DNA of 64,000 nucleotides from an uncultured Bacteroidota bacterium. Its GTDB lineage: Bacteria; Bacteroidota; Bacteroidia; 2-12-FULL-35-15. The stretch spans positions 186,001 to 250,000 of the forward strand of contig CAINDA010000035.1 of NCBI GenBank assembly GCA_903847205.1, written 5' to 3'. How positions within the stretch are numbered: position 1 is the first letter of the stretch; every line of letters starts with the position of its first letter. The notes under the pieces were generated by a model. The model saw nothing but the letters and a program-made list of their open reading frames with translations, made no database searches and was not told where the DNA came from. The position numbers and the translations under genes were made by a program. Below are positions 1-64,000 of this stretch, one piece after another.

Positions 1-56
1 ACACTTTTGAAATTTTACAGAAAGTTGTCAGCCAGCTGACGTATTAATCAAAATCC

Positions 57-203
57 ATCGCCCAAACTTCTCAAACGTTTTGCAAAAGAGGGCAATCACT
101 TTGCCAAATTGGACAACCGCTTTGCTATAGAGGACAATTGTTTTGCCAAATTGGGAAATCACTTTGCAAAAAAGATACATCAGGTTGCCGAAAAAAACAA
201 GAG
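57..203. repeat. Degenerate 21-bp tandem repeat array (7 units)
   Basis: Seven consecutive 21-bp units (starts at 57, 78, 99, 120, 141, 162 and 183) share a TTTGCnAAA...GGnCAA core with point differences. 21 bp is seven codons. On the plus strand the register stays open from about 46 to the stop near 214 and would give a heptad with Cys at a fixed place, but it has no start codon. The minus-strand register is broken by stops. I read it as a non-coding or decayed minisatellite upstream of the propeller gene. Confidence 0.8.
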
Positions 204-221
204 AAACTATTTAAATAACTT

Positions 222-229
222 TATATTTG
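222..229 (+). promoter_or_regulatory. Candidate -7 box (TATATTTG)
   Basis: A perfect match to the Bacteroidota TAnnTTTG element lies 25 nt before the start of the propeller gene. I found no convincing TTG -33 element at 17-23 nt upstream, so this is a partial promoter match. Confidence 0.4.
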
Positions 230-254
230 CTTTTCTAAGCAAAAGATCATAAAA

Positions 255-1691
255 ATGAAAAGTATCATTCTCCTAATATCTCTCACTTTTTTTAGTTTAA
301 CAAACATAATTAATGCCCAATCTCCGGACTGGTTGTGGGCTAAAGGAGCAGGAGGAGCTTCTGCTGATGAGGGAAAAGACATTTGTACAGATGCTGCCGG
401 AAACGTATATATTGTTGGTTTTTTTAACAGTCCCTCAATTACTTTTGGAGCCGTTACTCTTACAAGTGTGGGTTCGGGTGATATATTTATTGTAAAATAT
501 GATGCTTCAGGTAATTTAATGTGGGCTAAAAGCGCAGGCGGCACCTCTTATGATGAAGGCAACAGTATCAGTACAGACGCTTCCGGCAATGTTTATGTAG
601 GCGGTTATTTTCAAAGTTCTATTATTGTTTTCGGTGCAGATACTTTAACAAATGAAGGCAATATGGATGCCTTTATTGTGAAATATAATTCAATGGGAAA
701 TGTAGTCTGGGCAAAAGGTACCGGAGGAGTCGGAAACGAGTCTGTACAAAGCTTACATACAGATGCCCTTGGCAATATACTTTTAACAGGGTATTTTCAA
801 AGCCCCTCAATTGCTTTTGGGAATGTTATACTATCAAATGCAGGAAGTAAAAAAGGAGGTGTAGCTCCATCCTTAACAGACTATCAGGGAAGCAGCGGCT
901 CTTCAGACGTTTTTACCGCGGTGTATGACCCTTCAGGCAAAATACTTTGGGCCAAAAGTGCAGGAGGCACTTCTTATGATTTCGGAACCGGTATCAGCAA
1001 TGATGCTAACGGCAATGTATATATATCAGGATATTTTCAAAGCCCTGAAATTACTTTTGGAAACATCGTTCTAAAAAATGCAGGAGGTACAGCAAATACA
1101 TCGGATATTTTTTTAGTGAAATATGATGCTGCTGGCACTGTAGTGTGGGCTAAAAACTGCGGTGCCGCTTCAAGCGAGGAGGCAAACAGCATAAGCACAG
1201 ATGCATCAGGCAATAGTTATATAACTGGATATTTCCAAAGCCCTGTAATTGATTTCGGAATCACTGCATTAACAAATTCGGGCAGTATGGATATTTATGC
1301 TGCTAAATATGATGCCCAAGGCAATGCTGTTTGGGCTAAAAGCGCATCAGGAGCTTCTTATGATTATGGAACCGGAATCAGCATCGACGCGAACGGAAAT
1401 GTATATGTTACCGGCTACTTTCAAAGTCCGACAATTACATTCGGGGAGGTTGTATTAACAAATGCAAGCAAAAATACAACTTCCGATATTTTTATAGTAA
1501 AATACGATTCAAAAGGCGCCGTTGTATGGGCAAAAAATGCCGGCGGCGATGATGATGATGAAAGCAATAGCATTTGCAACGGCCCAACAGGCAATATTCA
1601 CTTAACAGGTTATTTCAGGAGTTCAAAAATTTCTTTTAATGGAACGACTTTGACAAATGCCGGCTCCGGCGATATTTTTATTGCAAATTAA
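255..1691 (+). CDS. Secreted SBBP-type beta-propeller protein
   Basis: A 478-residue protein with a signal peptide (lysine, hydrophobic stretch, cleavage near NAQ at residues 20-22). The rest is seven repeats, each opening with WAK and a Gly-rich turn, followed by a D-x-x-GN-x-Y/H segment and a GYF-S/Q-S/P strand. This is the signature of SBBP beta-propeller repeats, and seven copies fit a seven-bladed propeller. Such proteins in Bacteroidota are usually exported adhesin- or surface-like proteins of unknown ligand. The chain ends directly after the last blade (GSGDIFIAN) with no recognisable type IX C-terminal sorting domain. The start is set by the signal peptide. Family assignment is firm; function is unknown. 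Confidence 0.85.
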   Translation: MKSIILLISLTFFSLTNIINAQSPDWLWAKGAGGASADEGKDICTDAAGNVYIVGFFNSPSITFGAVTLTSVGSGDIFIVKYDASGNLMWAKSAGGTSYDEGNSISTDASGNVYVGGYFQSSIIVFGADTLTNEGNMDAFIVKYNSMGNVVWAKGTGGVGNESVQSLHTDALGNILLTGYFQSPSIAFGNVILSNAGSKKGGVAPSLTDYQGSSGSSDVFTAVYDPSGKILWAKSAGGTSYDFGTGISNDANGNVYISGYFQSPEITFGNIVLKNAGGTANTSDIFLVKYDAAGTVVWAKNCGAASSEEANSISTDASGNSYITGYFQSPVIDFGITALTNSGSMDIYAAKYDAQGNAVWAKSASGASYDYGTGISIDANGNVYVTGYFQSPTITFGEVVLTNASKNTTSDIFIVKYDSKGAVVWAKNAGGDDDDESNSICNGPTGNIHLTGYFRSSKISFNGTTLTNAGSGDIFIAN

Positions 1692-1817
1692 TTTATTGTA
1701 ATAATTAGTATCTCTTTCCGACCTGCTGAATCCTGGAGATTACCAACAAGTATGCAGGTTCGATAATAAGAAGTTCCCATTTTTTAAGTTGCAGCATTTT
1801 CAAATTGATCATTCAAT

Positions 1818-2348
1818 TTACTCTTTAAGCAATCCGTAATAAACAACATCTATTAATACACCATTTCCATTTTTATAGTCCTTTCGAAGTATTCCTTCAA
1901 CAGAAAAACCATTTTTTTCTGCAGTTTTTTTGCTCGAAAAATTGTCAACAGACGTGCGCAGAAAAAGTTTATTTAATTTTAATACTTCGAAACAGTATTT
2001 GATTATTTCAGCAACAGCTTTTGTCATCAGTCCCTTTCCTTGACTATTTTTATCAATGAAATAGCCCACTTCGGCTTTAGGAACCGACCAGTCAAAATTT
2101 TTCAGAAAAATAGTTCCTTCTAATTTGAGTTCTTGCTGGTTTTCAATTACAAAGCAGTAGTGCTCCTTTTTATCAGCTGATTTTATTTTTTCTTCTATGA
2201 AAATATCTGTTGATGTTTTATCATAAACTGAATTTGCAGTTTTGGGAAGGTAGGTGCTGATTCTAGTTTTATTAGAAGAAACTAATTTCAAAAACTGTTC
2301 AGCATCCTCTAACTGAATTAATCTGATTTTAAAATTTTCGAAAGTCAT
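1818..2348 (-). CDS. GNAT family N-acetyltransferase (RimJ/RimL type)
   Basis: The 176 residues have the layout of RimJ/RimL-like acetyltransferases. An N-terminal strand (FKIRLIQLEDAEQFLKLV) is followed by the central GYFIDKNSQGKGLMTKAV segment. Its G-x-G-K-G/x-x-T stretch is the acetyl-CoA pyrophosphate-binding motif A. Then comes the L-N-K-L-x-L-R-T-x-x-x-N-x-x-S-x-x-x-A-E-K-x-G-F segment typical of ribosomal-protein and spermidine acetyltransferases. The fold transfers acetyl from acetyl-CoA to an amine; the substrate cannot be read from sequence. It is monocistronic, with convergent and divergent neighbours. Length is normal for the family. Confidence 0.85.
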   Translation of the reverse strand: MTFENFKIRLIQLEDAEQFLKLVSSNKTRISTYLPKTANSVYDKTSTDIFIEEKIKSADKKEHYCFVIENQQELKLEGTIFLKNFDWSVPKAEVGYFIDKNSQGKGLMTKAVAEIIKYCFEVLKLNKLFLRTSVDNFSSKKTAEKNGFSVEGILRKDYKNGNGVLIDVVYYGLLKE

Positions 2349-2486
2349 TATACATTTTTTAACGAATATAAAATAAAATGCCTTACTAATAATTTATCTC
2401 CGTTGTTTTTAAAAATTACTGCTCAGCTCAACCGGAATCTTTACTTCTAAAATCAACTATTTTACAGCCTTTTAAAATATTATTTA

Positions 2487-2519
2487 TTTGTTAACATTGG
2501 CACATTTGATTTAATTTTG
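2487..2519 (+). promoter_or_regulatory. Complete Bacteroidota-type promoter for the Vsr-like gene
   Basis: TTTG at 2487-2490 and TAATTTTG at 2512-2519 are separated by 21 nt, which matches the TTG-N17-23-TAnnTTTG consensus. Only 4 nt lie between the -7 box and the ATG at 2524, so the predicted transcript would have almost no leader. Confidence 0.6.
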
Positions 2520-2523
2520 CAGT

Positions 2524-2952
2524 ATGGACAATTTAACAAAAGAACAGCGCAGGAAGAACATGCAGGCCATTAAGGCAACCGGCTCTAAAATTGAAACAAT
2601 TTTGGCAAAAGCTTTGTTTGCAAAGGGCTATCGTTACAGGAAAAATAATAAAACTGTTTTCGGCAAACCTGATTTTACTTTTAAAAAACTTAAAATTGCA
2701 ATTTTTGTAGATGGTGAATTTTGGCATGGTAAAGACTGGAATAATAAAAAACAAAAAATAAAAAGCAATCTAAATTACTGGCCGGCAAAAATCAAAAGGA
2801 ATATTGCAAGAGATAAAGAAGTAAACGCACACCTCAAGGAAGAGGGCTGGAATGTTCAGCGTTTCTGGGGTAAAGAGGTTGAAAAAAATCTGGAAGTCTG
2901 TGTAGCTAAAATTGAAGGTGCGATAAAAAAAAGCAGAAAAATAGAAAAATAG
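2524..2952 (+). CDS. Vsr/DUF559-type very-short-patch-repair-like endonuclease
   Basis: The 142 residues follow the Vsr plan. The N-terminal RRKNMQAIKATGSKIE segment is followed by KGYRYRKNNKTVFGKPDFTF, whose PD carries the catalytic Asp. Then come the IFVDGEFWHGKDW core, the W-x-x-K-I-x-R-N-x-x-R-D helix and a GW-x-V-x-x-F/W strand. Classic Vsr nicks 5' of T:G mismatches made by deamination at cytosine-methylation sites. Compared with E. coli Vsr, the catalytic WH is retained. The preceding His is Asp, and the Cys/His zinc ligands around FWH are Glu, Lys and Trp, so this is a variant branch. No cytosine methyltransferase is nearby. Activity on T:G mismatches is therefore not assured. Confidence 0.75.
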   Translation: MDNLTKEQRRKNMQAIKATGSKIETILAKALFAKGYRYRKNNKTVFGKPDFTFKKLKIAIFVDGEFWHGKDWNNKKQKIKSNLNYWPAKIKRNIARDKEVNAHLKEEGWNVQRFWGKEVEKNLEVCVAKIEGAIKKSRKIEK

Positions 2953-2981
2953 ATTTTTAAGGCAAACATTTAAACTCTTAA

Positions 2982-5471
2982 TTACTTTAGTAATTCAAGC
3001 GCTTCCTGAATGGAGATATATTCGTTATTAAACAGCGCAACAACAAAAACATCTCCAAGATTATACATTTGTTTAATATCATTTTTGTACTCCACAGCAT
3101 CTTTGTAATCATTGAAAGAGCCAACCACATAACGGGTTAAACCGCTTTTTGTTTTTTCACCGTTGAGGTCTTTCAATTTTGAAAACACAGCAAGTTTATC
3201 ATCAGGCGGCTGATTTTTAAAAACACCAAGCTGTACTTTAAATTTTACAAGCTTTTTATTTACAGTATTTTCTGCAATATTTTCTTTGGTTTCAACAGCA
3301 TCTTCTTTTTTAGCAAACGTAGCGCCTGCCTCTTCTAAAGTAATTCTTTTTCCATTTTTGTAGGCTGCAATAAATGCCCCGGGATAACCATTTAACAGCA
3401 TGTCAGTTTTATGTTTAGCTGCCGCGTCAAAAGAAGTAAATGAACCTGTCATATATTTATACAAGCCGTCCTCTGTTTTTATTTCAATTAGATCATTCAC
3501 GTTTTTAAATACACTTTTAGAAAGCCGTTTTTTATACGCTCCCAATTGAACACGCAGCACTGTACCCTCAATGTTTATGGTATTATTCAAAACATTCTTA
3601 TTGCTTGCCGCATTGACTGAATTCTTGTTTGCGTCGCGGATAGCATTCTTGTTTGCATCCCTTATAGCTTTCTTGTCTGCACTTTTATCCACATTCTTAT
3701 TTGTATTCATGTCCGCATTTTTCGGATTTTTATCAGCAATAAGAGCTCCGTCATTTTTCTTAACATCTCTATTAGCCGCAACAACCGCATTGCCGGTATT
3801 ATCATCATTTCGATGTGCCTCATGATACTTACCATATTGTTTATAGACGACTTTAGCATCTGTTAAACCTGCCTTAATCAATTGCTGTCTGCGGTCTTCT
3901 GCATCCTGGTAATCACTAAATTTACCAGCAGTATAAATGGTTGCTGAATCACTTGTATTAGTGCTTGAAATATCGCTGATGCTCAGGAATTTGGTCATTA
4001 AATTTTGGGGCAGTCCTTTTTTATAAGTTCCTAAATCAACACTGTACTCTCTTTGCTTTTCTCTTTTAACTTCTGGATCCCGGGTTTCAACAGCGGCGTA
4101 TTCACCGGTAGAATCATTATAAAAATTAGCCTGGTAAGCAATCAGCGAATCATTCATCTGCACTCCTTTCGAATTCACAAACGCTCCTTTGGGAGAATTT
4201 TTTTCATCGTCTTTGTAATTAGGAACGCCGTCCTCATCATCATCAAGCGGACAGCCTTTTGCATCAACTGGCACTCCTGATGGTGTACCCGGACACTGGT
4301 CATCAAAATCAAGCACCCCATCTTTGTCTTCATCGCCAGTTTCAAGAGCCATGAAATCAACATCTTTATAATTTTCTTCGTTATGACGAGCTTTATCCTT
4401 TTTCTTGGCTTTCTTTTTATTTGTACCAAAGTTGTAATGAACAGAACAAGAGGTCATCATAAATTTATCATTCTGGCTGTTTCCTACTCTGTTTCCGACA
4501 CTTTTGGCCGTAACACCGTCAATATAGTCAGTAAAGGTAAAATGCATCGTGGTGCCAATTTTAAAATCCCAAAAATTATTTAATTTAAAAATTGCTCCAA
4601 TACCCACAGGTATTGCCCACGAGCGTTCAGGATATTTGCCGAAGCCATCAAGGTTGGTCTCCCTAATATCAGATTCATAGGTATAATCGCGATGGATAAC
4701 CACTGCATTCGCCGCATCTCCCGCACTTTGATCAATGTTTCTGATGGAGCCATCCGTCCAGTAGAAATATTTATTGCCGTATTTATCATACATATCTGTT
4801 TTCGAAAGAAATTCAAATGATTCTATTCCTAACGAAATAAAAGGACTTGCGGTTCTTTTTGCAGGAAGAAAATTATCGAAATTATATTCCAGGTTAAGTC
4901 CGCCAGCACGTATCTGAGATTCAAAATTTAGATTACGGCTCCCATTTGGACCAGCATTTCTCTCTTCTGCGCCCAACTTTCCAAATAAGACATAAAAATT
5001 TAATTTCAGGTAATCAGTCAAGCCTTGGGATACGCTTAAATCATAGGCTATCCGGCTGACCATAGGCGCCTGAAAGTGCTTATTATACAAATCGCCGTAG
5101 AATGAAAACATGCCTGTACCAAAGCCAACAGTGGGTGTAGGAATAAATTCTGCAGAAGGTTTTACTGTATCAGCAGGATTGGTTGGTTTAGGAGAAGATC
5201 CAACGGAAGAAAGACTGCTGTCGGATGCTGAAGGACTATTAGTTTTGATGGCAGGGGCTGTAACAGAAATACTGCTGTCTACTCCTTTTGAGCTTTTAAT
5301 TTTTTTAACAGGAGCACCGGATGAAGCGCTTGAATCAGTTGGGGTACTGTTAATTTTTGAAACGGGAACAACAGAAGCGCTGCTATCGGGAGCTGCACTT
5401 TTGTTTACTTGTGCATACGAAAAACAACTTAATAATACGAAAAATAAAACACCCTTTAATTTGTGAATCAT
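2982..5471 (-). CDS. Outer-membrane barrel protein with TSP3 repeats and three SPOR-like domains
   Basis: About 829 residues from the ATG at 5471. An upstream in-frame GTG at 5495 precedes the signal peptide and is not preferred. The order is: signal peptide ending SYAQ, a Ser/Ala/Pro-rich linker to about residue 100, then a beta-barrel-like region (about 105-350) rich in alternating aromatic strands. Thrombospondin type 3 calcium-binding repeats (DKDGVLDFDDQCPGTP, then DDEDGVPNYKD) lie near 375-420. Three SPOR-like segments follow (about 470-540, 640-715 and 750-829), with an Asn/Lys/Asp-rich spacer before the second. SPOR domains bind peptidoglycan strands lacking stem peptides. An outer-membrane protein tethered to cell wall is the simplest reading. 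It is paralogous to the gene at 7070-8374 in its barrel part. Confidence 0.75.
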   Translation of the reverse strand: MIHKLKGVLFFVLLSCFSYAQVNKSAAPDSSASVVPVSKINSTPTDSSASSGAPVKKIKSSKGVDSSISVTAPAIKTNSPSASDSSLSSVGSSPKPTNPADTVKPSAEFIPTPTVGFGTGMFSFYGDLYNKHFQAPMVSRIAYDLSVSQGLTDYLKLNFYVLFGKLGAEERNAGPNGSRNLNFESQIRAGGLNLEYNFDNFLPAKRTASPFISLGIESFEFLSKTDMYDKYGNKYFYWTDGSIRNIDQSAGDAANAVVIHRDYTYESDIRETNLDGFGKYPERSWAIPVGIGAIFKLNNFWDFKIGTTMHFTFTDYIDGVTAKSVGNRVGNSQNDKFMMTSCSVHYNFGTNKKKAKKKDKARHNEENYKDVDFMALETGDEDKDGVLDFDDQCPGTPSGVPVDAKGCPLDDDEDGVPNYKDDEKNSPKGAFVNSKGVQMNDSLIAYQANFYNDSTGEYAAVETRDPEVKREKQREYSVDLGTYKKGLPQNLMTKFLSISDISSTNTSDSATIYTAGKFSDYQDAEDRRQQLIKAGLTDAKVVYKQYGKYHEAHRNDDNTGNAVVAANRDVKKNDGALIADKNPKNADMNTNKNVDKSADKKAIRDANKNAIRDANKNSVNAASNKNVLNNTINIEGTVLRVQLGAYKKRLSKSVFKNVNDLIEIKTEDGLYKYMTGSFTSFDAAAKHKTDMLLNGYPGAFIAAYKNGKRITLEEAGATFAKKEDAVETKENIAENTVNKKLVKFKVQLGVFKNQPPDDKLAVFSKLKDLNGEKTKSGLTRYVVGSFNDYKDAVEYKNDIKQMYNLGDVFVVALFNNEYISIQEALELLK

Positions 5472-5476
5472 AAACA

Positions 5477-5484
5477 CAAATATA
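5477..5484 (-). promoter_or_regulatory. Candidate -7 box (TATATTTG) abutting the start codon
   Basis: On the minus strand TATATTTG ends 5 nt before the ATG at 5471. It matches TAnnTTTG exactly, but no TTG -33 element is evident at 17-23 nt. It supports choosing 5471 over the upstream GTG, because that GTG would lie upstream of the box. Confidence 0.4.
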
Positions 5485-5646
5485 ATAAAAAACACCTCTC
5501 TGCAGCACCAGCTTTCCCTTTGTTTGAATAAATAGCTGTAATGGATATTTACGGGAAATTATTTTTGTTTTTAATACCTGCGGTTAAGCAACATTTCAAT
5601 TTCAAAAAAGCAAAAATTTTAAATAAATACGAAGTTGAGAAGATTA

Positions 5647-6960
5647 TTATCTAACCCATTTTTGACTGCTCACCATTAAAGCTTCCTGCACTGTTTTGCG
5701 TTTTCCATTTATATAAGCTGTAACAAAAGGAGCTACCACGCCTTTAGCTCTTTGCTTCTCGCGGTTATCACGGGCAGCTTTATATTCATTAAACGAGCCG
5801 ACTGTATATTTTTTGAAGCCGTCACCCATTTCGGTACTCACAGTTTCGCTGAGATGATAAATACTGGCAATTGTGCCTGCACTTCTCGGATTATGTAAAG
5901 CCATAATCTGGACTTTATAATTTGCATTACCTTGAGCTGGAGGAATGTTGTTTGCGGGCGGCAATTTTGTTGGTGTTACAACAGCTGTTGTTTCTGGCTC
6001 AACTTTGTCAGTCGGTGAAATAGGGTCTTTATCAGGAGGATTGCCTGCAACCGCACCTCCAATAGATATAGTACTTGTGGGTATTGCAAATTTCTTGGTG
6101 TTATCATTTTCAATATATGAAAATACGCCGTCAATAACCTGATCTTCGCTGACAGTAGATGCTACAGCCACTTTATAGGATATTGTAAATTCAGCCTGTG
6201 GAGGCAGTGATACCCAAATAAATCTTACTTTTTGGTCGGCAAAAGAAAATGATGCACCAGATGATTCGCCTGCTGTTGCAGTAAAACCGGTTGGCAGTGT
6301 TTCCAACAATTTTGCGAAGCCGCCTAAATTTCCTTTATTTACATTGATTTCGACAGTGAATTCACCATTTACGTTTTTTGGAGCTTTTCTCACACAAGTA
6401 ACAGGTGAGGCTTCAGAACTGCCCGTATTGCCTTTTACTTCCGGCTCTTTAACAGGCGTTTCTGGTTCTGTCCCTCCGGTTTCGGGGGTTATCACAGGTT
6501 CTTTTACTGCCGCTACTGCCGGCTCTCCGCTTCCTTCACCAATAGTAATTGTTGCAGGAGCTATATCTGCGGTTTGTTTTACATTGTCGGTAACGTAAGA
6601 AAATTTACCTGAAATAGCCTGGGCTCCGCTTATGCCGGCATCAACTTTAACTTTAAATGATACTTTAAACTCTTTATCGGCCGGTAAGGACATCCAGATA
6701 AATTTCACAAATTGATTGCTGAATGTAAATGAAGCACCGTTGCTTTTATCTTCTACCGCCGTAAATCCGGCCGGAAGTTCTTCCTGAAGCTTAGCAAAAC
6801 CGCCAGTAGTGCCTTTATTAATCGTTAGCTCTACAGTAAATTCACTTTCGGCTTTTGCCGATGAGGGAACTACCTGTGTGACTGTAATTCCATCGGAAAA
6901 CAAAAATTGATATATCAACAATGCAAGGGTGTTGAATAGCAGGATTGCAAATTTTAACAT
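5647..6960 (-). CDS. Exported protein with two repeated Ig-like domains and a C-terminal SPOR domain
   Basis: The 437-residue protein has an N-terminal hydrophobic export segment. Two copies of a roughly 110-residue domain follow (about 25-140 and 190-300). Each runs through F-T-V-E-L/I-N-K-G, G-G-F-A-K-L, LP-x-GFTA, a GASF-F strand and an FIW-SLP segment, and resembles DUF11-like Ig-fold repeats. Pro/Glu/Thr-rich linkers separate the domains. The last roughly 80 residues (NYKVQIMAL... to the KRKTVQEAL segment) form a SPOR domain, so the C-terminus should bind denuded peptidoglycan glycan. It sits between two TSP3 barrel genes on the same strand, 175 and 109 bp away, which suggests a shared envelope role. 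The function of the repeated domain is unknown. Confidence 0.7.
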   Translation of the reverse strand: MLKFAILLFNTLALLIYQFLFSDGITVTQVVPSSAKAESEFTVELTINKGTTGGFAKLQEELPAGFTAVEDKSNGASFTFSNQFVKFIWMSLPADKEFKVSFKVKVDAGISGAQAISGKFSYVTDNVKQTADIAPATITIGEGSGEPAVAAVKEPVITPETGGTEPETPVKEPEVKGNTGSSEASPVTCVRKAPKNVNGEFTVEINVNKGNLGGFAKLLETLPTGFTATAGESSGASFSFADQKVRFIWVSLPPQAEFTISYKVAVASTVSEDQVIDGVFSYIENDNTKKFAIPTSTISIGGAVAGNPPDKDPISPTDKVEPETTAVVTPTKLPPANNIPPAQGNANYKVQIMALHNPRSAGTIASIYHLSETVSTEMGDGFKKYTVGSFNEYKAARDNREKQRAKGVVAPFVTAYINGKRKTVQEALMVSSQKWVR

Positions 6961-7069
6961 AAGTACGCGGGATTTAATTTATTAATTTGATAATTTGCTG
7001 TTTTGAAATTTTAATAATTTAAAAAATATAAGTTCATTTTTATCGGATACCAATCGGAATTCAAAAAAT

Positions 7070-8374
7070 TTACTGTTCAAAGAAATAGTCAATTAAATCA
7101 TTTAGTTTTTCAACTGTAAAATCTGAGTCACCTTCAAAAAATGAATCAATAGCTTTCGCTATTTCCTCAGTAGAAATATAACCGTCTTTATTTTTGTCAG
7201 CTCCTTTTAATGCATAAGGAATTGCGCCTTTAGCATGGAAATTTCCTTTGCTTTTAGCTTCTGCCTCCTTTAAAAATTTCATGCTGGGGTTTTCATTAAA
7301 CAACTTGCTTCTATCAGTAGCTTGTGCATTATACTGCGATTGTTGCTGCGCAAGCATTTTTTCTGTGAGAGTAACACCATTCACGTCGACAAAAACACCT
7401 TTTTTAGTAAGCGGTTCCTTGTCCAAATAATCTGGCACACCGTCTTCATCACTGTCTAAAGGACATCCCATAAGATCCACTTTCACATCTTTTGGAGTAC
7501 CTGGGCAGCGGTCTTCTCCATCTTTTACACCATCACCGTCGGTATCCAATTTATCCAAGGATGAAAAATCTACTGTTTTATAAACTGGGTTACTGTCGTC
7601 ATAAGGTTTTCCGAAGTTGTACTGAATTGCAGCATGAAGAAATAAATAGCGGTCGTTACCGCTTCCTGCTTTCAGATTGTCGAGATAATCAGTGAATGTG
7701 AAATAATAAGACGCTGCAAGATTTACATATATGTTATCTGTAATTTTTAAATTTACTCCAAGTCCAACAGGAATTGCCATGGTAGTGCCAGTATATTTTG
7801 CACTGTCATTTAATTTTGTTTCATAGGTATAATCACGCTGAATAACTTTTGCGCCGATAGTACTGTCTGGTTTATCGCGGATGGTGCCATCTTTCCAATA
7901 ATTATAATTTACTCCGTTTTTATCTTTTAAATCAGAATAAGGATCGTATTTCAAAAAGCCTATGCCTGAGAAAAGATATGGTGCAAATACGCTGGTTCGT
8001 TTAAATAAAAAATCATTATCGAGATGAAGAACAATGTTAAAATCGGCTTGCATAATTTTTGATTCAAAGTTTAAGTTTCTCGCCGATCCTCTTTCGCTGT
8101 CACCTAATTTTCCGTAAATACCGCTTAATGATATTCCGAAAATTCGCCCTATGCGCTGCTCAAGAACAACGTTAAATCCCTGCCTTACTTTACTCAAAGA
8201 ACTTAAGTTTATTCCGTTCCCAATATCACCGTCAAATGAAAGAACTCCTGTACCCACAGCTAATGAGGGAAGCTGTCTGCTTTTTTCAGGTATTCCGCTT
8301 TTTGCATTTTGCGAATCAATCAAGCCAACCACAGCAAGAAATAAAACTATGGTCAGTGAAATTTTCTTTATCAT
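7070..8374 (-). CDS. Outer-membrane barrel protein with TSP3 repeats and an EF-hand tail
   Basis: 434 residues from the ATG at 8374. The reading frame extends 20 codons upstream, but the signal peptide (MIKKISLTIVLFLAVVGLID) fixes the start. A barrel-like region of about 250 residues is clearly paralogous to the 2982-5471 product. Shared signatures include the GTGVLSFDGD/GTGMFSFYGD opening, NYNYWKDGTIRD versus KYFYWTDGSIRN, and RDYTYE. TSP3 repeats follow (DTDGDGVKDGEDRCPGTP and DSDEDGVPDYLDK). Instead of SPOR domains it ends with an EF-hand loop, DKNKDGYISTEEI, plus an acidic helix. Calcium binding is predicted at both the TSP3 and EF-hand loops; the cellular role is not known. Confidence 0.75.
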   Translation of the reverse strand: MIKKISLTIVLFLAVVGLIDSQNAKSGIPEKSRQLPSLAVGTGVLSFDGDIGNGINLSSLSKVRQGFNVVLEQRIGRIFGISLSGIYGKLGDSERGSARNLNFESKIMQADFNIVLHLDNDFLFKRTSVFAPYLFSGIGFLKYDPYSDLKDKNGVNYNYWKDGTIRDKPDSTIGAKVIQRDYTYETKLNDSAKYTGTTMAIPVGLGVNLKITDNIYVNLAASYYFTFTDYLDNLKAGSGNDRYLFLHAAIQYNFGKPYDDSNPVYKTVDFSSLDKLDTDGDGVKDGEDRCPGTPKDVKVDLMGCPLDSDEDGVPDYLDKEPLTKKGVFVDVNGVTLTEKMLAQQQSQYNAQATDRSKLFNENPSMKFLKEAEAKSKGNFHAKGAIPYALKGADKNKDGYISTEEIAKAIDSFFEGDSDFTVEKLNDLIDYFFEQ

Positions 8375-8721
8375 GTTCTTTGAATTAAAAAATAGGTAAT
8401 GCTTTTTTTCATACTTAACGTATATAATATGCATTACATTTATTTTAGCTGAGCAAAACTATTCTATTTGATTTTGGTTTTTAGCCCGCTTGCTTTGTAA
8501 TTGTAAACAGGGTTTTGTTAATAACCCTAGGATTTGAAATAAAAAAAATATACAGCTATTGCCATTCGAAAGGTTCGTATGGCTTATAAAATCAACTGTT
8601 TAATGGAGGGGGGCAGAGAGACTTAATATTTGTTAATAGAGTGTTATTAACAAGAAATGCATAATAAAATAATATAAGTGAAATTTATATTTATTTGCCG
8701 AAAGAGTGTGTAAAAAAATGC
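8375..8721. other. Intergenic region without a recognised gene
   Basis: 347 bp of AT-rich DNA between two minus-strand genes. I see a purine-rich G run near 8605-8620, but no full promoter, strong hairpin or conserved open frame. Confidence 0.5.
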
Positions 8722-9834
8722 TCAGTTAACATTTGTTTCATATTCATACAGCTTACCGTTGTATAAGAAGCCAATGTTGTTGTTGCCGTAATTTAAAACC
8801 GGCAGATCGCGGTACAGCTCTATCTTTTTAGCTGGTTCAATTAAAAAATTATCAACAATTTTTCCTTTATAAAAATACTTTGCTCTTTTGTTATTATCAA
8901 GGTATAATGCTGAACTTATACCAACCTGCAAAGTATCCGGCTGGTCAATAAAATTTTCAAGAACAAAAACTTTACCGCCGTAAAATAATTTCAGCTCCGG
9001 CTTATTATAATAAATGATAATGTTATTAAGTACTTTGTATTTGGCAGGAACGTATGATTCAATTTTAATTGGTTCGCCCTTGTAATAAACCATAAAATTA
9101 TTACCTGCATCAACATAGCTCACCATGTCATCTGCAACGGTATAACTAAGGGGCAGTACATTACTGATTGTTTTTACTTCGCCTTTATAAAAAACATTAA
9201 ATAAGTTATTGAATTTATCGAGATAGGCGACAGTATTTTTCCCGCATTGGTAATTGTAAATATTTGAACTTTGTGTATCGTAGTCAGTGCCGTTGAAATA
9301 AACTTTAAAATTAAAACTAAGATCGCTGTAAGCAAAAATATTTTTTCCAGCTTTGCCATTATTAATGGCTTTTGTAGATACAGCTTCTTCAATAATTTTT
9401 ATTTCTCCTTTTTCGTAAGCCAAAATATCTAGGCTGGGATAAGCCTGCCATACAACAATATCATCTCCTGCAAAAAAACGGGTGACAGAAGATGCCAATT
9501 GTTTTGTTTTTCCATTTTCGAAAATCATTAAACGCACCTGCATTTTATACACCATAGCATGAGCTGTTGCTTTCATTGAACTTGGAATGGCTTCCTCTAA
9601 TGTCTGAGTTTCGCCGTTGAAATAACCACGCAGGTTACCCTTAAAATCAATATAGGCGAGATAATCATTACCCGCTCTGACGCTGTCAACATGACTGCTT
9701 TCTAACTGAACATTATTTCCTTTATCGAATACATAAAAGTGATTATTGTAATCGTAATAATACCCTAAACAGTCTTGTGCAGCTGCCGGTAAAACAGACA
9801 TAATGAACATGAATGAATACAGCAATTTTTTCAT
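8722..9834 (-). CDS. Secreted repeat protein, probably a beta-propeller (unknown function)
   Basis: A 370-residue protein with a signal peptide ending in AAAQ near residue 20. The rest is about seven loosely conserved units of 45-50 residues. Each has a Y/F-x-V/L-F/Y-Y-x-N/K-G-x strand pair, as in FYKGEVKTI, YYKGEPIKI, FYGGKVFVL and FLYNGKLYEY, separated by an x-A-Y-x-D-x-x-x-N turn. Periodicity, length and strand pattern fit a seven-bladed propeller of WD/TolB-like geometry, but I do not recognise a named family. It begins 3 bp after the LOG-family gene and is almost certainly co-transcribed with it. Confidence 0.6.
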   Translation of the reverse strand: MKKLLYSFMFIMSVLPAAAQDCLGYYYDYNNHFYVFDKGNNVQLESSHVDSVRAGNDYLAYIDFKGNLRGYFNGETQTLEEAIPSSMKATAHAMVYKMQVRLMIFENGKTKQLASSVTRFFAGDDIVVWQAYPSLDILAYEKGEIKIIEEAVSTKAINNGKAGKNIFAYSDLSFNFKVYFNGTDYDTQSSNIYNYQCGKNTVAYLDKFNNLFNVFYKGEVKTISNVLPLSYTVADDMVSYVDAGNNFMVYYKGEPIKIESYVPAKYKVLNNIIIYYNKPELKLFYGGKVFVLENFIDQPDTLQVGISSALYLDNNKRAKYFYKGKIVDNFLIEPAKKIELYRDLPVLNYGNNNIGFLYNGKLYEYETNVN

Positions 9835-9837
9835 TTA

Positions 9838-10551
9838 CTAGAAATTCGGTTTCAGTAAATACTTTGAGTAGAATTCATTGATAATTGCCACGGCTTCATC
9901 GGCAGTATCAACTATTTTAAAAAGATCTAAATCTTTTTCATGGATATTATGTTCTTCCAATAACATTGTTTCTTTTACCCAGATCATTAGGCCTTCCCAA
10001 TATTTTTTTCCGGCTAAAACAATCGGAAAATGGGCTACTTTATTTGTCTGAATTAATGTTATAGCTTCAAACAATTCATCGAGCGTTCCGAAACCTCCCG
10101 GCATTGCAATAAAGCCCTGGGAATATTTTAAGAAGATTGTTTTACGAACAAAGAAATAATCGAAGTTGATATTTTTATCATTATCAACAAACGGGTTAGC
10201 ACTTTGCTCAAAAGGCAGATCAATGTTTAATCCAACCGACCTGCCTCCGCCTGCTTTAGCACCTTTGTTAGCCGCTTCCATAACGCCCGGTCCGCCGCCT
10301 GTGATAACTCCATAACCTTCACGTGTAAGTTTAAAAGCAATTTCTTCTGCAAGTTTGTAATAAGGGTTTTCTGGTTTTGTACGGGCTGAACCAAAAATGG
10401 AAACACAGGGTCCGATGCGGCTCATTTTTTCGAAGCCTTCAACAAACTCGCTCATTATTTTAAAAATCTGCCAGGAGTCCGATGCTTTTATATCGTTCCA
10501 ATCTTTCGCAGCAAAAGCTTTGCGTATTTTTTCTTCGTCTTGATTTGTCAT
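9838..10551 (-). CDS. LOG family protein (TIGR00730-type nucleotide 5'-monophosphate phosphoribohydrolase)
   Basis: The 237 residues contain the Rossmann-like LOG core. VSIFGSARTKPENPYY is at about 50-65, GGGPGVMEAANKGA at 85-98, and the diagnostic PGGFGTLDE at 151-159, whose Glu is catalytic in the family. Family members release the base from nucleoside 5'-monophosphates (cytokinin ribotides in plants; AMP or other NMPs in bacteria). A roughly 45-residue N-terminal helical extension, common in larger bacterial members, precedes the core. It is the first gene of a two-gene operon; the downstream secreted propeller starts after a 3-bp gap. The physiological substrate here is not inferable. Confidence 0.85.
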   Translation of the reverse strand: MTNQDEEKIRKAFAAKDWNDIKASDSWQIFKIMSEFVEGFEKMSRIGPCVSIFGSARTKPENPYYKLAEEIAFKLTREGYGVITGGGPGVMEAANKGAKAGGGRSVGLNIDLPFEQSANPFVDNDKNINFDYFFVRKTIFLKYSQGFIAMPGGFGTLDELFEAITLIQTNKVAHFPIVLAGKKYWEGLMIWVKETMLLEEHNIHEKDLDLFKIVDTADEAVAIINEFYSKYLLKPNF

Positions 10552-10648
10552 AGCAGAGACCCCGGCTTATCCCTTCAAATAAGAGATTGCGAAGAGTAAT
10601 TTATTAGTTAATTAATTATTTTTTCAATTTATTCTAAAAACTATTTTG

Positions 10649-10656
10649 CAAATATA
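10649..10656 (-). promoter_or_regulatory. Candidate -7 box (TATATTTG)
   Basis: A perfect TAnnTTTG match on the minus strand, about 97 nt upstream of the LOG-family start. No clear TTG -33 partner is present, so confidence is modest. Confidence 0.35.
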
Positions 10657-10691
10657 ATAATCTCATCCACATCTCCAGGCCTTTTGCAAGT

Positions 10692-13571
10692 TTAGGATGG
10701 GTGCAGCTCTTCTTTTAAAAATTTTGCAGTATAGCTTACTTTATTTTTAATTATTTTTTCGGGTGCACCTTCGCAAAGTATTGTACCTCCCGCGTTACCG
10801 CCTTCCAAACCTAAATCAATAATATGATCGGCAACTTTTATTATGTCCATATTATGTTCGATAACTAAAACGGTATTACCGCTGTTGACAAGCTTATCAA
10901 GCACTTCAAGCAATATACGTATATCTTCGAAATGGAGGCCTGTTGTGGGCTCATCCAGGATGTAAAATGTATTCCCTGTATCGCGTTTGGATAATTCAGC
11001 GGCTAATTTTATACGCTGTGCTTCTCCGCCCGACAATGTTGTACTTTGCTGACCAAGCGTTATGTAGCCCAACCCCACATCATGCAGCGTTTTTATTCTT
11101 TGAATAATGGAAGGGATGCCTGCAAAAAATTCAACTGCAATATCAATTGTCATGTTTAATACATCACTGATTGATTTTCCTTTGTAACGGATTTCAAGCG
11201 TTTCTTTGTTATAACGTTTCCCGCCGCATGTTTCGCAGTTAACATATACATCGGGTAAAAAATTCATTTCAATTGTTCTTAATCCCGCACCCTGGCAGGT
11301 TTCACAGCGGCCGCCTTTTACATTGAAAGAAAAACGGCCGGGTTTATAACCGCGGATTTTAGCCTCAGGAATTTCAGAATACAAATTTCGTATATCTGCA
11401 AAAACGGCAGTATAAGTTGCGGGGTTGCTCCGCGGTGTGCGCCCTATAGGAGATTGATCAATTTCAATTACTTTATCAATATGCTCTAAACCTGTAATGG
11501 ATTTATAAGGCATGGGCTTTTTTTCGGAGCGGTAAAAATGTTTATTTAAAATCGGATAAAGGGTCTCATTCACCAATGTTGACTTTCCGCTTCCTGAAAC
11601 TCCTGTTACGCAGATTAATTTACCCAAAGGAAATTCAACTGAAACATTTTTTAAATTATTGCCGGATGCGCCTTTCAGAACTAATGATTTGCCATTGCCT
11701 TTTCTTCTTTCTGAAGGAATTTTAATTTCTTTTGCGCCGTTAATGTAAGCGGCAGTAAGTGTATCGAATTTCAAAATTTCTTTGGGAGTGCCCTGCGCAA
11801 TAATCTTGCCCCCATGCACTCCGGCCTTTGGACCGATGTCAATAACATGGTCAGCAGCTAAAATCATTTCTTTATCATGCTCCACAACAATTACGGAATT
11901 GCCGATGTCTCTTAAATTTTTGAGTGCATTGATCAAACGCACATTGTCGCGCTGATGCAGGCCGATACTGGGTTCATCTAAAATATACAAAACACCTACT
12001 AACTGAGATCCTATCTGAGTTGCCAGCCTGATGCGCTGTGCCTCTCCTCCTGAAAGGCTCCTGGAGCTTCTGTTCAATGACAGATAATCCAAACCAACAT
12101 CCAGCAAAAATAAAATGCGGGTGCGGATTTCTTTTACTACTTCTTTTGCAATAATGTTTTGTTTTGCATTTAAGCGGGCTTCAATATTAAAGAACCATTC
12201 ATTCAGTTCAATAATTCCCATTTCCGCCAGCTCTGTAATATTTTTATTATCGATTTTAAAATGGAGAGATTCTTTTTTGAGCCTTGTGCCATTGCATTTA
12301 GGGCAGGTTACCTTATTCATAAAACCCTGCACCCATTTTTCGATAGTTGGCGAGCTTTGTTCATCGTTTTGTTTAGAGATGAAATTAGCAATTCCTTCAA
12401 ATGCAATGCTGTAGCTTGTTGCAGAGCTCTCTGGAAACTGCTTCATTTTAAATATTTCATCCGAACCAAATAAAATAGTATTTATGGCTTCATCCGAAAT
12501 ATCCTCTAAAGGCGTATCTAAATTAAAACCGTATTTGTCGCCGATTGCTTCAAGCTGTTTAAAAATCCATGTTGCTTTGTATGCGCCGATGGGGGTAATC
12601 CCACCTTTTCTGATAGTAGATTTTTTATTCGGAATTATTTTATTGATGTCGATTTCAGATACAAGTCCTAAACCATTGCATTTAGGGCATGCTCCGTAAG
12701 GCGAGTTAAATGAAAACAAATTAGGCTGCGGCTCATCATAAGAAATACCGGATACAGGACACATTAAATGCCGGCTGTAATAATCAACCTTTCCGTACTC
12801 TTCTTCAAAACCGCCTGTTGTAAACGGCTGCACCATAATGATGCCTTTGCCCTGCTTCATGGCTAACTGCAATGATTCAGAGATACGCTGGCGCGATGCT
12901 TCATTCACTTCTAACCGGTCAATTACAATTTCGATATCATGAACCTTGTAACGGTCTAATTCAAAGCGTTTGGTTAACTCTCTAACTTCACCGTCAATTC
13001 TTACTCGTAGAAATCCCCATTTTTTTATCTGCTCAAACAGCTCACGGTAGTGGCCTTTTCGACCTTTCACAATCGGTGCAAGCAGTAGAATTTTTTTTTC
13101 GCTGTATCTTTCAAAGATTAGATTTAAAATCTGGTCGTCTGAATACCGGACCATTTTTTCGCCGGTTACATACGAGTATGCCTCTGATGCACGCGCATAA
13201 AGCAGCCGAAGAAAATCATAAATTTCAGTGATAGTACCGACTGTAGAGCGGGGATTTTTATTTACAGTTTTCTGTTCGATCGAAATAACAGGACTTAAGC
13301 CCGTTATTTTATCAACATCGGGGCGTTCCATATTGCCCAAAAACTGGCGGGCATAAGCTGAGAAACTTTCGATATAACGCCGCTGCCCTTCGGCATAAAT
13401 TGTATCGAAAGCAAGGGATGACTTTCCGCTGCCGCTCAAACCGGTTATTACAACCAGCTGATTACGCGGAATGGTTACATCAATATTTTTAAGGTTATGT
13501 ACACGGGCGCCGGAAACTTCGAGGTAATCGCATTCACTTACTATATCTGCGGGCATTTTAGGAATTAACAA
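10692..13571 (-). CDS. uvrA: Excinuclease ABC subunit UvrA
   Basis: 959 residues, the usual UvrA size. Two ABC ATPase modules are visible. The first Walker A is GLSGSGKSS at 44-52, with the LSGGEAQRIRLA signature and ILDEPSIGLHQRD Walker B. The second Walker A is GVSGSGKST, with LSGGEAQRIKLA and ILDEPTTGLHFED. Zinc-binding Cys pairs are present (CPKCNGLG, CETCQGAG, CETCGGKRY). UvrA dimerises, scans DNA for bulky lesions and loads UvrB in nucleotide excision repair in the cytoplasm. uvrB lies about 13 kb away on the same strand (26599-28623), so the two are not co-transcribed. No anomalies seen. The start chosen gives a short MLIPKMPADI leader before the conserved domain. Confidence 0.97.
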   Translation of the reverse strand: MLIPKMPADIVSECDYLEVSGARVHNLKNIDVTIPRNQLVVITGLSGSGKSSLAFDTIYAEGQRRYIESFSAYARQFLGNMERPDVDKITGLSPVISIEQKTVNKNPRSTVGTITEIYDFLRLLYARASEAYSYVTGEKMVRYSDDQILNLIFERYSEKKILLLAPIVKGRKGHYRELFEQIKKWGFLRVRIDGEVRELTKRFELDRYKVHDIEIVIDRLEVNEASRQRISESLQLAMKQGKGIIMVQPFTTGGFEEEYGKVDYYSRHLMCPVSGISYDEPQPNLFSFNSPYGACPKCNGLGLVSEIDINKIIPNKKSTIRKGGITPIGAYKATWIFKQLEAIGDKYGFNLDTPLEDISDEAINTILFGSDEIFKMKQFPESSATSYSIAFEGIANFISKQNDEQSSPTIEKWVQGFMNKVTCPKCNGTRLKKESLHFKIDNKNITELAEMGIIELNEWFFNIEARLNAKQNIIAKEVVKEIRTRILFLLDVGLDYLSLNRSSRSLSGGEAQRIRLATQIGSQLVGVLYILDEPSIGLHQRDNVRLINALKNLRDIGNSVIVVEHDKEMILAADHVIDIGPKAGVHGGKIIAQGTPKEILKFDTLTAAYINGAKEIKIPSERRKGNGKSLVLKGASGNNLKNVSVEFPLGKLICVTGVSGSGKSTLVNETLYPILNKHFYRSEKKPMPYKSITGLEHIDKVIEIDQSPIGRTPRSNPATYTAVFADIRNLYSEIPEAKIRGYKPGRFSFNVKGGRCETCQGAGLRTIEMNFLPDVYVNCETCGGKRYNKETLEIRYKGKSISDVLNMTIDIAVEFFAGIPSIIQRIKTLHDVGLGYITLGQQSTTLSGGEAQRIKLAAELSKRDTGNTFYILDEPTTGLHFEDIRILLEVLDKLVNSGNTVLVIEHNMDIIKVADHIIDLGLEGGNAGGTILCEGAPEKIIKNKVSYTAKFLKEELHPS

Positions 13572-13649
13572 TTTTTAATTTATGATTTTTCATCTGAAGC
13601 TTTTTGAATTTAAGTGAACCAAAGCAGCCGATTTTTTATGGTTTGCCCG

Positions 13650-14264
13650 TTATTGAATGAAGGGCGAAAACCTGCCGAAAGAATTGATTCCGTTGGGATA
13701 ATAATAATTGTTTCCAATTCCCGGGTTAACATTGTAACCTGAATAGCCGTGCGAAACGGTTGCTTTGATGCCGATTGAAGCATGTTCAGAAACTTTGTAA
13801 TCAAGCCCCAGTGAAACAGCTTTGAAATTATTCGGAGAGGTGTTTAGGTTATTTCCGTCGAACATTACAGCGCCTGACATGGTTAACTTCGGGTTCAATT
13901 GATACTGTCCTTCCACAAAAAGAAAATTGCCGGTAATTGTTTTGCTGCTATTATTTAAAATAGATTCGTTTGAACCCAAGGGCATAAATGTATTGCCTGA
14001 AACTGTATAATGCATTAAGCCGATATTCAATTTGAACTTCTGAGTGATTTGATATCCGATCTTTGGAGCAATGTAAGTTGTAAATGCAGTGCTTTTGGAT
14101 GAATTTAAAAAGCTTACGCCGGTTCCAAAACTGATGGAAGATGACACTTTATCTTTCGATAAAAAATTCGGTGAAGTACTCTTGTAATAGTCATCATCTG
14201 CGCTTTGCGCAATAATGAGCGAAGAGTAAAACAAAAACAAAACCGGAGTTATTAACTTTTTCAT
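13650..14264 (-). CDS. Small outer-membrane beta-barrel protein
   Basis: 204 residues from the ATG at 14264. The open frame extends 23 codons upstream, but the signal peptide MKKLITPVLFLFYSSLIIAQ marks the start. The mature part shows alternating polar and hydrophobic strands with Gly/Asn turns (GYQITQKFKLNIGLMHYTVSG, GQYQLNPKLTMSGAVMF... in short strands) and ends in a strand with terminal aromatic PFIQ. This is the profile of porin-like 8-stranded outer-membrane proteins common in Bacteroidota. No specific family was recognised. It lies 78 bp downstream of a separate region preceding uvrA and appears monocistronic. Confidence 0.6.
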   Translation of the reverse strand: MKKLITPVLFLFYSSLIIAQSADDDYYKSTSPNFLSKDKVSSSISFGTGVSFLNSSKSTAFTTYIAPKIGYQITQKFKLNIGLMHYTVSGNTFMPLGSNESILNNSSKTITGNFLFVEGQYQLNPKLTMSGAVMFDGNNLNTSPNNFKAVSLGLDYKVSEHASIGIKATVSHGYSGYNVNPGIGNNYYYPNGINSFGRFSPFIQ

Positions 14265-14423
14265 TTTTAATAAATAGTTTCTCAAAGTTAAACAAAAATC
14301 AATAAAACAAATACTTTTGTGAAAGTTTAACATTAAAATAGAATGTTGCAGCGAGCGGTAAATACAATTTTATATCAGCAACGCTGAACTTCATCAAAAC
14401 TGATAAATTTATAAAGTAAAAAC

Positions 14424-14672
14424 ATGAAATTATTCATTAAAAATATTGACGCTGATATTAACGAAGCCCAATTAGAAGGGATTTTCGCGAAATTCGGCGA
14501 AGTTTTATCTACAAAAATAGTGTATGATACTATTACCTGGGAATCGAAAGGATTTGCATTTTTAGAGATGGCAAAAAAGGAAGACGGGCAGAAAGCTATT
14601 GAAACATTAAACGGCAAAGCTTTAAGGGGGAAGGAATTAATAGTTCAGGAAGCTGAAGAAAGACGCAGATAA
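14424..14672 (+). CDS. RRM-domain RNA-binding protein
   Basis: An 82-residue protein made of a single RNA recognition motif. RNP2 is LFIKNI at residues 3-8 and RNP1 is KGFAFLEM at 42-49, with the usual beta-alpha-beta-beta-alpha-beta order and a short basic/acidic C-terminal tail (EEAEERRR). Stand-alone RRM proteins in Bacteroidota and cyanobacteria bind single-stranded RNA; in Bacteroides such proteins affect global gene regulation. Aromatic RNA-contacting residues at RNP1 are partly retained (Phe44, Phe46). Monocistronic, between a divergent barrel gene and a serine hydrolase. Confidence 0.9.
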   Translation: MKLFIKNIDADINEAQLEGIFAKFGEVLSTKIVYDTITWESKGFAFLEMAKKEDGQKAIETLNGKALRGKELIVQEAEERRR

Positions 14673-14784
14673 CAACTGTTTCCCGAATTTTATTTCTTAC
14701 CTTTATGTTTGTTGGGTTTGGCAAAAAAAGAAATTTTTTATTGAGCCTGCAGCTATTTTAATTTTTACCAGTAATATGTGTTAA

Positions 14785-15984
14785 ATGTTTTCATCTAAAA
14801 TCACCTATTTCTTTTTATTTACTGCATCCATTTTTCTATTTTCCTGTGGAAATAATCAATCTAATGCAAAAGCACTTCTGTTATCTTCGATAGCAGCGCA
14901 GAACGACAGCATCCAAGAAATTTTGACAGAGATTCATGCAGATAAAAAAACACATTTGCTGGATTCTCTTTTCACAGAAAAAGCTAAAACCGCAGGTTTC
15001 AACGGCTGTGTATTGATTGCTCAGCGCGGGCAGATAATTTACAAGAATGCTTTTGGTTTTTCTAATTTAAAAACTAAAGATTCTTTAAACATAAATTCTG
15101 CTTTTCAATTAGCATCTACTTCAAAACCATTAACGGCCGCAGCAGTTTTATTATTGAAAGATCAGGGTAAATTAAAACTGACGGATAAGATGCAGCAATT
15201 TTTCCCAGATTTTCCTTATCCAAACATTACCCTTCAGCTATTGCTTTCACACCGCTCAGGGCTGGGAAATTATCTTTATTACTGCGAACCATACTGCGAC
15301 AAAAACAATTGTTACAACGGGAAAACCTTTGATAATAATTCAATGATGGAAATTATTTTAAACGATAAACCTCCGCTGTATGCGCCTCCCAATAAAAAAT
15401 TTGAATACTGCAACACCAATTATGCTTTGCTGGCAATGGTTATTGAAAAAATTTCGAAGCTGACTTATGCTGATTTTATGGAAGAGAATATTTTCAAACC
15501 TCTAGGAATGAATAATACCTGGGTTCACAGCGCTAAGAATGATTCAATCCATAAAAATAAAACTATTGGTCATAATGCTTCCGGCCTTGCCGACAAGGAT
15601 GTATTTGCCGATGATGTAGTAGGGGATAAAGGAATTTATTCAACAGTCGAAGATTTGTTCAAATGGAACCAGGCTTTGTATTCCGAGAAAATTTTAAAGA
15701 AAAAAACTATTGAGGAAGCTTATACCGGTTACAGCAATGAACACAAGGGCAGACGCAATTACGGTTTAGGATGGCGTTTGAACGATGATGGCAGCGGCGG
15801 TAAAATAGTTTACCACAACGGATGGTGGCATGGCTACAGCAGTCTTTTTTTCAGAAGGCTAAGCGATCAGACCAATGTTATTGTGCTCTCCAATAGATTC
15901 AACAGCAGTACTTATCATATTGAAGATGTACTGGCTATCTTAAATAATAGTGCCGAACCTATTGAGATTGCGGGGGAAGAATAA
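14785..15984 (+). CDS. Serine hydrolase lipoprotein, class C beta-lactamase/DD-peptidase fold
   Basis: 399 residues with a lipoprotein signal (FLFSC, lipidated Cys21). The beta-lactamase-related (PF00144) domain carries the three active-site motifs. STSK at 111-114 is the SxxK nucleophile, Tyr208-Cys-Asn210 is the YxN motif, and HNG near 347 stands in for KTG. Family members include DD-peptidases, esterases and D-amino-acid peptidases; the substrate is not readable. The lipidation signal places it at the periplasmic face of a membrane. Monocistronic. Nothing suggests antibiotic resistance specifically, since this family is broad. Confidence 0.9.
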   Translation: MFSSKITYFFLFTASIFLFSCGNNQSNAKALLLSSIAAQNDSIQEILTEIHADKKTHLLDSLFTEKAKTAGFNGCVLIAQRGQIIYKNAFGFSNLKTKDSLNINSAFQLASTSKPLTAAAVLLLKDQGKLKLTDKMQQFFPDFPYPNITLQLLLSHRSGLGNYLYYCEPYCDKNNCYNGKTFDNNSMMEIILNDKPPLYAPPNKKFEYCNTNYALLAMVIEKISKLTYADFMEENIFKPLGMNNTWVHSAKNDSIHKNKTIGHNASGLADKDVFADDVVGDKGIYSTVEDLFKWNQALYSEKILKKKTIEEAYTGYSNEHKGRRNYGLGWRLNDDGSGGKIVYHNGWWHGYSSLFFRRLSDQTNVIVLSNRFNSSTYHIEDVLAILNNSAEPIEIAGEE

Positions 15985-16003
15985 ATAGGGAATAGGCAAA
16001 AAA

Positions 16004-16045
16004 GGCAATGAGCAACGTGCAATATGCAATAGAAAATAGGCAACG
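16004..16045. repeat. 7-bp tandem repeat (GCAAT words)
   Basis: Six consecutive 7-bp units (GGCAATG, AGCAACG, TGCAATA, TGCAATA, GAAAATA, GGCAACG) start 20 bp after the serine hydrolase stop. Weaker units extend leftwards to about 15986. The block is intergenic, with no coding potential seen. Confidence 0.7.
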
Positions 16046-16192
16046 AGAGAATAAAATATTTTAGAGTTATGCATGCAAGGAACTCCTTGGTTTAACGACA
16101 AGCCTGCCATAAAACATTTATTTTTCTTATCTACCATCCTTGCTAATCCTTATTTCAATATCTTTGACGAAATTTTAAAACCAAAAATTCAA

Positions 16193-17044
16193 ATGAAAAA
16201 ATTATTTTATTTAATTGTGTTTTTACCATTGGCTTTCGGCTGCGGAGGCAATAAACAAAAAGGTATTTTGTCGGCAGAAGATAGTTTAAGGGCGGTTGCC
16301 GGCGGTCAGCAGGTGCGTATCCATGATCAGGATTCAAGTATGCAGTCGTTTATCCGCGGTTTTAATGAAATTCAGGATAACCTTGATCAAATCAAAGCAA
16401 AGGAAAAAATTGTTACTGCAACCAGCAAAGACCCTGAGATGCGCAAAACAAAACAGGAACAGATTGTTTCTGACATCCAGGCGATGTACGATATTATGAA
16501 TAAAAACAAGCAGCGCCTTGCTGCTATGAAAACAAAACTGAATGCTTCCAATAAGAAAAATGAAGAGCTTGAAAAATTTATCACACGCTTAACTTCTGAA
16601 ATTGAATCGAAAGATGCACAGATCGGCGACTTAAAAACGCAGCTGGAGCAATTGAATGTTGCAATGACTAACCTTAATATTAATTATCATGAAGCAACGC
16701 AGGAATCTCAGGTTAAAACTGAAAAATTAAATACTGCCTTTTATGCTTTCGGTACAGCTAAGGAATTAGTTAAAAACGGAGTATTGACCAAAGAAGGCGG
16801 ATTTATAGGTTTGGGCAAGATTCAAAAAATGAAAGAAGATTTTAATAAAAGTTATTTTACTAAAGTTGATATTTCATCAACAAACACTATTATGCTTGCA
16901 GCAAAAAAAGCAAAATTGATTACTACACATCCTCCTGCCTCCTATAAAATTGAAGGAGCTGACGGCAAAGCAGAAAAGCTTACTATTCTTAACGCAGAAG
17001 AATTCTGGAGCGCTTCAAAATATTTAGTAGTTGTTGTAGAGTAA
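16193..17044 (+). CDS. Coiled-coil lipoprotein (unknown function)
   Basis: 283 residues from the ATG at 16193. The frame is open 40 codons further upstream, but the lipoprotein signal MKKLFYLIVFLPLAFGC fixes the start. After the lipid-anchored Cys comes a long charged helical region (about residues 50-180) with heptad-like hydrophobic spacing (e.g. KNKQRLAAMKTKLNASNK, ITRLTSEIESKDAQIGDLK), a strong coiled-coil candidate. A roughly 90-residue C-terminal globular part follows (FYAFGTAKELVKNGVLTKEG... to SASKYLVVVVE). Proteins of this layout are common and uncharacterised in Bacteroidota. A bidirectional terminator follows directly. Confidence 0.75.
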   Translation: MKKLFYLIVFLPLAFGCGGNKQKGILSAEDSLRAVAGGQQVRIHDQDSSMQSFIRGFNEIQDNLDQIKAKEKIVTATSKDPEMRKTKQEQIVSDIQAMYDIMNKNKQRLAAMKTKLNASNKKNEELEKFITRLTSEIESKDAQIGDLKTQLEQLNVAMTNLNINYHEATQESQVKTEKLNTAFYAFGTAKELVKNGVLTKEGGFIGLGKIQKMKEDFNKSYFTKVDISSTNTIMLAAKKAKLITTHPPASYKIEGADGKAEKLTILNAEEFWSASKYLVVVVE

Positions 17045-17069
17045 AAAACATTTCTGAAATTTTATTTAT

Positions 17070-17103
17070 AAAAAACACCGTGTAAAAATACACGGTGTTT
17101 TTT
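17070..17103. terminator. Bidirectional rho-independent terminator
   Basis: Perfect 14-bp arms (AAAAAACACCGTGT and its complement ending in T6) surround a 6-nt loop, between convergent genes ending at 17044 and 17126. A-tract and T-tract on both sides allow function in both directions. Confidence 0.9.
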
Positions 17104-17125
17104 ATTTCGTTCAATCTAATATAGT

Positions 17126-18298
17126 TTAATGCGTTAGTACATCATCTTTAACACTAAGGGCTATTGCAACAACTTCATCAATTAAATTCTGAGCTACCTT
17201 TAATTCCTGCAGTGTGGCAACCAAATGTCCTGCAACAGCATTAAAATGTTCACCCTTTATATTCGCATGAGCATGTGCATCTCGCATATTTTTACCTGTA
17301 TATGCCAAAGGCGCACCAAATGCGTAGGATAAAAATATTTTCATTTTACCTCTTTGTGTTTTCATATCGGTGTTTGTAAAAAAGCGGCTCACTTTTTCAT
17401 CTGCAAGGACTTTTGCATAAAAAATATCTACTGCTGCATCTACAGCGTTTGAACCTCCGATTCTTTCGAATAAACTTTCATTTTCTTTCATGACTATTGA
17501 TTTTAATTTATTTTTAACAGATGTTTTTCTTAATTTAATTTCATTATAAACTCCATCCCATAGATCAATGCGCTTTTGAAGCGATTCAATTGATGCCTGT
17601 TCTGCTTCTTTCCAGAATTGCTCATTTTTATCACAAAGATTTGATGTCATTTTTAATGCAAGATGGCTGTGATGGTCTCCGTCAACAACTATGTGCCTAT
17701 CAAGATAATATTTAAAAATTGAAATATTGCCCGGAAATTTTTTGTGCATGTCATTTACTATTGAAAGAAACATTGCAGGAATAAGATCTTCCCGTCCGAA
17801 AGTAAAAATTGCCGATTGCAGGTAATCTTTATTGCTTCCAATAATTTTAAAAGTAAAGTCAACAAATGCTCGTGCATTTTGAGGTGTATCGGCAGATGTA
17901 AAAGCCAAATTTAAATCTCCTGTCTTTTTTAATACCTCAATAAATTTATCAATTTGAGAAGTGTCTGTTCCGCATTGCCCCATAGCTTCGAGGTATAGTT
18001 CGAAATGGCTTTTTCTTCCTCCTGCACTATCCAGATCTGATTCTTCACCTACAACAATTTCATTAATAAGATATCTTGTATCTGGTGTACCTTTAGGAAA
18101 CCAAGGAACGGAAGTGCAGGTAAGATTATTCTGCAGTGATTTAAGTAATGACATAAAATCCCAGACAGCATAAACATGATGCTGCATAAAAATTTTAAGA
18201 TCGTCCAAATCATCAATCACCGAATAAACTTTATGATTAATAATCTGCTGCCGAAGAGGTTCTACAGCCTTTTTAATTTTATCTAAATGTTCGGTCAT
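17126..18298 (-). CDS. DUF3050 (haem-oxygenase-like fold) fused to group 1 truncated haemoglobin
   Basis: A 390-residue two-domain protein in one uninterrupted frame. Residues 1-255 match DUF3050: FMQHHVYAVWDFMSLLK (37-53), INEIVVGEESD (78-88), FTFGREDLIPAMF (165-177), then YYLDRHIVVDGDHHSH (197-212). DUF3050 is a haem-oxygenase-like helical family. Candidate metal ligands include His40/41, Glu85/86, His202, Asp206/208 and His209/210. Residues 274-390 are a truncated haemoglobin: FERIGG, B10 Tyr294, proximal F8 His342 and VAGHL. E7 is Gln315 and E11 is Met319, where Gln or Leu is more usual. A basic linker (about 255-273) joins them. An O2/NO-handling or oxygenase role is inference. The gene is preceded by AT-rich DNA and shares a terminator with its convergent neighbour. 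Confidence 0.85.
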   Translation of the reverse strand: MTEHLDKIKKAVEPLRQQIINHKVYSVIDDLDDLKIFMQHHVYAVWDFMSLLKSLQNNLTCTSVPWFPKGTPDTRYLINEIVVGEESDLDSAGGRKSHFELYLEAMGQCGTDTSQIDKFIEVLKKTGDLNLAFTSADTPQNARAFVDFTFKIIGSNKDYLQSAIFTFGREDLIPAMFLSIVNDMHKKFPGNISIFKYYLDRHIVVDGDHHSHLALKMTSNLCDKNEQFWKEAEQASIESLQKRIDLWDGVYNEIKLRKTSVKNKLKSIVMKENESLFERIGGSNAVDAAVDIFYAKVLADEKVSRFFTNTDMKTQRGKMKIFLSYAFGAPLAYTGKNMRDAHAHANIKGEHFNAVAGHLVATLQELKVAQNLIDEVVAIALSVKDDVLTH

Positions 18299-18412
18299 GT
18301 TTTTTTGTTTAAAATTAATAAAGTTTAAGATGCTGAGGTTAATTTTTCCAATTTACTATAGTATAAAAGCAAAAAAAATTAAAATAATATTGCAGTGGCT
18401 TTAACAATTTTT

Positions 18413-18874
18413 TTATTCCTGATGTTTCTTCAGCTCTTCAATAGGGATCATTTTTCCTGAAGAAGGATTTTGAATGTCATAGATGACAGGGGTTTTAGAG
18501 AATAAAACAAAAGAGAATTTATTATCAGAGGTTTTCATTTTACCATCATTTAAAATAAGCTTTTCCATTACCTGATAATCGCGATGAGCGGGAGAAGCAG
18601 CGATATTAATCAGAAGCTGAATAGTATCATTTTTTATTTCCACTTTATAAAAGGTGAGTTCACTAACAACATATACACCGCTGCCATAAACCTGGCTTAC
18701 ACATCGTTTTACGCCGTCATTAGTCTGATAAAAGGTATAGCCCTCCCCTGCCCAGTTATTCTCTTTCCGCCAGGTAGTTTCATCGAGTTGTTTCCAAATT
18801 GCGGCATTGTCAATAAAAATTTTATTCACAGGTGAAATCAGGAGGAAATAAAGTATGCAGCATATTTTAAGCAT
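18413..18874 (-). CDS. Exported hypothetical protein
   Basis: 153 residues with an N-terminal hydrophobic signal (MLKICCILYFLLISPVNKIF). The mature part, with W-K-Q-L-x-x-T-T-W and G-E-G-Y-T-F strands and a repeating beta pattern, recalls small lipocalin-like exported proteins (DUF6265-type), but I cannot assign a family. It starts 2 bp after the stop of the 18877-19365 gene, so the two are probably translated from one message. Confidence 0.55.
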   Translation of the reverse strand: MLKICCILYFLLISPVNKIFIDNAAIWKQLDETTWRKENNWAGEGYTFYQTNDGVKRCVSQVYGSGVYVVSELTFYKVEIKNDTIQLLINIAASPAHRDYQVMEKLILNDGKMKTSDNKFSFVLFSKTPVIYDIQNPSSGKMIPIEELKKHQE

Positions 18875-18876
18875 GG

Positions 18877-19365
18877 TTAAAGTGGAGCAGGATTTTTGCC
18901 ATCAATATTCTTGTCATTTAAAATTGATTTTACTGCGGCTTCTTCGGAGGAAAACAAATTAGTCGGAAATTTCGGTTTTGTTTTTTTTAATATAAAAAAC
19001 AAACGTCCTAATATCATCTGGGTTATGCCATGAGTAACAATGGACATGGAAAGCTGATTTTGATAGGCTTCTTTTTCAAATATTTCTATTCGCATGGCTT
19101 CTTTGGTTACAGTGCCGTATAAGCCGGGAATGACAAGGATATGATAAGGGGCGCGGCCGTTATCTGTGAGCCGCATAAATGCATCATGAATTTCTAACTG
19201 ATCTTTTTTGTTTACTATATAATGATTTTGGTTAAACCTCATTTCAATTATCCCGTCTTTCCGGATACCTATAACCACTAATGAAGTTTCGGCTGAATTT
19301 AAGTAATTGGGAGGTTTTACATAATTGCTTTCTTTCTCCATCATTCTATTCATTTTATCTTCCAT
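18877..19365 (-). CDS. Hypothetical protein, possible STAS/SpoIIAA-like
   Basis: 162 residues, soluble, no signal peptide. The central part (about 25-125) alternates strands and helices: LVVIGIRKDGIIEMRF, YHILVIPGLYGTVTKEAMRI, then LSMSIVTHGITQMILGRLFF. A hydrophobic strand followed by a loop and helix (ILVIPG...) is reminiscent of STAS-like proteins that sit beside Bacteroidota signalling genes, but the key phosphorylatable Ser is not obvious. Two in-frame Met codons (residues 5, 8 and 9) could also start. Operon with 18413-18874 (2-bp gap). Assignment is tentative. Confidence 0.5.
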   Translation of the reverse strand: MEDKMNRMMEKESNYVKPPNYLNSAETSLVVIGIRKDGIIEMRFNQNHYIVNKKDQLEIHDAFMRLTDNGRAPYHILVIPGLYGTVTKEAMRIEIFEKEAYQNQLSMSIVTHGITQMILGRLFFILKKTKPKFPTNLFSSEEAAVKSILNDKNIDGKNPAPL

Positions 19366-19385
19366 ACACCAAACAGTCTGTATTA

Positions 19386-19592
19386 TTAATGTCCAACAAT
19401 TACTTTATCTACTTCAAATTTATTTGGCGCAATTTTTTTAATGGTTGTATTTTTATACGTATAAACTTCGCCTTCCTCAAGCAGTTTCAATGCTTTTATT
19501 ACAACTCCTTTATCTTCACCAATATCATACATATCTGTTAAGTGGAGATACACCGTACTGGCACCTCTAGTTTTATTGTCCCTTTTGCTCAT
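19386..19592 (-). CDS. Small hypothetical protein
   Basis: 68 residues, lysine-rich, beta-strand pattern (STVYLHLTDMYDIGED, GEVYTYKNTTIKKI, KFEVDKVIVGH). No family recognised. It lies 20 bp upstream of the STAS-like gene on the same strand and may be the first gene of a three-gene transcript. It is supported by context and clean start/stop rather than homology. Confidence 0.4.
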   Translation of the reverse strand: MSKRDNKTRGASTVYLHLTDMYDIGEDKGVVIKALKLLEEGEVYTYKNTTIKKIAPNKFEVDKVIVGH

Positions 19593-19681
19593 CTTGTTTA
19601 GTAAGCTGCCTTAATTAATTTTAATGAATATAAATTGAATCGTGAAAGGATTTTAAAGTAATAAAATCCAAATGCTTTTAT

Positions 19682-20098
19682 CTAAATTTTATTTCTTTTC
19701 TCCATCATTCTTTCAGGATGTTCTATTGAATTAAATCCGAATTTTTTATATAGGTAATGTGCATCCTGTGTTGCAAGTTTCCATGTTTTAACATTTTTGA
19801 GAAGGCTGTTTGATAAAATGTTTTCGATTAACAATTTTGAATAGCCCTGCTTTCTATAGTTTACATCAATAAATACATCCATCAGGTAGGCAAATATAAT
19901 ATAATCTGTAATTACTCTGGCATAGCCTATTTGTTTTCCGTTTAAATATACGCCGAAATTTAAAGAATTATCAATGCAGATTTTAACTTCTTCAATTGTT
20001 CTTCCTTTTGCCCAATATGAGGCGGCAATAAAATGATGAATAAAAACTAAATCAAGCTTTTGTTTTTCGGTGCTGATTAGGATGTTTGGATGAGGCAT
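19682..20098 (-). CDS. GNAT family N-acetyltransferase
   Basis: A 138-residue compact GNAT domain. The segment LMDVFIDVNYRKQGYSKLLIEN... contains the R/K-x-x-G-x-S/G-K/x-L acetyl-CoA motif (YRKQGYSKLL). It is followed by WKLATQDAHYLYKKFGF and a terminal PERMMEK. This pattern (SYWAKGRTIEEVK near the N-terminus, DAHxLYxKFGF, P-x-x-x-M) is common among small uncharacterised bacterial acetyltransferases. Acceptor unknown. Monocistronic. Confidence 0.85.
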   Translation of the reverse strand: MPHPNILISTEKQKLDLVFIHHFIAASYWAKGRTIEEVKICIDNSLNFGVYLNGKQIGYARVITDYIIFAYLMDVFIDVNYRKQGYSKLLIENILSNSLLKNVKTWKLATQDAHYLYKKFGFNSIEHPERMMEKRNKI

Positions 20099-20172
20099 TG
20101 ATTTTATTGGGTAAAAAGAATTGGGATTTTTTTAATTCAATTTGTTTGGGATCTGTGAAATCTTTTGCCGTA

Positions 20173-20820
20173 CTATTTAATATCTATTTTATAAATTTCC
20201 AAACGCCCCCTACAACTGAAAGAATTAAGAATGTATAATTCTTTCATCCCATCTTTCTCAATATCATATTCAAAGAATGTTAAGTTGCCAATATCTTTGA
20301 AATAAATCGATTTGCCATTTCTTGTAATTTTAAATGGATTTCTACCTGTATCATCACATCCTAATGATGTAGGAGAAATTTTCATTTTTCCTATTTGAGT
20401 TGCAAAATACTTTTTTGTTGTATCATAACTGATATAAAAGTCTCCAGATTTGAGTGTTGTAGTTATTCGATGGGTCTTGAAACATGTACTCTTAATTTCT
20501 TTTTTGCAAATTGTATCCTTCTTTTGTTCAATATGCAAGCCTTCGCGTTGAATTGTAAAAAGTACGCCACCAGTATTAACTGTTAAATTATTATTATTAT
20601 TATTACAAATATGTGTTCCCATTTCCAAAGGATAATTAAAATATCTTATGCCACTTGCAGAATCTCGTGTATCAAATAGCCGATATATTTTTAAATCCGT
20701 ATTGTTTATTATTGAAGTATCATTTTGTATTAATGATTGTTTAATAAATCGCGGATTGAATTTTGTCTGTCCCAAAGAAAGCAATGGAAAGAATAAACAA
20801 AGAGTTAATTTCGTCTTCAT
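20173..20820 (-). CDS. Exported hypothetical protein
   Basis: 215 residues from the ATG at 20820. The frame extends 13 codons upstream, but the signal peptide MKTKLTLCLFFPLLSLGQ begins here. The mature part is polar with an N-rich segment and two Cys near CKKEIKSTC. It ends in a segment typical of exported proteins carrying VCBS/FG-GAP-like repeats (FFEYDIEKDGMKELYILNSF: D-x-E-K-D-G-x-x-E-L), though only one such unit is present. Function unknown. Confidence 0.6.
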   Translation of the reverse strand: MKTKLTLCLFFPLLSLGQTKFNPRFIKQSLIQNDTSIINNTDLKIYRLFDTRDSASGIRYFNYPLEMGTHICNNNNNNLTVNTGGVLFTIQREGLHIEQKKDTICKKEIKSTCFKTHRITTTLKSGDFYISYDTTKKYFATQIGKMKISPTSLGCDDTGRNPFKITRNGKSIYFKDIGNLTFFEYDIEKDGMKELYILNSFSCRGRLEIYKIDIK

Positions 20821-20989
20821 AATAATTATTGGAAGAGGTTTGAACCGCGAAACTCGCATATCTTATCCTTCAATACTAAATCTACGCACCTATTTCTTTA
20901 TAAACCTGTCTTCCCACATATCTAAATTAAAAAAAAAGACGAAGCAATTGCCGCATTTCTCAAATAATATTTAGTTGTTTTATGGATGT

Positions 20990-21241
20990 GGCTTGAAAAT
21001 TTGTCATCCAAGCTTGGAAAATCTTTGAACTAGCTTGGAAAATTCTATTTCTGAATAGGTTTTTCATTTTCTTATATAAGAAAATCATTTTCCTTTACAG
21101 GTTTTTCATTTTCTTATACAAGAAAATCATTTTCCTTTACAAGTTTTTCATTTTCTTATACAAGAAAATCATTTTCCTTTACAGGTTTTTCATTTTCTTA
21201 TACAAGAAAATCATTTTCCTGTTCAGGTTTGTTCCTGAAAC
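20990..21241. repeat. 21-bp-periodic tandem array (12 units; central 4 x 42 bp)
   Basis: Twelve units of exactly 21 bp run from 20990 to 21241. The inner part is four near-identical 42-bp dimers at 21057, 21099, 21141 and 21183. Each dimer carries ATTTTCTT-N4-AAGAAAAT, which is a perfect 20-bp palindrome in the first copy. The plus-strand register through the four dimers is open and would spell a Phe/Ile/Leu/Tyr/Lys heptad; it is interrupted on the left and has no start codon. There are no spacers, so this is not CRISPR. Confidence 0.85.
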
Positions 21242-21277
21242 TCAAAAATTTATGGGAAAATAGACTGATCAATAATG

Positions 21278-21316
21278 GCAAAACCTGTCAGTTTTTAAAA
21301 ACATGACAGGTTTGCA
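21278..21316. other. Hairpin (10-bp perfect stem, extendable)
   Basis: AAACCTGTCA at 21281-21290 pairs with TGACAGGTTT at 21304-21313 around a 13-nt loop. With one bulge the stem extends to GCA/TGC. No poly-T tail follows directly. It may be part of a repeat element or a structured 3' region of the export operon. Confidence 0.5.
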
Positions 21317-21353
21317 TAATAAATAGGATTGAATCGGGGATTTTAAAAGAAGA

Positions 21354-21382
21354 TTAGTATAAAAACACTTTTTTTATACTAA
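21354..21382 (-). terminator. Candidate terminator of the export operon
   Basis: 12-bp arms (TTAGTATAAAAA and complement) around a 5-nt loop, lying 5 bp beyond the stop of the ATPase gene on the minus strand. The stem is AT-rich, so strength is uncertain. Confidence 0.5.
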
Positions 21383-21386
21383 AATA

Positions 21387-22070
21387 TCATTGATTTAATA
21401 TTTTACCATCCGAAAGTTCGATGGTACGGTCGGAAGCCGCGGCGAAATCATTATCATGGGTTACTGCAATTATTGTCTGCCCGAAATCCCTGGCAACCTG
21501 CTGAAAAATATCAAAAACAATGCGTGAATTTTTGCTGTCTAAATTTCCGGTTGGTTCATCACACATAATTATTTTGGGAGAATTAATAAGTGCGCGGGCA
21601 ATTGAAACGCGCTGCTGCTGTCCGCCCGAAAGCTTTGAGGCAGGTTTTAAAGCCTGATCCTCAATGCCCAGCATTTTCAATTTTTCATACGCATGCTGTT
21701 CTACTTCGGCATGTGAATATTTGCCTAATTTAAGAGCAGGAATCATAATATTTTTTAAACAGCTGAATTCGGGAAGCAGATAATGGAACTGAAAAACAAA
21801 ACCAATATTTTTATTCCGGATAGCGGCTAAATTATTCAAACTCTGCCCGGTTATTTTTTCATCATCAATAATTAATCGGCCTTCGTAATCGGTATCCATA
21901 GTTGAAAGAATATACAGCAGCGTTGATTTTCCGCTGCCCGATTTACCAACCAGGGTAAGGAATTCGCCTTTATAGGCTTCAAACGAAATATTATCCAATA
22001 CTTTAAATTCAATAGGATCGTAAAAATATTTACCTATGCCCTCTGTTTTGAGAATTACTTTCTTTTCCAT
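21387..22070 (-). CDS. ABC transporter ATP-binding protein (LolD/MacB type)
   Basis: A 227-residue nucleotide-binding subunit. Walker A is GKSGSGKST near 42-50. The Q-loop region reads [15 protein letters not shown], the LolD/MacB pattern FQ-x-x-x-LL-x-E. The signature is [15 protein letters not shown], Walker B is [12 protein letters not shown] and the switch is VTHD. It powers a FtsX/MacB-fold permease and overlaps that permease gene by 1 bp, so the two are translationally coupled. With the adaptor and TolC genes upstream it forms a tripartite export system, last in the transcript. The substrate (lipid, lipoprotein, peptide or drug) cannot be read. Confidence 0.93.
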
Positions 22071-23302
22071 TATTTTCTGAATATTGCAACAGGATCAACC
22101 TTAGCGGCTTTACGTGCCGGAATAAAACCTGCGCCGAATGTAACAAGCAGACCAACCCACACACCTGTAAGTGATACCGAGAGTTCAAACTCAATCGGGA
22201 AATAACCGATATCAGCGCCTATATAAATATGACTTAATAGATTTACTATTAATGCAGCCAGCAGAAATCCCATGATGGTGCCTATGATACCCATTATCAT
22301 TGCCTCGGTTACAAATATTTTAATCACATCCATCCCAGAAAAGCCGTTGGCCTTTAAAATTGCAATGTCATTCATCTTTTGAGTGATAGTCATATTTACA
22401 ATATTATAAATTCCGAAAGCCGCCACCAGCAGTATTGCCCATGATATAACAGCAAACATAATTGCTCTTATTTTTTTTCCGGCAACAAATAATTCGTTGG
22501 CTGTCTGCCAGTCTTCAGAAGTATAACCGGTAATCTTACTAAGTTCAGCGGCATACTTAGGAGCTTGATCAGGATCCTTAATTTTCACATAAATATCGGT
22601 AACATAACTCGGTCCCTGTCCCAGCAGCTGCTGTGCTGCAGCAAGATTCATATATGATTTACCCTTATCAGTAACAAGGTTGCTTGTTTTAAAAAATCCT
22701 ACAACTTTCATCAGTTTTATCACGCCGATGGATGAAATCACACTTAAGTTATCATTCCGTTTAAGGCTTAATTTATCTGCAATACCCACGCCGAGAATAA
22801 TTCCGTTAGGTGTATTTAAGAGCGTTCTTAAATCGCCGTCAACCATAGTCGATTGGATATCAAACATAGCATTTGCCTCAGCAATATTGATTCCCCAGCC
22901 TGATCCATTGAGCTGCGACTTGCCGTTGTTGTAAAACAAATTAGCAGTTACCATCTGCGCTGCCGAAGTTACTTCGGGCTGACTTTTAATTTCATCTAAT
23001 AACTTTACAGGATTAATAAGGTTTTTAGAGATGTTGGATATTTTAGGATTAACTATTACAGTTGATTTTTTTTGAATGGAATCTTTTGTTAAAGGACGAC
23101 TTACTTCATCTTCTTTATAAATTCGGATATGTGGAGTTGTTTTAAATATTGCATTGTCAGAATAACGGTTGGTGCCGATTACCAAAGTATTCAAACATAT
23201 ATATATTGCAATACCAATCATAACGCCTAATGCAGCAACAATGGTCTGCCGTTTTCGCGTAAGAATATGGGTAAGTGCAATTTCGGTATTTACTCCTGCC
23301 AT
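22070..23302 (-). CDS. ABC transporter permease (MacB/FtsX fold)
   Basis: 410 residues. An N-terminal transmembrane helix follows a cytoplasmic segment (RKRQTIVAALGVMIGIAIYI, about 17-36). A large periplasmic domain follows (about 45-275), then three C-terminal helices (about 280-305, 325-350 and 370-395). The chain ends with the conserved GFIPARKAAKVDPVAIFR segment of the FtsX family. This four-helix mechanotransmission topology is that of MacB and LolC/E. It pairs with the downstream ATPase (1-bp overlap) and the upstream adaptor. A 134-bp gap carrying a dispersed repeat separates it from the adaptor gene. Confidence 0.9.
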   Translation of the reverse strand: MAGVNTEIALTHILTRKRQTIVAALGVMIGIAIYICLNTLVIGTNRYSDNAIFKTTPHIRIYKEDEVSRPLTKDSIQKKSTVIVNPKISNISKNLINPVKLLDEIKSQPEVTSAAQMVTANLFYNNGKSQLNGSGWGINIAEANAMFDIQSTMVDGDLRTLLNTPNGIILGVGIADKLSLKRNDNLSVISSIGVIKLMKVVGFFKTSNLVTDKGKSYMNLAAAQQLLGQGPSYVTDIYVKIKDPDQAPKYAAELSKITGYTSEDWQTANELFVAGKKIRAIMFAVISWAILLVAAFGIYNIVNMTITQKMNDIAILKANGFSGMDVIKIFVTEAMIMGIIGTIMGFLLAALIVNLLSHIYIGADIGYFPIEFELSVSLTGVWVGLLVTFGAGFIPARKAAKVDPVAIFRK

Positions 23303-23350
23303 TGATTTATTGTTGTTGAAGTAACTGTTTTTTTAGATGCTTATTTTTTC

Positions 23351-23425
23351 TCTCGCAAAGACGCTAAGCCGCAAAGTTTAAAAACACATCTTAATATTTC
23401 TCTGCGTATCTGTGCCTTTGCGAGA
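23351..23425. repeat. Dispersed intergenic element with CGCAAAGACGC-type inverted ends
   Basis: TCTCGCAAAGACGC at 23351-23364 is an imperfect inverted repeat (12/14) of GTGCCTTTGCGAGA at 23412-23425. The 75-bp element lies inside the export operon between adaptor and permease genes. Similar CGCAAAG words are, to my knowledge, scattered in many Bacteroidota genomes. Confidence 0.6.
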
Positions 23426-23436
23426 CAATTTTACTT

Positions 23437-24528
23437 TTATTCCAAACTAATAACGGTATTCTCATCAAGTCCTTTGGTAATCTCTACCCAGTCATTAGAA
23501 ATAAATCCTGTTTCAATAGTTGTCTGCCCTTTGCCTTTTATAGTTACTTTGTTTCCATACCCTAAATAATTTTTAGGAATAACAAGCACATTTTTTCTTT
23601 CGCCGATTATAACATTCGCCTGCAGCTGTGTTCCTGAAATTCTGAAATCCATCTTATCAGCAAATTTAACTTTACAGTAAAACGATTGCGCCTGCTCATC
23701 AAACGCAGGATATATCTCGCTTACAGCACCGTTATAGTTTTTTTCTTTATTGGTATTCAATTGAATGATTGCTTTCTGCCCAAGCTGAATTTTCGAAATA
23801 TTAGTTTCATCAATGCTCAGTTTAGCATAAATATCATTTTGATTTCCGATAACAGCAATTACATCTCCCTTGCGAACATAATCTCCAAGTTGCTTAAATT
23901 TCTGAAATATCTTTCCGCCGATAACTGCCTTAATTTCATTGTTGCCCTGAAATACACTGTTAATGCCTTTCTGCGATTTCTGAATAATCAGCTGCTGTTC
24001 TGCCTGCTGCTTTAACAGGTTATAACTGTCCTGCAAAGCGGTAAGATTTGTTTTTGAATTTTCCATTGCGAGCGAAGCAGTTTCATACTCAAGTTTAGAA
24101 ACACTTTTATCAGCATACAGCTTTTTATACCGCTCAGCCTGCAGTTCATCCTGCTTCAATTTAAGTTTGGCCAATTCAATATTTGCTTCAGCCTGTTTCA
24201 GAGCAGGAGCGTTTGGCGAAACATTCGCACCTGCAATTGATAAAAGTGCATCTGCGCTTTCTGCATTATAATCATTCTGTTTATTATCAATCACCGCCAA
24301 TACACTTCCTTTTTTTACAGTATCTCCTTCAATAAAATTTAAGGCAATGATATAGCCCTCGCTCTGTGCAGTTAAGTTATACTGATTATCCGGCACAAGA
24401 ATACCTGAAGCGAAAACAGTTTCGGTAATATCTTTTCGTATCGGTTTTGTATCTGCCGTTTTCTTGCCGCAGGAGCTCAGCATTGCCAATCCCGAAATAA
24501 TAGTCAGCACTTGAATTGAAGTTCTCAT
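23437..24528 (-). CDS. Periplasmic adaptor lipoprotein of tripartite exporter (HlyD/MacA-like)
   Basis: 363 residues with a lipoprotein signal (AMLSSC, Cys20). The biotinyl-lipoyl hairpin halves are visible: GYIIALNFIEGDTVKKGSVL near 53-72 and GGKIFQKFKQLGDYVRKGDV near 205-224. Between them is a helical coiled-coil arm (about 100-200, rich in Ala/Leu/Gln). A beta-barrel domain and membrane-proximal part follow, as in MacA/HlyD-type adaptors. The adaptor bridges the inner-membrane permease and the TolC-like channel. Its start overlaps the end of the TolC gene by 4 bp, which indicates translational coupling. Length is typical. Confidence 0.9.
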   Translation of the reverse strand: MRTSIQVLTIISGLAMLSSCGKKTADTKPIRKDITETVFASGILVPDNQYNLTAQSEGYIIALNFIEGDTVKKGSVLAVIDNKQNDYNAESADALLSIAGANVSPNAPALKQAEANIELAKLKLKQDELQAERYKKLYADKSVSKLEYETASLAMENSKTNLTALQDSYNLLKQQAEQQLIIQKSQKGINSVFQGNNEIKAVIGGKIFQKFKQLGDYVRKGDVIAVIGNQNDIYAKLSIDETNISKIQLGQKAIIQLNTNKEKNYNGAVSEIYPAFDEQAQSFYCKVKFADKMDFRISGTQLQANVIIGERKNVLVIPKNYLGYGNKVTIKGKGQTTIETGFISNDWVEITKGLDENTVISLE

Positions 24529-25847
24529 TTTATCTTATTATTAATATCAATCTTAGATTTTGTATAAAGCACATTGGCCAAAGCACTGCTGTAATTATAA
24601 CGGTTCAGCAGCATATCATTAAAAGCAGTCAGCAGTTTATCGAATGGCAGAATAGCCTGATTATACTGATTAAAGGCCATTTTATAATTTTCTTCTTTCA
24701 ATAAAAACACCTGCTTGGAAGTCAAGAATTGAGAAAAGGCTTTTTCGTAATCTAATTGCAGCTGGCTGTTTGCAATATCATTTTGAATTTTATTATGCTC
24801 CAGACTGATCATAGAAATATGATAGTTGATTTTAGAATTTCTGGAATTTAAAAGGCGGTTTACGTCCGGCAGCATAAAAGTTATTTTTGCTCCCACATAA
24901 ACCGAATTCAGCCACTTATTATTCGGGTTATTATCCAAAAATTTATCATTGCTGTTTTGATAATAAGAATTAGAATAGATAAGAGAAAGTACCGGAAGAT
25001 TGGATAACCTGTTAGCTCTTAAATCAGCTTTTGCCGATTCTGCCTGTAAAGCAGACGACTTAAACTGCAGCTGTGAATTCACTGTCATATCAGAGCTGAA
25101 CTGCTGATTGTAATTCAGGGCATCTTCAATAATTAAATCGGTACCGGGAGTAATATCACATAAAATTTTTAAGCTGTTATATTGCTGCTCCAATGAAATT
25201 TTAAGCTGATTTAATTTATCCTGCAGCGTAAGTTTATTGATTGACGCATCATTTACATCCTGCTGACGAACCAAGCCTTGGGCAAGTTTATTATTTACAA
25301 TCAGCAGGAGAGTATCGGCAGCTGCTGTATTTTTTTGTGTGATTATAATCTGTTCCTGCATGGATGTTATATTATAATAACATGCTGCAATTGATTCATA
25401 GAGGGATGTTTTGTTAATCAAATTATGAACAGCAGTTAAATCTACATTAATATTTGCTGTTCTTATCTGAGCCCAAGCACCCGGATTAATTATATCAATC
25501 TGAGGAGTAATGCTGAAATTACTTACATACTGCTGTCCAAAAGTAATTTGTTTGAATGTGCCTTTCGGACCGCCCAACAATTCGGCAGGAATAAAGTTTA
25601 CAGGCAGCTGTGTATTATTAGTAAGCGCAAATGAAACAGGGTCGCGAAAATTAACAACATTGGCTTCGGCTGCTATCTTTTCATATTTTGCCAGGACAGT
25701 CTGTTGCTCATTTGTTTTTATTACTGAACTGTTTTTATCCGCAAAAGAAAATACAGAATCGAGGTTATTAAATTTTAATTCTTTCTGCGCTGCTGCCATT
25801 AAAGGCAGACAAATCAGGATAATTATATGTTGTATTATGCGTTTCAT
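24525..25847 (-). CDS. TolC family outer-membrane efflux protein
   Basis: 440 residues with signal peptide (MKRIIQHIIILICLPLMAAA). Two related halves of long amphipathic helices carry the outer-membrane efflux protein pattern: Ala/Gln/Asn-rich helices with L-x-x-A-x-x-x-N spacing, e.g. AAADTLLLIVNNKLAQGLV, and later FEKAFSQFLTSKQVFLL-like segments near the C-terminus. It forms the trimeric outer-membrane duct for the exporter encoded downstream. Position between regulator (11-bp gap) and adaptor (4-bp overlap) fixes it in this operon. Confidence 0.9.
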   Translation of the reverse strand: MKRIIQHIIILICLPLMAAAQKELKFNNLDSVFSFADKNSSVIKTNEQQTVLAKYEKIAAEANVVNFRDPVSFALTNNTQLPVNFIPAELLGGPKGTFKQITFGQQYVSNFSITPQIDIINPGAWAQIRTANINVDLTAVHNLINKTSLYESIAACYYNITSMQEQIIITQKNTAAADTLLLIVNNKLAQGLVRQQDVNDASINKLTLQDKLNQLKISLEQQYNSLKILCDITPGTDLIIEDALNYNQQFSSDMTVNSQLQFKSSALQAESAKADLRANRLSNLPVLSLIYSNSYYQNSNDKFLDNNPNNKWLNSVYVGAKITFMLPDVNRLLNSRNSKINYHISMISLEHNKIQNDIANSQLQLDYEKAFSQFLTSKQVFLLKEENYKMAFNQYNQAILPFDKLLTAFNDMLLNRYNYSSALANVLYTKSKIDINNKIK

Positions 25848-25858
25848 TTCTGCTTAAA

Positions 25859-26350
25859 TTATTTTTTACTCTTCTGCCATTTCTCATACAGCAAAGGAAA
25901 TTCTTTACTCATAAATTTTATAAAACCAACTGCATCTTTAAGACTTGCATTAAAGGTTTTGGTACTTTTAGTCCGCTGGTTATGGATTTCCTCAACAAGA
26001 GAAATATAGGAGGAAAAGCCCTGCAGTCTTTCTTTCAGCATTTTTTCCCATTGATCAATACAAACTTTGAAATAACGTTTTCTATCACCGGGCTTAGTTA
26101 TATATTCTATTTTATGCGAATTTAAAAGGAGGTTAATCGCATTGCTGGCAGCACTTTTACTAATATTTAATGTGCTGTAAATTTCTTCAAAAGTCAGTTC
26201 CAATCTATCCGACACCATCAACAACCCGCATATTCGAGCCACAGCAGGAGGAAGCCCTTGCTGCTCCATAAAAATTCCGATTCGTTCAATTAACTCTTTC
26301 TGCTTTTTAGTCAGGTTAACTTTTTTGACCAAAACTTGTTCTGATTTCAT
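25859..26350 (-). CDS. MarR/GbsR family transcriptional regulator
   Basis: 163 residues with a winged helix-turn-helix in the first 100. LTFEEIYSTLNISKSAASNA is the recognition helix region (about 52-71), followed by the wing IEYITKPGDRKRYFKV. A C-terminal helical part (about 105-160) likely dimerises. GbsR-type proteins are MarR relatives that usually repress adjacent genes. As first gene of the export operon it is expected to autoregulate. A candidate operator overlaps its promoter (26375-26394). The inducer is unknown. Confidence 0.85.
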   Translation of the reverse strand: MKSEQVLVKKVNLTKKQKELIERIGIFMEQQGLPPAVARICGLLMVSDRLELTFEEIYSTLNISKSAASNAINLLLNSHKIEYITKPGDRKRYFKVCIDQWEKMLKERLQGFSSYISLVEEIHNQRTKSTKTFNASLKDAVGFIKFMSKEFPLLYEKWQKSKK

Positions 26351-26354
26351 GCTG

Positions 26355-26394
26355 CAAATGTACTGGTTTGTTTTGGTTCTTCTCTAACAGAACT
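26355..26394 (-). promoter_or_regulatory. Export-operon promoter with overlapping candidate operator
   Basis: On the minus strand TACATTTG (26355-26362) matches TAnnTTTG and ends 4 nt before the regulator ATG. A TTAG at the expected -33 place (21-nt spacer) is one base off TTTG. An inverted repeat, GGTTCT-N8-AGAACT (26375-26394), covers that -33 region and is a plausible site for the regulator itself. Confidence 0.45.
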
Positions 26395-26462
26395 AAAAAA
26401 ACTTTTAAAATAAAATATGAAAAATAATGGATCGTTTGAAAAGGAGAAATTTTTTTATTAGT

Positions 26463-26561
26463 CTGTTATCCCGATTGGTTCTTTGCCAAGAGAGTTCTTG
26501 TAAATCAGGAAAAATATGCAGCCATAAAACAAGGTCCTTCGCGAAAAGCTCAGGATGACAG
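26463..26561. repeat. Dispersed MITE-like repeat, copy 1 (TGTCAT...ATGACA ends)
   Basis: The left end CTGTTATCCCGA (26463-26474) is an imperfect inverted match (9/12) to the right end TCAGGATGACAG (26550-26561). The interior includes CCTTCGCGAAAAGC. A second copy of similar length and ends is at 44859-44952. The element is non-coding. Confidence 0.55.
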
Positions 26562-26598
26562 AAAAGATGGGAAATAGTCTGAGAAAATTTATTCGAAT

Positions 26599-28623
26599 TT
26601 ATTTACTGCTGAACAATTTTTCGAGGGCGAACATTTCATCCCGCAAACGGGCTGCTTCAGCAAAGTCAAATTCTTTTGCCGCAACGTCCATTGCCTTGCG
26701 GGTGCGGGTAATTGCTTTTTGCAATTCTTCCTTACTCATATACTGCACAACGGGATCGGCTGCATAATTAATCGCCTCATTCTCGGTGTATGCCCTTGCC
26801 AGGTGTCCTTTTGAATCAACAATCACTGTTGTCTGGCCCATAATTGACTCTTTTGATTTATTCAAAGCCATTGGAATAACATTATGATCAAGATTATAAG
26901 CAATCTGTTTCTGGCGTCTGCGTTCAGTTTCATCAATTGTACGCTGCATAGATCCGGTAATTTTATCGGCATACATAATTACCCTGCCGTTTAAGTTCCG
27001 TGCTGCACGTCCAGCTGTCTGCGTTAAAGCGCGGTCCGATCGAAGAAATCCTTCTTTATCTGCATCAAGTATCGCAACCAGCGATACTTCCGGCAAATCC
27101 AAACCTTCACGCAGCAGGTTAATACCTATCAGCACATCAAAAACACCAAGGCGTAAATCACGCATAATCTGCACACGTTCCAGCGTCTCAACATCCGAAT
27201 GTATGTACCGGCAGCGGATGCCGATATTGAGCATATATTTTTGAAGCTCTTCCGACATACGTTTGGTAAGTGTTGTTACCAGGATTCGCTCATCTCGCTT
27301 GGTCACTTTATCAATTTCCTCAAGCAAATCGTCAATTTGGTTTACGCTTGGGCGGACTTCTATAATTGGATCTAACAGCCCCGTTGGCCGGATAACCTGC
27401 TCTGCTATGATGCCTTCTGAACGCTGCAGTTCATATTCGGCAGGGGTTGCACTTACGTATATAATCTGGTTAATCATTGATTCAAACTCTTCAAACTTTA
27501 ACGGCCGGTTATCCATTGCAGCAGGCAGGCGGAATCCGTAATCAACTAAATTTACTTTGCGCGCACGGTCACCGCCGTACATGGCGCGTATCTGCGGAAG
27601 TGTAACGTGACTTTCGTCCACAACCATTAAAAAATCATCTGGAAAATAATCCAATAAACAAAAGGGGCGTGAGCCCGGTGAGCGGTTATCAAAGTACCGC
27701 GAATAATTTTCGATGCCGGAGCAGTACCCTAGTTCACGCATCATCTCAAGGTCGTATGTAACGCGGTCTTCAAGGCGTTTTGCCTCCAGGTGGCGTCCGA
27801 TTTCTTTAAAATAATCTACCTGCTTTACCATGTCATCCTGTATCTGATGAATGGCGCTTTTCATAGTATCCGGACTGGTAACAAAAATATTTGCAGGATA
27901 AACAGTGACGTTTTCAAGCCTCTCAATGCTCCTGCCTGAAGTGGTTTCAAAGTATTCTATCTCTTCAATTTCATCTCCCCAAAAAGAAACACGCAGAGAA
28001 TAATCGGCATAAGCCAGATTAATATCAACAGTATCCCCCTTCACGCGGAAGTTGCCGCGTAAAAAATCTTCCGTAGTCCGCGAATAAAGACTTTCCACCA
28101 ATCGGTGCAGAAATTTATTGCGGCTGATAACTTCTCCTTTTTTTATTTGAATAACGTTACTACGGAATTCAACAGGGTTACCGATTCCGTAAATACATGA
28201 AACGGATGAAACTACAATCACATCTCTTCTGCCAGAAAGCAAAGCGGAAGTGGTGCTTAAGCGAAGTTTTTCAATTTCATCATTAATTGATAAATCTTTT
28301 TCAATGTAAGTATTAGAGCTAGGAATAAAAGCCTCCGGCTGATAATAATCGTAATAACTTACGAAATATTCAACCGCATTTTTTGGGAAAAATTGTTTAA
28401 ACTCGCCATACAGCTGCGCTGCAAGTGTTTTATTATGACTTAAAATAAGTGTAGGTTTCTGCGTCTGCTCAATAACATTTGCAATGGTAAATGTTTTTCC
28501 AGAACCTGTTACCCCTAATAATGTTTGCGCTGGCAGATTGTTTTGAACGCCGTTCACCAATTGTTTAACAGCTGAAGGCTGGTCGCCGGTCGGCTGAAAA
28601 TCGGATATTATATTGAAATTCAT
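26599..28623 (-). CDS. uvrB: Excinuclease ABC subunit UvrB
   Basis: 674 residues, standard length. Walker A is GVTGSGKT at 37-44, and the beta-hairpin region FVSYYDYYQPEAFIPSS is the DNA-probing element. The helicase motif is VVDESHVT, with motif V/VI segments GINLLREGLDLPEVSLV and QTAGRAARN. The C-terminal UVR domain (MDVAAKEFDFAEAARLRDEM) binds UvrC. UvrB verifies damage after UvrA loading and recruits UvrC in nucleotide excision repair. Monocistronic or leading; the aroE gene upstream is 84 bp away and transcribed in the same direction. No anomalies. Confidence 0.97.
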   Translation of the reverse strand: MNFNIISDFQPTGDQPSAVKQLVNGVQNNLPAQTLLGVTGSGKTFTIANVIEQTQKPTLILSHNKTLAAQLYGEFKQFFPKNAVEYFVSYYDYYQPEAFIPSSNTYIEKDLSINDEIEKLRLSTTSALLSGRRDVIVVSSVSCIYGIGNPVEFRSNVIQIKKGEVISRNKFLHRLVESLYSRTTEDFLRGNFRVKGDTVDINLAYADYSLRVSFWGDEIEEIEYFETTSGRSIERLENVTVYPANIFVTSPDTMKSAIHQIQDDMVKQVDYFKEIGRHLEAKRLEDRVTYDLEMMRELGYCSGIENYSRYFDNRSPGSRPFCLLDYFPDDFLMVVDESHVTLPQIRAMYGGDRARKVNLVDYGFRLPAAMDNRPLKFEEFESMINQIIYVSATPAEYELQRSEGIIAEQVIRPTGLLDPIIEVRPSVNQIDDLLEEIDKVTKRDERILVTTLTKRMSEELQKYMLNIGIRCRYIHSDVETLERVQIMRDLRLGVFDVLIGINLLREGLDLPEVSLVAILDADKEGFLRSDRALTQTAGRAARNLNGRVIMYADKITGSMQRTIDETERRRQKQIAYNLDHNVIPMALNKSKESIMGQTTVIVDSKGHLARAYTENEAINYAADPVVQYMSKEELQKAITRTRKAMDVAAKEFDFAEAARLRDEMFALEKLFSSK

Positions 28624-28641
28624 TAAGGCTATATTATTTAT

Positions 28642-28704
28642 TAATTTGAAAATTACCTAATACGTTTTCAAATCGAAATGAGCAAATCGGATATTTTCAA
28701 ATTA
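28642..28704. repeat. AATTTTCAAATTA word repeats, copy A
   Basis: TAATTTGAAAATT at 28642-28654 is the exact reverse complement of the 13-mer repeated at 51722-51750. ATTTTCAAATTA recurs at 28693-28704. The block fills the uvrB-aroE spacer. Confidence 0.5.
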
Positions 28705-28707
28705 GAT

Positions 28708-29487
28708 TTATTTATTCCATATTCTCCAGGCTTCTTCTGCCTGCTGATGGAGCATGGATAAACCATTTACAACAGAGGCCCCCTTTGATTTACCGCGTTT
28801 CAAAAATTCGGTTTCGTTTGGATTGTAAATTAAATCATATAATAAATGCGAATGTGAAATAAAGCGGTAAGGCAATGCCGGAGCCTCATTTATATTGGGA
28901 TACATCCCAACAGGACTTGCGTTTATGATTAATTTAAAAGCATTAACGATATTTTCATTGAGTTCTTCGTATGAAAATAAATTTTCTATCTGCTGGTCTT
29001 CCACATTGCCGGCCCTTTTGGAGCGTGTAACAAAAAAGCAGTCGATGCCTATTTCTTTTAAAACAAAAGAAACCGCTTTTGCACCGCCTCCTGCACCCAG
29101 TATCAATGCGCGATGATGCTGTGTTTCCAAAAAAGGTTTTATGCTTTGTTTGAAACCGAATATATCAGTATTAAATCCAATCAGCCTTGATGCTTTAGTT
29201 TCTGTATCTTTTACTATTTTAATACAATTCACTGCTCCAACAGCTTTTGCATTTTCATCTAATTCATCTAAAAAAGGGATTATGCTTTCTTTGTAAGGTA
29301 TGGTAACATTTAATCCGCAGAGTTCGGGATTATCAGCCAGCAGCTGAGATAATTGTTCAATTTTTTCAATCGGGTAAAGATTGTATTTACAATCGGGAAT
29401 ATTTTCCCTTTCAAATTTTTCAATAAAATATTTTTCTGAAAAAGAGTGAGAGAGCGGGTAACCGATTAAGCCGAATTTTTTATTCAT
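28708..29487 (-). CDS. aroE: Shikimate dehydrogenase
   Basis: The 259-residue enzyme reduces 3-dehydroshikimate to shikimate with NADPH (aromatic amino acid/chorismate pathway, cytoplasm). The N-terminal GLIGYPLSHSFSEKY segment binds substrate. The catalytic Lys66 sits in NVTIPYKES and the partner Asp108 in GFNTDIFG. The nucleotide-binding loop LGAGGGAKAV and an INASPVGMYPN segment are typical. Slightly short but within the AroE range. Its start codon follows TTTGCAGT directly, a context seen at several genes here. It lies between uvrB and the DedA gene; other aromatic-pathway genes are absent from the window. Confidence 0.95.
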   Translation of the reverse strand: MNKKFGLIGYPLSHSFSEKYFIEKFERENIPDCKYNLYPIEKIEQLSQLLADNPELCGLNVTIPYKESIIPFLDELDENAKAVGAVNCIKIVKDTETKASRLIGFNTDIFGFKQSIKPFLETQHHRALILGAGGGAKAVSFVLKEIGIDCFFVTRSKRAGNVEDQQIENLFSYEELNENIVNAFKLIINASPVGMYPNINEAPALPYRFISHSHLLYDLIYNPNETEFLKRGKSKGASVVNGLSMLHQQAEEAWRIWNK

Positions 29488-29518
29488 ACTGCAAATTACA
29501 AAATGTTAACGAATAATG

Positions 29519-29550
29519 AATCTGTGTAAATCTGTGTAATCTGCGGTTAT
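29519..29550. repeat. AATCTGTGTAA direct-repeat word
   Basis: AATCTGTGTAA occurs overlapping/adjacent at 29519-29529 and again from 29530 with one base offset, ending CTGCGG, directly against the stop codon of the DedA gene. This short phrase resembles intergenic word repeats common in Bacteroidota. Function unknown. Confidence 0.45.
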
Positions 29551-29551
29551 A

Positions 29552-30208
29552 CTATTTTTGTTTATTCATTTTTGCCTTTGCAATCTCAATAATGATCGGC
29601 AGTATGGAAATAAAAATAATTGCAAGAGCTGCTAGCTCAATATTTTTTCTGATCCATGGAAACTCGCCTAAAAAATAACCGGCAATGGTTAAACTAAATA
29701 TCCACAAAGCACCGCCGAAAATATCGAATGAAAGAAATTTTTTGTAATTCATTTCCGAAATGCCTGCAGCAAAAGGCGCAAAGGTTCTGACAATCGGGAC
29801 AAACCGGGCCAAAATAACCGTTTTAGTTCCGTATTTTTCATAAAACAAATGTGTTTTAGTCAGGTATTCCTGCTTTACTATATTTTTTCCCCTGAACTTT
29901 AATTGGAGAGCTTTCAGCCCAATTTTCCTACCTATCCAATAGTTCACATTATCACCCACAACCGCAGCAATAACCAGTAGTACCAGCAGATAAGTCAAAC
30001 TCAAAAACGGCTGCCCCGAAACTTTATTTATTTGATTGGCAAATAAGCCGGCAGTAAATAGCAGCGAATCTCCGGGGAGAAAAGGCATTATCACCAAGCC
30101 TGTTTCAATAAAAATAACAAGGAACAAAATAATGTAAACAACATCATTATAGTTTTGGAAAAGCCATTCGAAATCAAGATGGAAAATGTGTTTGAAAAGT
30201 TCTAACAT
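29552..30208 (-). CDS. DedA family membrane protein
   Basis: 218 residues with about five hydrophobic helices. Family motifs are PFLPGDSLLFTAG (about 43-55), GDNVNYWIGRKIG, and the key RFVPIVRTFAPFAAG re-entrant segment (about 138-152), which carries the two Arg residues essential in DedA proteins. The family belongs to the SNARE-associated/VTT-type membrane proteins and includes lipid transporters or scramblases (undecaprenyl phosphate recycling is established for some). Substrate here is unknown. Co-directional with aroE and rhodanese genes but separated by about 50-60 bp. Confidence 0.92.
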   Translation of the reverse strand: MLELFKHIFHLDFEWLFQNYNDVVYIILFLVIFIETGLVIMPFLPGDSLLFTAGLFANQINKVSGQPFLSLTYLLVLLVIAAVVGDNVNYWIGRKIGLKALQLKFRGKNIVKQEYLTKTHLFYEKYGTKTVILARFVPIVRTFAPFAAGISEMNYKKFLSFDIFGGALWIFSLTIAGYFLGEFPWIRKNIELAALAIIFISILPIIIEIAKAKMNKQK

Positions 30209-30215
30209 AAAAGAA

Positions 30216-30247
30216 TTTAGGATTAGGATTTAAAGATTAAGGATTTA
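30216..30247. repeat. Simple TTAGGATT/AAGGATTTA word repeat
   Basis: Short imperfect repeats of TTAGGATT and AAGATTAAGGATTTA occupy the spacer between the DedA start and the rhodanese stop. Low-complexity; no function assigned. Confidence 0.35.
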
Positions 30248-30254
30248 AGCGGGC

Positions 30255-30569
30255 TTAATATTTAGTTAAAGAAGTATCAACTTCATTTGCCCAGGCAATA
30301 ATACCGCCTTTGAGATTGTAAACATTAGTAAAGCCTTTTGCTTCCAAGGCATTGCAAACCGCACCTGAACGTCCGCCGCTTTTGCATTGTATGATCACTT
30401 GTTTTGTTTTTGAAATTTTATCCAAATTGTCCATAACCTCACCCATTGCTATGTGGTCACCGCCCATTTCGCAGATTTCCAATTCGAATTCTTCACGAAC
30501 ATCAATTAATTGAAAATCACTTTTGTTGTCTTTAATTTTTTTAAATTCTAATACAGTTATTTCTTTCAT
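30255..30569 (-). CDS. Single-domain rhodanese-like protein
   Basis: 104 residues forming one rhodanese domain. The strand FQLIDVREEFELEICEMGG is the usual D-V-R-E opening, with an IP/MGE-like segment following. The active-site loop is CKSGGRS, with the nucleophilic Cys62 that would carry the persulfide. The end GFTNVYNLKGGIIAW is the typical rhodanese C-terminus. Stand-alone rhodaneses of this size transfer sulfane sulfur. Monocistronic or part of the loose minus-strand series with the sulfite-using enzyme ComA 31 bp upstream, which is suggestive but not proof of shared sulfur metabolism. Confidence 0.93.
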   Translation of the reverse strand: MKEITVLEFKKIKDNKSDFQLIDVREEFELEICEMGGDHIAMGEVMDNLDKISKTKQVIIQCKSGGRSGAVCNALEAKGFTNVYNLKGGIIAWANEVDTSLTKY

Positions 30570-30600
30570 CGTAAAATAATCGGTGGTTTTTAAAAATGTT

Positions 30601-31404
30601 TTAATTTGAACTTTCTGTTACCGTTTTTTGTCTTAATTCTTTCGGTAAAAAACTAAAAAATGTATCTCCCCTAAGTCCAAGACGCAGTGCCTCCAAAGGT
30701 ATTACATCATCATGTGAAATATTTCCAAGATTTACATTCGGGCCTAGAAGTTTTAAGAACCATACCTGCTGAGGCTTTTGAGGTGCTTCCCACAAAATGC
30801 TGTCTTTCGCCACTTTCGCCAAAATTTTGTTGATTAATAAAGTGTGTGCAGAACCATTTGAACGGTAAATACCAACAGTGCCGCTTTCACGTGCTTCTGC
30901 AATCACCTTCCAGGAGCCGGCTTCCAGCTCTTTGTTCATCATCGACACCCATTTTGCCGGGTGAATAATGATGCCTGCTTCTTTAGACCCCACTTCTGAT
31001 AATACGGTAAAGTTTTTTGCAAGCGTACTGATGTATTCGCATTTTTTATCGTGAGCCATAACAATAGAACCATCGGATACTTCAGCGCAGTTAAGTTTCA
31101 GTTTGTCCAGCAGTTTTATATAATCCTTAAACATGTTGCGGACAATAAACGCTTCAAAAAGTGTTCCGCCTAAATATACTTTCATACCGGCATCTTTGTA
31201 AAGTTTTATTTTCTGCTCAATATTGTTTGTAATGTAAGAGGTCCCGAACCCAAGCTTAACTATATCGGTTAATTCGCTGCTTGCAGATAAAAAATCTTCC
31301 GCCTGACGGATGCTCAATCCTTTATCCATCATCATGGTAAGTCCGTTCTTACGGGGTTTTTCCGGGCGCTCCGGAATATGGGGTAATGTAAAGTTTATAC
31401 TCAT
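30601..31404 (-). CDS. comA: Phosphosulfolactate synthase (ComA family)
   Basis: 267 residues, a TIM-barrel enzyme. The family joins sulfite to phosphoenolpyruvate to give (R)-2-phospho-3-sulfolactate. Typical landmarks are RKNGLTMMMDKGLS (phosphate-proximal), DIVKLGFGTS, KVYLGGTLFEAF, AEVSDGSI, LSEVGSKE, and EARESGTVGIYRSNG. In methanogens this is step one of coenzyme M synthesis; Bacteroidota carry it although they do not make CoM, and no ComB or ComC homologue is seen nearby. Its start overlaps the end of the TPR gene upstream by 4 bp, so the two are co-translated. The symbol here means the archaeal enzyme, not the competence protein. Confidence 0.88.
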   Translation of the reverse strand: MSINFTLPHIPERPEKPRKNGLTMMMDKGLSIRQAEDFLSASSELTDIVKLGFGTSYITNNIEQKIKLYKDAGMKVYLGGTLFEAFIVRNMFKDYIKLLDKLKLNCAEVSDGSIVMAHDKKCEYISTLAKNFTVLSEVGSKEAGIIIHPAKWVSMMNKELEAGSWKVIAEARESGTVGIYRSNGSAHTLLINKILAKVAKDSILWEAPQKPQQVWFLKLLGPNVNLGNISHDDVIPLEALRLGLRGDTFFSFLPKELRQKTVTESSN

Positions 31405-32816
31405 TTTTTATACGATTCTATTAAGTCAGTGATACTTGTATTTTCTTTTAACTGCGGTAAATAATCAAACAGTTCATTGTGGATATCATAATTCAGTTTC
31501 AAGGCTGTTCTTAGAAAACTTAATGCTTCCTGTTTTTGTCCGATGCTCATCAGGCAGGCTGCAATACGGTATTGCAATTCAGCATTCTGGGGATGATACT
31601 TTATTCCTTCGGCTAATACTTCTAATGAGCCGTTTTTATTTTCCTGTTCAAACAATAAATTGGCATAGTCCAGCCAAATTTCAGCATTATCAGGATCGAG
31701 CTCAATTACCTTTTTGAATGATATTTCGGCATCCTCATAAAAAAGCATTTTCTGCTGCAGCTCGCCGTATATATACCAATATTCTGAATTTTCTTTTTCA
31801 AGTTCTAATGCTTTTTTTACATAATGTATTCCTTCACTCGTGCGGCTCTGCGCATCAAGTACAATACCGATACCCAGCCATGCATCAGCAAGCTGAGGGT
31901 TAAGGGCAATAGCTTTATTGTAATACACCAAAGCATGTTCAAAGTCCTCCTTTTTTTCATAGCATTCGCCGATATAATAAAAGGTGACTGCTTCAGGCTC
32001 TTCCACATTTAAAGTTTCTTTATACACGGCAATGGCTTCATCATACTTGTTTAAATTTGCAAGTGAATTTGCTTTATTAAAATAAGCTGAAGCAAAATCC
32101 TGCTGAATTGCTATCGCAAAATCGTAAGCATCAATTGCTTTTTCAAACATTTCTAACCTGTTGTAAGCCACGCCTAAATTGAACCATGCAGTAGCTGTGT
32201 AAGGATGTTTATCAACAAAATCGGTATAATATTTTACGCTTTCTTCCGACTGGCCGTTCAATTCATAACAAAAAGCAAGCTCATATAAGGCAGGCTCGTT
32301 TTCTGGATTTTCTGCGATTGCTTTTTTCAGATAAAAAATAGCATCTTCAAACTTGGCGGTGTTCTCAAATTCAAATGCCATTGCCAGGTATATTTCATCA
32401 ATATCTTCGGCGTTTTCAGCAGCTTTTTTATAATTTTCAATGGCTTGATCTGAAAGCCCCATCTGGCTGTAGATGGAGCCTTTGGTCATATACAATTCAG
32501 TATTGGAAGGCTCCATACTTTCCACATAAGACAGTATTTCCAAGGCTTTCTGGCTTTGGTTGGTAGCGGCATAAATCTGTGCTTTTCTTAAAAAAAACAC
32601 GGTGGAAAAGGGATATTGGCCGATTGCAAACTCAATGGCCTGCAGCGATTTTTTTGAATTGTTTTTTTCAAAATAATAATCTATAACTGCTTCCAGTTCT
32701 TCTGCATCAAAAAAATACTGTTTGTCAGTATTAATCATCTCTTCGAAGCGGTCAACTAATATAATCAGCTGCTGGGCTCCTTTATTTTCGCTGTCTCCAA
32801 ATTCTTCGCTGCTCAT
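31401..32816 (-). CDS. Tetratricopeptide repeat protein
   Basis: 471 residues without signal peptide or membrane segment, built of about 11 TPR units. Examples are A-L-x-Y-Y-x-K-A-I-A-L-N-P and A-x-A-W-L/F-N-L-G-V-A-Y-x-x-L. The units run from about residue 55 to 460 after an acidic N-terminus. It is a cytoplasmic protein-interaction scaffold. It is the first gene upstream of comA (4-bp overlap). This TPR-comA pairing suggests a linked role, but partners cannot be named. Confidence 0.85.
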   Translation of the reverse strand: MSSEEFGDSENKGAQQLIILVDRFEEMINTDKQYFFDAEELEAVIDYYFEKNNSKKSLQAIEFAIGQYPFSTVFFLRKAQIYAATNQSQKALEILSYVESMEPSNTELYMTKGSIYSQMGLSDQAIENYKKAAENAEDIDEIYLAMAFEFENTAKFEDAIFYLKKAIAENPENEPALYELAFCYELNGQSEESVKYYTDFVDKHPYTATAWFNLGVAYNRLEMFEKAIDAYDFAIAIQQDFASAYFNKANSLANLNKYDEAIAVYKETLNVEEPEAVTFYYIGECYEKKEDFEHALVYYNKAIALNPQLADAWLGIGIVLDAQSRTSEGIHYVKKALELEKENSEYWYIYGELQQKMLFYEDAEISFKKVIELDPDNAEIWLDYANLLFEQENKNGSLEVLAEGIKYHPQNAELQYRIAACLMSIGQKQEALSFLRTALKLNYDIHNELFDYLPQLKENTSITDLIESYKK

Positions 32817-33200
32817 CTCTTTATTGTTTTTATCGTCCGTTATAACTTACCCTGTTAAAACTGTGTTTTATGATAAACCTCCGATTCCTAAAAATTCGTT
32901 ATTTGCAGCTTGATTTACAATTATTCAAAGGTAATAATATTTGAGGTATAAAAAGGGATTTCCTGCAATATAAAAGGCAGGTTATTGAGAATTAATTAAA
33001 ATTCTTATTCAAAAATAATTCTTCAAAACAGTTTATTAAATTGTTAATCCAATGAATTGGAGGACAGTTTTTTAAACGGATTTACAATTTTTTTCTTCAC
33101 AGCAGTGCGTATATATGTCTGCAATTTTTTGTAAATTCGCCTTTTATCTGCGAAAAAACAGCAGAACAATTTTATATTATTTGTAAGATAGAACAAACGT
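32817..33200. other. Divergent intergenic region
   Basis: 384 bp between the minus-strand TPR gene and the plus-strand phosphohexomutase gene. It is AT-rich, with a small CCTGC...GCAGG hairpin near 32965-32985. I see no full promoter; ATTATTTG near 33177 is only a weak -7 match. Confidence 0.4.
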
Positions 33201-34634
33201 ATGGCTTTAATTAAATCAATTTCGGGCATCAGGGGAACGATAGGCGGAAAACCGGGCGAGGGTTTCAGTCCGCTGGACATAGTAAAATTTACTTCTGCAT
33301 TTGCTTCATGGATAGCAGCGAATTCAAAAAATAAAAAAATCAAGATTGTTGTTGGCCGCGATGCCCGTATTTCGGGAGATATGGTAAACAATTTAGTTTT
33401 AGGAACCCTTCAGGGAATGGGAGTTGATGTTGTTGATATTGGTTTATCAACTACACCTACTGTTGAAATTGCTGTTCCTGAAGAACAGGCAGATGGCGGT
33501 ATTATCCTTACTGCCAGCCACAATCCGAAACAATGGAACGCTTTAAAACTTCTGAATGAAAAAGGAGAGTTCATTAATGAAAAAGACGGTGCCGAAGTAC
33601 TTGCCCTTGCAGCCAATGAATCTTATTTATATGCTGATGTTAATTCATTGGGCAAAATAACTAAAAACGATACTTACTTTAAAAAACATATCGACAAAAT
33701 TTTAGCACTGTCTTTAGTTGATGTTGCAGCTATCAAAGCCGCTAAATTTAAAGTAGTGATTGACTGCGTAAATTCAACAGGCGGGCTGGTACTGCCAAAG
33801 TTATTAGATGCTTTAGGGGTGGAAAAAGTAATAAAGTTATACTGCGACCCTACCGGCGAATTTCCTCATAATCCTGAGCCGCTGCCTGAAAACTTAAGAG
33901 ATCTTTCAAAACTTGTAATAAAAGAAAATGCGCATTTTGGAATTGCTGTTGACCCTGATGTTGACAGGCTGGCTCTTGTTTGTGAAGACGGCGAAATGTT
34001 CGGTGAAGAATATACTTTGGTTACCTGCGCTGAATATGTTCTGAACAAACGCACACCTGCAGAGAAGGCATCCGGCAAAAAAGGCAATACTGTTTCTAAC
34101 CTTTCATCAACACGTGCTTTGCGCGATGTTACAGAAAAGCACAGTGGCAGCTACAGCGCCTCTGCTGTCGGTGAGGTAAATGTTGTTACATTGATGAAAG
34201 AAACAAATGCAGTTATAGGGGGCGAAGGCAACGGCGGTGTTATCCTTCCTGAACTTCATTACGGACGTGATGCATTGGCCGGCATAGCTTTGTTTTTATC
34301 GCAACTGGCGAAATACGGCAAAACCTGCTCTATGCTTCGTTCTTCATTTCCTGATTACCATATCTCAAAAAACAAAATTGAACTGACTGCTGATATTGAT
34401 ATTGATAATATCTTAGAAGGTATTCAGGAAAAATATAAAAAACAGCCCATCAACAAAATTGACGGTGTAAAAATTGAATTCGGCAAAGACTGGGTGCATC
34501 TGCGTAAATCCAATACTGAGTCCATTATCCGGATATATTCCGAAAGCGAATCGCAGTCAACTTCTGATAACCTGGCTAAAAAAATAATGTCAGATATCCG
34601 CGAATTTATTAAGAAACAGCAAATCGCTGTCTGA
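33201..34634 (+). CDS. glmM: Phosphohexomutase, probable phosphoglucosamine mutase
   Basis: 477 residues of the alpha-D-phosphohexomutase superfamily. The catalytic phosphoserine is Ser106 in LTASHNPKQWN. The metal loop DPDVDRLA lies near 250, the sugar-specificity loop GEGNGGV near 341, and the phosphate-binding loop RKSNTE/RIYSES is near the C-terminus. The GEGNGG and VRxSGTEP-like (RKSNTES) forms and the Bacteroidota setting favour GlmM (glucosamine-6-phosphate to glucosamine-1-phosphate for cell-wall UDP-GlcNAc). Phosphomannomutase activity cannot be excluded. A TMTC-like TPR gene starts 29 bp downstream and may be co-transcribed. Confidence 0.85.
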   Translation: MALIKSISGIRGTIGGKPGEGFSPLDIVKFTSAFASWIAANSKNKKIKIVVGRDARISGDMVNNLVLGTLQGMGVDVVDIGLSTTPTVEIAVPEEQADGGIILTASHNPKQWNALKLLNEKGEFINEKDGAEVLALAANESYLYADVNSLGKITKNDTYFKKHIDKILALSLVDVAAIKAAKFKVVIDCVNSTGGLVLPKLLDALGVEKVIKLYCDPTGEFPHNPEPLPENLRDLSKLVIKENAHFGIAVDPDVDRLALVCEDGEMFGEEYTLVTCAEYVLNKRTPAEKASGKKGNTVSNLSSTRALRDVTEKHSGSYSASAVGEVNVVTLMKETNAVIGGEGNGGVILPELHYGRDALAGIALFLSQLAKYGKTCSMLRSSFPDYHISKNKIELTADIDIDNILEGIQEKYKKQPINKIDGVKIEFGKDWVHLRKSNTESIIRIYSESESQSTSDNLAKKIMSDIREFIKKQQIAV

Positions 34635-34663
34635 GTTTTAAAATCGAACAGCCGGTAATTAGT

Positions 34664-36496
34664 ATGTCAGAAAAAAATAAAAAAAACAGAAAAAAATCTG
34701 TTCAATCTTCGGCAAAAAATAATTCCGATAACAGTTTTGTTAAACTCCCCTCCTATTCACCCTGGCTGATAGCAGCGTTAGTATTCGTTATTTTTATACC
34801 TGCTCTTTCAAATGGTTTTGTCAATTGGGATGATCCTAAATACATCCTTGACAATATCTTCATTAAAAATTTATCTGGAGCAGGCATAAAAGCAATGTTT
34901 ACAAATTTTTATGCAGGCAATTACCATCCATTAACTGCACTGTCAAATGCTATTGAATATAAGTTGTTCGGGCTTAGTCCGAAACCTTTTCATTTTATTA
35001 ATTTAATAATTCACCTGGCAAATACGTTTCTCGTTTTCAAGGTTATAAAACTCTTGTGCGGCGATATCAGAATAGCTCTGGCAGTAAGTTTGTTATTTGG
35101 AATACATCCTATGCATGTGGAATCTGTAGCTTGGGTGGCGGAAAGAAAGGATGTTTTATATACTTTCTTTTATTTAATTGCAGTAATAAAATACATACGG
35201 TTTCAGGAAGGGAAAGATATTACAAAACAATATCTTTTAATGCTGGCAGCATTTCTTTGTGCTTTATTATCTAAATCTGCAGCCGTATCACTGCCTTTAA
35301 CATTGCTTCTCATAGATTATTATTTCCAGAAAAAAATAAGCATTTCTTTACTCATCAATAAAATCCCTTTATTTGCACTATCGCTTATTTTTGGAATTGT
35401 TGCCCTGCATTCTCAAGGATCTGAGGGAGCTATGACTGACCTTGCTCCTGTTTTTTCCTTTTCAGAAAGGATATTTTTGGTACTGTATTCCATTCAATTT
35501 TATCTGGTTAAATTTTTTTTGCCTACCGGCCTTGCCGCCTTTCACGGCTATCCTGATAAAATCAATAACTTATTGCCCTGGTATTATTATTTTTCGCCGG
35601 TGATTATCTTCTTTGTATTTTTTCTAATCTACAAGATTAAAAAGTTCCGAAAAGAATTGATATTCGGATTCCTGTTTTTTTTCGTAAATATTGTTTTAGT
35701 ACTTCAGGTAATTCCAGTGGGGCAGGCGCTTGTAGCCGAAAGATATTCTTATGTCCCTTACATAGGATTGTTTTTTATTGCTGCCAGTTTATTTTTTTAT
35801 TATGAGGATAATTTTCAAAAAAGCAAAATGTTTTTACGCGCTGCAGGCGCTCTGTGCATTGTGATTTTATGCGTGATTTCATTCAGCAGAACAAAGGTTT
35901 GGAAGGATAGTATTTCTTTATGGACAGATGTAATAGACAAAAATCCAAAAATCGCTTTTACTTATTATAATCTTGGCAACGCTTACAAAAATATTAAAGA
36001 CTTTCATGGAGCAATAGATGCTTATACCGGAGCTCTGGTGATTAAGCCGGAATACCTTGATGCCATATTTAACAGAGCACACGCAAATGCTGATTTGGAG
36101 AATTACCCAGCAGCAATTACTGATTACAGCAGAGTAATAGAGCTGAAACCCAAACATGATGAAGCTTATTTTAACCGCGGGATTGCAAAAACATTTCTCA
36201 AAGATTACAACGGGGCTAAAGCTGATTTTACTTCATCTCTTGAAATAAATCCCAAACGGCCTGAAGCATTTTATAACCGAGGCAATATGAAAGCTTTTTT
36301 AGGGCAGTTTGAAGATGCTTTACCTGATTATACGCAGACAATTCAATTAGATCCGCAAAACGCTAATGCGTATAATAACCGCGGCAATTGCAAGTTGAAT
36401 CTCAAAAGAATGCCGGAAGCCTGCGAAGATTGGAAAATTTCTCTGCAGTTGGGAAACAACTCTTCGGCGGATATGATTAAGCAATACTGTAAGTAG
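34664..36496 (+). CDS. TMTC-like GT-C membrane protein with C-terminal TPRs (paralogue 1)
   Basis: 610 residues. About ten transmembrane helices span roughly 35-420, preceded by a basic cytoplasmic N-terminus. Conserved loops are VNWDDPKYI, NYHPLTALSN, HPMHVESVAWVAERKDVLY and VAERYSYVPYIG. These correspond to the W-D-D loop, HP-x-H-x-E-x-V-A motif and ER-x-Y-x-P motif of TMTC proteins, GT-C-type O-mannosyltransferases acting with dolichol-phosphate mannose in animals. About five TPR units follow (about 440-600). In bacteria an undecaprenyl-linked sugar donor and exported acceptor would be expected, but no substrate is known. It follows glmM by 29 bp. Two paralogues lie at 44999-49060. Confidence 0.75.
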   Translation: MSEKNKKNRKKSVQSSAKNNSDNSFVKLPSYSPWLIAALVFVIFIPALSNGFVNWDDPKYILDNIFIKNLSGAGIKAMFTNFYAGNYHPLTALSNAIEYKLFGLSPKPFHFINLIIHLANTFLVFKVIKLLCGDIRIALAVSLLFGIHPMHVESVAWVAERKDVLYTFFYLIAVIKYIRFQEGKDITKQYLLMLAAFLCALLSKSAAVSLPLTLLLIDYYFQKKISISLLINKIPLFALSLIFGIVALHSQGSEGAMTDLAPVFSFSERIFLVLYSIQFYLVKFFLPTGLAAFHGYPDKINNLLPWYYYFSPVIIFFVFFLIYKIKKFRKELIFGFLFFFVNIVLVLQVIPVGQALVAERYSYVPYIGLFFIAASLFFYYEDNFQKSKMFLRAAGALCIVILCVISFSRTKVWKDSISLWTDVIDKNPKIAFTYYNLGNAYKNIKDFHGAIDAYTGALVIKPEYLDAIFNRAHANADLENYPAAITDYSRVIELKPKHDEAYFNRGIAKTFLKDYNGAKADFTSSLEINPKRPEAFYNRGNMKAFLGQFEDALPDYTQTIQLDPQNANAYNNRGNCKLNLKRMPEACEDWKISLQLGNNSSADMIKQYCK

Positions 36497-36595
36497 AAAA
36501 CATCTCAAGTGCACTGCCAGCCTTGGATCAGCGGATGGTTTCATTTTTCTGCAAAGCCTCAAGCTATTAAAACTTTTCAGCATTTATATTTTTAT

Positions 36596-36603
36596 TACAT
36601 TTG
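36596..36603 (+). promoter_or_regulatory. Candidate -7 box (TACATTTG) for the cysteine desulfurase gene
   Basis: A perfect TAnnTTTG match 116 nt before the start at 36720. The region at -33 offers only TTTT. A long leader would result. Confidence 0.3.
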
Positions 36604-36719
36604 TAAACCCTTTATATACTGAGATTACATAGATTTTAGAAATTTCATTATAAAACAAAAAAAATTAAAAAAATCTGCTGTCCGAATTGCACGAATTTTG
36701 AATTTAAAAAAACAGATGT

Positions 36720-37865
36720 ATGAAAGTTTATTTAGATAATGCAGCTACAACCCCTTTAGATAAGGCAGTTTTAGATGAAATGCTGCCTTATATGACTGAG
36801 CATTTCGGCAACCCTTCTTCTATTCATTCTTATGGACGCAAGACCAGGGCGGCCATAGAAGGCGCGCGTAAGATGGTTGCTAAATCATTGAATGTTTCAC
36901 CATCCGAAATTTTTTTTACATCCGGCGGTACCGAGGCCGATAATATGGCGATAAGATGCGGTATACATGATTTGGGTATCAGGCATGCAGTTACCAGCAA
37001 AATTGAGCATCATGCAGTACTTCATACTCTGGAAAAATTGGAGAAAGAAGGCTTCATTAAATTAAGCTTTGTAAACCTCAGTCCAGAAGGGCATATTGAT
37101 CTAAATCACCTCGAGCAGCTTTTAAAAGAAAACGGAAGAACCTTTGTATCATTGATGCACGCAAATAATGAAATCGGAAATCTGCTTCCGTTAAAAGAAG
37201 CTGGCGAAATCTGTGCTGCATACAATGCAGTTTTTCATTCGGATACTGTTCAGACAATGGGACATTATGCGATGGATCTCCAAAAAATAAAAATTCATTT
37301 TGTTACCTGCGCTGCTCACAAATTTCACGGGCCGAAAGGCGTTGGTTTTTTATATATCAGCAGCAGCGTAAAAATTAACCCTCTGATATATGGCGGCGGA
37401 CAGGAGCGGAATATGCGCGGGGGAACAGAAAATCTTTACGGTATTATTGGTTTGGCAAAAGCCCTGGAAATTGCTCTGGGAGGTTTAAGCGAGCATCAAA
37501 AACACATTCTCGAAATTAAAAATTACATGATAGAGCAACTGAAGATTGTAATTCCTTCGGTTGAATTTAACGGTTCCTGTCTCGACAAATGTTTATATAC
37601 TGTATTAAACGTGCGCTTCCCGCATACTGAAAATGCAGAAATGTTATTATTTAATTTAGATATTGCCGGCATCTCTGCATCGGGAGGAAGTGCGTGTGCT
37701 TCCGGAAGTGATATTGGTTCTCATGTGCTGCGCGGAATCGGGTGTGATGTAACACGCCCTTCTGTACGTTTCTCATTCAGTAAGTACACTACAAAAGAAG
37801 AAGTTGATTATACTGTAAGTAAGCTGAAAGAATTATTTGCCGTAAGTGTTTCGATGATTAGTTAA
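36720..37865 (+). CDS. Cysteine desulfurase (NifS/IscS class)
   Basis: The 381-residue PLP enzyme moves sulfur from L-cysteine to an active-site Cys persulfide for Fe-S clusters or thio-cofactors. YLDNAATTPLD opens the fold. The PLP-binding Lys201 is in the AAHKFHGPKGVGF motif, with SHKIEHHA-like IEHHAVLHTLE and NNEIGN supporting it. The catalytic Cys326 is in SGGSACASGSD, the IscS/NifS group I form. No iscU or suf genes adjoin. It may be a housekeeping enzyme for tRNA thiolation or Fe-S assembly, so the iscS/nifS name is left open. Confidence 0.93.
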   Translation: MKVYLDNAATTPLDKAVLDEMLPYMTEHFGNPSSIHSYGRKTRAAIEGARKMVAKSLNVSPSEIFFTSGGTEADNMAIRCGIHDLGIRHAVTSKIEHHAVLHTLEKLEKEGFIKLSFVNLSPEGHIDLNHLEQLLKENGRTFVSLMHANNEIGNLLPLKEAGEICAAYNAVFHSDTVQTMGHYAMDLQKIKIHFVTCAAHKFHGPKGVGFLYISSSVKINPLIYGGGQERNMRGGTENLYGIIGLAKALEIALGGLSEHQKHILEIKNYMIEQLKIVIPSVEFNGSCLDKCLYTVLNVRFPHTENAEMLLFNLDIAGISASGGSACASGSDIGSHVLRGIGCDVTRPSVRFSFSKYTTKEEVDYTVSKLKELFAVSVSMIS

Positions 37866-37963
37866 ATTTTCTTTAAACTAATACAAACCGCAAAAAGCTT
37901 AATCATCCGAATTCTATAAAAATCAATTTCGTGTTAATTTGAATTGCAAATTGGAAGTCTTTG

Positions 37964-38947
37964 TTATCGGGCCGATAAGCTGTTCTTATCAAACTTTACC
38001 GTTTCTGCACCGCCCCATTCAACAAGGGAAAAACCTGTTCTCGTAAACGATTGAATCGTCTGCTCTTTTAATTTAAGGCCCGTTTTATTATCCGCGTTTG
38101 ACCATAACATGAAAACTCTAAACATAACATCGGGCTTAGGAGTAATAGTTAATGATGCATATTCATTATACTCTTCATTAAAAATAAAATGCACATAATT
38201 ATTTTTGTTCACGGACATAAGGGGGCACCAGTAGGTAATGTAATCTTCAATTTCATTTGATTTTAATCCCATCTGAGAAAGTTTTTCTTCAAAGAAGTTT
38301 ATCAAATTATCTTTATCCACAATAAAGCCTTCGTTCCAGTTTATTTTGCTGTCTGGTATATTAGAAGTACCATCCCAAAACAAATAATGGTATTTTTTAT
38401 TATCCTGATGAATCGTACCGTCAGGGTCGGCAGTAAAATTCCAGCCATTATTATATTTTGGATAAGTAAAATCAAGCCGGCCTTTCAAGTCCAGCTTGAT
38501 GTTTACTTCAGTTGTTTTTTCGGGATAAACATAAATAACAGGTTTTCTCATTATAACCGGATGTTCAGAGGACTGAAAATTTACAACTACCTCAGTTTGA
38601 TAGGCAGGTTTAATACTTATTGAATCTGTTGTTATTTCAAAAAACTCCTTATTATAAAAAAAACTGAAAATATACCTGCCTGGTTTTACCTTTATTCTAA
38701 TAGACCCGATTGAATCACTGACTGCTGTTTTGTTTACGCTGTTATAAGATAATTTAATATCTTGTTTTAGAATTTTATTATCACCAGCAGAAAAATTAAA
38801 TACAAAAACGGCTTCAGTTTTTTGAAGCGTTTTATCAGGACTGGATTTGGAAATGTAATATAATGCAACAGCTCCCTTGCTATACGCTGAAAAGTTGACA
38901 ATTAAAAAGATACCTGCTGCTACTGATTTCAAGAATATATTTTTCAT
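37964..38947 (-). CDS. Exported protein with a KPVIYVYPEK domain (unknown function)
   Basis: 327 residues with a signal peptide (LKSVAAGIFLIVNFSAYSKG). After a beta-rich N-terminal part (about 25-130, Ig/carboxypeptidase-regulatory-like with DSIGSIRIKVKPGRYIFSF), the segment KPVIYVYPEKTTEVNIKLD opens a recurring exported domain. That domain continues with FTYPKYNNGWNFTADPDG and HYLFWDGTS, and ends in FRVFMLWS and GFSLVEWGGAE. I know this as a recurrent Bacteroidota domain without an assigned activity; conserved aromatic and acidic residues suggest ligand binding. Monocistronic. Confidence 0.65.
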   Translation of the reverse strand: MKNIFLKSVAAGIFLIVNFSAYSKGAVALYYISKSSPDKTLQKTEAVFVFNFSAGDNKILKQDIKLSYNSVNKTAVSDSIGSIRIKVKPGRYIFSFFYNKEFFEITTDSISIKPAYQTEVVVNFQSSEHPVIMRKPVIYVYPEKTTEVNIKLDLKGRLDFTYPKYNNGWNFTADPDGTIHQDNKKYHYLFWDGTSNIPDSKINWNEGFIVDKDNLINFFEEKLSQMGLKSNEIEDYITYWCPLMSVNKNNYVHFIFNEEYNEYASLTITPKPDVMFRVFMLWSNADNKTGLKLKEQTIQSFTRTGFSLVEWGGAETVKFDKNSLSAR

Positions 38948-39126
38948 TTATTTGTTGTTTTGCTTAAGATGCAAGGTGAGAGGATAATCCATAAATGCTG
39001 CAGAATTATTTTTTGGGAATTCTTAAAATACAACAGAATACATTTAAAATATCATCAGAAAAATGCTGCATTCCATAAGTGCTTCATTACAAAATGCAGA
39101 AGAGGGCTGTGTCTGGAACACTCCGC

Positions 39127-39684
39127 TTAGGAAGCATTAATTGAAATCACTTCAGAACCTGCCGGAAATAAGTCGCTCTTTATTTCATGAACAAGTCCAA
39201 ATACCCTTGCCTGCTCGGGATTAATTGTGGTTCTCGCGGAAATTACTTTTATTATTTCTTCCTTGGTTTTATTGGAGGCTTTGGCTATTGCAGCTGCAAT
39301 ATTTTCTGTGTCAATTTTGAGACCTTTTGTTATTTCTTCTAATTTTTCTGCTTCAATGCTTGTATTCACGGTAAGACTGACTGACACAGGGTGCAATAAA
39401 AAACGAGCATCGGGCGCACTGTATCGTTTTGTACCAGCAGAAAAAATAACAACGCCGATTGAATCAACACTGCCGAAATTGTGAGTCTCAATTTCGAGTG
39501 GGATTCCTGTTAAATAATTGTGAATAGAAAGTCCGTGAAATACACTGCCGCCGGGAGTTGAAATCAGCAGCACTATTTTTTTATACCCTGCAGCAGCTTT
39601 TTGATCAATTATATTCATTAATGTATTAGTGGTATGGCCGTCAACAGCAGCAAAAAACTTTATATAAACAGTCTTGTTTTCCAT
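39127..39684 (-). CDS. ClpP/crotonase-fold serine protease-like protein
   Basis: 185 residues from the ATG at 39684; an in-frame TTG 7 codons upstream is less likely. The fold is that of the ClpP/SppA clan. STPGGSVFHGLSIHNYL corresponds to ClpP's GGS loop. FGSVDSIGVVIFSAG carries the nucleophile Ser. RFLLHPVS supplies the His, and a downstream helix ends in ISARTTINPEQARVFGLVHEI. This is the A-x-x-x-GLVDEI-like ClpP end. The serine motif differs from canonical ClpP (AASMGA). Such divergent ClpP-like proteins without ClpX partners are known. Whether it is an active peptidase is uncertain. Confidence 0.8.
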   Translation of the reverse strand: MENKTVYIKFFAAVDGHTTNTLMNIIDQKAAAGYKKIVLLISTPGGSVFHGLSIHNYLTGIPLEIETHNFGSVDSIGVVIFSAGTKRYSAPDARFLLHPVSVSLTVNTSIEAEKLEEITKGLKIDTENIAAAIAKASNKTKEEIIKVISARTTINPEQARVFGLVHEIKSDLFPAGSEVISINAS

Positions 39685-39702
39685 TATTATTTGTATTTTA
39701 AA

Positions 39703-39723
39703 CAATCTAATTTTCTTAGATTG
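39703..39723. promoter_or_regulatory. Inverted repeat in the ClpP-like gene leader
   Basis: CAATCTAA-TTTTC-TTAGATTG: perfect 8-bp arms around a 5-nt centre, ending 19 nt before the start codon on the minus strand. TACGTTTG (a -7 match) lies a little upstream on that strand. It may be an operator or an mRNA hairpin. Confidence 0.4.
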
Positions 39724-39868
39724 GTTTAGAACAAACGTACTAAAAATAGTAATATCTTAGTTTTATGATCAAGAGTTACTCTATTAATAAACAAGCATCT
39801 GTAGAAAATTATTGAATTAAAAAAAACAAATACTGCGTATATTTATCAAAATTCAGGAGCTTCCTAAA

Positions 39869-40615
39869 ATGAAACTGTTTCAATTTATAAAATACCGCTT
39901 TTGCAGATTTAGATCAGGGAATCGGCTTACGCTTTTTATTTGTGTATTGTTATTGAAAAACATGTCCGCTCATGCCCAAGATAACAGCTCTTACTTTTTG
40001 GGAAATGGGTTATTGGTATTTGGGAATACTTTTTTTTATGACTATACCGGCAAACCCATCCCCTTATATCAGGATACTTTAAGAACAATACTTCTGACAA
40101 ATCTGACCCTTGACCAGACAACTTGCCCTAAATGTATGGAATGTATGGAGCCGGTAGCTTATTATAAAGGAATTATTCACCCATTTATCTGCGGTGAAGC
40201 AAATGGAATGAATTTTATCTGTACACGAACTACTCCAAATTATAACGAAATAATTATTGATACCTCCGGAACCAGAGCATACACTTCAAAAGACCAGGGA
40301 GCATTTTATTCATGGAATGATTATATGCAAATGAGCGCTGAACTAGGCGATTACTTTGGTTTCAACCGCCAATGGGATAGCACCGTTTTGTATGATAAAC
40401 CCTACGATCTCGCTAAACTGCCGGAACATGATAAAAATCTTCAGGTAGGATTAAATATAAAAAATGTTGAGAATTTATTTTTTTACCCTGAAAGCGTGGA
40501 TGGGTATTGGATGAAGCTGAAAGCTGTGAGATTAAAAAAAACAGTTGGCTGCTGCTGGATAATATGGCGTAATGAAAAAGAATGGTTAGTTGGTTTTCAA
40601 TTTCGCACCGACTGA
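39869..40615 (+). CDS. Exported hypothetical protein
   Basis: 248 residues. The N-terminus has basic residues, a hydrophobic run (LTLFICVLLL) and cleavage near AHAQ. The mature part has a CPKCMECM cluster (three Cys in eight residues) near 90 and W/Y-rich segments such as SWNDYMQMSAELGDYFG. A further Cys pair GCCW is near the C-terminus. I do not recognise a family. A purine-rich AGGAG lies about 10 nt before the ATG, unusual in this window, and supports the start. Neighbours do not suggest a role. Confidence 0.55.
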   Translation: MKLFQFIKYRFCRFRSGNRLTLFICVLLLKNMSAHAQDNSSYFLGNGLLVFGNTFFYDYTGKPIPLYQDTLRTILLTNLTLDQTTCPKCMECMEPVAYYKGIIHPFICGEANGMNFICTRTTPNYNEIIIDTSGTRAYTSKDQGAFYSWNDYMQMSAELGDYFGFNRQWDSTVLYDKPYDLAKLPEHDKNLQVGLNIKNVENLFFYPESVDGYWMKLKAVRLKKTVGCCWIIWRNEKEWLVGFQFRTD

Positions 40616-40743
40616 AGGGGCAGCGATAAATCAGATACTAGAGAATAAAAAATCCTTAAAGAAATTAATGACTTAAAGTGCATCCCTTGTTATCTCTCAG
40701 CGTTTTAGAGTATTTACTTGAAAAAAAACAGATTACAAACAAT

Positions 40744-41412
40744 TTAATTTACAACACACCTAACAGATAAGCCGCTTGCTTTACTGCCATCGTCTCTTCC
40801 CAAATCGCTGTAATTTGAACCTAAGGTACGTCCCCAGGCCTTGCCGTCTTTCGACTCTGTTGCGCTCCAGAAACAGCCGTTATTGCCTGCATATAAAAAT
40901 GGACCTATTCCGTAGCGGTATCCGCCCGGCAGGGCGCTGAAACCAACTTCATTATTACCATTTTCGTTCTCTTTCCAGCCTCTTTTTGTTTTAATTTTTG
41001 CACCTACGAGGTCACCCCCGAGCTGATAAGATAATTGATTCCATTCTTCATCATTGGGAATATGAAAACCAACAGGCGCTAAACCGCGAGGATCGTTCAC
41101 TGCATACCAGTTATATAATTTTCCGTATTTAACACCATTTTCTTTTTTGTTATCGTAATAGCACCATGCACCAGTTTTAAGTTTAGCCCAAACTGCTGCA
41201 TTTTTTACCTGAGGTATCGAATCCCCGTTGCGGTAGAAACTCACGTTTAAATTTTCAACCATCCAACTTTGTTTGCCGATCTCTGCTATTCTATAAGTTT
41301 GTTTTTCCTGATCAGTAACTGTTGCGCTTGTTGTAAATACTACTAAAGCCGCTGCTGTACAAATAAAAATAATACCTGCTTTCATTTTTCTTTTATTAAA
41401 TAAATTACGCAT
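40744..41412 (-). CDS. FISUMP (Fibrobacter succinogenes major paralogous) domain protein
   Basis: About 222 residues from the ATG at 41412. An ATG at 41385 is equally possible, while the 79 codons upstream lack a signal peptide. After an export signal (AGIIFICTAAALVVFTTSAT), the FISUMP domain is complete: IGKQSWMVENLNV, a YYDNK segment, YGKLYNWYAV, RGLAPVGFHIPNDEEWNQL, FSALPGGYR, FWSATE and a terminal LSVRCV. FISUMP domains occur in exported Bacteroidota and Fibrobacter proteins of unknown function. Monocistronic. Confidence 0.85.
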   Translation of the reverse strand: MRNLFNKRKMKAGIIFICTAAALVVFTTSATVTDQEKQTYRIAEIGKQSWMVENLNVSFYRNGDSIPQVKNAAVWAKLKTGAWCYYDNKKENGVKYGKLYNWYAVNDPRGLAPVGFHIPNDEEWNQLSYQLGGDLVGAKIKTKRGWKENENGNNEVGFSALPGGYRYGIGPFLYAGNNGCFWSATESKDGKAWGRTLGSNYSDLGRDDGSKASGLSVRCVVN

Positions 41413-41898
41413 TTTTTTAATTGGCTGTTTTGCTTGAAACCATTGCATTACATATAATGCCATGCAAAATTGAATTATTTTTTTTGCCGTATTTAATGTT
41501 TTCTGAGATGTTATAAACACCTTAAAGTTAATATCCTGCCTGACAGAGGCTCTTTTAAACCGATTTCGATTTATTTGCTGAGGCTGTTTTACTGCAAAAA
41601 TCGTTTTATAAAAAGGGGAAAGGGTTGTTTTTTCAAACAGAATATGCAAATAACAAGCGGTATTAATAATTTTTTAGAATTTCAAAAACAACTCCTTATT
41701 TATAAAGAATATTCATAAGCCTTAAAATGAGGATTTTTAAGGAAAAATAATTTTATCTATAACATAATTTGTAATTTTGGACTCGCGATCCGCAATAAAT
41801 AAGGAAAATAAATTACTTACACTAAATTCATCAAATATTAAAATGAATTTTTTATTTATAAAATGAGAACTAATTGATAACAACTAAAACAAAAAAAA
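41413..41898. other. Divergent intergenic region upstream of aconitase
   Basis: 486 bp with no supported gene (it contains the doubtful 5' extension of the FISUMP frame). TAATTTTG at 41772-41779 matches the -7 consensus for aconitase, leaving a leader of about 115 nt. No TTG -33 partner is seen. Confidence 0.45.
41772..41779 (+). promoter_or_regulatory. Candidate -7 box for aconitase (TAATTTTG)
   Basis: Exact TAnnTTTG match in the long leader region; -33 element not evident. Confidence 0.35.
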
Positions 41899-44166
41899 AT
41901 GGCTTTTGACATTGAAATGATTAAAGGAGTTTATGAAAAACTGCCTTCTAAAGTGGAAGCAGCGCGCAGATTATTAGGCCGTCCGCTGACATTTACTGAA
42001 AAAATTCTTTATGCACATCTTGCAGAAGCATTACCTGCCAAGGCTTTTGAGCGTCAAAGATCCTATGTTGATTTTAAACCCGATCGCGTTGCTATGCAGG
42101 ATGCAACTGCACAAATGGCTTTACTTCAGTTTATGCAGGCAGGCAGGCCTAAAGTTGCCGTTCCTTCAACTGTTCACTGCGATCATTTAATTCAAGCGAA
42201 AGACGGAGCAGCAGCAGATTTGAATACTGCACGTGAAAAAAATAAAGAAGTTTATGATTTTCTTGCTTCTGTTTCTAATAAATACGGTATCGGTTTTTGG
42301 AAGCCGGGTGCAGGTATCATTCACCAGGTGATATTGGAAAATTATGCTTTTCCAGGGGGCCTGATGATCGGTACGGATTCTCACACAGTAAATGCAGGCG
42401 GTCTGGGCATGATTGCCATAGGCGTTGGAGGTGCTGATGCCTGCGATGTAATGGCAGGTCTTCCATGGGAATTAAAATTCCCAAAACTAATCGGTGTTAA
42501 ACTTACCGGAAAACTCAGCGGCTGGACATCATCAAAAGATATTATTTTAAAAGTTGCAGGCATCCTCACTGTGAAGGGCGGAACCAACGCAATCCTTGAA
42601 TATTTCGGGCCTGGTGCTGATTCATTATCATGCACAGGTAAAGGAACAATCTGCAACATGGGCGCCGAAATCGGGGCAACTACTTCTTTATTCTGCTACG
42701 ATCAGAAAATGGGAGAATACCTAAAAGGCACGAGCAGAGCTGATATTGCAGCTGAAGCAGATAAAGTTACTGAACATTTACGCGGTGATAAAGAAGTATA
42801 TGAATCACCTGAAAAATATTTTGATGAAGTTATTACTATTAATCTATCAGAACTGGAACCTCATATCAACGGTCCGTTTACGCCGGATCTGGCATGGCCG
42901 ATTTCAAAGTTTGCAGCAGCAGTAAAAGAAAACGGATGGCCTGCTAAATTGGATGTCGGCTTAATCGGTTCCTGCACAAATTCTTCTTACGAAGATATTT
43001 CGCGTGCAGCTTCTATTGCAAAACAGGCTGTAGATGCTGGATTTAAAACAATATCTGAATTCACTATTAATCCCGGTTCTGAGATGATCCGTTATACAGT
43101 TGAGCGCGACGGCTATCTGAATACATTTGAAAAAATGGGCGGGGAAGTTTTTGCCAATGCGTGCGGCCCTTGCATCGGGCAGTGGGCACGTCATATAGCA
43201 GACCCCGACAGAAAGAATTCCATAATTACTTCGTACAACAGAAATTTCGCAAAACGTAACGACGGAAATTCAAACACACATGCTTTTGTTGCATCACCTG
43301 AAATTGTTACTGCTTTGGCTCTTGCAGGCGACCTCACTTTTAATCCTTTGACTGATTATCTTGTGAACGCAAAAGGAGAAAAAATAAAACTGAAAGAACC
43401 TCTTGGAATTGAAATGCCTATAAAAGGTTTTGCTGTTGAAGATGCCGGCTTTCAGGCTCCTGCAAAAGACGGAAGCACTGTAAATATAATTGTTTCGCCG
43501 ACTTCAGACCGCCTGCAGTTATTGGATCCATTTGCTGCCTGGGAAGGTTATGATCTAAAAGGTTTGAAGCTGCTTATTAAAGCCAAAGGCAAATGTACTA
43601 CTGACCATATTTCAATGGCAGGCCCATGGCTGAAATACCGCGGGCATTTAGATAATATTTCAAACAATATGCTGATCGGCGCAGTGAACTATTTCAATGA
43701 TAAAACCGATACTGTTAAAAATCAATTGACCGGCCTGTACGATTCTGTTCCTGCTGTGCAGCGCTCTTATAAAGCAAGAGGAATTGGTTCTATCATAGTA
43801 GGCGATGAAAATTACGGCGAAGGTTCATCACGCGAACATGCCGCAATGGAACCCCGCTTTCTGGGCGTACGTGCGGTGCTTGTGAAATCGTTTGCCCGCA
43901 TTCACGAAACAAATCTTAAAAAACAAGGTATGTTAGGGCTGACATTTGCTGAAAAAGCAGATTATGATAAAATAAGAGAAGATGATTCAATTGATATAAT
44001 TGGATTAAAATCATTTGCCCCGGGTGTACCGTTAACATTGGTGTTAAACCATGCTGACGGCAGCAAAGATGAAATAAAAGTTAATCATACTTACAATGCC
44101 CAGCAGATTGAATGGTTCAAAGCTGGCGGTGCATTAAATATTATCCGTGCGAATGTGAGGGCATAA
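41899..44166 (+). CDS. Aconitate hydratase
   Basis: 755 residues, close to mitochondrial-type aconitases. It isomerises citrate to isocitrate in the TCA cycle with a [4Fe-4S] cluster. Cluster ligands are Cys359 (GSCTNSS), Cys422 and Cys425 (CGPCIG). Other landmarks are [27 protein letters not shown], and [15 protein letters not shown] with the catalytic Ser in the swivel domain. Length and motif spelling point to the mitochondrial/AcnA-like branch rather than AcnB. It has its own terminator and probable promoter, so it is a single-gene unit. Confidence 0.95.
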
Positions 44167-44190
44167 AATAGTTTTGAAATAAAATTTAAG

Positions 44191-44225
44191 AAAAATGCTC
44201 TGCAAATTTGCAGAGCATTTTTTTT
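44191..44225. terminator. Bidirectional terminator between aconitase and the DUF493 gene
   Basis: A 32-bp perfect palindrome (AAAAATGCTCTGCA, central AATT, TGCAGAGCATTTTT) followed by further T, between convergent genes. Confidence 0.92.
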
Positions 44226-44279
44226 GTAATTCAGATGAATATATTTTATGAATCTATTAAAGAAATAAAGGTTGATTAT

Positions 44280-44555
44280 CTAAAGTGCCATCAGCCCTTC
44301 AATGCCAGTCATTTCTTTATATTTATTAATAATAGAATCAGCATTCAGCATTACTTCTTTCACGGTAATACTGAAGTATTTTCCACTTGCAGATTCTTTA
44401 TGAGAAATCACTGCTTCATCAGAAAATTTAGCTTCAACCAAAGCAATTTTTTTGTTATCGGCAGGTATAATAAATTTAAACATATAAACCATCGGCCAGT
44501 TATTTTCCTTATTTAAAAGCCCCCGGAGCTTGTCAAAACGTTCGTCTATATCCAT
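44280..44555 (-). CDS. DUF493 family (YbeD-like) protein
   Basis: 91 residues, one small ferredoxin-like alpha/beta domain. The YMFKFIIPADNKKI strand, KESASGKYFSITVKEVM segment and a terminal helix plus EGLMAL match DUF493/YbeD. YbeD-like proteins resemble ACT regulatory domains; no role is established beyond hints in lipoate-related contexts in other bacteria. It is divergent from the S4 gene over a 61-bp spacer, where TATCTTTA (one mismatch to TAnnTTTG) could be its -7 box. Confidence 0.75.
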   Translation of the reverse strand: MDIDERFDKLRGLLNKENNWPMVYMFKFIIPADNKKIALVEAKFSDEAVISHKESASGKYFSITVKEVMLNADSIINKYKEMTGIEGLMAL

Positions 44556-44589
44556 CCCGTAAAGATAAATTTTAATTCATTTAGTTTGT

Positions 44590-44597
44590 TAATTTTG
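44590..44597 (+). promoter_or_regulatory. Candidate -7 box (TAATTTTG) for the S4 gene
   Basis: An exact TAnnTTTG match ends 19 nt before the ATG at 44617. No TTG -33 element is present. Confidence 0.4.
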
Positions 44598-44616
44598 TGA
44601 GGAATTCAAAATTTCT

Positions 44617-44823
44617 ATGGAAACATTTAAAATTAAAGGCAGTTATATTCAACTCAACCAATTAATAAAAGCGATGGCCTGGAGTGCCAATGGCGCAGAG
44701 GCAAATGCTCTTATCGAGAACGGATTACTTAAAGTAAACGGGGAGACCGAATACAGAAAACGAAATAAATTAATTATCGGCGACAGCGTGGAGTTTAAAA
44801 AACAAAAAATTGTTATAGAATAA
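44617..44823 (+). CDS. S4-domain RNA-binding protein (YaaA/YbcJ-like)
   Basis: 68 residues forming a single S4 domain: IQLNQLIKAMAWSANGAEAN, then LIENGLLKVNGETEYRKRNK and the closing KLIIGDSVEFKKQKIVI. Stand-alone S4 proteins of this size (YaaA near recF, or YbcJ) bind structured RNA, probably ribosomal. No dnaN/recF neighbour is present here. Typical length. Confidence 0.9.
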   Translation: METFKIKGSYIQLNQLIKAMAWSANGAEANALIENGLLKVNGETEYRKRNKLIIGDSVEFKKQKIVIE

Positions 44824-44858
44824 AATGACTTTATAAAAATATTCAAAATTAATTTCAC

Positions 44859-44952
44859 TGTCATTCAGATTCCTTACATTTTTTGGAAGGATGAAGAATC
44901 TTTCCTATAATAAGGAAGACCCTTCATCGCCAAAAGGCTCTTCAGGATGACA
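44859..44952. repeat. Dispersed MITE-like repeat, copy 2 (TGTCAT...ATGACA ends)
   Basis: TGTCATTCAGA (44859-44869) and TCAGGATGACA (44942-44952) are imperfect inverted ends (9/11). The interior includes GAAGAATCTT and CCTTCATCGCCAAAAGGCTC, related to the right half of copy 1 at 26463-26561. Non-coding, 94 bp. Confidence 0.6.
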
Positions 44953-44998
44953 TTTGAAATATAATGAAAATCGGTATAATATTTATTCATTAAGAATT

Positions 44999-47161
44999 AT
45001 GAGTGCAAAAAAAAAGGGAGATAAACACAATTCAAAAACCAGTCTGCAGGCTAAACCATTTAATAAATATTTACTTGCAGGACTTATTCTGGTTACCGTT
45101 TTCATATACTTCAAATCATTGAATAACCAGCTTACTGCTTGGGATGATAAAAATTATGTTTCTGAGAACCCAGATATTCAAACGCTTCATAAAGACAGTG
45201 TTGTTTATACTCTAAAACACACCTTCAGCACCAATGTAATGGGGAATTATCACCCTCTTACTATGCTCAGCTACTGCATGGAATATGCAAAATTTAAACT
45301 TAATCCCAAACCTTACCATATTACAAACCTGCTCCTTCACCTGCTGAACTCCTTGCTGGCATTGTGTTTTATATGCCTGTTAACGCAGCGGCAGTGGGCC
45401 GCATTTATTACAGCGCTGCTCTTTGCAATACATCCCATGCATGTGGAATCCGTTGCCTGGGTATCAGAGCGGAAAGATGTACTCTATTCGTTTTTTTACC
45501 TGGCGGGGCTCTGTTCGTATATTTTTTATTTACAAAAAGAAAAATGGAAATGGCATTTTTATGCACTGACTTTTTTACTTTTTTTATTAGCGGCTTTTTC
45601 AAAAGGAATGGCAGTCAGTCTTCCCATCGTTTTTTTTGCAGTTGATTATTTTTTGGGCCGAAAAATAACGTTGAAGGAAGTATTGGAAAAAATACCCTTC
45701 CTTATAATTTCTCTTATTTTTGGAATTTTGGCAATTAAAGCCCAGACCAATGCATTGAGCGACATAGCTCACTATAATTTCTTCGATCGCATTTTATTCA
45801 GCAGCTACGGACTCTTTGAATATTTATGGAAACTGGCAGTACCGATAAATTTGTCCTGCTTTTATGATTATCCTTTAAAGGACAACGGCATGTATCCGCC
45901 CATTTTTTACCTGGCGCCGATTGTAATTCTTGCCATTGCATTTTTCGTTTATAAATCAAGAATTTTCGGAAGAGAGATAGTGTTTGGATTTGGATTTTTT
46001 CTCATCACAATTGTATTGGTGTTGCAGATACTCCCTGTTGGTAATGCAATCATCGCCGACCGCTACACGTATCTGCCTTACATTGGAATCTTTTTTATCA
46101 TCGGCACACTGATAAATAATTTACTTGAAAATAAATACGAAAAATTCCAATCATGGAAAACACCTGCAGTTATCGGATTAGCAGTGTTTTCACTGATATG
46201 CTGTTTCCTTTCATTTCAGCGTTCTAAAGTCTGGCATGATACCATTTCTCTATGGACAGACGCCATTGAAAAGTTCGACAAATCGCCAACAGCTTTTAAA
46301 GCAAGAGGAGGAGGCTATTCTGATACAAAACAATATGATAAAGCGCTTGCTGATTATAACCGTACTATTTTTCTCAAAAGTGATTACCCTGATGCTTATA
46401 ATGACCGCGGACTTGTTTATTTCCAGCTTGAAAAATACGATACTGCAATTGCAGATTTCAGCAGGGCTGTGGAGCTTAAAAAGGACTATCCAACAGCCTA
46501 CTATAACCGGGGAGTTGCCTATTTCAATTTTAAGAAAAATAGGGAGGCTGTAATGGATTATTCAACTGCAATACAGCAGAATCCCAAAATGGCTGAGGCT
46601 TTTAATAATAGAGGCACTGTTTATACTTCACTTGAAAAATTTGATACTGCAATTACAGATTTCAATGAGGCAATCAACCTGGTAAATAACTACTCTAATG
46701 CATACTATAACAGGGGATTGGCCTACTATGCTTTGAAAAAATATGATGATGCAATAAATGATTTCAGCGCTGCAATCCGCTTCAGTCCGAGACTTGCTCT
46801 TGCTTATTATAAACGCGGACTTGTTTACATTGATCTTAAAAAGTACAATGAGGCAATAAGCGATTATACTTCAGCAATCGACTACAGCCAGAAAAATTCG
46901 AATGCCATTTCAAATGCCTACTACAACAGAGGATGCGCTTACGATGATTTAAGAAAACTGGATGAGGCGATAAGTGATTATACTGAAGCAATTCAAAATA
47001 ATACTTCCAATGAAAAGGCTTATTACAACAGGGCTGTAGTATATTTTTCTATTCAGAAATATCAGCAGGCGCTGGAAGATGCTCAAAAAGCCAAACAGTT
47101 TGGTTATGCAGTTGATCCGCGCTTTTTTGATGCTGTTCAATCGAAAATAATAACGCATTAA
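44999..47161 (+). CDS. TMTC-like GT-C membrane protein with a long TPR tail (paralogue 2)
   Basis: 720 residues from the ATG at 44999. An in-frame ATG at 44954 exists, but the paralogue at 47294 begins with the same TTAAGAATT-ATG-AG context and MSAKK, which fixes this start. About ten membrane helices (about 25-415) contain AWDDKNYV, NYHPLTMLSY, HPMHVESVAWVSERKDVLY and IADRYTYLPYIG. The tail has about eight TPRs (about 430-700, Y-Y-N-R-G-x-A-Y-x-x-x-K-K-Y-x-x-A-I repeats). Probable GT-C glycosyltransferase acting on exported substrates, by analogy with TMTC1-4. A nearly adjacent paralogue follows. Confidence 0.75.
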   Translation: MSAKKKGDKHNSKTSLQAKPFNKYLLAGLILVTVFIYFKSLNNQLTAWDDKNYVSENPDIQTLHKDSVVYTLKHTFSTNVMGNYHPLTMLSYCMEYAKFKLNPKPYHITNLLLHLLNSLLALCFICLLTQRQWAAFITALLFAIHPMHVESVAWVSERKDVLYSFFYLAGLCSYIFYLQKEKWKWHFYALTFLLFLLAAFSKGMAVSLPIVFFAVDYFLGRKITLKEVLEKIPFLIISLIFGILAIKAQTNALSDIAHYNFFDRILFSSYGLFEYLWKLAVPINLSCFYDYPLKDNGMYPPIFYLAPIVILAIAFFVYKSRIFGREIVFGFGFFLITIVLVLQILPVGNAIIADRYTYLPYIGIFFIIGTLINNLLENKYEKFQSWKTPAVIGLAVFSLICCFLSFQRSKVWHDTISLWTDAIEKFDKSPTAFKARGGGYSDTKQYDKALADYNRTIFLKSDYPDAYNDRGLVYFQLEKYDTAIADFSRAVELKKDYPTAYYNRGVAYFNFKKNREAVMDYSTAIQQNPKMAEAFNNRGTVYTSLEKFDTAITDFNEAINLVNNYSNAYYNRGLAYYALKKYDDAINDFSAAIRFSPRLALAYYKRGLVYIDLKKYNEAISDYTSAIDYSQKNSNAISNAYYNRGCAYDDLRKLDEAISDYTEAIQNNTSNEKAYYNRAVVYFSIQKYQQALEDAQKAKQFGYAVDPRFFDAVQSKIITH

Positions 47162-47293
47162 TTTTAGAACCTATTAAAAAAAAATTGGATTCAGTATCGA
47201 GCTTTATCTATTGAATAAAATTAATTGAAATTATTTTTTTATAAATAAAATAGAATTTATCCCTGATAAATTAAAACTTATCTTTTAAGAATT

Positions 47294-49060
47294 ATGAGCG
47301 CGAAAAAGATCATTTCTAAAAATCAGAAAAAAATAAATTCGCAGCCGAAGTCCTATACTAAACTTCTGCTGGCAGCACTTATTCTTATTACTGTTTTTGT
47401 TTATTTTAAATCTTTTAATAATCAATTTATAACTACCTGGGATGATCATGGGTATGTTACAGAAAACAATGACATCAGAACACTACACGGTGACAGTTTA
47501 AGCTACACGCTGAAGAAAACCTTCAGCGAAAATGTTTTAGGAAATTACCACCCGCTCACAATGCTGGTTTACTGTATTGAATATCAAAAATTCAAACTCA
47601 ATCCCAAACCTTATCACGTTACAAATTTTATTCTGCACCTGCTTAACACGCTCCTTGTTTTCTTTTTTATCTGGCTTTTAACGCAGCAGCAATGGGTCGC
47701 ATTTATCACTGCTCTGCTCTTTGCCGTGCATCCCATGCATGTTGAATCCGTTGCATGGGTGTCGGAACTAAAGGATGTACTTTATTCATTTTTCTATATT
47801 GCAGCGCTTTGTTCTTATATTTTTTATTTGAATAAAGAAGAAAAGAAAAAATATTTTTATGTACTTACTCTTTTTCTTTTTACAGCTTCTCTTTTCTCAA
47901 AGGCAATGGCGGTGAGTCTTCCCATAGCATTTTTTGCAATTGATTATTTTATCGGGCGAAAAATTACTTCAAAAACAGTATTAGAAAAAGTGCCGTTTAT
48001 TGTGCTTTCATTTATTTTCGGGTTTATTGCTATAGAAGCACAAAGATCTGCCAGTGCGCTTGCGGGCTTAACTCAATCTAATTTTTTTGACCGTATTTTG
48101 TTCAGCTGTTACGGCATAATGATGTACTTGTGGAAACTCATTGTTCCGATGAATTTATCCTGCTTCTACAATTATCCCGACAAACAAAACGGAATGCTTC
48201 CTTTCATTTTTTCCGTATCACCAGTGCTTGTGGCGGCTGTTTTATTTTTAATTTATAAATCGCAGCGTTTTGGAAAAGATGTGCTGTTTGGCTTCGCCTT
48301 TTTTTTCGTAACAATAGTTTTGGTTTTGCAGGTACTCCCTGTTGGAGATGCTGTGATTGCTGACCGTTATACCTACCTCCCCTATATCGGCCTGTTTTTT
48401 GTCATTGCTCGATTGATAAATAATTTAATACAAAACAAATCAGAAAAATCGCAGTCATTAAAAACAATTTCTCTTGCATCGCTGAGTCTGTTTTCACTTG
48501 TCTGCTGTTATCTATCGATACAGCGCTGCAAAGTCTGGAAAGACAATATTTCTCTTTGGAGTGATGCCATTGAAAAATATGACAAAGCTCCAAAATCCAT
48601 TAACAATAGGGGATTAGCGTACTCCAAGGTAAAACAATACGACAAAGCATTCGAAGATTTTAACCGCACTATTGAGCTCGACAAACAATTTTTGGAAGTA
48701 TATTATAACCGCGGGGTGTCTTATTTTTTCCTCGGGAAATATGATGAGGCAATCAAAGATTATACAGCAGCAATTTTTTACAAACCTAAATTTCCGCTTG
48801 CATTCAGCAATCGCGGAAGCGCCTATTTTATGCTGAAAAGATACGATGAAGCTGTAAAAGATTATAATACTGCAATTGACCAGGATTCAAAATTTGCAAA
48901 GGTTTACTGCGACAGAGCCGGGGCGTATTTTACAATGCGTAAATTTCAGCCGGCGCTTGAAGATGCCCTGAAAGCGCAGGAATTGGGCTACGCAGTAGAT
49001 CCTCATTTTATTGAAGCAATTCAGGAAAGCATAAAAAATGCAAAGCAAACTGTGAAGTAA
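47294..49060 (+). CDS. TMTC-like GT-C membrane protein with a short TPR tail (paralogue 3)
   Basis: 588 residues, closely similar to the preceding gene throughout the membrane part: TWDDHGYVTENN, NYHPLTMLVY, HPMHVESVAWVSELKDVLY and IADRYTYLPYIG. The Arg of the ERKD motif is Leu here (SELKDVLY), a change in an otherwise conserved loop. About four TPR units end the chain (about 435-560), half as many as in paralogue 2. The 132-bp gap and equal orientation suggest tandem duplication. Confidence 0.75.
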   Translation: MSAKKIISKNQKKINSQPKSYTKLLLAALILITVFVYFKSFNNQFITTWDDHGYVTENNDIRTLHGDSLSYTLKKTFSENVLGNYHPLTMLVYCIEYQKFKLNPKPYHVTNFILHLLNTLLVFFFIWLLTQQQWVAFITALLFAVHPMHVESVAWVSELKDVLYSFFYIAALCSYIFYLNKEEKKKYFYVLTLFLFTASLFSKAMAVSLPIAFFAIDYFIGRKITSKTVLEKVPFIVLSFIFGFIAIEAQRSASALAGLTQSNFFDRILFSCYGIMMYLWKLIVPMNLSCFYNYPDKQNGMLPFIFSVSPVLVAAVLFLIYKSQRFGKDVLFGFAFFFVTIVLVLQVLPVGDAVIADRYTYLPYIGLFFVIARLINNLIQNKSEKSQSLKTISLASLSLFSLVCCYLSIQRCKVWKDNISLWSDAIEKYDKAPKSINNRGLAYSKVKQYDKAFEDFNRTIELDKQFLEVYYNRGVSYFFLGKYDEAIKDYTAAIFYKPKFPLAFSNRGSAYFMLKRYDEAVKDYNTAIDQDSKFAKVYCDRAGAYFTMRKFQPALEDALKAQELGYAVDPHFIEAIQESIKNAKQTVK

Positions 49061-49090
49061 TATTTTAATTTAAAATTTCGGCTTTTGCTT

Positions 49091-49453
49091 TTATCCGTGA
49101 TAAACGCGTGAAGCGCTGATTAAACTATCAGTTAATTCAAGTACTTCTGCTACCAGCATATCCGGTTCTCCATCTACTTTTCGGGTGTATTCCAAAAATA
49201 TTCTTTCCTCATCAGCTGTTAAAGAAGTAATGCTGTAATTCAAGCTTGGCATTCTGTCGAACGCATCCTGCCACCATTCTCTTAAAGCATCTTTTCCTTT
49301 AATAATTCCTTTTGTTTCTGGTTTTCGCTCTTTTAGTTTTGGACTAAAATGCCTGGCATCGTCATGGTATAATGATAGGAGCTGCTCCGTATTTTGAGTG
49401 TTGAATGATTTAAACCATTTTATTGCAATGGTCATGCTTTCCTGATGTGTCAT
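49091..49453 (-). CDS. NTF2/SnoaL-like protein
   Basis: 120 residues from the ATG at 49453; the 21 upstream codons are not supported. The first half (TIAIKWFKSFNTQNTEQLLSLYHDDARHFSPKL) and the closing strands (LREWWQDAFDRMPSL, ERIFLEYTRKVDGEPD) follow the NTF2-like cone fold of the SnoaL type. Members are isomerases, cyclases or simply ligand-binding proteins. No catalytic residue can be assigned with confidence. Monocistronic. Confidence 0.75.
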   Translation of the reverse strand: MTHQESMTIAIKWFKSFNTQNTEQLLSLYHDDARHFSPKLKERKPETKGIIKGKDALREWWQDAFDRMPSLNYSITSLTADEERIFLEYTRKVDGEPDMLVAEVLELTDSLISASRVYHG

Positions 49454-49566
49454 CTTGAATTTTTTTCTTTCAAAAATAGTTGAAAAAACTGTAGATAAAA
49501 AATTTACTGCCTTCAATAAAGCCGAATCTATTTGTTAATTTTACAATTCAATCGAAAAATCAAATC

Positions 49567-51633
49567 ATGCCTGCAAAATTTTTGCTGTTTCTTTTACTAT
49601 TTTCCCCGATTTGCTTTTCACAGGTCAAGCCTGATAACATTACCATTGCAAGGGACACTTTTGGCATCCCGCATATTTTTGCTCCTACCGATGCTGAGGC
49701 AGTTTATGGTTTGGCATGGGCGCACTGCGAAGATGATTTTGAGCATATTCAGTTAATACTTATTGCCGGGAAGGCGCGTATGGGCGAAATAACAGGCAAG
49801 GAGGGTGCAGAAGTGGATTATTTTGTTCAATTTATAAAAGCAAAAGAAACAGTTGACAGGTATTATGAAAAAGACCTTTCATCAAATTATAAAAAAGTGC
49901 TGCAGTCTTATGCCGATGGATTGAATGCTTTTGCAGCAACTCATCCAAAAGAAATAAAATTAAAAAATATTTTCCCCATTAATGCAAAAGATATTCTTGT
50001 CGGGTATAATTTAATTCTTACAAGTATGGTTGGTGTTCCGATGGCGCTGGAGTCTATCATAAAAGGCAAACCGGATGATTATATTTTTAATGCCAGTGCC
50101 GGGTCAAATGAAATCGCACTGACCTCCCCAATGACAAAGGACAGCTCCACCTACTTGGTTATTAACCCGCATGTTCCGCTGGAAGGACAAGCGTCATGGT
50201 ATGAGGCGCATATTTGCAGCGATGAGGGCTGGAATAATTACGGTGCATTGATACCGGGTATGATGTCGCCGGCAATGGGCTGTAACGATCATTTAGGCTG
50301 GGCAATCACCTTTAACTGGCCTGACTATGTTGATATTTATGAGATGGAGATTAACCCGCAGAATAAAAATCAATATAAATTTGACGGTGACTGGTATGAT
50401 TTCGATGTGCGAAATATTCCATTAAAAGTGAAAACAAAGCTTGGGAAAATTAAAGTAAAAAAAGAAGCTTTATGGTGCATTTACGGGCCTGCATACCGCA
50501 CCAAGAAAGGTGTTTATGCATTACGCTACAACACAATGTTTAATGTTAAAGCTGCTGAACAGTGGTATCTCCTGAGTAAATCAAAAGAGTATAACACTTT
50601 TTATAACGCTATGAATATGCAGGGGATTCCGTTATTTAATTTTATGTATGCGGATGAAACAGATTATATTTCCTATATGTTCAATGCCTATCTGCCAAAG
50701 AGAAACCCAGATTACAACTGGCAGAAAACTGTTCCGGGAAATACATCAAAAACTTATTGGAATCAATTTTATTCAATTGTTGATATGCCTCAAAAGAGCC
50801 GTCCTTCCTGCGGATATTTATATAATACCAATAACACGCCTTTCAGGTGTACCGCTGCTGCTGAAAATTTAGATGAAAAAACTTTTGATAAACAATCTGC
50901 ATTTTCCTGGAACAGAACAAATAACCGCGATCTGCGTTTCAATGAATTAATAGCAGGAAAAAAAAATCTCACATTCCAGGAGTTCAAAAATATAAAATAC
51001 GATTACACTTATCCGAAAGAAACGGGAGGTATTTATAAAACTTTTAAGCCGATATATTCCCTTAAAGAAGAGGATTACCCTGATATTGCAGATGCTATAG
51101 CTAAACTTAAAAAGTGGAATTTTTCAGGAGCCATTGATAACAGAGATGCGGCTTTGGCTTCGTTTACATTTAATTATTTATTTAAAAAAAAGAAGGCCGC
51201 GTATAATGAGCTAGAAACAGGAATTGAATATGATACACCGCTTCTAGTAGAAGCAATCCGTTATGCAAAAAAGCAGATGATAAAATATCATAAAAGTATT
51301 GATGTTCCTTTCGGTGATGTGCAGCGTCTGGTTAGGAAAGATAAATCATATCCTCTTGCCGGTCTGCCCGAATGTTTGGCGGCAATAGTAAGCGAGCCTC
51401 AAAAAAACGGAACACTGCTCGCACAAAACGGCGATTCATTTATAATGTTTGCCAAGTTTTCAAAAAAAGGAAATACTTACGAATCAGTTGTTCCTTACGG
51501 CGAATCCCGCCGAGACGGAAGTCCCCATTTAATGGATCAAATGAAATTATACAGCACGCAGCAAACTAAACCAGTTACACTTGATAGAGCAAAAGTGCTG
51601 CAGTCAGCTGTAAGCATTTATCATCCAAAATAA
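49567..51633 (+). CDS. Penicillin acylase family (Ntn) hydrolase
   Basis: 688 residues with signal peptide (FLLFLLLFSPICFSQ). The family matures by autocleavage before a catalytic Ser. Here GSNEIALT places that residue at Ser180-Asn181, splitting a roughly 155-residue alpha chain from a roughly 510-residue beta chain. The catalytic Asn240 is in GCNDHLGWAITF, and PHVPLEGQASWYEAH matches the oxyanion/substrate segment. TFGIPHIFAPTDAEAVYGLAWAHCEDD is the alpha-chain hallmark region. Family substrates include penicillins, acyl-homoserine lactones and other amides; the natural substrate here is unknown. Predicted periplasmic. Confidence 0.9.
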   Translation: MPAKFLLFLLLFSPICFSQVKPDNITIARDTFGIPHIFAPTDAEAVYGLAWAHCEDDFEHIQLILIAGKARMGEITGKEGAEVDYFVQFIKAKETVDRYYEKDLSSNYKKVLQSYADGLNAFAATHPKEIKLKNIFPINAKDILVGYNLILTSMVGVPMALESIIKGKPDDYIFNASAGSNEIALTSPMTKDSSTYLVINPHVPLEGQASWYEAHICSDEGWNNYGALIPGMMSPAMGCNDHLGWAITFNWPDYVDIYEMEINPQNKNQYKFDGDWYDFDVRNIPLKVKTKLGKIKVKKEALWCIYGPAYRTKKGVYALRYNTMFNVKAAEQWYLLSKSKEYNTFYNAMNMQGIPLFNFMYADETDYISYMFNAYLPKRNPDYNWQKTVPGNTSKTYWNQFYSIVDMPQKSRPSCGYLYNTNNTPFRCTAAAENLDEKTFDKQSAFSWNRTNNRDLRFNELIAGKKNLTFQEFKNIKYDYTYPKETGGIYKTFKPIYSLKEEDYPDIADAIAKLKKWNFSGAIDNRDAALASFTFNYLFKKKKAAYNELETGIEYDTPLLVEAIRYAKKQMIKYHKSIDVPFGDVQRLVRKDKSYPLAGLPECLAAIVSEPQKNGTLLAQNGDSFIMFAKFSKKGNTYESVVPYGESRRDGSPHLMDQMKLYSTQQTKPVTLDRAKVLQSAVSIYHPK

Positions 51634-51721
51634 TATTTAAATTTTAAAATATTCAAATTCGACAATGAACGTGTTTTAATTTTCAAGTTGACCAATTATA
51701 AAATAAGAAATGTGCTGATAT

Positions 51722-51750
51722 AATTTTCAAATTAACAAATTTTCAAATTA
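51722..51750. repeat. AATTTTCAAATTA word repeats, copy B
   Basis: The 13-mer AATTTTCAAATTA occurs twice (51722-51734 and 51738-51750), 3 bp apart, just before hemE. Its reverse complement is at 28642-28654. Confidence 0.5.
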
Positions 51751-51756
51751 GTAAAT

Positions 51757-52782
51757 ATGACATTAAAGAACGATTTAATTTTAAGAGCTGCAAGAGGCGA
51801 AAAAGTAGAAAGAACTCCCGTTTGGCTGATGAGACAGGCCGGCCGCGTATTACCTGAATACAGAGAAGTCAGAGCTAAAATGGGAGGTTTTAAAGAATTA
51901 GTTGAAACACCCGAATTTGCCTGCGAAGTAAGCATTCAGCCAGTAGATGTTTTAGGTGTTGATGCTGCAATCATTTTTTCTGACATCCTTGTAATCCCTG
52001 AGGCAATGGGTCTTCCATACCAGATGATAGAGGCGAAAGGCCCCTGGTTTGAGAAAACAATTAAAACAGCTGCCGATATTTCACAAATTAAAACTGCATC
52101 GGCCGATGATCTGCATTATGTAATTGATGCAATAAAACTTACAAAAAAAGAATTAAACGGCCGTGTTCCGCTGATAGGCTTTGCCGGTGCACCTTGGACT
52201 ATTTTCGCTTATATGATAGAAGGCAGCGGCAGCAAAACATTTTCCCGCGCAAAAAAGTTTTTATACACACAGCCAGATGCGGCTCATCAGCTGCTGCAGA
52301 AAATTACCGACAGCACCATAAATTATTTGAAAGGCCAGATTGCAGCAGGAGCTGATATGCTTCAATTATTCGACAGCTGGGCCGGAGTATTATCGCCGGA
52401 GCAGTATAATGAATTTGCTTTAAAATATATTTCGCAGATATGCGATGCCGTTTCTGAAGTGCCGATGACAGTTTTTGCGAAGGATGCCCAATTTGCCCGA
52501 AGAGGAATGGGGAAATTAAATTGCAGCGCCATCGGTTTAGACTGGACAATGGATATTGCTGAATCACGCGAAATGATCGGCAGCAGCAAAACACTGCAAG
52601 GTAATATGGATCCCTGTCTGCTGTATTCAGATTACGGCACTATCAAAAAAGAAACAATTAAAATGCTTAAAGCATTCGGCCCGCAAAGGCATATTGCAAA
52701 CCTTGGACACGGTTTATATCCGGATATAGAAAAAGATAAAGCAAAATGTTTTGTTGATACCATTAAAGAATTCAGATTTTAA
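51757..52782 (+). CDS. hemE: Uroporphyrinogen decarboxylase
   Basis: 341 residues, typical length. It decarboxylates uroporphyrinogen III to coproporphyrinogen III in haem synthesis. Hallmarks are [17 protein letters not shown] (about 21-37, with substrate-binding Arg), [14 protein letters not shown] (catalytic Asp), [20 protein letters not shown] and the end [12 protein letters not shown]. No other haem gene adjoins; 123 bp separate it from the acylase. The spacer carries a 13-mer word repeat. Confidence 0.96.
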
Positions 52783-52877
52783 AAAAACGAAAGATTTATG
52801 GCGCCGTGCTTTTATGATTAACGCATCTAAAAACAATTTTAAAACTGCGTGATCTTATTCCTTTCGGACGATGAACC

Positions 52878-53975
52878 ATGCGTATGAAATTACATATTGG
52901 AAATAAAAAAGCAGGTTACGTTAAAAGTGTTATGCTTTTATCAGCTTTGCTTTTTTGTGTTTGTTCATCTGCACAAAAAAGAGGAAAAAATTTAGTTCCA
53001 AACCCGAGTTTTGAGGATCATAAAAATAAATCAAACGTTATAAAAAATGCAATACCATGGCAGGGCAGCGGAACGGTTGACTATTATTTAAGGCCTGATA
53101 AAACCGATACTTCCCGATTTAAAGGCGCACATACTGGAACATGTTATGCAGGTCTCCGTTTTCAGATTAAATACAAAGAGTACATTTATGTAAAATTAAT
53201 TGAGCCTCTTCAAAAGGAAAAGACTTACTATTTTAAAATGTTTGTGAGGCTTGGTTTGAGTACAGTTACTCTGAAGCAGCTTGGAGTTTATTTTTCTAAA
53301 GATGAATTTACAAAAGATATGACCTTTGATGAAAAGGGGATATTAGATTCTACATTCAATAAAGGAATTTCAAGCACTCATGGCTGGATTCCCATTAATG
53401 GAGAATATATTGCCCAAGGCGGCGAAAAATTTATTATTATCGGGAATTTTAATACTAAAACAAAGGATGATTTTGTTATGCTTAATAAATGGGACGTTTT
53501 TGAATTGAAAGAAGCCTATTATTATTTGGATGATATATCAGTCCGCAAAAAAATTACAGCCCAAGACACATCCTCTGCGGCTAAAATAGCTGTAAAAAAA
53601 GAAGTTTATATACTGCCGGATACTTTTGATACAGGCCAGGCAATTGAAATAAAAAATTTAGAGTTTGAAAACGGTAGCGCTGAATTGAAAAAAAATTCGG
53701 ATAAAATATTGGACGCGGTAGTACTTGCCCTTAATGAAAATCCATTTATGGAAGTGCAGATAATCGGCCGTAACTCCGACCAGGGAAATGAAGCTGCAAA
53801 TAAAAAATTATCAAAAGCAAGGGCAAAAACTGTGTATGATTATATACTGCTTCAGGGGGTTATAAACCCGATGACATTTAAAGGTATGGGGGCAGCACAG
53901 CGAGATGCCAATAATGGTGCGGGAGAAAATAAGACAAAAACTTCAAGTGTAGAATTTGTAATAATTAAACAATAA
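52878..53975 (+). CDS. OmpA-family protein with an N-terminal extracellular domain
   Basis: 365 residues with signal peptide (VMLLSALLFCVCSSAQ). The first domain begins NLVPNPSFEDHKN and continues with W-Q-G-S-G-T-x-D-Y-Y, a galactose-binding-like exported layout often seen in Bacteroidota. The C-terminal roughly 110 residues form an OmpA domain (LEFENGSAELKKNSDKILD, then NKKLSKARAKTVYDYIL and FKGMGAAQRDAN), which binds peptidoglycan. Hence an outer-membrane or periplasmic wall-anchored protein. The promoter for the next gene lies inside its last codons. Confidence 0.85.
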   Translation: MRMKLHIGNKKAGYVKSVMLLSALLFCVCSSAQKRGKNLVPNPSFEDHKNKSNVIKNAIPWQGSGTVDYYLRPDKTDTSRFKGAHTGTCYAGLRFQIKYKEYIYVKLIEPLQKEKTYYFKMFVRLGLSTVTLKQLGVYFSKDEFTKDMTFDEKGILDSTFNKGISSTHGWIPINGEYIAQGGEKFIIIGNFNTKTKDDFVMLNKWDVFELKEAYYYLDDISVRKKITAQDTSSAAKIAVKKEVYILPDTFDTGQAIEIKNLEFENGSAELKKNSDKILDAVVLALNENPFMEVQIIGRNSDQGNEAANKKLSKARAKTVYDYILLQGVINPMTFKGMGAAQRDANNGAGENKTKTSSVEFVIIKQ

Positions 53976-53989
53976 AAATAGTAGATTTG
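53955..53989 (+). promoter_or_regulatory. Candidate promoter for the MFS gene
   Basis: TTTG at 53955-53958 and TAGATTTG at 53982-53989, 23-nt spacer, fit TTG-N17-23-TAnnTTTG at the upper spacing limit. The start codon at 54039 is 49 nt downstream. Confidence 0.45.
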
Positions 53990-54038
53990 ATTCTTGAGTT
54001 AAAACTAAAACGCTAATAAACGAAAACAAAGCAAACTG

Positions 54039-55388
54039 ATGACCTTACAAAAAGGAGATAAAAAATTAATTAATGCATGGACATTTTATGATTGGGCTAA
54101 TTCCTCTTACCCATTAGTGATTACATCCGCCATCTTTCCAATATTTTATGTAAATGTAACCAGTACTAAGGATGCAGCAGGAGAAATAATCAGTGATGTG
54201 GTAACTCTGTTCGGCAGAAATTTTAAAAACACTGAGCTTTATGATTATGTAGTTGCTCTGTCGTTTATTATAGTATCTCTTTCATCGCCGATATTATCAG
54301 GCATTGCTGATTACAGCGGGAAGAAAAAACGTTTTATGCAATTTTTCTGCTTTTTAGGTTCAATATCATGCGCATCGTTATTTTTTTTCAGCAAAGAAAA
54401 TTTAGCATTCGGCTTAACCTCTGTTTTATTTGCCAGTGTCGGCTTTTGGGGCAGCCTGGTTTTTTACAATGCCTATCTTCCGGAAATTGCCGAGCCCCAA
54501 GACCACGACAAAGTAAGTGCAAAAGGTTTTGCTATGGGTTATATCGGGGGTGCAATACTCCTGATAATAAATTTGATTTTAATAAAAGCCTTCCAAATGC
54601 CTGCTAAATATTCTTTTGTTTCTGTAGCACTTTGGTGGGTTGGCTTTGCGCAGATTACTTTTTTGAAACTGCCTAATTCATCCCGGAAACAGGCCCCGGA
54701 TGGAAATATTATTTTTAAAGGATTTAAAGAATTACGCCATGTATGGAACGAGCTGAAAAACATAAAGCAGCTGAAGCGGTACCTTGCAGCTTTTTTTATT
54801 TACAGTATGGGCGTGCAGACTGTAATGCTGGTGGCAGTGATGTTCGCAAAAAAAGAGGTAGTGGATATTGTTGAAGTGAGCGAATCTGTTAACGGTGTGA
54901 TCGTTAAATCAATGAAAGAACTTCCTATTCAAGACACGGCATTAATTATAAGTATTTTATTGATTCAGTTTTTGGGTATTGCCGGCTCTTATTTATTTTC
55001 TTTTATTTCCCGCAAAATTGGGAATATAAAGGCAATCGGTATATCTCTTTTTATTTGGATTGCAGTTTGTTTCGGAGTGTATCAATTTGTTCATACTTCA
55101 AATTCTTTTTATGTTGCGGCTTGTTTTGTAGGACTGGTTATGGGTGGTATTCAATCTCTTTCACGCTCTACCTATTCAAAACTGCTTCCTGAAACTGAGG
55201 ACAATGCTTCTTATTTTAGTTTTTATGATGTATGCGAAAAAATCGGTATTGTAATAGGAATGTTTGCTTTCGGCTATATTGAGGGAATAACAGGAGGCAT
55301 GCGTAATTCTATTTTGGCATTGATAGTGTTTTTTGTTGCCGGTTTTTTAATACTGCTTACCATTCCAAAGTCGAAGAATGTAAGTTAG
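54039..55388 (+). CDS. MFS transporter (UMF1/Atg22-like family)
   Basis: 449 residues with about 11-12 transmembrane helices. The opening WTFYDWANSSYPLVITSAIF and the later CFVGLVMGGIQSLSRSTYSK are hallmarks of the UMF1 (MFS, vacuole effluxer Atg22-like) subgroup. In eukaryotes Atg22 exports amino acids from the vacuole; bacterial substrates are unknown. A 74-bp gap precedes the LutA-like gene downstream, so co-transcription is possible but not shown. Confidence 0.88.
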   Translation: MTLQKGDKKLINAWTFYDWANSSYPLVITSAIFPIFYVNVTSTKDAAGEIISDVVTLFGRNFKNTELYDYVVALSFIIVSLSSPILSGIADYSGKKKRFMQFFCFLGSISCASLFFFSKENLAFGLTSVLFASVGFWGSLVFYNAYLPEIAEPQDHDKVSAKGFAMGYIGGAILLIINLILIKAFQMPAKYSFVSVALWWVGFAQITFLKLPNSSRKQAPDGNIIFKGFKELRHVWNELKNIKQLKRYLAAFFIYSMGVQTVMLVAVMFAKKEVVDIVEVSESVNGVIVKSMKELPIQDTALIISILLIQFLGIAGSYLFSFISRKIGNIKAIGISLFIWIAVCFGVYQFVHTSNSFYVAACFVGLVMGGIQSLSRSTYSKLLPETEDNASYFSFYDVCEKIGIVIGMFAFGYIEGITGGMRNSILALIVFFVAGFLILLTIPKSKNVS

Positions 55389-55432
55389 ACAGCAGGCATT
55401 TTTAATTTGCTTGAACAAATAGATTGATTCAA

Positions 55433-55459
55433 AATTCGTACTAATTCGTAATTCATTTA
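55433..55459. repeat. AATTCGTAATTC word repeat
   Basis: AATTCGTACTAATTCGTAATTC sits directly before the LutA-like start: three imperfect copies of AATTCGTA. Such words are typical low-complexity intergenic motifs in this group. Confidence 0.35.
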
Positions 55460-55461
55460 AT

Positions 55462-56184
55462 ATGATAGTAGATATATTTATTCCTTGTTTTATCGATCAG
55501 ATATATCCTGATACTGGATTTAACATGGTCAAAATTTTAGAGAAGGTAGGCTGCGGTGTAAATTATAATCCTGAACAGACTTGCTGCGGACAGCCTGCCT
55601 TCAATGCCGGTTATTGGGATAACTGCAAAGAGGTCGGCGAAAAATTTATCCGCGAGTTTCAGAACGACCGTTATATTATCTGCCCTTCTGCGTCATGCGT
55701 GGGTATGATAAAAAATTATTATCCTGACATGTTTCATAATTCTGTGCTTCACAATGAGTACAAACAGATTCAAAAAAACATTTTTGAGTTTTCTGATTTT
55801 ATGGTGAATGTTTTAAAAATTACCGATTTAGGCGCAACGCTTAACGGCATTGCAACATATCATGATTCCTGCGCCGCTTTACGCGAATACGGGGTAAAGC
55901 GGGAACCAAGAGTTTTGCTTGAGAAAGTTCGCGGATTAGAAATGCGTGAAATGAAAGACTCCGAAGTTTGCTGCGGTTTCGGCGGAAGTTTTTCAGTTAA
56001 ATTTGAACCGATTGCATCTGATATGGGCGCTCAAAAATTAGATAACGCTTTAGAAACAGGAGCGGAATATCTTATATCTACTGATGCTTCCTGCTTAATG
56101 CATATTGAGGGCTACGCGAAAAAGAATAATAAAAAAATGAAGATGATGCATTTATGCGATGTACTTGCATCCGGCTGGGATTAA
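55462..56184 (+). CDS. (Fe-S)-binding protein, LutA/YkgE-like (CCG domains)
   Basis: 240 residues with two cysteine-rich CCG domains. The first has CFIDQIYPDTG, EKVGCGVNYNPEQTCCGQPAF and SASCVGMI. The second has YHDSCAALREYG, SEVCCGFGGSFSVKF and DASCLMHIEGY. LutA is one of three proteins (LutABC) oxidising L-lactate, with CCG domains binding non-cubane [4Fe-4S] clusters in related heterodisulfide reductases. No lutB or lutC is present next to it, so the redox partner must be elsewhere. Convergent with the esterase gene, 8 bp away. Confidence 0.9.
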   Translation: MIVDIFIPCFIDQIYPDTGFNMVKILEKVGCGVNYNPEQTCCGQPAFNAGYWDNCKEVGEKFIREFQNDRYIICPSASCVGMIKNYYPDMFHNSVLHNEYKQIQKNIFEFSDFMVNVLKITDLGATLNGIATYHDSCAALREYGVKREPRVLLEKVRGLEMREMKDSEVCCGFGGSFSVKFEPIASDMGAQKLDNALETGAEYLISTDASCLMHIEGYAKKNNKKMKMMHLCDVLASGWD

Positions 56185-56192
56185 ACAATTCT

Positions 56193-57635
56193 TTATTCAG
56201 CATTTTGTTTTTTTACAGCAGCTACTATTTCTTCAAATTCTTTTGTGTTTTTTATTGAAACGAAAGCATCATCATTCTGCAGACGAGTAATATCCTTAAA
56301 GCCCAATTTAACAGCACTCGCAAGAGAGTTTATGGCCTCTTTAGCATTTATTTCTTTAGCAGATACACTTGCTGCTAAATAATGGGCTTCTGTATTTGAG
56401 GGATCAACCAAAACATAAAATTTCGTAAAAAAGGCTGCTGCCGGAAGCACATTTTGTTTTAATGCATTGCTGGCCTGCATATAGCCGGCAATGCTTAAAA
56501 ACCCTAATGTGCGTTCATACATCTGTACTTTATTTTTATCTTTTCCTGTTTTTATTTTTTGATTCAAAGCGGCTATATCTTTTGTCCACCATACAAAGTC
56601 TTTAGTCTGCATTGCCTTTGAATATTGCTGTTTAAGAGCTTCTTCTTCTTTCCATAAACCTTCTTCCAATTTTAACCGCTTGTCAATTTCAACGTTACTC
56701 TGCAAGGTTTTATAACTTGCAAAGCAGGAAGATAAATCGGCCAAGCCGTCATAAAAAGTTATGATTTTGCGGTATAAATTAAATGCTTCATAAACTTGTT
56801 TTTTCTGCTGATACATGGCAGCCTGTTTTAACAATGGCTGCAGGCGCTTTGCAATAAGTGAGTCATTTTTAACAGCTGTATTTTTCCGCATTTCGTTTAA
56901 CTCAAGCCACCAAAAAGCTTCATCCATGCGGTCTTTAGGAGGCCATTCATGCTTCCCGTCAAATGTAATTAAGATATGTTTAACGTTGCGGCCGGCTAAT
57001 TCAGTCATGTCATATTTTTTCATTTCAGTGTAATTAAAATCTTCGTTTCCGGCAATTCCAAAAAAAGAATAATTATTACGAAGAGGACTGCTGCCGGCAT
57101 TATTGGCAGGAGCCGAAGCGCCGCAGCAAATAACACCGGCTATAGAACCATCGGTAATTGCTATTCCATTGGCAACACGCGCTCCTCCTGAAAAGCCAAG
57201 CAAATAAATCTTTTGAGTATTTATAGACAGGCGGTTTCCTGCATCGGTAAATAATTTAGATGCAATCAGCTGCGATTCTTCCCAGGAGGTTCCGTTTTTT
57301 GAATTGTTAGATCCGGCAATTATGTAACCGTACTGCTCTGCAAGTTCTTTATACATCGAAACAGGGAGTTTGCCAGTTTGATGCGGATCAAAGGCATAAA
57401 TAACTGGATACTTTTTCTCTGCTGAGTAGGTGCTCGGCAGATACAAGGCATAACTCTGAGATGTATCATTTTTGCATACTACCCTTTCAATGATTTGTCC
57501 TTTAAGGAAATTATCCTTTGGCAATATTGAATCAGCAGTTTTTTGAACTGTGTTTTTTTTTGAACCATTGTTTGATGAGCATGATTGAAATAAAGCTGTG
57601 CTGAATAACAGCATTAACAGTAAATAGAATTTCAT
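56193..57635 (-). CDS. Alpha/beta-hydrolase lipoprotein with C-terminal TPR-like helices
   Basis: 480 residues from the ATG at 57635. The 36 codons upstream overlap the GT2 gene, and a lipoprotein signal (LFSTALFQSC) begins here. The alpha/beta-hydrolase part (about 50-260) has PVIYAFDPHQTGKLP, LLGFSGGARVANG with the nucleophile Ser (GFSGG), and DGKHEWPPKDRMDEAF with a likely catalytic His. This resembles feruloyl-esterase/LpqC-like hydrolases. The C-terminal roughly 200 residues are helical with one TPR-like unit. It starts 1 bp past the stop of the GT2 gene, so the pair forms an operon. Confidence 0.8.
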   Translation of the reverse strand: MKFYLLLMLLFSTALFQSCSSNNGSKKNTVQKTADSILPKDNFLKGQIIERVVCKNDTSQSYALYLPSTYSAEKKYPVIYAFDPHQTGKLPVSMYKELAEQYGYIIAGSNNSKNGTSWEESQLIASKLFTDAGNRLSINTQKIYLLGFSGGARVANGIAITDGSIAGVICCGASAPANNAGSSPLRNNYSFFGIAGNEDFNYTEMKKYDMTELAGRNVKHILITFDGKHEWPPKDRMDEAFWWLELNEMRKNTAVKNDSLIAKRLQPLLKQAAMYQQKKQVYEAFNLYRKIITFYDGLADLSSCFASYKTLQSNVEIDKRLKLEEGLWKEEEALKQQYSKAMQTKDFVWWTKDIAALNQKIKTGKDKNKVQMYERTLGFLSIAGYMQASNALKQNVLPAAAFFTKFYVLVDPSNTEAHYLAASVSAKEINAKEAINSLASAVKLGFKDITRLQNDDAFVSIKNTKEFEEIVAAVKKQNAE

Positions 57636-57636
57636 A

Positions 57637-58506
57637 TTATATAATTTTATAATTTTTATATTCGCCGATTCTCCAGCCGACTTTCTTTTCAATAAACAGC
57701 AGCGCTTTTTGTTTGAATGATAATTTTTTCTGGGCGGGATCAAACGAAAATTTCCAATTCATTTTATTGATACGAGCCTGCATTATCAGCGGATGTGTTC
57801 CTGTATAGCGTTCTAATGAATCAATAGTATCGTAATCGAATTTAGGTGCCTGTGAAATATTTTGTTTCATCCATTCATCGGTATGCCAGAGTTTGTGAAA
57901 CGTCTGCTGTTTGGCTTGCTGCGCTTCCGGCGGTTTTACCCATCCGTAATGATAAATGAAAGCATCAATTTGTTTTACCTGAAGCTTGCGGCCGTTTTTG
58001 CGGAAACCTTGGGCATCTTTATAGGAAGAAATATTTTTGTCGTTTCGAATTATGCGGATTTCCTTACGATACCATTGCCGTGTATCACCAATGTAATCGT
58101 ATGAACCATAAAAATGAGTGTAATTGAAAAGCAGGCCTTCTACGTTTTTGTCATCTTTGTATTGAAACATGGCTGCTTTAATAATGGACAGCTGTTTTTC
58201 GTGAATTACTTCGTCGCCCTGAATATAAAATGCCCAGTCGCTTTCTGATGAAACTGCACCGAAAGCCTTGTTAGTTTCATCGGCAAGTACAGCACCTCCT
58301 TCGCGCAAAGCATCATTCCAGATAGTTTCAACTATTTTAATTTTAGGGGACTGTATAGATTTAATTAAGGATAATGTTTCATCATCGGAATTACCGACAG
58401 CAATAACAACCTCATCGCATAAAGGGAGAATTGAAGAAACCGCTTCTACAATAGGGTAATCGAATTTAACAGCATTGCGCACAATTGTAAAACCGCTTAC
58501 TTTCAT
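57637..58506 (-). CDS. Glycosyltransferase family 2 protein
   Basis: 289 residues, cytoplasmic. The GT-A fold starts SGFTIVRNAVKFDYP. The nucleotide-sugar region is EVVIAVGNSDDETLSLI, and the metal-binding DXD-like site is in FYIQGDEVIHE (about residues 92-102). HFYGSYDYIG and a WYRKEIRI segment follow. These are typical of family 2 enzymes acting on cell-surface polysaccharides, but donor and acceptor are unknown. The esterase lipoprotein follows without a gap. Confidence 0.85.
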   Translation of the reverse strand: MKVSGFTIVRNAVKFDYPIVEAVSSILPLCDEVVIAVGNSDDETLSLIKSIQSPKIKIVETIWNDALREGGAVLADETNKAFGAVSSESDWAFYIQGDEVIHEKQLSIIKAAMFQYKDDKNVEGLLFNYTHFYGSYDYIGDTRQWYRKEIRIIRNDKNISSYKDAQGFRKNGRKLQVKQIDAFIYHYGWVKPPEAQQAKQQTFHKLWHTDEWMKQNISQAPKFDYDTIDSLERYTGTHPLIMQARINKMNWKFSFDPAQKKLSFKQKALLFIEKKVGWRIGEYKNYKII

Positions 58507-58843
58507 TTTGTATAAATGGGTAAATCAGATATGAATTTAATTTAAAAAATTTAACATGCCAGCAATGTGAATTCCTTTATTATCAGCTTGAATGCAATGA
58601 TTCAAAAATAATAATAATTTATAACGTAAAACTTAAATTCTGACATTATCCAAAAAATGCATTATTATTTCGAATGATGTTTTTAAATTATGAAAACTTT
58701 TTTTTCCATCAACCACTCATTATTATTATTTTTCATATACTTGTATATACAAGAAAGCTTACATATTAAGCGAGTTTAATAACCCTGATTGTTATTTTAA
58801 TTCTTATTTGATTTAGTTAAATTTAATGCAGTAATTTTTTAAA
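58507..58843. other. Divergent intergenic region with a perfect palindrome
   Basis: 337 bp between the GT2 gene and the first phosphatase gene. CTTGTATATACAAG at 58740-58753 is a perfect 14-bp palindrome, a possible operator about 90 bp upstream of the phosphatase start. TAAATTTA near 58818 is one base off the -7 consensus. Otherwise AT-rich with no gene. Confidence 0.45.
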
Positions 58844-60907
58844 ATGAGAAGAAAAATAAAATATTTTATCCTCCTATTTATTGTCTTCAGCTGCTTCTCA
58901 TTAAATGCCCAACCTTATAAAACGGCCTATTATAAAATTATTGACTCTCTTTTTGCAGTTTTTAAAAAAAGTAATGTAGATTCTGTTGAAATTAACATTA
59001 TTCATAAACTAGATCCTTATTATTCTGATCTCAATAACAGTGAGGAAGCTAGAAAATATGCTAATCAGGCAATAACTATTGCGAAGGAGAAAGGCAGTAA
59101 AAAACTTATTTCTATAACTCTCAGAAAATTAGGAAATATATATTTAAAAAATCTGGTTTATGAAAAAGCAATTGACTATTATTTACAAGCATTAAAATTT
59201 GGTGAAGAGGCAAATGATTTATCACTTCAAGGCGACTGCCTAAATAACCTTGGCAATGTGTATGCCCGTTTGGGTTCTATATCAAATACTGAATCGGATT
59301 ATAAGAAATCGCTTGATTTTCATCTCCGCGCTATCGAAATGCGAAAGAAAGCGGGCGACAATATACTTATTAAAAACTCTCAGCTCAATATCAGCAATGC
59401 ATACCGGGGGTTAGGACAGCAAGAAAAGGCTATTGATTACCTATTGGAAGCCATGAAAACTTATGAGAAGGAAAAAGATAATAACGGAGTTGATATGGCT
59501 AAAAATAACCTGGGGGAAACATATCTGGAACTTGCCAAAAGAACCGGTAAGATGAAATATTATGATAAAGCAGAAGAATATTTCAGAGAACGTTATTTGT
59601 ACGGAACCGCAACGGCGAGGAAACCCAATTTACTGATTCATTTAGGAGAAGTGCGGTTAAGAAAAAACAATTTAAATCAAGCTGAAAATTATCTGCTCGA
59701 TGGTATGAAAATGGCAAAAGAAAACAATGCTGTTGATGTACTTGAAAGCGGGGCACTTTTGCTTGCTGAGATTTACCAGGCCCAAGGTGATTTTAAACAA
59801 TCGCTTAAGTATCATAAATTATACTCAGATCTCAAAGATACACTGCTTGATGAACATTCGGAAAAACAAATTGCAGAATTGAATGCAAAATACGAATCCG
59901 AAAAAAAAGAAAAGGACATTGAATTATTAACCAAAGACACGGCTTTGGAAGAAGTTGAAGTGAATAAACAAAAACTCATACGCAATGGTTTTATCGGCGG
60001 TCTGGCAATTGTTTTACTTTTGGCTTTTTTAATTTACAGCCGGTATGTTATCAAACAAAAAATAAATATTTCGTTAAGTTCTAAAAATGATGAATTGATC
60101 CGCAAAAATGATTTGATTGAAAAACAAAAAGAAAAAATTATAGACAGCATTACATACGCGCAGCTTATACAGCAGAGTATTTTAATTGAAGAAAGCGAAA
60201 TACAAAATCATCTGCCGGAATCATTTGTTTATTATCAGCCAAAAGATATTGTGAGCGGCGATTTTTACTGGTTTTCAAATGTAAATGATAAAATTATTAT
60301 TGCTGCAGTTGACTGCACAGGGCATGGGGTACCTGGAGCATTTATGAGTATGATCGGCAATACTTTATTGAATCAGATTGTAAATGAAAAACATATTACA
60401 AGGCCTTCAGAAATACTAGGGCGTTTGAACAGGGGAATTATTGAATCGATGCATCAAGACAAAGACGGGGCTTTATCACGCGACGGAATGGATATTTCAT
60501 TATGCAGTATTGATTATAAAAATAATCAGTTAGAATATGCCGGTGCACAAAATCATTTGTATATGATATTGGATAATGAAATTTCTGTAATAAAAGCATC
60601 TCCGCATACGATTGGCGGAGGAGGCTTAGTATCAATAATGAATAACCCATTGGAAAGAGAATTTAAAAATCATGTTATCCCGATAAAAAAAGGGATGAGT
60701 ATTTATCTTTCTACAGACGGCTTTATGGATCAGTTTGGCGGCCCCGAAAGAAAAAAATTCGGCACACAAAAATTTAAAGATTTATTTTTAAGCAGCAAGC
60801 ATTTAAGTATGCAGCAGCAAAAACAAATTGCGGCAGCGGCACTTGAAAATTGGAAAGGCAGCACGCAGCAGATTGATGATATTTTAGTAATTGGTGTGAG
60901 GGTTTGA
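58844..60907 (+). CDS. TPR sensor with SpoIIE-type PP2C phosphatase (copy 1)
   Basis: 687 residues. Signal/anchor (YFILLFIVFSCFSLNAQ), about seven TPR units on the periplasmic side (about 60-345), a coiled segment, one transmembrane helix near 380-400 and a short coiled linker. A SpoIIE/RsbU-like phosphatase domain follows (about 445-687): VSGDFYWF, AAVDCTGHGVPGAFMSMIG, DGMDISLC, and STDGFMDQFGGPERKKFG. These carry the PP2C metal-binding Asp residues. This type dephosphorylates serine-phosphorylated anti-sigma antagonists in response to a signal. Copy 2 follows with a 160-bp spacer. No partner-switch genes adjoin. Confidence 0.9.
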   Translation: MRRKIKYFILLFIVFSCFSLNAQPYKTAYYKIIDSLFAVFKKSNVDSVEINIIHKLDPYYSDLNNSEEARKYANQAITIAKEKGSKKLISITLRKLGNIYLKNLVYEKAIDYYLQALKFGEEANDLSLQGDCLNNLGNVYARLGSISNTESDYKKSLDFHLRAIEMRKKAGDNILIKNSQLNISNAYRGLGQQEKAIDYLLEAMKTYEKEKDNNGVDMAKNNLGETYLELAKRTGKMKYYDKAEEYFRERYLYGTATARKPNLLIHLGEVRLRKNNLNQAENYLLDGMKMAKENNAVDVLESGALLLAEIYQAQGDFKQSLKYHKLYSDLKDTLLDEHSEKQIAELNAKYESEKKEKDIELLTKDTALEEVEVNKQKLIRNGFIGGLAIVLLLAFLIYSRYVIKQKINISLSSKNDELIRKNDLIEKQKEKIIDSITYAQLIQQSILIEESEIQNHLPESFVYYQPKDIVSGDFYWFSNVNDKIIIAAVDCTGHGVPGAFMSMIGNTLLNQIVNEKHITRPSEILGRLNRGIIESMHQDKDGALSRDGMDISLCSIDYKNNQLEYAGAQNHLYMILDNEISVIKASPHTIGGGGLVSIMNNPLEREFKNHVIPIKKGMSIYLSTDGFMDQFGGPERKKFGTQKFKDLFLSSKHLSMQQQKQIAAAALENWKGSTQQIDDILVIGVRV

Positions 60908-60962
60908 TATTTGTTTTATTGTTTTATTGTTTTAAACTATCTATCGAAAAAAAATTATTCAG

Positions 60963-61058
60963 GATTAAAGCCCTTTTAGCACTTGGTTTTAATTAGCCCA
61001 GCCTTAAAGCTGGGGTTACAAATGGGACAAAATATTTATTGGCTTTAGCCGCATCAGC
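60963..61058. repeat. REP-like hairpin element between the phosphatase genes
   Basis: The spacer contains CCCAGC-CTTAAA-GCTGGG (60997-61014) and GGCT-TT-AGCC (61041-61050), with further GCCC/AAAGCCC words at the left. Two short GC hairpins in otherwise AT-rich DNA resemble REP/BIME-type units. Confidence 0.5.
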
Positions 61059-61067
61059 AGGTTAGTA

Positions 61068-63251
61068 ATGAAAAACAATATAAAATATTTTACATTTTTT
61101 TTTCTTATTTTCTGCAGCATTTTATTAAATGCTGAGCAGCCTAAAAAGGCTGTATCAAACAATGCTGTTGATTCCCTTATTACAATCCTAAAAAAAAGCA
61201 AAGAAGATACAGCCAAAGTAAACACTCAAAATACTTTGAGCAGGCTGTATATAGCCATCAGCTGCTATGAGCAGGCGATACAGTGCAGCGAATCAGCCAG
61301 GCTGCAATCAGAAAAATTAAATTTTAAAAAAGGAGAAGGCGATGCAAATAACCTTATTGCGATAGGGTATTGGTTTCAGGGTAATTATGAAAAATCATTA
61401 ACTAATTATTTAAAAGCATTAAAATTAAGAGAGGAGATCGGCGATAAAAAAGGAATCGTAAATTCTTACCGGAACATTGCTATTATTTATGAGAACCAGG
61501 GTAACAATGCCAAAGCACTGGACAATCACAACAAGGCTTTGAAAATAATGGAAGAAATAGGTGATAAACCAGGGATAGCACTTTCTTACCGCGATATAGG
61601 ATATGTGTATATGGTTGAAGGCAAATATGCAGAGGCCAATATCAATAATTTAAAATCATTAAATATTATGGAAGAGGCCGGCGATAAAAATGGTATTGCC
61701 GATTCGTATGTAAATATCGGCAATGTTTACCTGGCTCAGGATAACTATGAAAAGGCTTTATTCAATCTGCTGAAAGCATTAAAAATTAAAGAACAGTTTT
61801 CGAAAAAAGAAGAGCTCCCTAATTTTTATGATAATATCACAGATATTTATATGAAGCAGGGAGATGCTGCAGCCTCTAAAAAGTTTTCGCCTTATTTTTA
61901 TCGGAATGCATTGGATTATCAAATGAAATCCTTAAAAATTAAAGAGCAAAAGTCCGACAGCCGCGGCATGGCATATTCATATAATACAATCGGAACTATT
62001 TATATGAAACAAAATAAATTTGATGAAGCGGGCCTGTACCTGAATAAAGCTTTGTACTTATTTAATGAAATAAAAAGCAAGGACGGGATGAAGGATACCT
62101 ACTCGTCATTAACTGATTTAAGCGAGACTAAAGGCGATTATGCTCAGGCATGTATGTATTATAAATTATATTCGGATTTAAAAGATACTATGCTGAATGA
62201 ACATTCGAGCAAACAGCTTTCGGATATGAGCTCTAAATATGAATCTGAAAAAAAAGAAAGGGATATTGATCTTTTAACAAAAGATAAAACCCTGCAGGAA
62301 GCAGAAGTAAATAAACAAAAACTTATCAGGAATACTTTTATCGGCGGACTGGCATTGGCTGTGCTGCTTGCCTTTTTGCTGATTAACCGTTTCAGCACAA
62401 GGCAGAAATTAAACACTGTGCTGAGTGCAGCAAACAATGAATTAACTCAAAAAAATGTACTCATTGAAAAGCAGAAAGAAAAAATTATAGCCAGCATAAA
62501 TTATGCGCAGCTTATTCAGCAGAGTATTTTAATGGAGGAAAGTGAAATTCAAAAACACCTTCCCGATTCTTTCGTTTATTTTCAGCCCAAAGATATTGTG
62601 AGCGGCGATTTTTACTGGTTCTCTAAAATAGATGATAAAATTATTATAGCTGCCATTGACTGCACCGGACATGGCGTGCCCGGCGCTTTCATGAGCATGA
62701 TAGGCAACACACTGCTCAACCAGATTGTTAATGAAAAACACATTTGCAAACCTTCGGAAATACTCCGGCATTTAAACCTGGGGGTATATGAAGCCCTGCA
62801 TCAGCAAAAGGACGGCGCCTTATCGGAAGATGGGATGGATACCGCTTTATGCTGTATAGATTATAAAAACAATGAACTGCAGTATGCCGGTCAAAACCCA
62901 TTATATATACTCAGGGGTTCAGAGATTGAAATTATAAAAGGAGATATACGCGGTATTGGCGGAGGAGGGTTGATTGCAAAAATTCATGATCCTTTAACAA
63001 GGGAATTTACAAATCATATTATTCCTATACAAAAAGGAACGTCTATTTATCTTTCTACCGACGGGTATTTAGATCAGTTTGGAGGCGGCGAGAGAAAAAA
63101 ATTCGGGACTCAGAAGTTAAAAGAAACTTTATTAAATAATCAGCATTTAAATATGCAGCAGCAAAAAGAGCTTATTGCATCGGCACATAATAACTGGAAA
63201 GGAAATGTACAGCAGATTGATGATATTTTGGTGATTGGGATTAGATTTTAG
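61068..63251 (+). CDS. TPR sensor with SpoIIE-type PP2C phosphatase (copy 2)
   Basis: 727 residues, same plan as copy 1: signal/anchor, TPR array (about 60-360, more and more regular units such as YEKSLTNYLKALKLREEIGD), coiled linker, transmembrane helix near 420-440, phosphatase domain about 485-727. VSGDFYWF, DCTGHGVPGAFMS and STDGYLDQFGG are present, so catalytic metal sites look complete. The cytoplasmic half is much closer between copies than the TPR half. The two proteins likely sense different ligands but share output. Probably a tandem duplicate. Confidence 0.9.
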   Translation: MKNNIKYFTFFFLIFCSILLNAEQPKKAVSNNAVDSLITILKKSKEDTAKVNTQNTLSRLYIAISCYEQAIQCSESARLQSEKLNFKKGEGDANNLIAIGYWFQGNYEKSLTNYLKALKLREEIGDKKGIVNSYRNIAIIYENQGNNAKALDNHNKALKIMEEIGDKPGIALSYRDIGYVYMVEGKYAEANINNLKSLNIMEEAGDKNGIADSYVNIGNVYLAQDNYEKALFNLLKALKIKEQFSKKEELPNFYDNITDIYMKQGDAAASKKFSPYFYRNALDYQMKSLKIKEQKSDSRGMAYSYNTIGTIYMKQNKFDEAGLYLNKALYLFNEIKSKDGMKDTYSSLTDLSETKGDYAQACMYYKLYSDLKDTMLNEHSSKQLSDMSSKYESEKKERDIDLLTKDKTLQEAEVNKQKLIRNTFIGGLALAVLLAFLLINRFSTRQKLNTVLSAANNELTQKNVLIEKQKEKIIASINYAQLIQQSILMEESEIQKHLPDSFVYFQPKDIVSGDFYWFSKIDDKIIIAAIDCTGHGVPGAFMSMIGNTLLNQIVNEKHICKPSEILRHLNLGVYEALHQQKDGALSEDGMDTALCCIDYKNNELQYAGQNPLYILRGSEIEIIKGDIRGIGGGGLIAKIHDPLTREFTNHIIPIQKGTSIYLSTDGYLDQFGGGERKKFGTQKLKETLLNNQHLNMQQQKELIASAHNNWKGNVQQIDDILVIGIRF

Positions 63252-63277
63252 TGTTTGGGTGTTTTATTGTTTTATTG

Positions 63278-63294
63278 CCAGCGTATGTTGGGCG
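63278..63294 (+). other. attC-like core site (left)
   Basis: GCCAGCGTATGTTGGGC ends in GTTGGGC, which fits the integron GTTRRRY core consensus. In the plus direction it looks like the 3' end of an attC site. No full attC hairpin is contained here. Confidence 0.3.
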
Positions 63295-63407
63295 TCATAA
63301 TAAAAAAGACAGAAATGAAAAACCTTTACTTTTACATAAACGGTTCTGGGAGCCCATTTTGGGCGGAGCTTATCTACTACGGGGGCTTTTGGCGGCTATT
63401 TTCAGTT

Positions 63408-63944
63408 TTATTTATTCAGTTTATACCTCTTTTTCAATTTTCTGTAAATAGCCTGGAAATTCACCTGTGCACCAATTGTATTTATGGAATCCCATCCCAT
63501 ATCAATAAAAGGTGATATAATACCAAGATTGAACTGACATAATAATCCTACATTTATATACCCTATATCTTTCTTTCCATTCCGACGAGGAGGTACGTTT
63601 TCGAAATTTGGCCCAGTTATAAAAAAGGCTTTATATCCCCCATATATATCTAAGTTCAATCTTTTATAATTCAAAAAACGATATTGTACATTTAAACCAG
63701 TACACAACACTTTTAATGGAGGAGTGTATATTAATTCAAACATTAAACGTGCATTTTTGAATTTACTAGAGTCTTCATTCGACCATTTAAACCTGGGCGA
63801 GAGATACCTCAAATTAAGACTCGGAGACTCTAAAGCATTGTTTATGCTTGCTCCACATTCTATTCCCCAGGACTCTTCAACTAACGATTGGCAGAATATT
63901 GGCAAGGACAAATGGCATAAAATCAAGAGAAAGGGAAATTTCAT
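63408..63944 (-). CDS. Exported beta-barrel-like hypothetical protein
   Basis: 178 residues with signal peptide (MKFPFLLILCHLSLPIFC). The mature part alternates aromatic and polar strands (FKNARLMFELIYTPP, LNVQYRFLNYKRLNLDIYGG, VGLLCQFNLGIISPFIDMGW) and ends RKLKKRYKLNK. The profile is that of a small outer-membrane barrel. The start lies 4 nt after GTTATGC, leaving no room for a ribosome-binding site, as in integron cassettes. Flanked by attC-like cores (63278-63294, 63949-63955). No family recognised. Confidence 0.6.
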   Translation of the reverse strand: MKFPFLLILCHLSLPIFCQSLVEESWGIECGASINNALESPSLNLRYLSPRFKWSNEDSSKFKNARLMFELIYTPPLKVLCTGLNVQYRFLNYKRLNLDIYGGYKAFFITGPNFENVPPRRNGKKDIGYINVGLLCQFNLGIISPFIDMGWDSINTIGAQVNFQAIYRKLKKRYKLNK

Positions 63945-63948
63945 TTTT

Positions 63949-64000
63949 GCATAACGGCCATTTCAGGCTTTTATTGCGTTTGCTTGCGCACGATTAACAT
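63949..64000 (-). other. attC-like half-site at the window edge (right)
   Basis: On the plus strand GCATAACGGCCATTTCAGGC begins here; on the minus strand the end is GGCCGTTATGC, one base off GTTRRRY. If this is an attC site, the complementary half GCCTGAAATGGCC-GTTATGC should lie just beyond the window. Confidence 0.3.

What the first reader, a model, noticed from the sequence alone, without database searches (positions are those of the whole stretch)
20990..21241. Second 21-bp array of 12 units, with recent 42-bp dimer expansion and internal palindromes
The same 21-bp period as at 57-203 appears with unrelated sequence. Inside it, four near-identical 42-bp dimers must be a recent expansion; each carries ATTTTCTT-N4-AAGAAAAT, perfect in copy one. 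Two arrays of different sequence but equal period in 64 kb argue for a genome-wide process with heptad-codon periodicity. It sits in a 566-bp non-coding stretch.
Basis: partly seen in the sequence, partly recalled or inferred. Interest (0 to 1): 0.58.

Follow-up and report, generated by a model that had tools for sequence, protein, structure and literature searches.

The report
Gene-linked 21-bp palindromic satellite arrays
The repeat is a stray copy of a kind of DNA array that stands in front of three families of uncharacterised bacterial genes, with a repeat length that stays fixed (two turns of the DNA helix, or twice that) although the repeated letters differ from gene to gene, which hints at an undescribed protein-DNA system.

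Summary
The array is real: four 42-bp dimers (8 clean 21-bp units, 21057-21230) plus 3-4 decayed edge units; each dimer has a palindrome with 8-bp arms. It is not alone: a 738-kb sample of the genome holds 16 non-coding arrays (80 bp or more) of period 21 or 42, none of 19, 22 or 23, with mostly different units. Genes beside arrays exposed three families without Pfam assignment (A ~320 aa, B ~208 aa, C ~230 aa), found in the same 8-9 of 36 genomes of the genus. Upstream of them TRF finds an array in 37 of 44 (A), 26 of 29 (B) and 22 of 26 (C), against 3.8% of ordinary genes here. The period goes with the family: 42/41 bp for A, 21 for B and C in the genus. Units are dyad-symmetric; in A two different dyads lie 21 bp apart (18 of 36; 4.2 expected). 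No strand bias, so DNA rather than RNA. Against: only 4 of this genome's 16 sampled arrays adjoin such a gene; the window array is such an orphan, 86% identical to the array beside a B gene. Best reading: a helically phased protein-binding platform of fast-changing sequence (0.42). Linkage of these genes to arrays is near certain; heptad coding is not supported.

The parts
21057..21230 (.). core array: four 42-bp dimers (8 clean 21-bp units)
   Evidence: TRF 4.1 copies, 96%; sister arrays on C13 (86%) and C37 (83%)
21006..21047 (.). two decayed 21-bp units sharing AGCTTGGAAAAT
   Evidence: 14 of 21 identical to each other
21216..21241 (.). right edge of the array; CAGGTTTGTTC is shared with the C13 sister array
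21066..21085 (.). perfect 20-bp palindrome, dimer 1
21108..21127 (.). palindrome with 8-bp arms, dimer 2
21150..21169 (.). palindrome with 8-bp arms, dimer 3
21192..21211 (.). palindrome with 8-bp arms, dimer 4
20173..20859 (-). 228-aa gene reading away from the array; not a member of family A, B or C
21387..22070 (-). ABC-transporter ATPase gene (name from its sequence, no family search run on it) that ends before the array
72..171 (.). second, unrelated 21/42-bp array of the window, also without an A, B or C gene beside it

Best explanation
The array is a copy of the DNA half of a two-part locus: (i) about 180-250 bp of tandem dyad-symmetric sites spaced by 21 bp (two helical turns, one face of the DNA), and (ii) just downstream a gene for an uncharacterised protein, in family B with an fn3-like C-terminus. 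I propose that the protein, or a partner it recruits, binds the array cooperatively as a helically phased lattice of dimers: one dyad per 21 bp in family B (and, untested, C), two alternating dyads per 42 bp in family A. Spacing and symmetry are kept while the letters turn over and are homogenised within each array, as in centromeric satellites. The window array is an orphan site related to the family B locus on contig C13 and may be bound in trans. Shown: the arrays, the gene-array linkage, the family-typical period, the dyads, the lack of strand bias, the absence of arrays from samples of genomes without the genes. Inferred: binding, cooperativity, what the binding is for, trans action.
For: Upstream arrays: A 37 of 44, B 26 of 29, C 22 of 26; without the five query genes, chosen because they lie beside arrays, 34 of 41, 25 of 28 and 21 of 25. 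TRF-independent lag scan: lag 42/41 wins upstream of 37 of 44 A genes, lags 21/42/63 of 23 of 28 B and 22 of 25 C genes; downstream none wins at these lags (0 of 44, 0 of 29, 0 of 25). Ordinary genes: 17 of 447 here, 1 of 494 in ten genomes without the families. Same 8-9 of 36 genomes for all three families. Dyads: A 4.77 v 3.62 (p 3e-9), B 4.34 v 3.43 (p 1e-5); second dyad at 21 bp in 18 of 36 A arrays, 4.2 expected. No strand bias. Outside the genus 6 of 8 B-profile genes also have a 21/42-bp array upstream.
Against: Most sampled arrays have no such gene: 4 of 16 here, 2 of 8 in G024 and 0 of 2 in G034 adjoin an A, B or C gene. No DNA-binding domain recognised; net charge only +1.6 to +5.4. 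Proteins 75-77% alike can have unrelated arrays; array and protein similarity correlate weakly in A and C and not in B. Whole-unit symmetry and a half-period second dyad are absent in B. The period rule is not absolute: a distant A homologue in G215 and an A fragment on C58 have 21-bp arrays. In G201 two arrays lie downstream of the gene. Extra G000 B genes have arrays farther away.
Confidence: 0.42

Rival explanations
1. Type III toxin-antitoxin-like: the array is transcribed into a repeat RNA that restrains the protein encoded behind it.
For: Same order, repeats then gene. In 41 loci with gaps under 120 bp no TANNTTTG promoter motif lies between array and gene, so the array may be transcribed.
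Against: No strand bias of fold energy (A 17 of 36, p 0.42; B 14 of 25, p 0.23) or of GT against AC mismatches (191 v 186); terminator-like hairpin between array and gene in only 6 of 79 (0.8 in shuffles); no Pfam toxin match; no Rfam match in 17 loci.
Confidence: 0.1
2. Recombination platform: the arrays are sites at which genes or arrays are exchanged between loci, a cassette-like shuffling system.
For: Array sequence turns over beside similar proteins; sister arrays without the gene; palindromes.
Against: Orthologues in different species can keep the same array (L198/L208, 85% identical). RVT_1 and Y1_Tnp do not track the arrays; other recombinases were not tested.
Confidence: 0.13
3. Neutral satellites: a period-preferring slippage or expansion process, with no function, that tends to hit the DNA before these genes.
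For: Most sampled arrays lie beside other genes; homogenised units; many orphan arrays without a match to a gene-linked array.
Against: Period differs with the protein family; alternating dyads 21 bp apart; conservation in other families of the phylum; arrays nearly absent from samples of family-negative genomes (1 in 1.04 Mb).
Confidence: 0.18
4. Heptad-coding DNA or relics of coiled-coil genes.
For: 16 of 21 period-21/42 arrays have at least one open frame; L055 encodes KKEVKAE units.
Against: 5 of 21 have stops in all frames; dyad symmetry; place upstream of genes; 41-bp arrays.
Confidence: 0.02

Closest known systems
Plasmid iteron arrays beside rep genes (recalled)
   Same: Direct repeats of about 20 bp phased by two helical turns next to the gene of their binding protein.
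   Different: Many chromosomal loci; every locus its own unit sequence; no Rep domain in the proteins.
Type III toxin-antitoxin loci (recalled)
   Same: Tandem repeats directly before a protein gene.
   Different: No strand-specific structure, few terminators in the gap, no toxin homology.
Centromeric satellites with co-evolving proteins (recalled)
   Same: Fixed period, fast sequence turnover, homogenised units.
   Different: About 200 bp long, many loci, each beside a gene or orphaned; no segregation role shown.
TAACTGA heptamer direct repeats of Beggiatoaceae, Cyanobacteria and some Bacteroidetes (PMC4679880; abstract and section 12 read)
   Same: Intergenic repeats, often before start codons; long arrays in some Bacteroidetes.
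   Different: One 7-bp unit wherever it occurs; proposed as a post-transcriptional site; no linked protein families described in what I read.
REP/REPIN elements with RAYT transposases (recalled)
   Same: Palindromic intergenic repeats tied to a protein.
   Different: Dispersed rather than one-period tandem arrays; Y1_Tnp occurs in 29 of 36 genomes with or without arrays.

Membership tests
Plasmid iteron / Rep system | tandem repeats of about two helical turns beside a gene | tested here: met
   21-bp arrays upstream of B and C genes
Plasmid iteron / Rep system | linked gene encodes a Rep initiator | tested here: not met
   no Rep family among Pfam or NCBIfam matches
Plasmid iteron / Rep system | carried on a plasmid | tested here: inconclusive
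   tblastn of one homologue (L247) against 72,556 plasmids: no match; replicon type of the contigs unknown
Type III toxin-antitoxin | toxin of a ToxN-like family | tested here: not met
   no toxin family above cut-off
Type III toxin-antitoxin | terminator between repeats and toxin gene | tested here: not met
   6 of 79 gaps, 0.8 in shuffles
Type III toxin-antitoxin | folded repeat RNA | tested here: inconclusive
   no strand bias; transcription not testable here
CRISPR | conserved repeats separated by unique spacers | tested here: not met
   head-to-tail units without spacers
REP/RAYT | linked gene is a Y1 transposase | tested here: not met
   no Y1_Tnp match in family A or B members or the C proteins scanned
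TAACTGA heptamer repeats | unit TAACTGA, 7 bp | tested here: not met
   units are 21 bp or more and differ in sequence
Fibronectin type III domain (family B C-terminus) | Pfam fn3 above its cut-off | tested here: inconclusive
   distant homologues L245 and L246 pass (32.6 and 33.0 bits, cut-off 25); none of 30 genus members does
Known anti-phage defence systems | PADLOC model match | tested here: not met
   0 of 10 proteins at E 0.1

The most novel reading that the evidence does not exclude
A class of bacterial gene-linked satellites: protein families with no detectable relation each keep a private, fast-changing tandem array before their gene, whose spacing and dyad lattice rather than sequence is conserved and goes with the protein family (21 or 42 bp). 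Protein and array form self-specific pairs, a bacterial parallel to co-evolving satellite and centromere-protein pairs, and orphan arrays such as this one spread each pair over the chromosome.
Probability: 0.33. Interest if true: 0.92.

Novelty: categorically new. Interest (0 to 1): 0.8.

Why it matters
Tandem repeats between bacterial genes are often taken for noise. Here their period, symmetry and place can be foretold from the protein family next door while their sequence cannot. That gives a handle on protein families without assignment that occur in several Bacteroidota families, and about 85 natural array-gene pairs for asking how a DNA site and its partner change together.

Tried and rejected
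Heptad coding: not supported. Conservation at the orthologous transporter locus: no array in L016-L019, whose downstream neighbourhoods differ. Orientation bias of arrays: 0 convergent of 9-10, expected about 1, not significant. Trans factors: RVT_1 (17 of 36 genomes) is absent from array-bearing G024, G034 and G032; Y1_Tnp (29 of 36) does not follow the arrays. RNA hairpins: no strand bias. TANNTTTG promoter motif: no overall excess; 0 of 41 loci with gaps under 120 bp, 10 of 38 with longer gaps (3 on the other strand), 117 of 431 control genes (56 on the other strand). Common origin of A, B and C: hhalign probabilities 1.5-2.4%. Gene remnants beside the window arrays or C37: none significant, best E 0.2. 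Known structures: only weak fn3 or antibody-like matches for B (best E 0.024), none convincing for A (best E 0.049), none for C at E 0.1. Homologues in viral contigs (six single-protein scans), plasmids (one protein), phages (one protein): none. PHROGs: of 10 proteins, L247 matches a major tail protein family through its C-terminal region (E 1.5e-6), and three others have weak matches to families of unknown function below E 0.05. Rfam: none in 17 loci. Literature: ten searches listed no paper that, by its title and abstract start, describes this; the library is open-access only. Of the listed papers I opened two: PMC4679880 (abstract, section 12) and PMC9426551 (two passages: intergenic tandem repeats in planctomycete genomes). 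I built no tree, so the shared distribution of families and arrays may partly reflect one clade.

Rows dropped: 6 of the 54 family A matches (short fragments or second pieces of a gene) were left out; all 30 B matches and all 26 C matches were used. Four A and one B gene with under 250 bp upstream and no array were not evaluable. The C58 fragment of A counts as linked but was left out. The six extra G000 B matches are not in the B count: 4 have an array ending within 500 bp upstream, one at 518 bp, one has none. G201 gene L289 gave inconsistent arrays on the two strands and is not counted. Absence of B and C from genomes rests on single-protein searches.

Changed on rechecking: the share of sampled arrays without such a gene, the open frames of the window array and the G215 exception are now stated; for these I lowered the mechanism from 0.45 to 0.42 and the novel case from 0.35 to 0.33.

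Full report
The observation. Its clean part is 21057-21230: four 42-bp dimers, 96% alike, no indels; 62 of 63 bases match at lag 42, against at most 41 over 52 lags in 1000 shuffles. Each dimer holds ATTTTCTT-N4-AAGAAAAT, perfect over 20 bp in the first. The outer units are decayed, so 8 clean units plus 3-4 weak ones is a fairer count than 12. The dimer consists of two related 21-mers, AGGTTTTTCATTTTCTTATAC and AAGAAAATCATTTTCCTTTAC, which differ by a block change that makes the second complementary to the preceding arm. That looks like template-switch correction of a near-palindrome; this is my inference.

Sister arrays. The window is contig C35:186001-250000 of a 5.49-Mb genome of an uncultured member of Bacteroidota; by the neighbouring permease the nearest named records are MAGs labelled Bacteroidetes bacterium (palsa_966, palsa_969 and a third), 80-83% identical. 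Two sister arrays exist, on C13 (86%) and C37 (83%). No array lies beside the transporter genes of the four nearest relatives.

A genome-wide process. In 738 kb of the genome TRF found 29 non-coding arrays of at least 80 bp: 12 of period 21, 4 of 42, 2 of 20, none of 19, 22 or 23. One of the 12 is probably coding (L055:5981-6092). Most units differ; a few arrays share sequence with another locus of the sample. In samples of 19 genomes of the genus, arrays of period 21 or 42 numbered 16 in 738 kb here, 8 in 93 kb of G024 and 2 in 60 kb of G034, none in 56 kb of G022 or 20 kb of G032, and 1 in 1.04 Mb of the 14 sampled genomes that lack the families below.

The protein families. Genes that start beside arrays included proteins with no Pfam or NCBIfam assignment. 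L049, L074 and L112 encode homologues (39-40% identical to the first): family A, about 320 aa. The C13 sister of our array lies about 156 bp before a 208-aa gene: family B. L111 founded family C, about 230 aa. At E 0.001, A occurs in 9 of 36 genomes of the genus, B in 8 and C in 8, the same genomes but for G021. The N-terminal parts look helical to me (no tool predicted this). In B the C-terminus is fn3-like: two homologues outside the genus pass Pfam's cut-off, the 30 genus members do not. A, B and C show no relation in profile comparison.

The linkage. An array ends within 500 bp upstream of 37 of 44 evaluable A genes and 26 of 29 B genes and of 22 of 26 C genes; downstream of A and B genes 4 of 78 have one, all of other periods. 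Without the five query genes, found because they lie beside arrays, the upstream counts are 34 of 41, 25 of 28 and 21 of 25. A lag scan without TRF agrees: lag 42 or 41 wins upstream of 37 of 44 A genes, lags 21, 42 or 63 upstream of 23 of 28 B and 22 of 25 C genes (one further A gene wins at 63, one C gene at 41); downstream none wins at these lags. Of 16 genes without a TRF array, two of them outside the genus, 13 still have a family lag on top, some weakly (33-37 of 63; shuffles of the window's intergenic stretch average 32.6); the other three are two gene fragments and a gene with 304 bp of upstream sequence. Among ordinary genes the rate is 17 of 447 here, 5 of 55 in G024, 4 of 40 in G034 (one stretch there was fetched for its array) and 1 of 494 in ten genomes without the families.

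The other way round the link is looser. Of the sampled arrays of period 21 or 42 only 4 of 16 here (L049, L074, L054:14065, L052), 2 of 8 in G024 and 0 of 2 in G034 adjoin an A, B or C gene. The rest may be orphans or belong to families not yet named; both G034 arrays adjoin unassigned genes of about 300 aa.

Beyond the genus. In an even draw of 395 Bacteroidota genomes, with at most seven or five candidates scored in each, the B profile matched in 7 and the A profile in 4, this genome included. Six of eight B-profile genes outside the genus have a 21- or 42-bp array upstream, one of them a 70-bp stretch 427 bp away; G288 and G068 have none by TRF. Of distant A homologues, one of four in G201 has a 42-bp array upstream and two have 41/42-bp arrays downstream, G215 has a 21-bp array upstream, G074 none.

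The rule and its exceptions. In the genus the period goes with the family: A 42 (32 arrays) or 41 (4), B 21 (25; two called 42), C 21 (19 of 23 arrays). Exceptions are an A fragment on C58 with 21 bp and the G215 homologue. Array length averages 247, 215 and 181 bp in A, B and C; the gap to the start codon has a median of 98, 110 and 126 nt; 62 of 79 arrays have no indels; array GC (0.39-0.46) is nearer to that of the genes (0.41-0.42) than of the gap (0.22-0.27); 49 of 79 genes are followed by a terminator-like hairpin (2.6 in shuffles). Array sequence can turn over faster than the protein: pairs 96% and 85% alike keep their array, pairs 77%, 76% and 75% alike have unrelated ones; over all pairs the two similarities correlate weakly in A (0.17, p 0.002) and C (0.21, p 0.012) and not in B.

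Symmetry. Dyads exceed unit-permuted controls in A (4.77 v 3.62, p 3e-9; 23 of 36 arrays at p 0.05) and B (4.34 v 3.43, p 1e-5; 11 of 25), and in 12 of 29 arrays of the general sample. In A a second, non-overlapping dyad lies within 1 bp of half the period in 18 of 36 arrays (4.2 expected, p 2e-8), and whole units are dyad-symmetric in 22 of 36; in B neither holds (10 of 25, 9.1 expected; 3 of 25). Some arrays of one family share descent, so these p values are somewhat too small. C was not tested. A dyad about every 21 bp on one face of the helix fits A and B. Fold energy and GT/AC mismatches show no strand preference, which speaks for a DNA site rather than an RNA hairpin.

Reading of the window array. 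It is 86% identical to the C13 array that stands before a family B gene. No A, B or C gene or significant remnant lies beside it. In C13 the B gene starts left of the array on the minus strand; in the window a 228-aa gene of another kind stands there. It is thus an orphan. Whether it is bound in trans or is a relic cannot be told from sequence.

Confidence. That A, B and C genes carry phased arrays I hold at about 0.97. That the array is a helically phased binding platform I hold at 0.42: no binding domain was recognised, net charge is only mildly positive, sequence turnover is high and most arrays lack such a gene. Novelty rests on ten searches of an open-access library.

Noticed in passing
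L054:9103-9363, L054:11769-12010, L054:12652-12736, L078:7478-7768 (own genome, C13 and C65): Arrays of period 62, 16, 31 and 62 bp with related units around GGTCGTAA: another dispersed array family with a different period.
   Followed up: partly
L051:2926-3424 (own genome, C35): 25 copies of a 20-bp unit AAAAGCTGAGCTTTTGGCTA, strongly palindromic, between divergent genes.
   Followed up: no
L073:10380-11115 (own genome, C44): A 736-bp array of 21-bp units next to a gene with an AbiJ_NTD4 domain (E 8e-27).
   Followed up: no
L088:1535-1788 and L089:14604-14788 (G034): 21-bp arrays directly upstream of unassigned genes of 303 and 300 aa, perhaps a further array-linked family.
   Followed up: partly
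L109:588-862 (G024, C1): A 21-bp array about 110 bp from the start of a 159-aa gene where a weak Y1_Tnp match lies (G024:C1:151-348, E 9.7e-4).
   Followed up: no
window 21281-21313: AAACCTGTC/GACAGGTTT inverted repeat between the ATPase gene and the array.
   Followed up: no
window 61382-61422 and 3621-3681: Two further short tandem repeats (21 bp x 2.0 and 24 bp x 2.5); the first lies beside a stretch similar to the 120-bp coding repeats elsewhere in the genome.
   Followed up: no
L284, L291 (G201): Distant family A homologues of 239 and 234 aa, shorter than the genus members, with 41/42-bp arrays downstream instead of upstream.
   Followed up: partly
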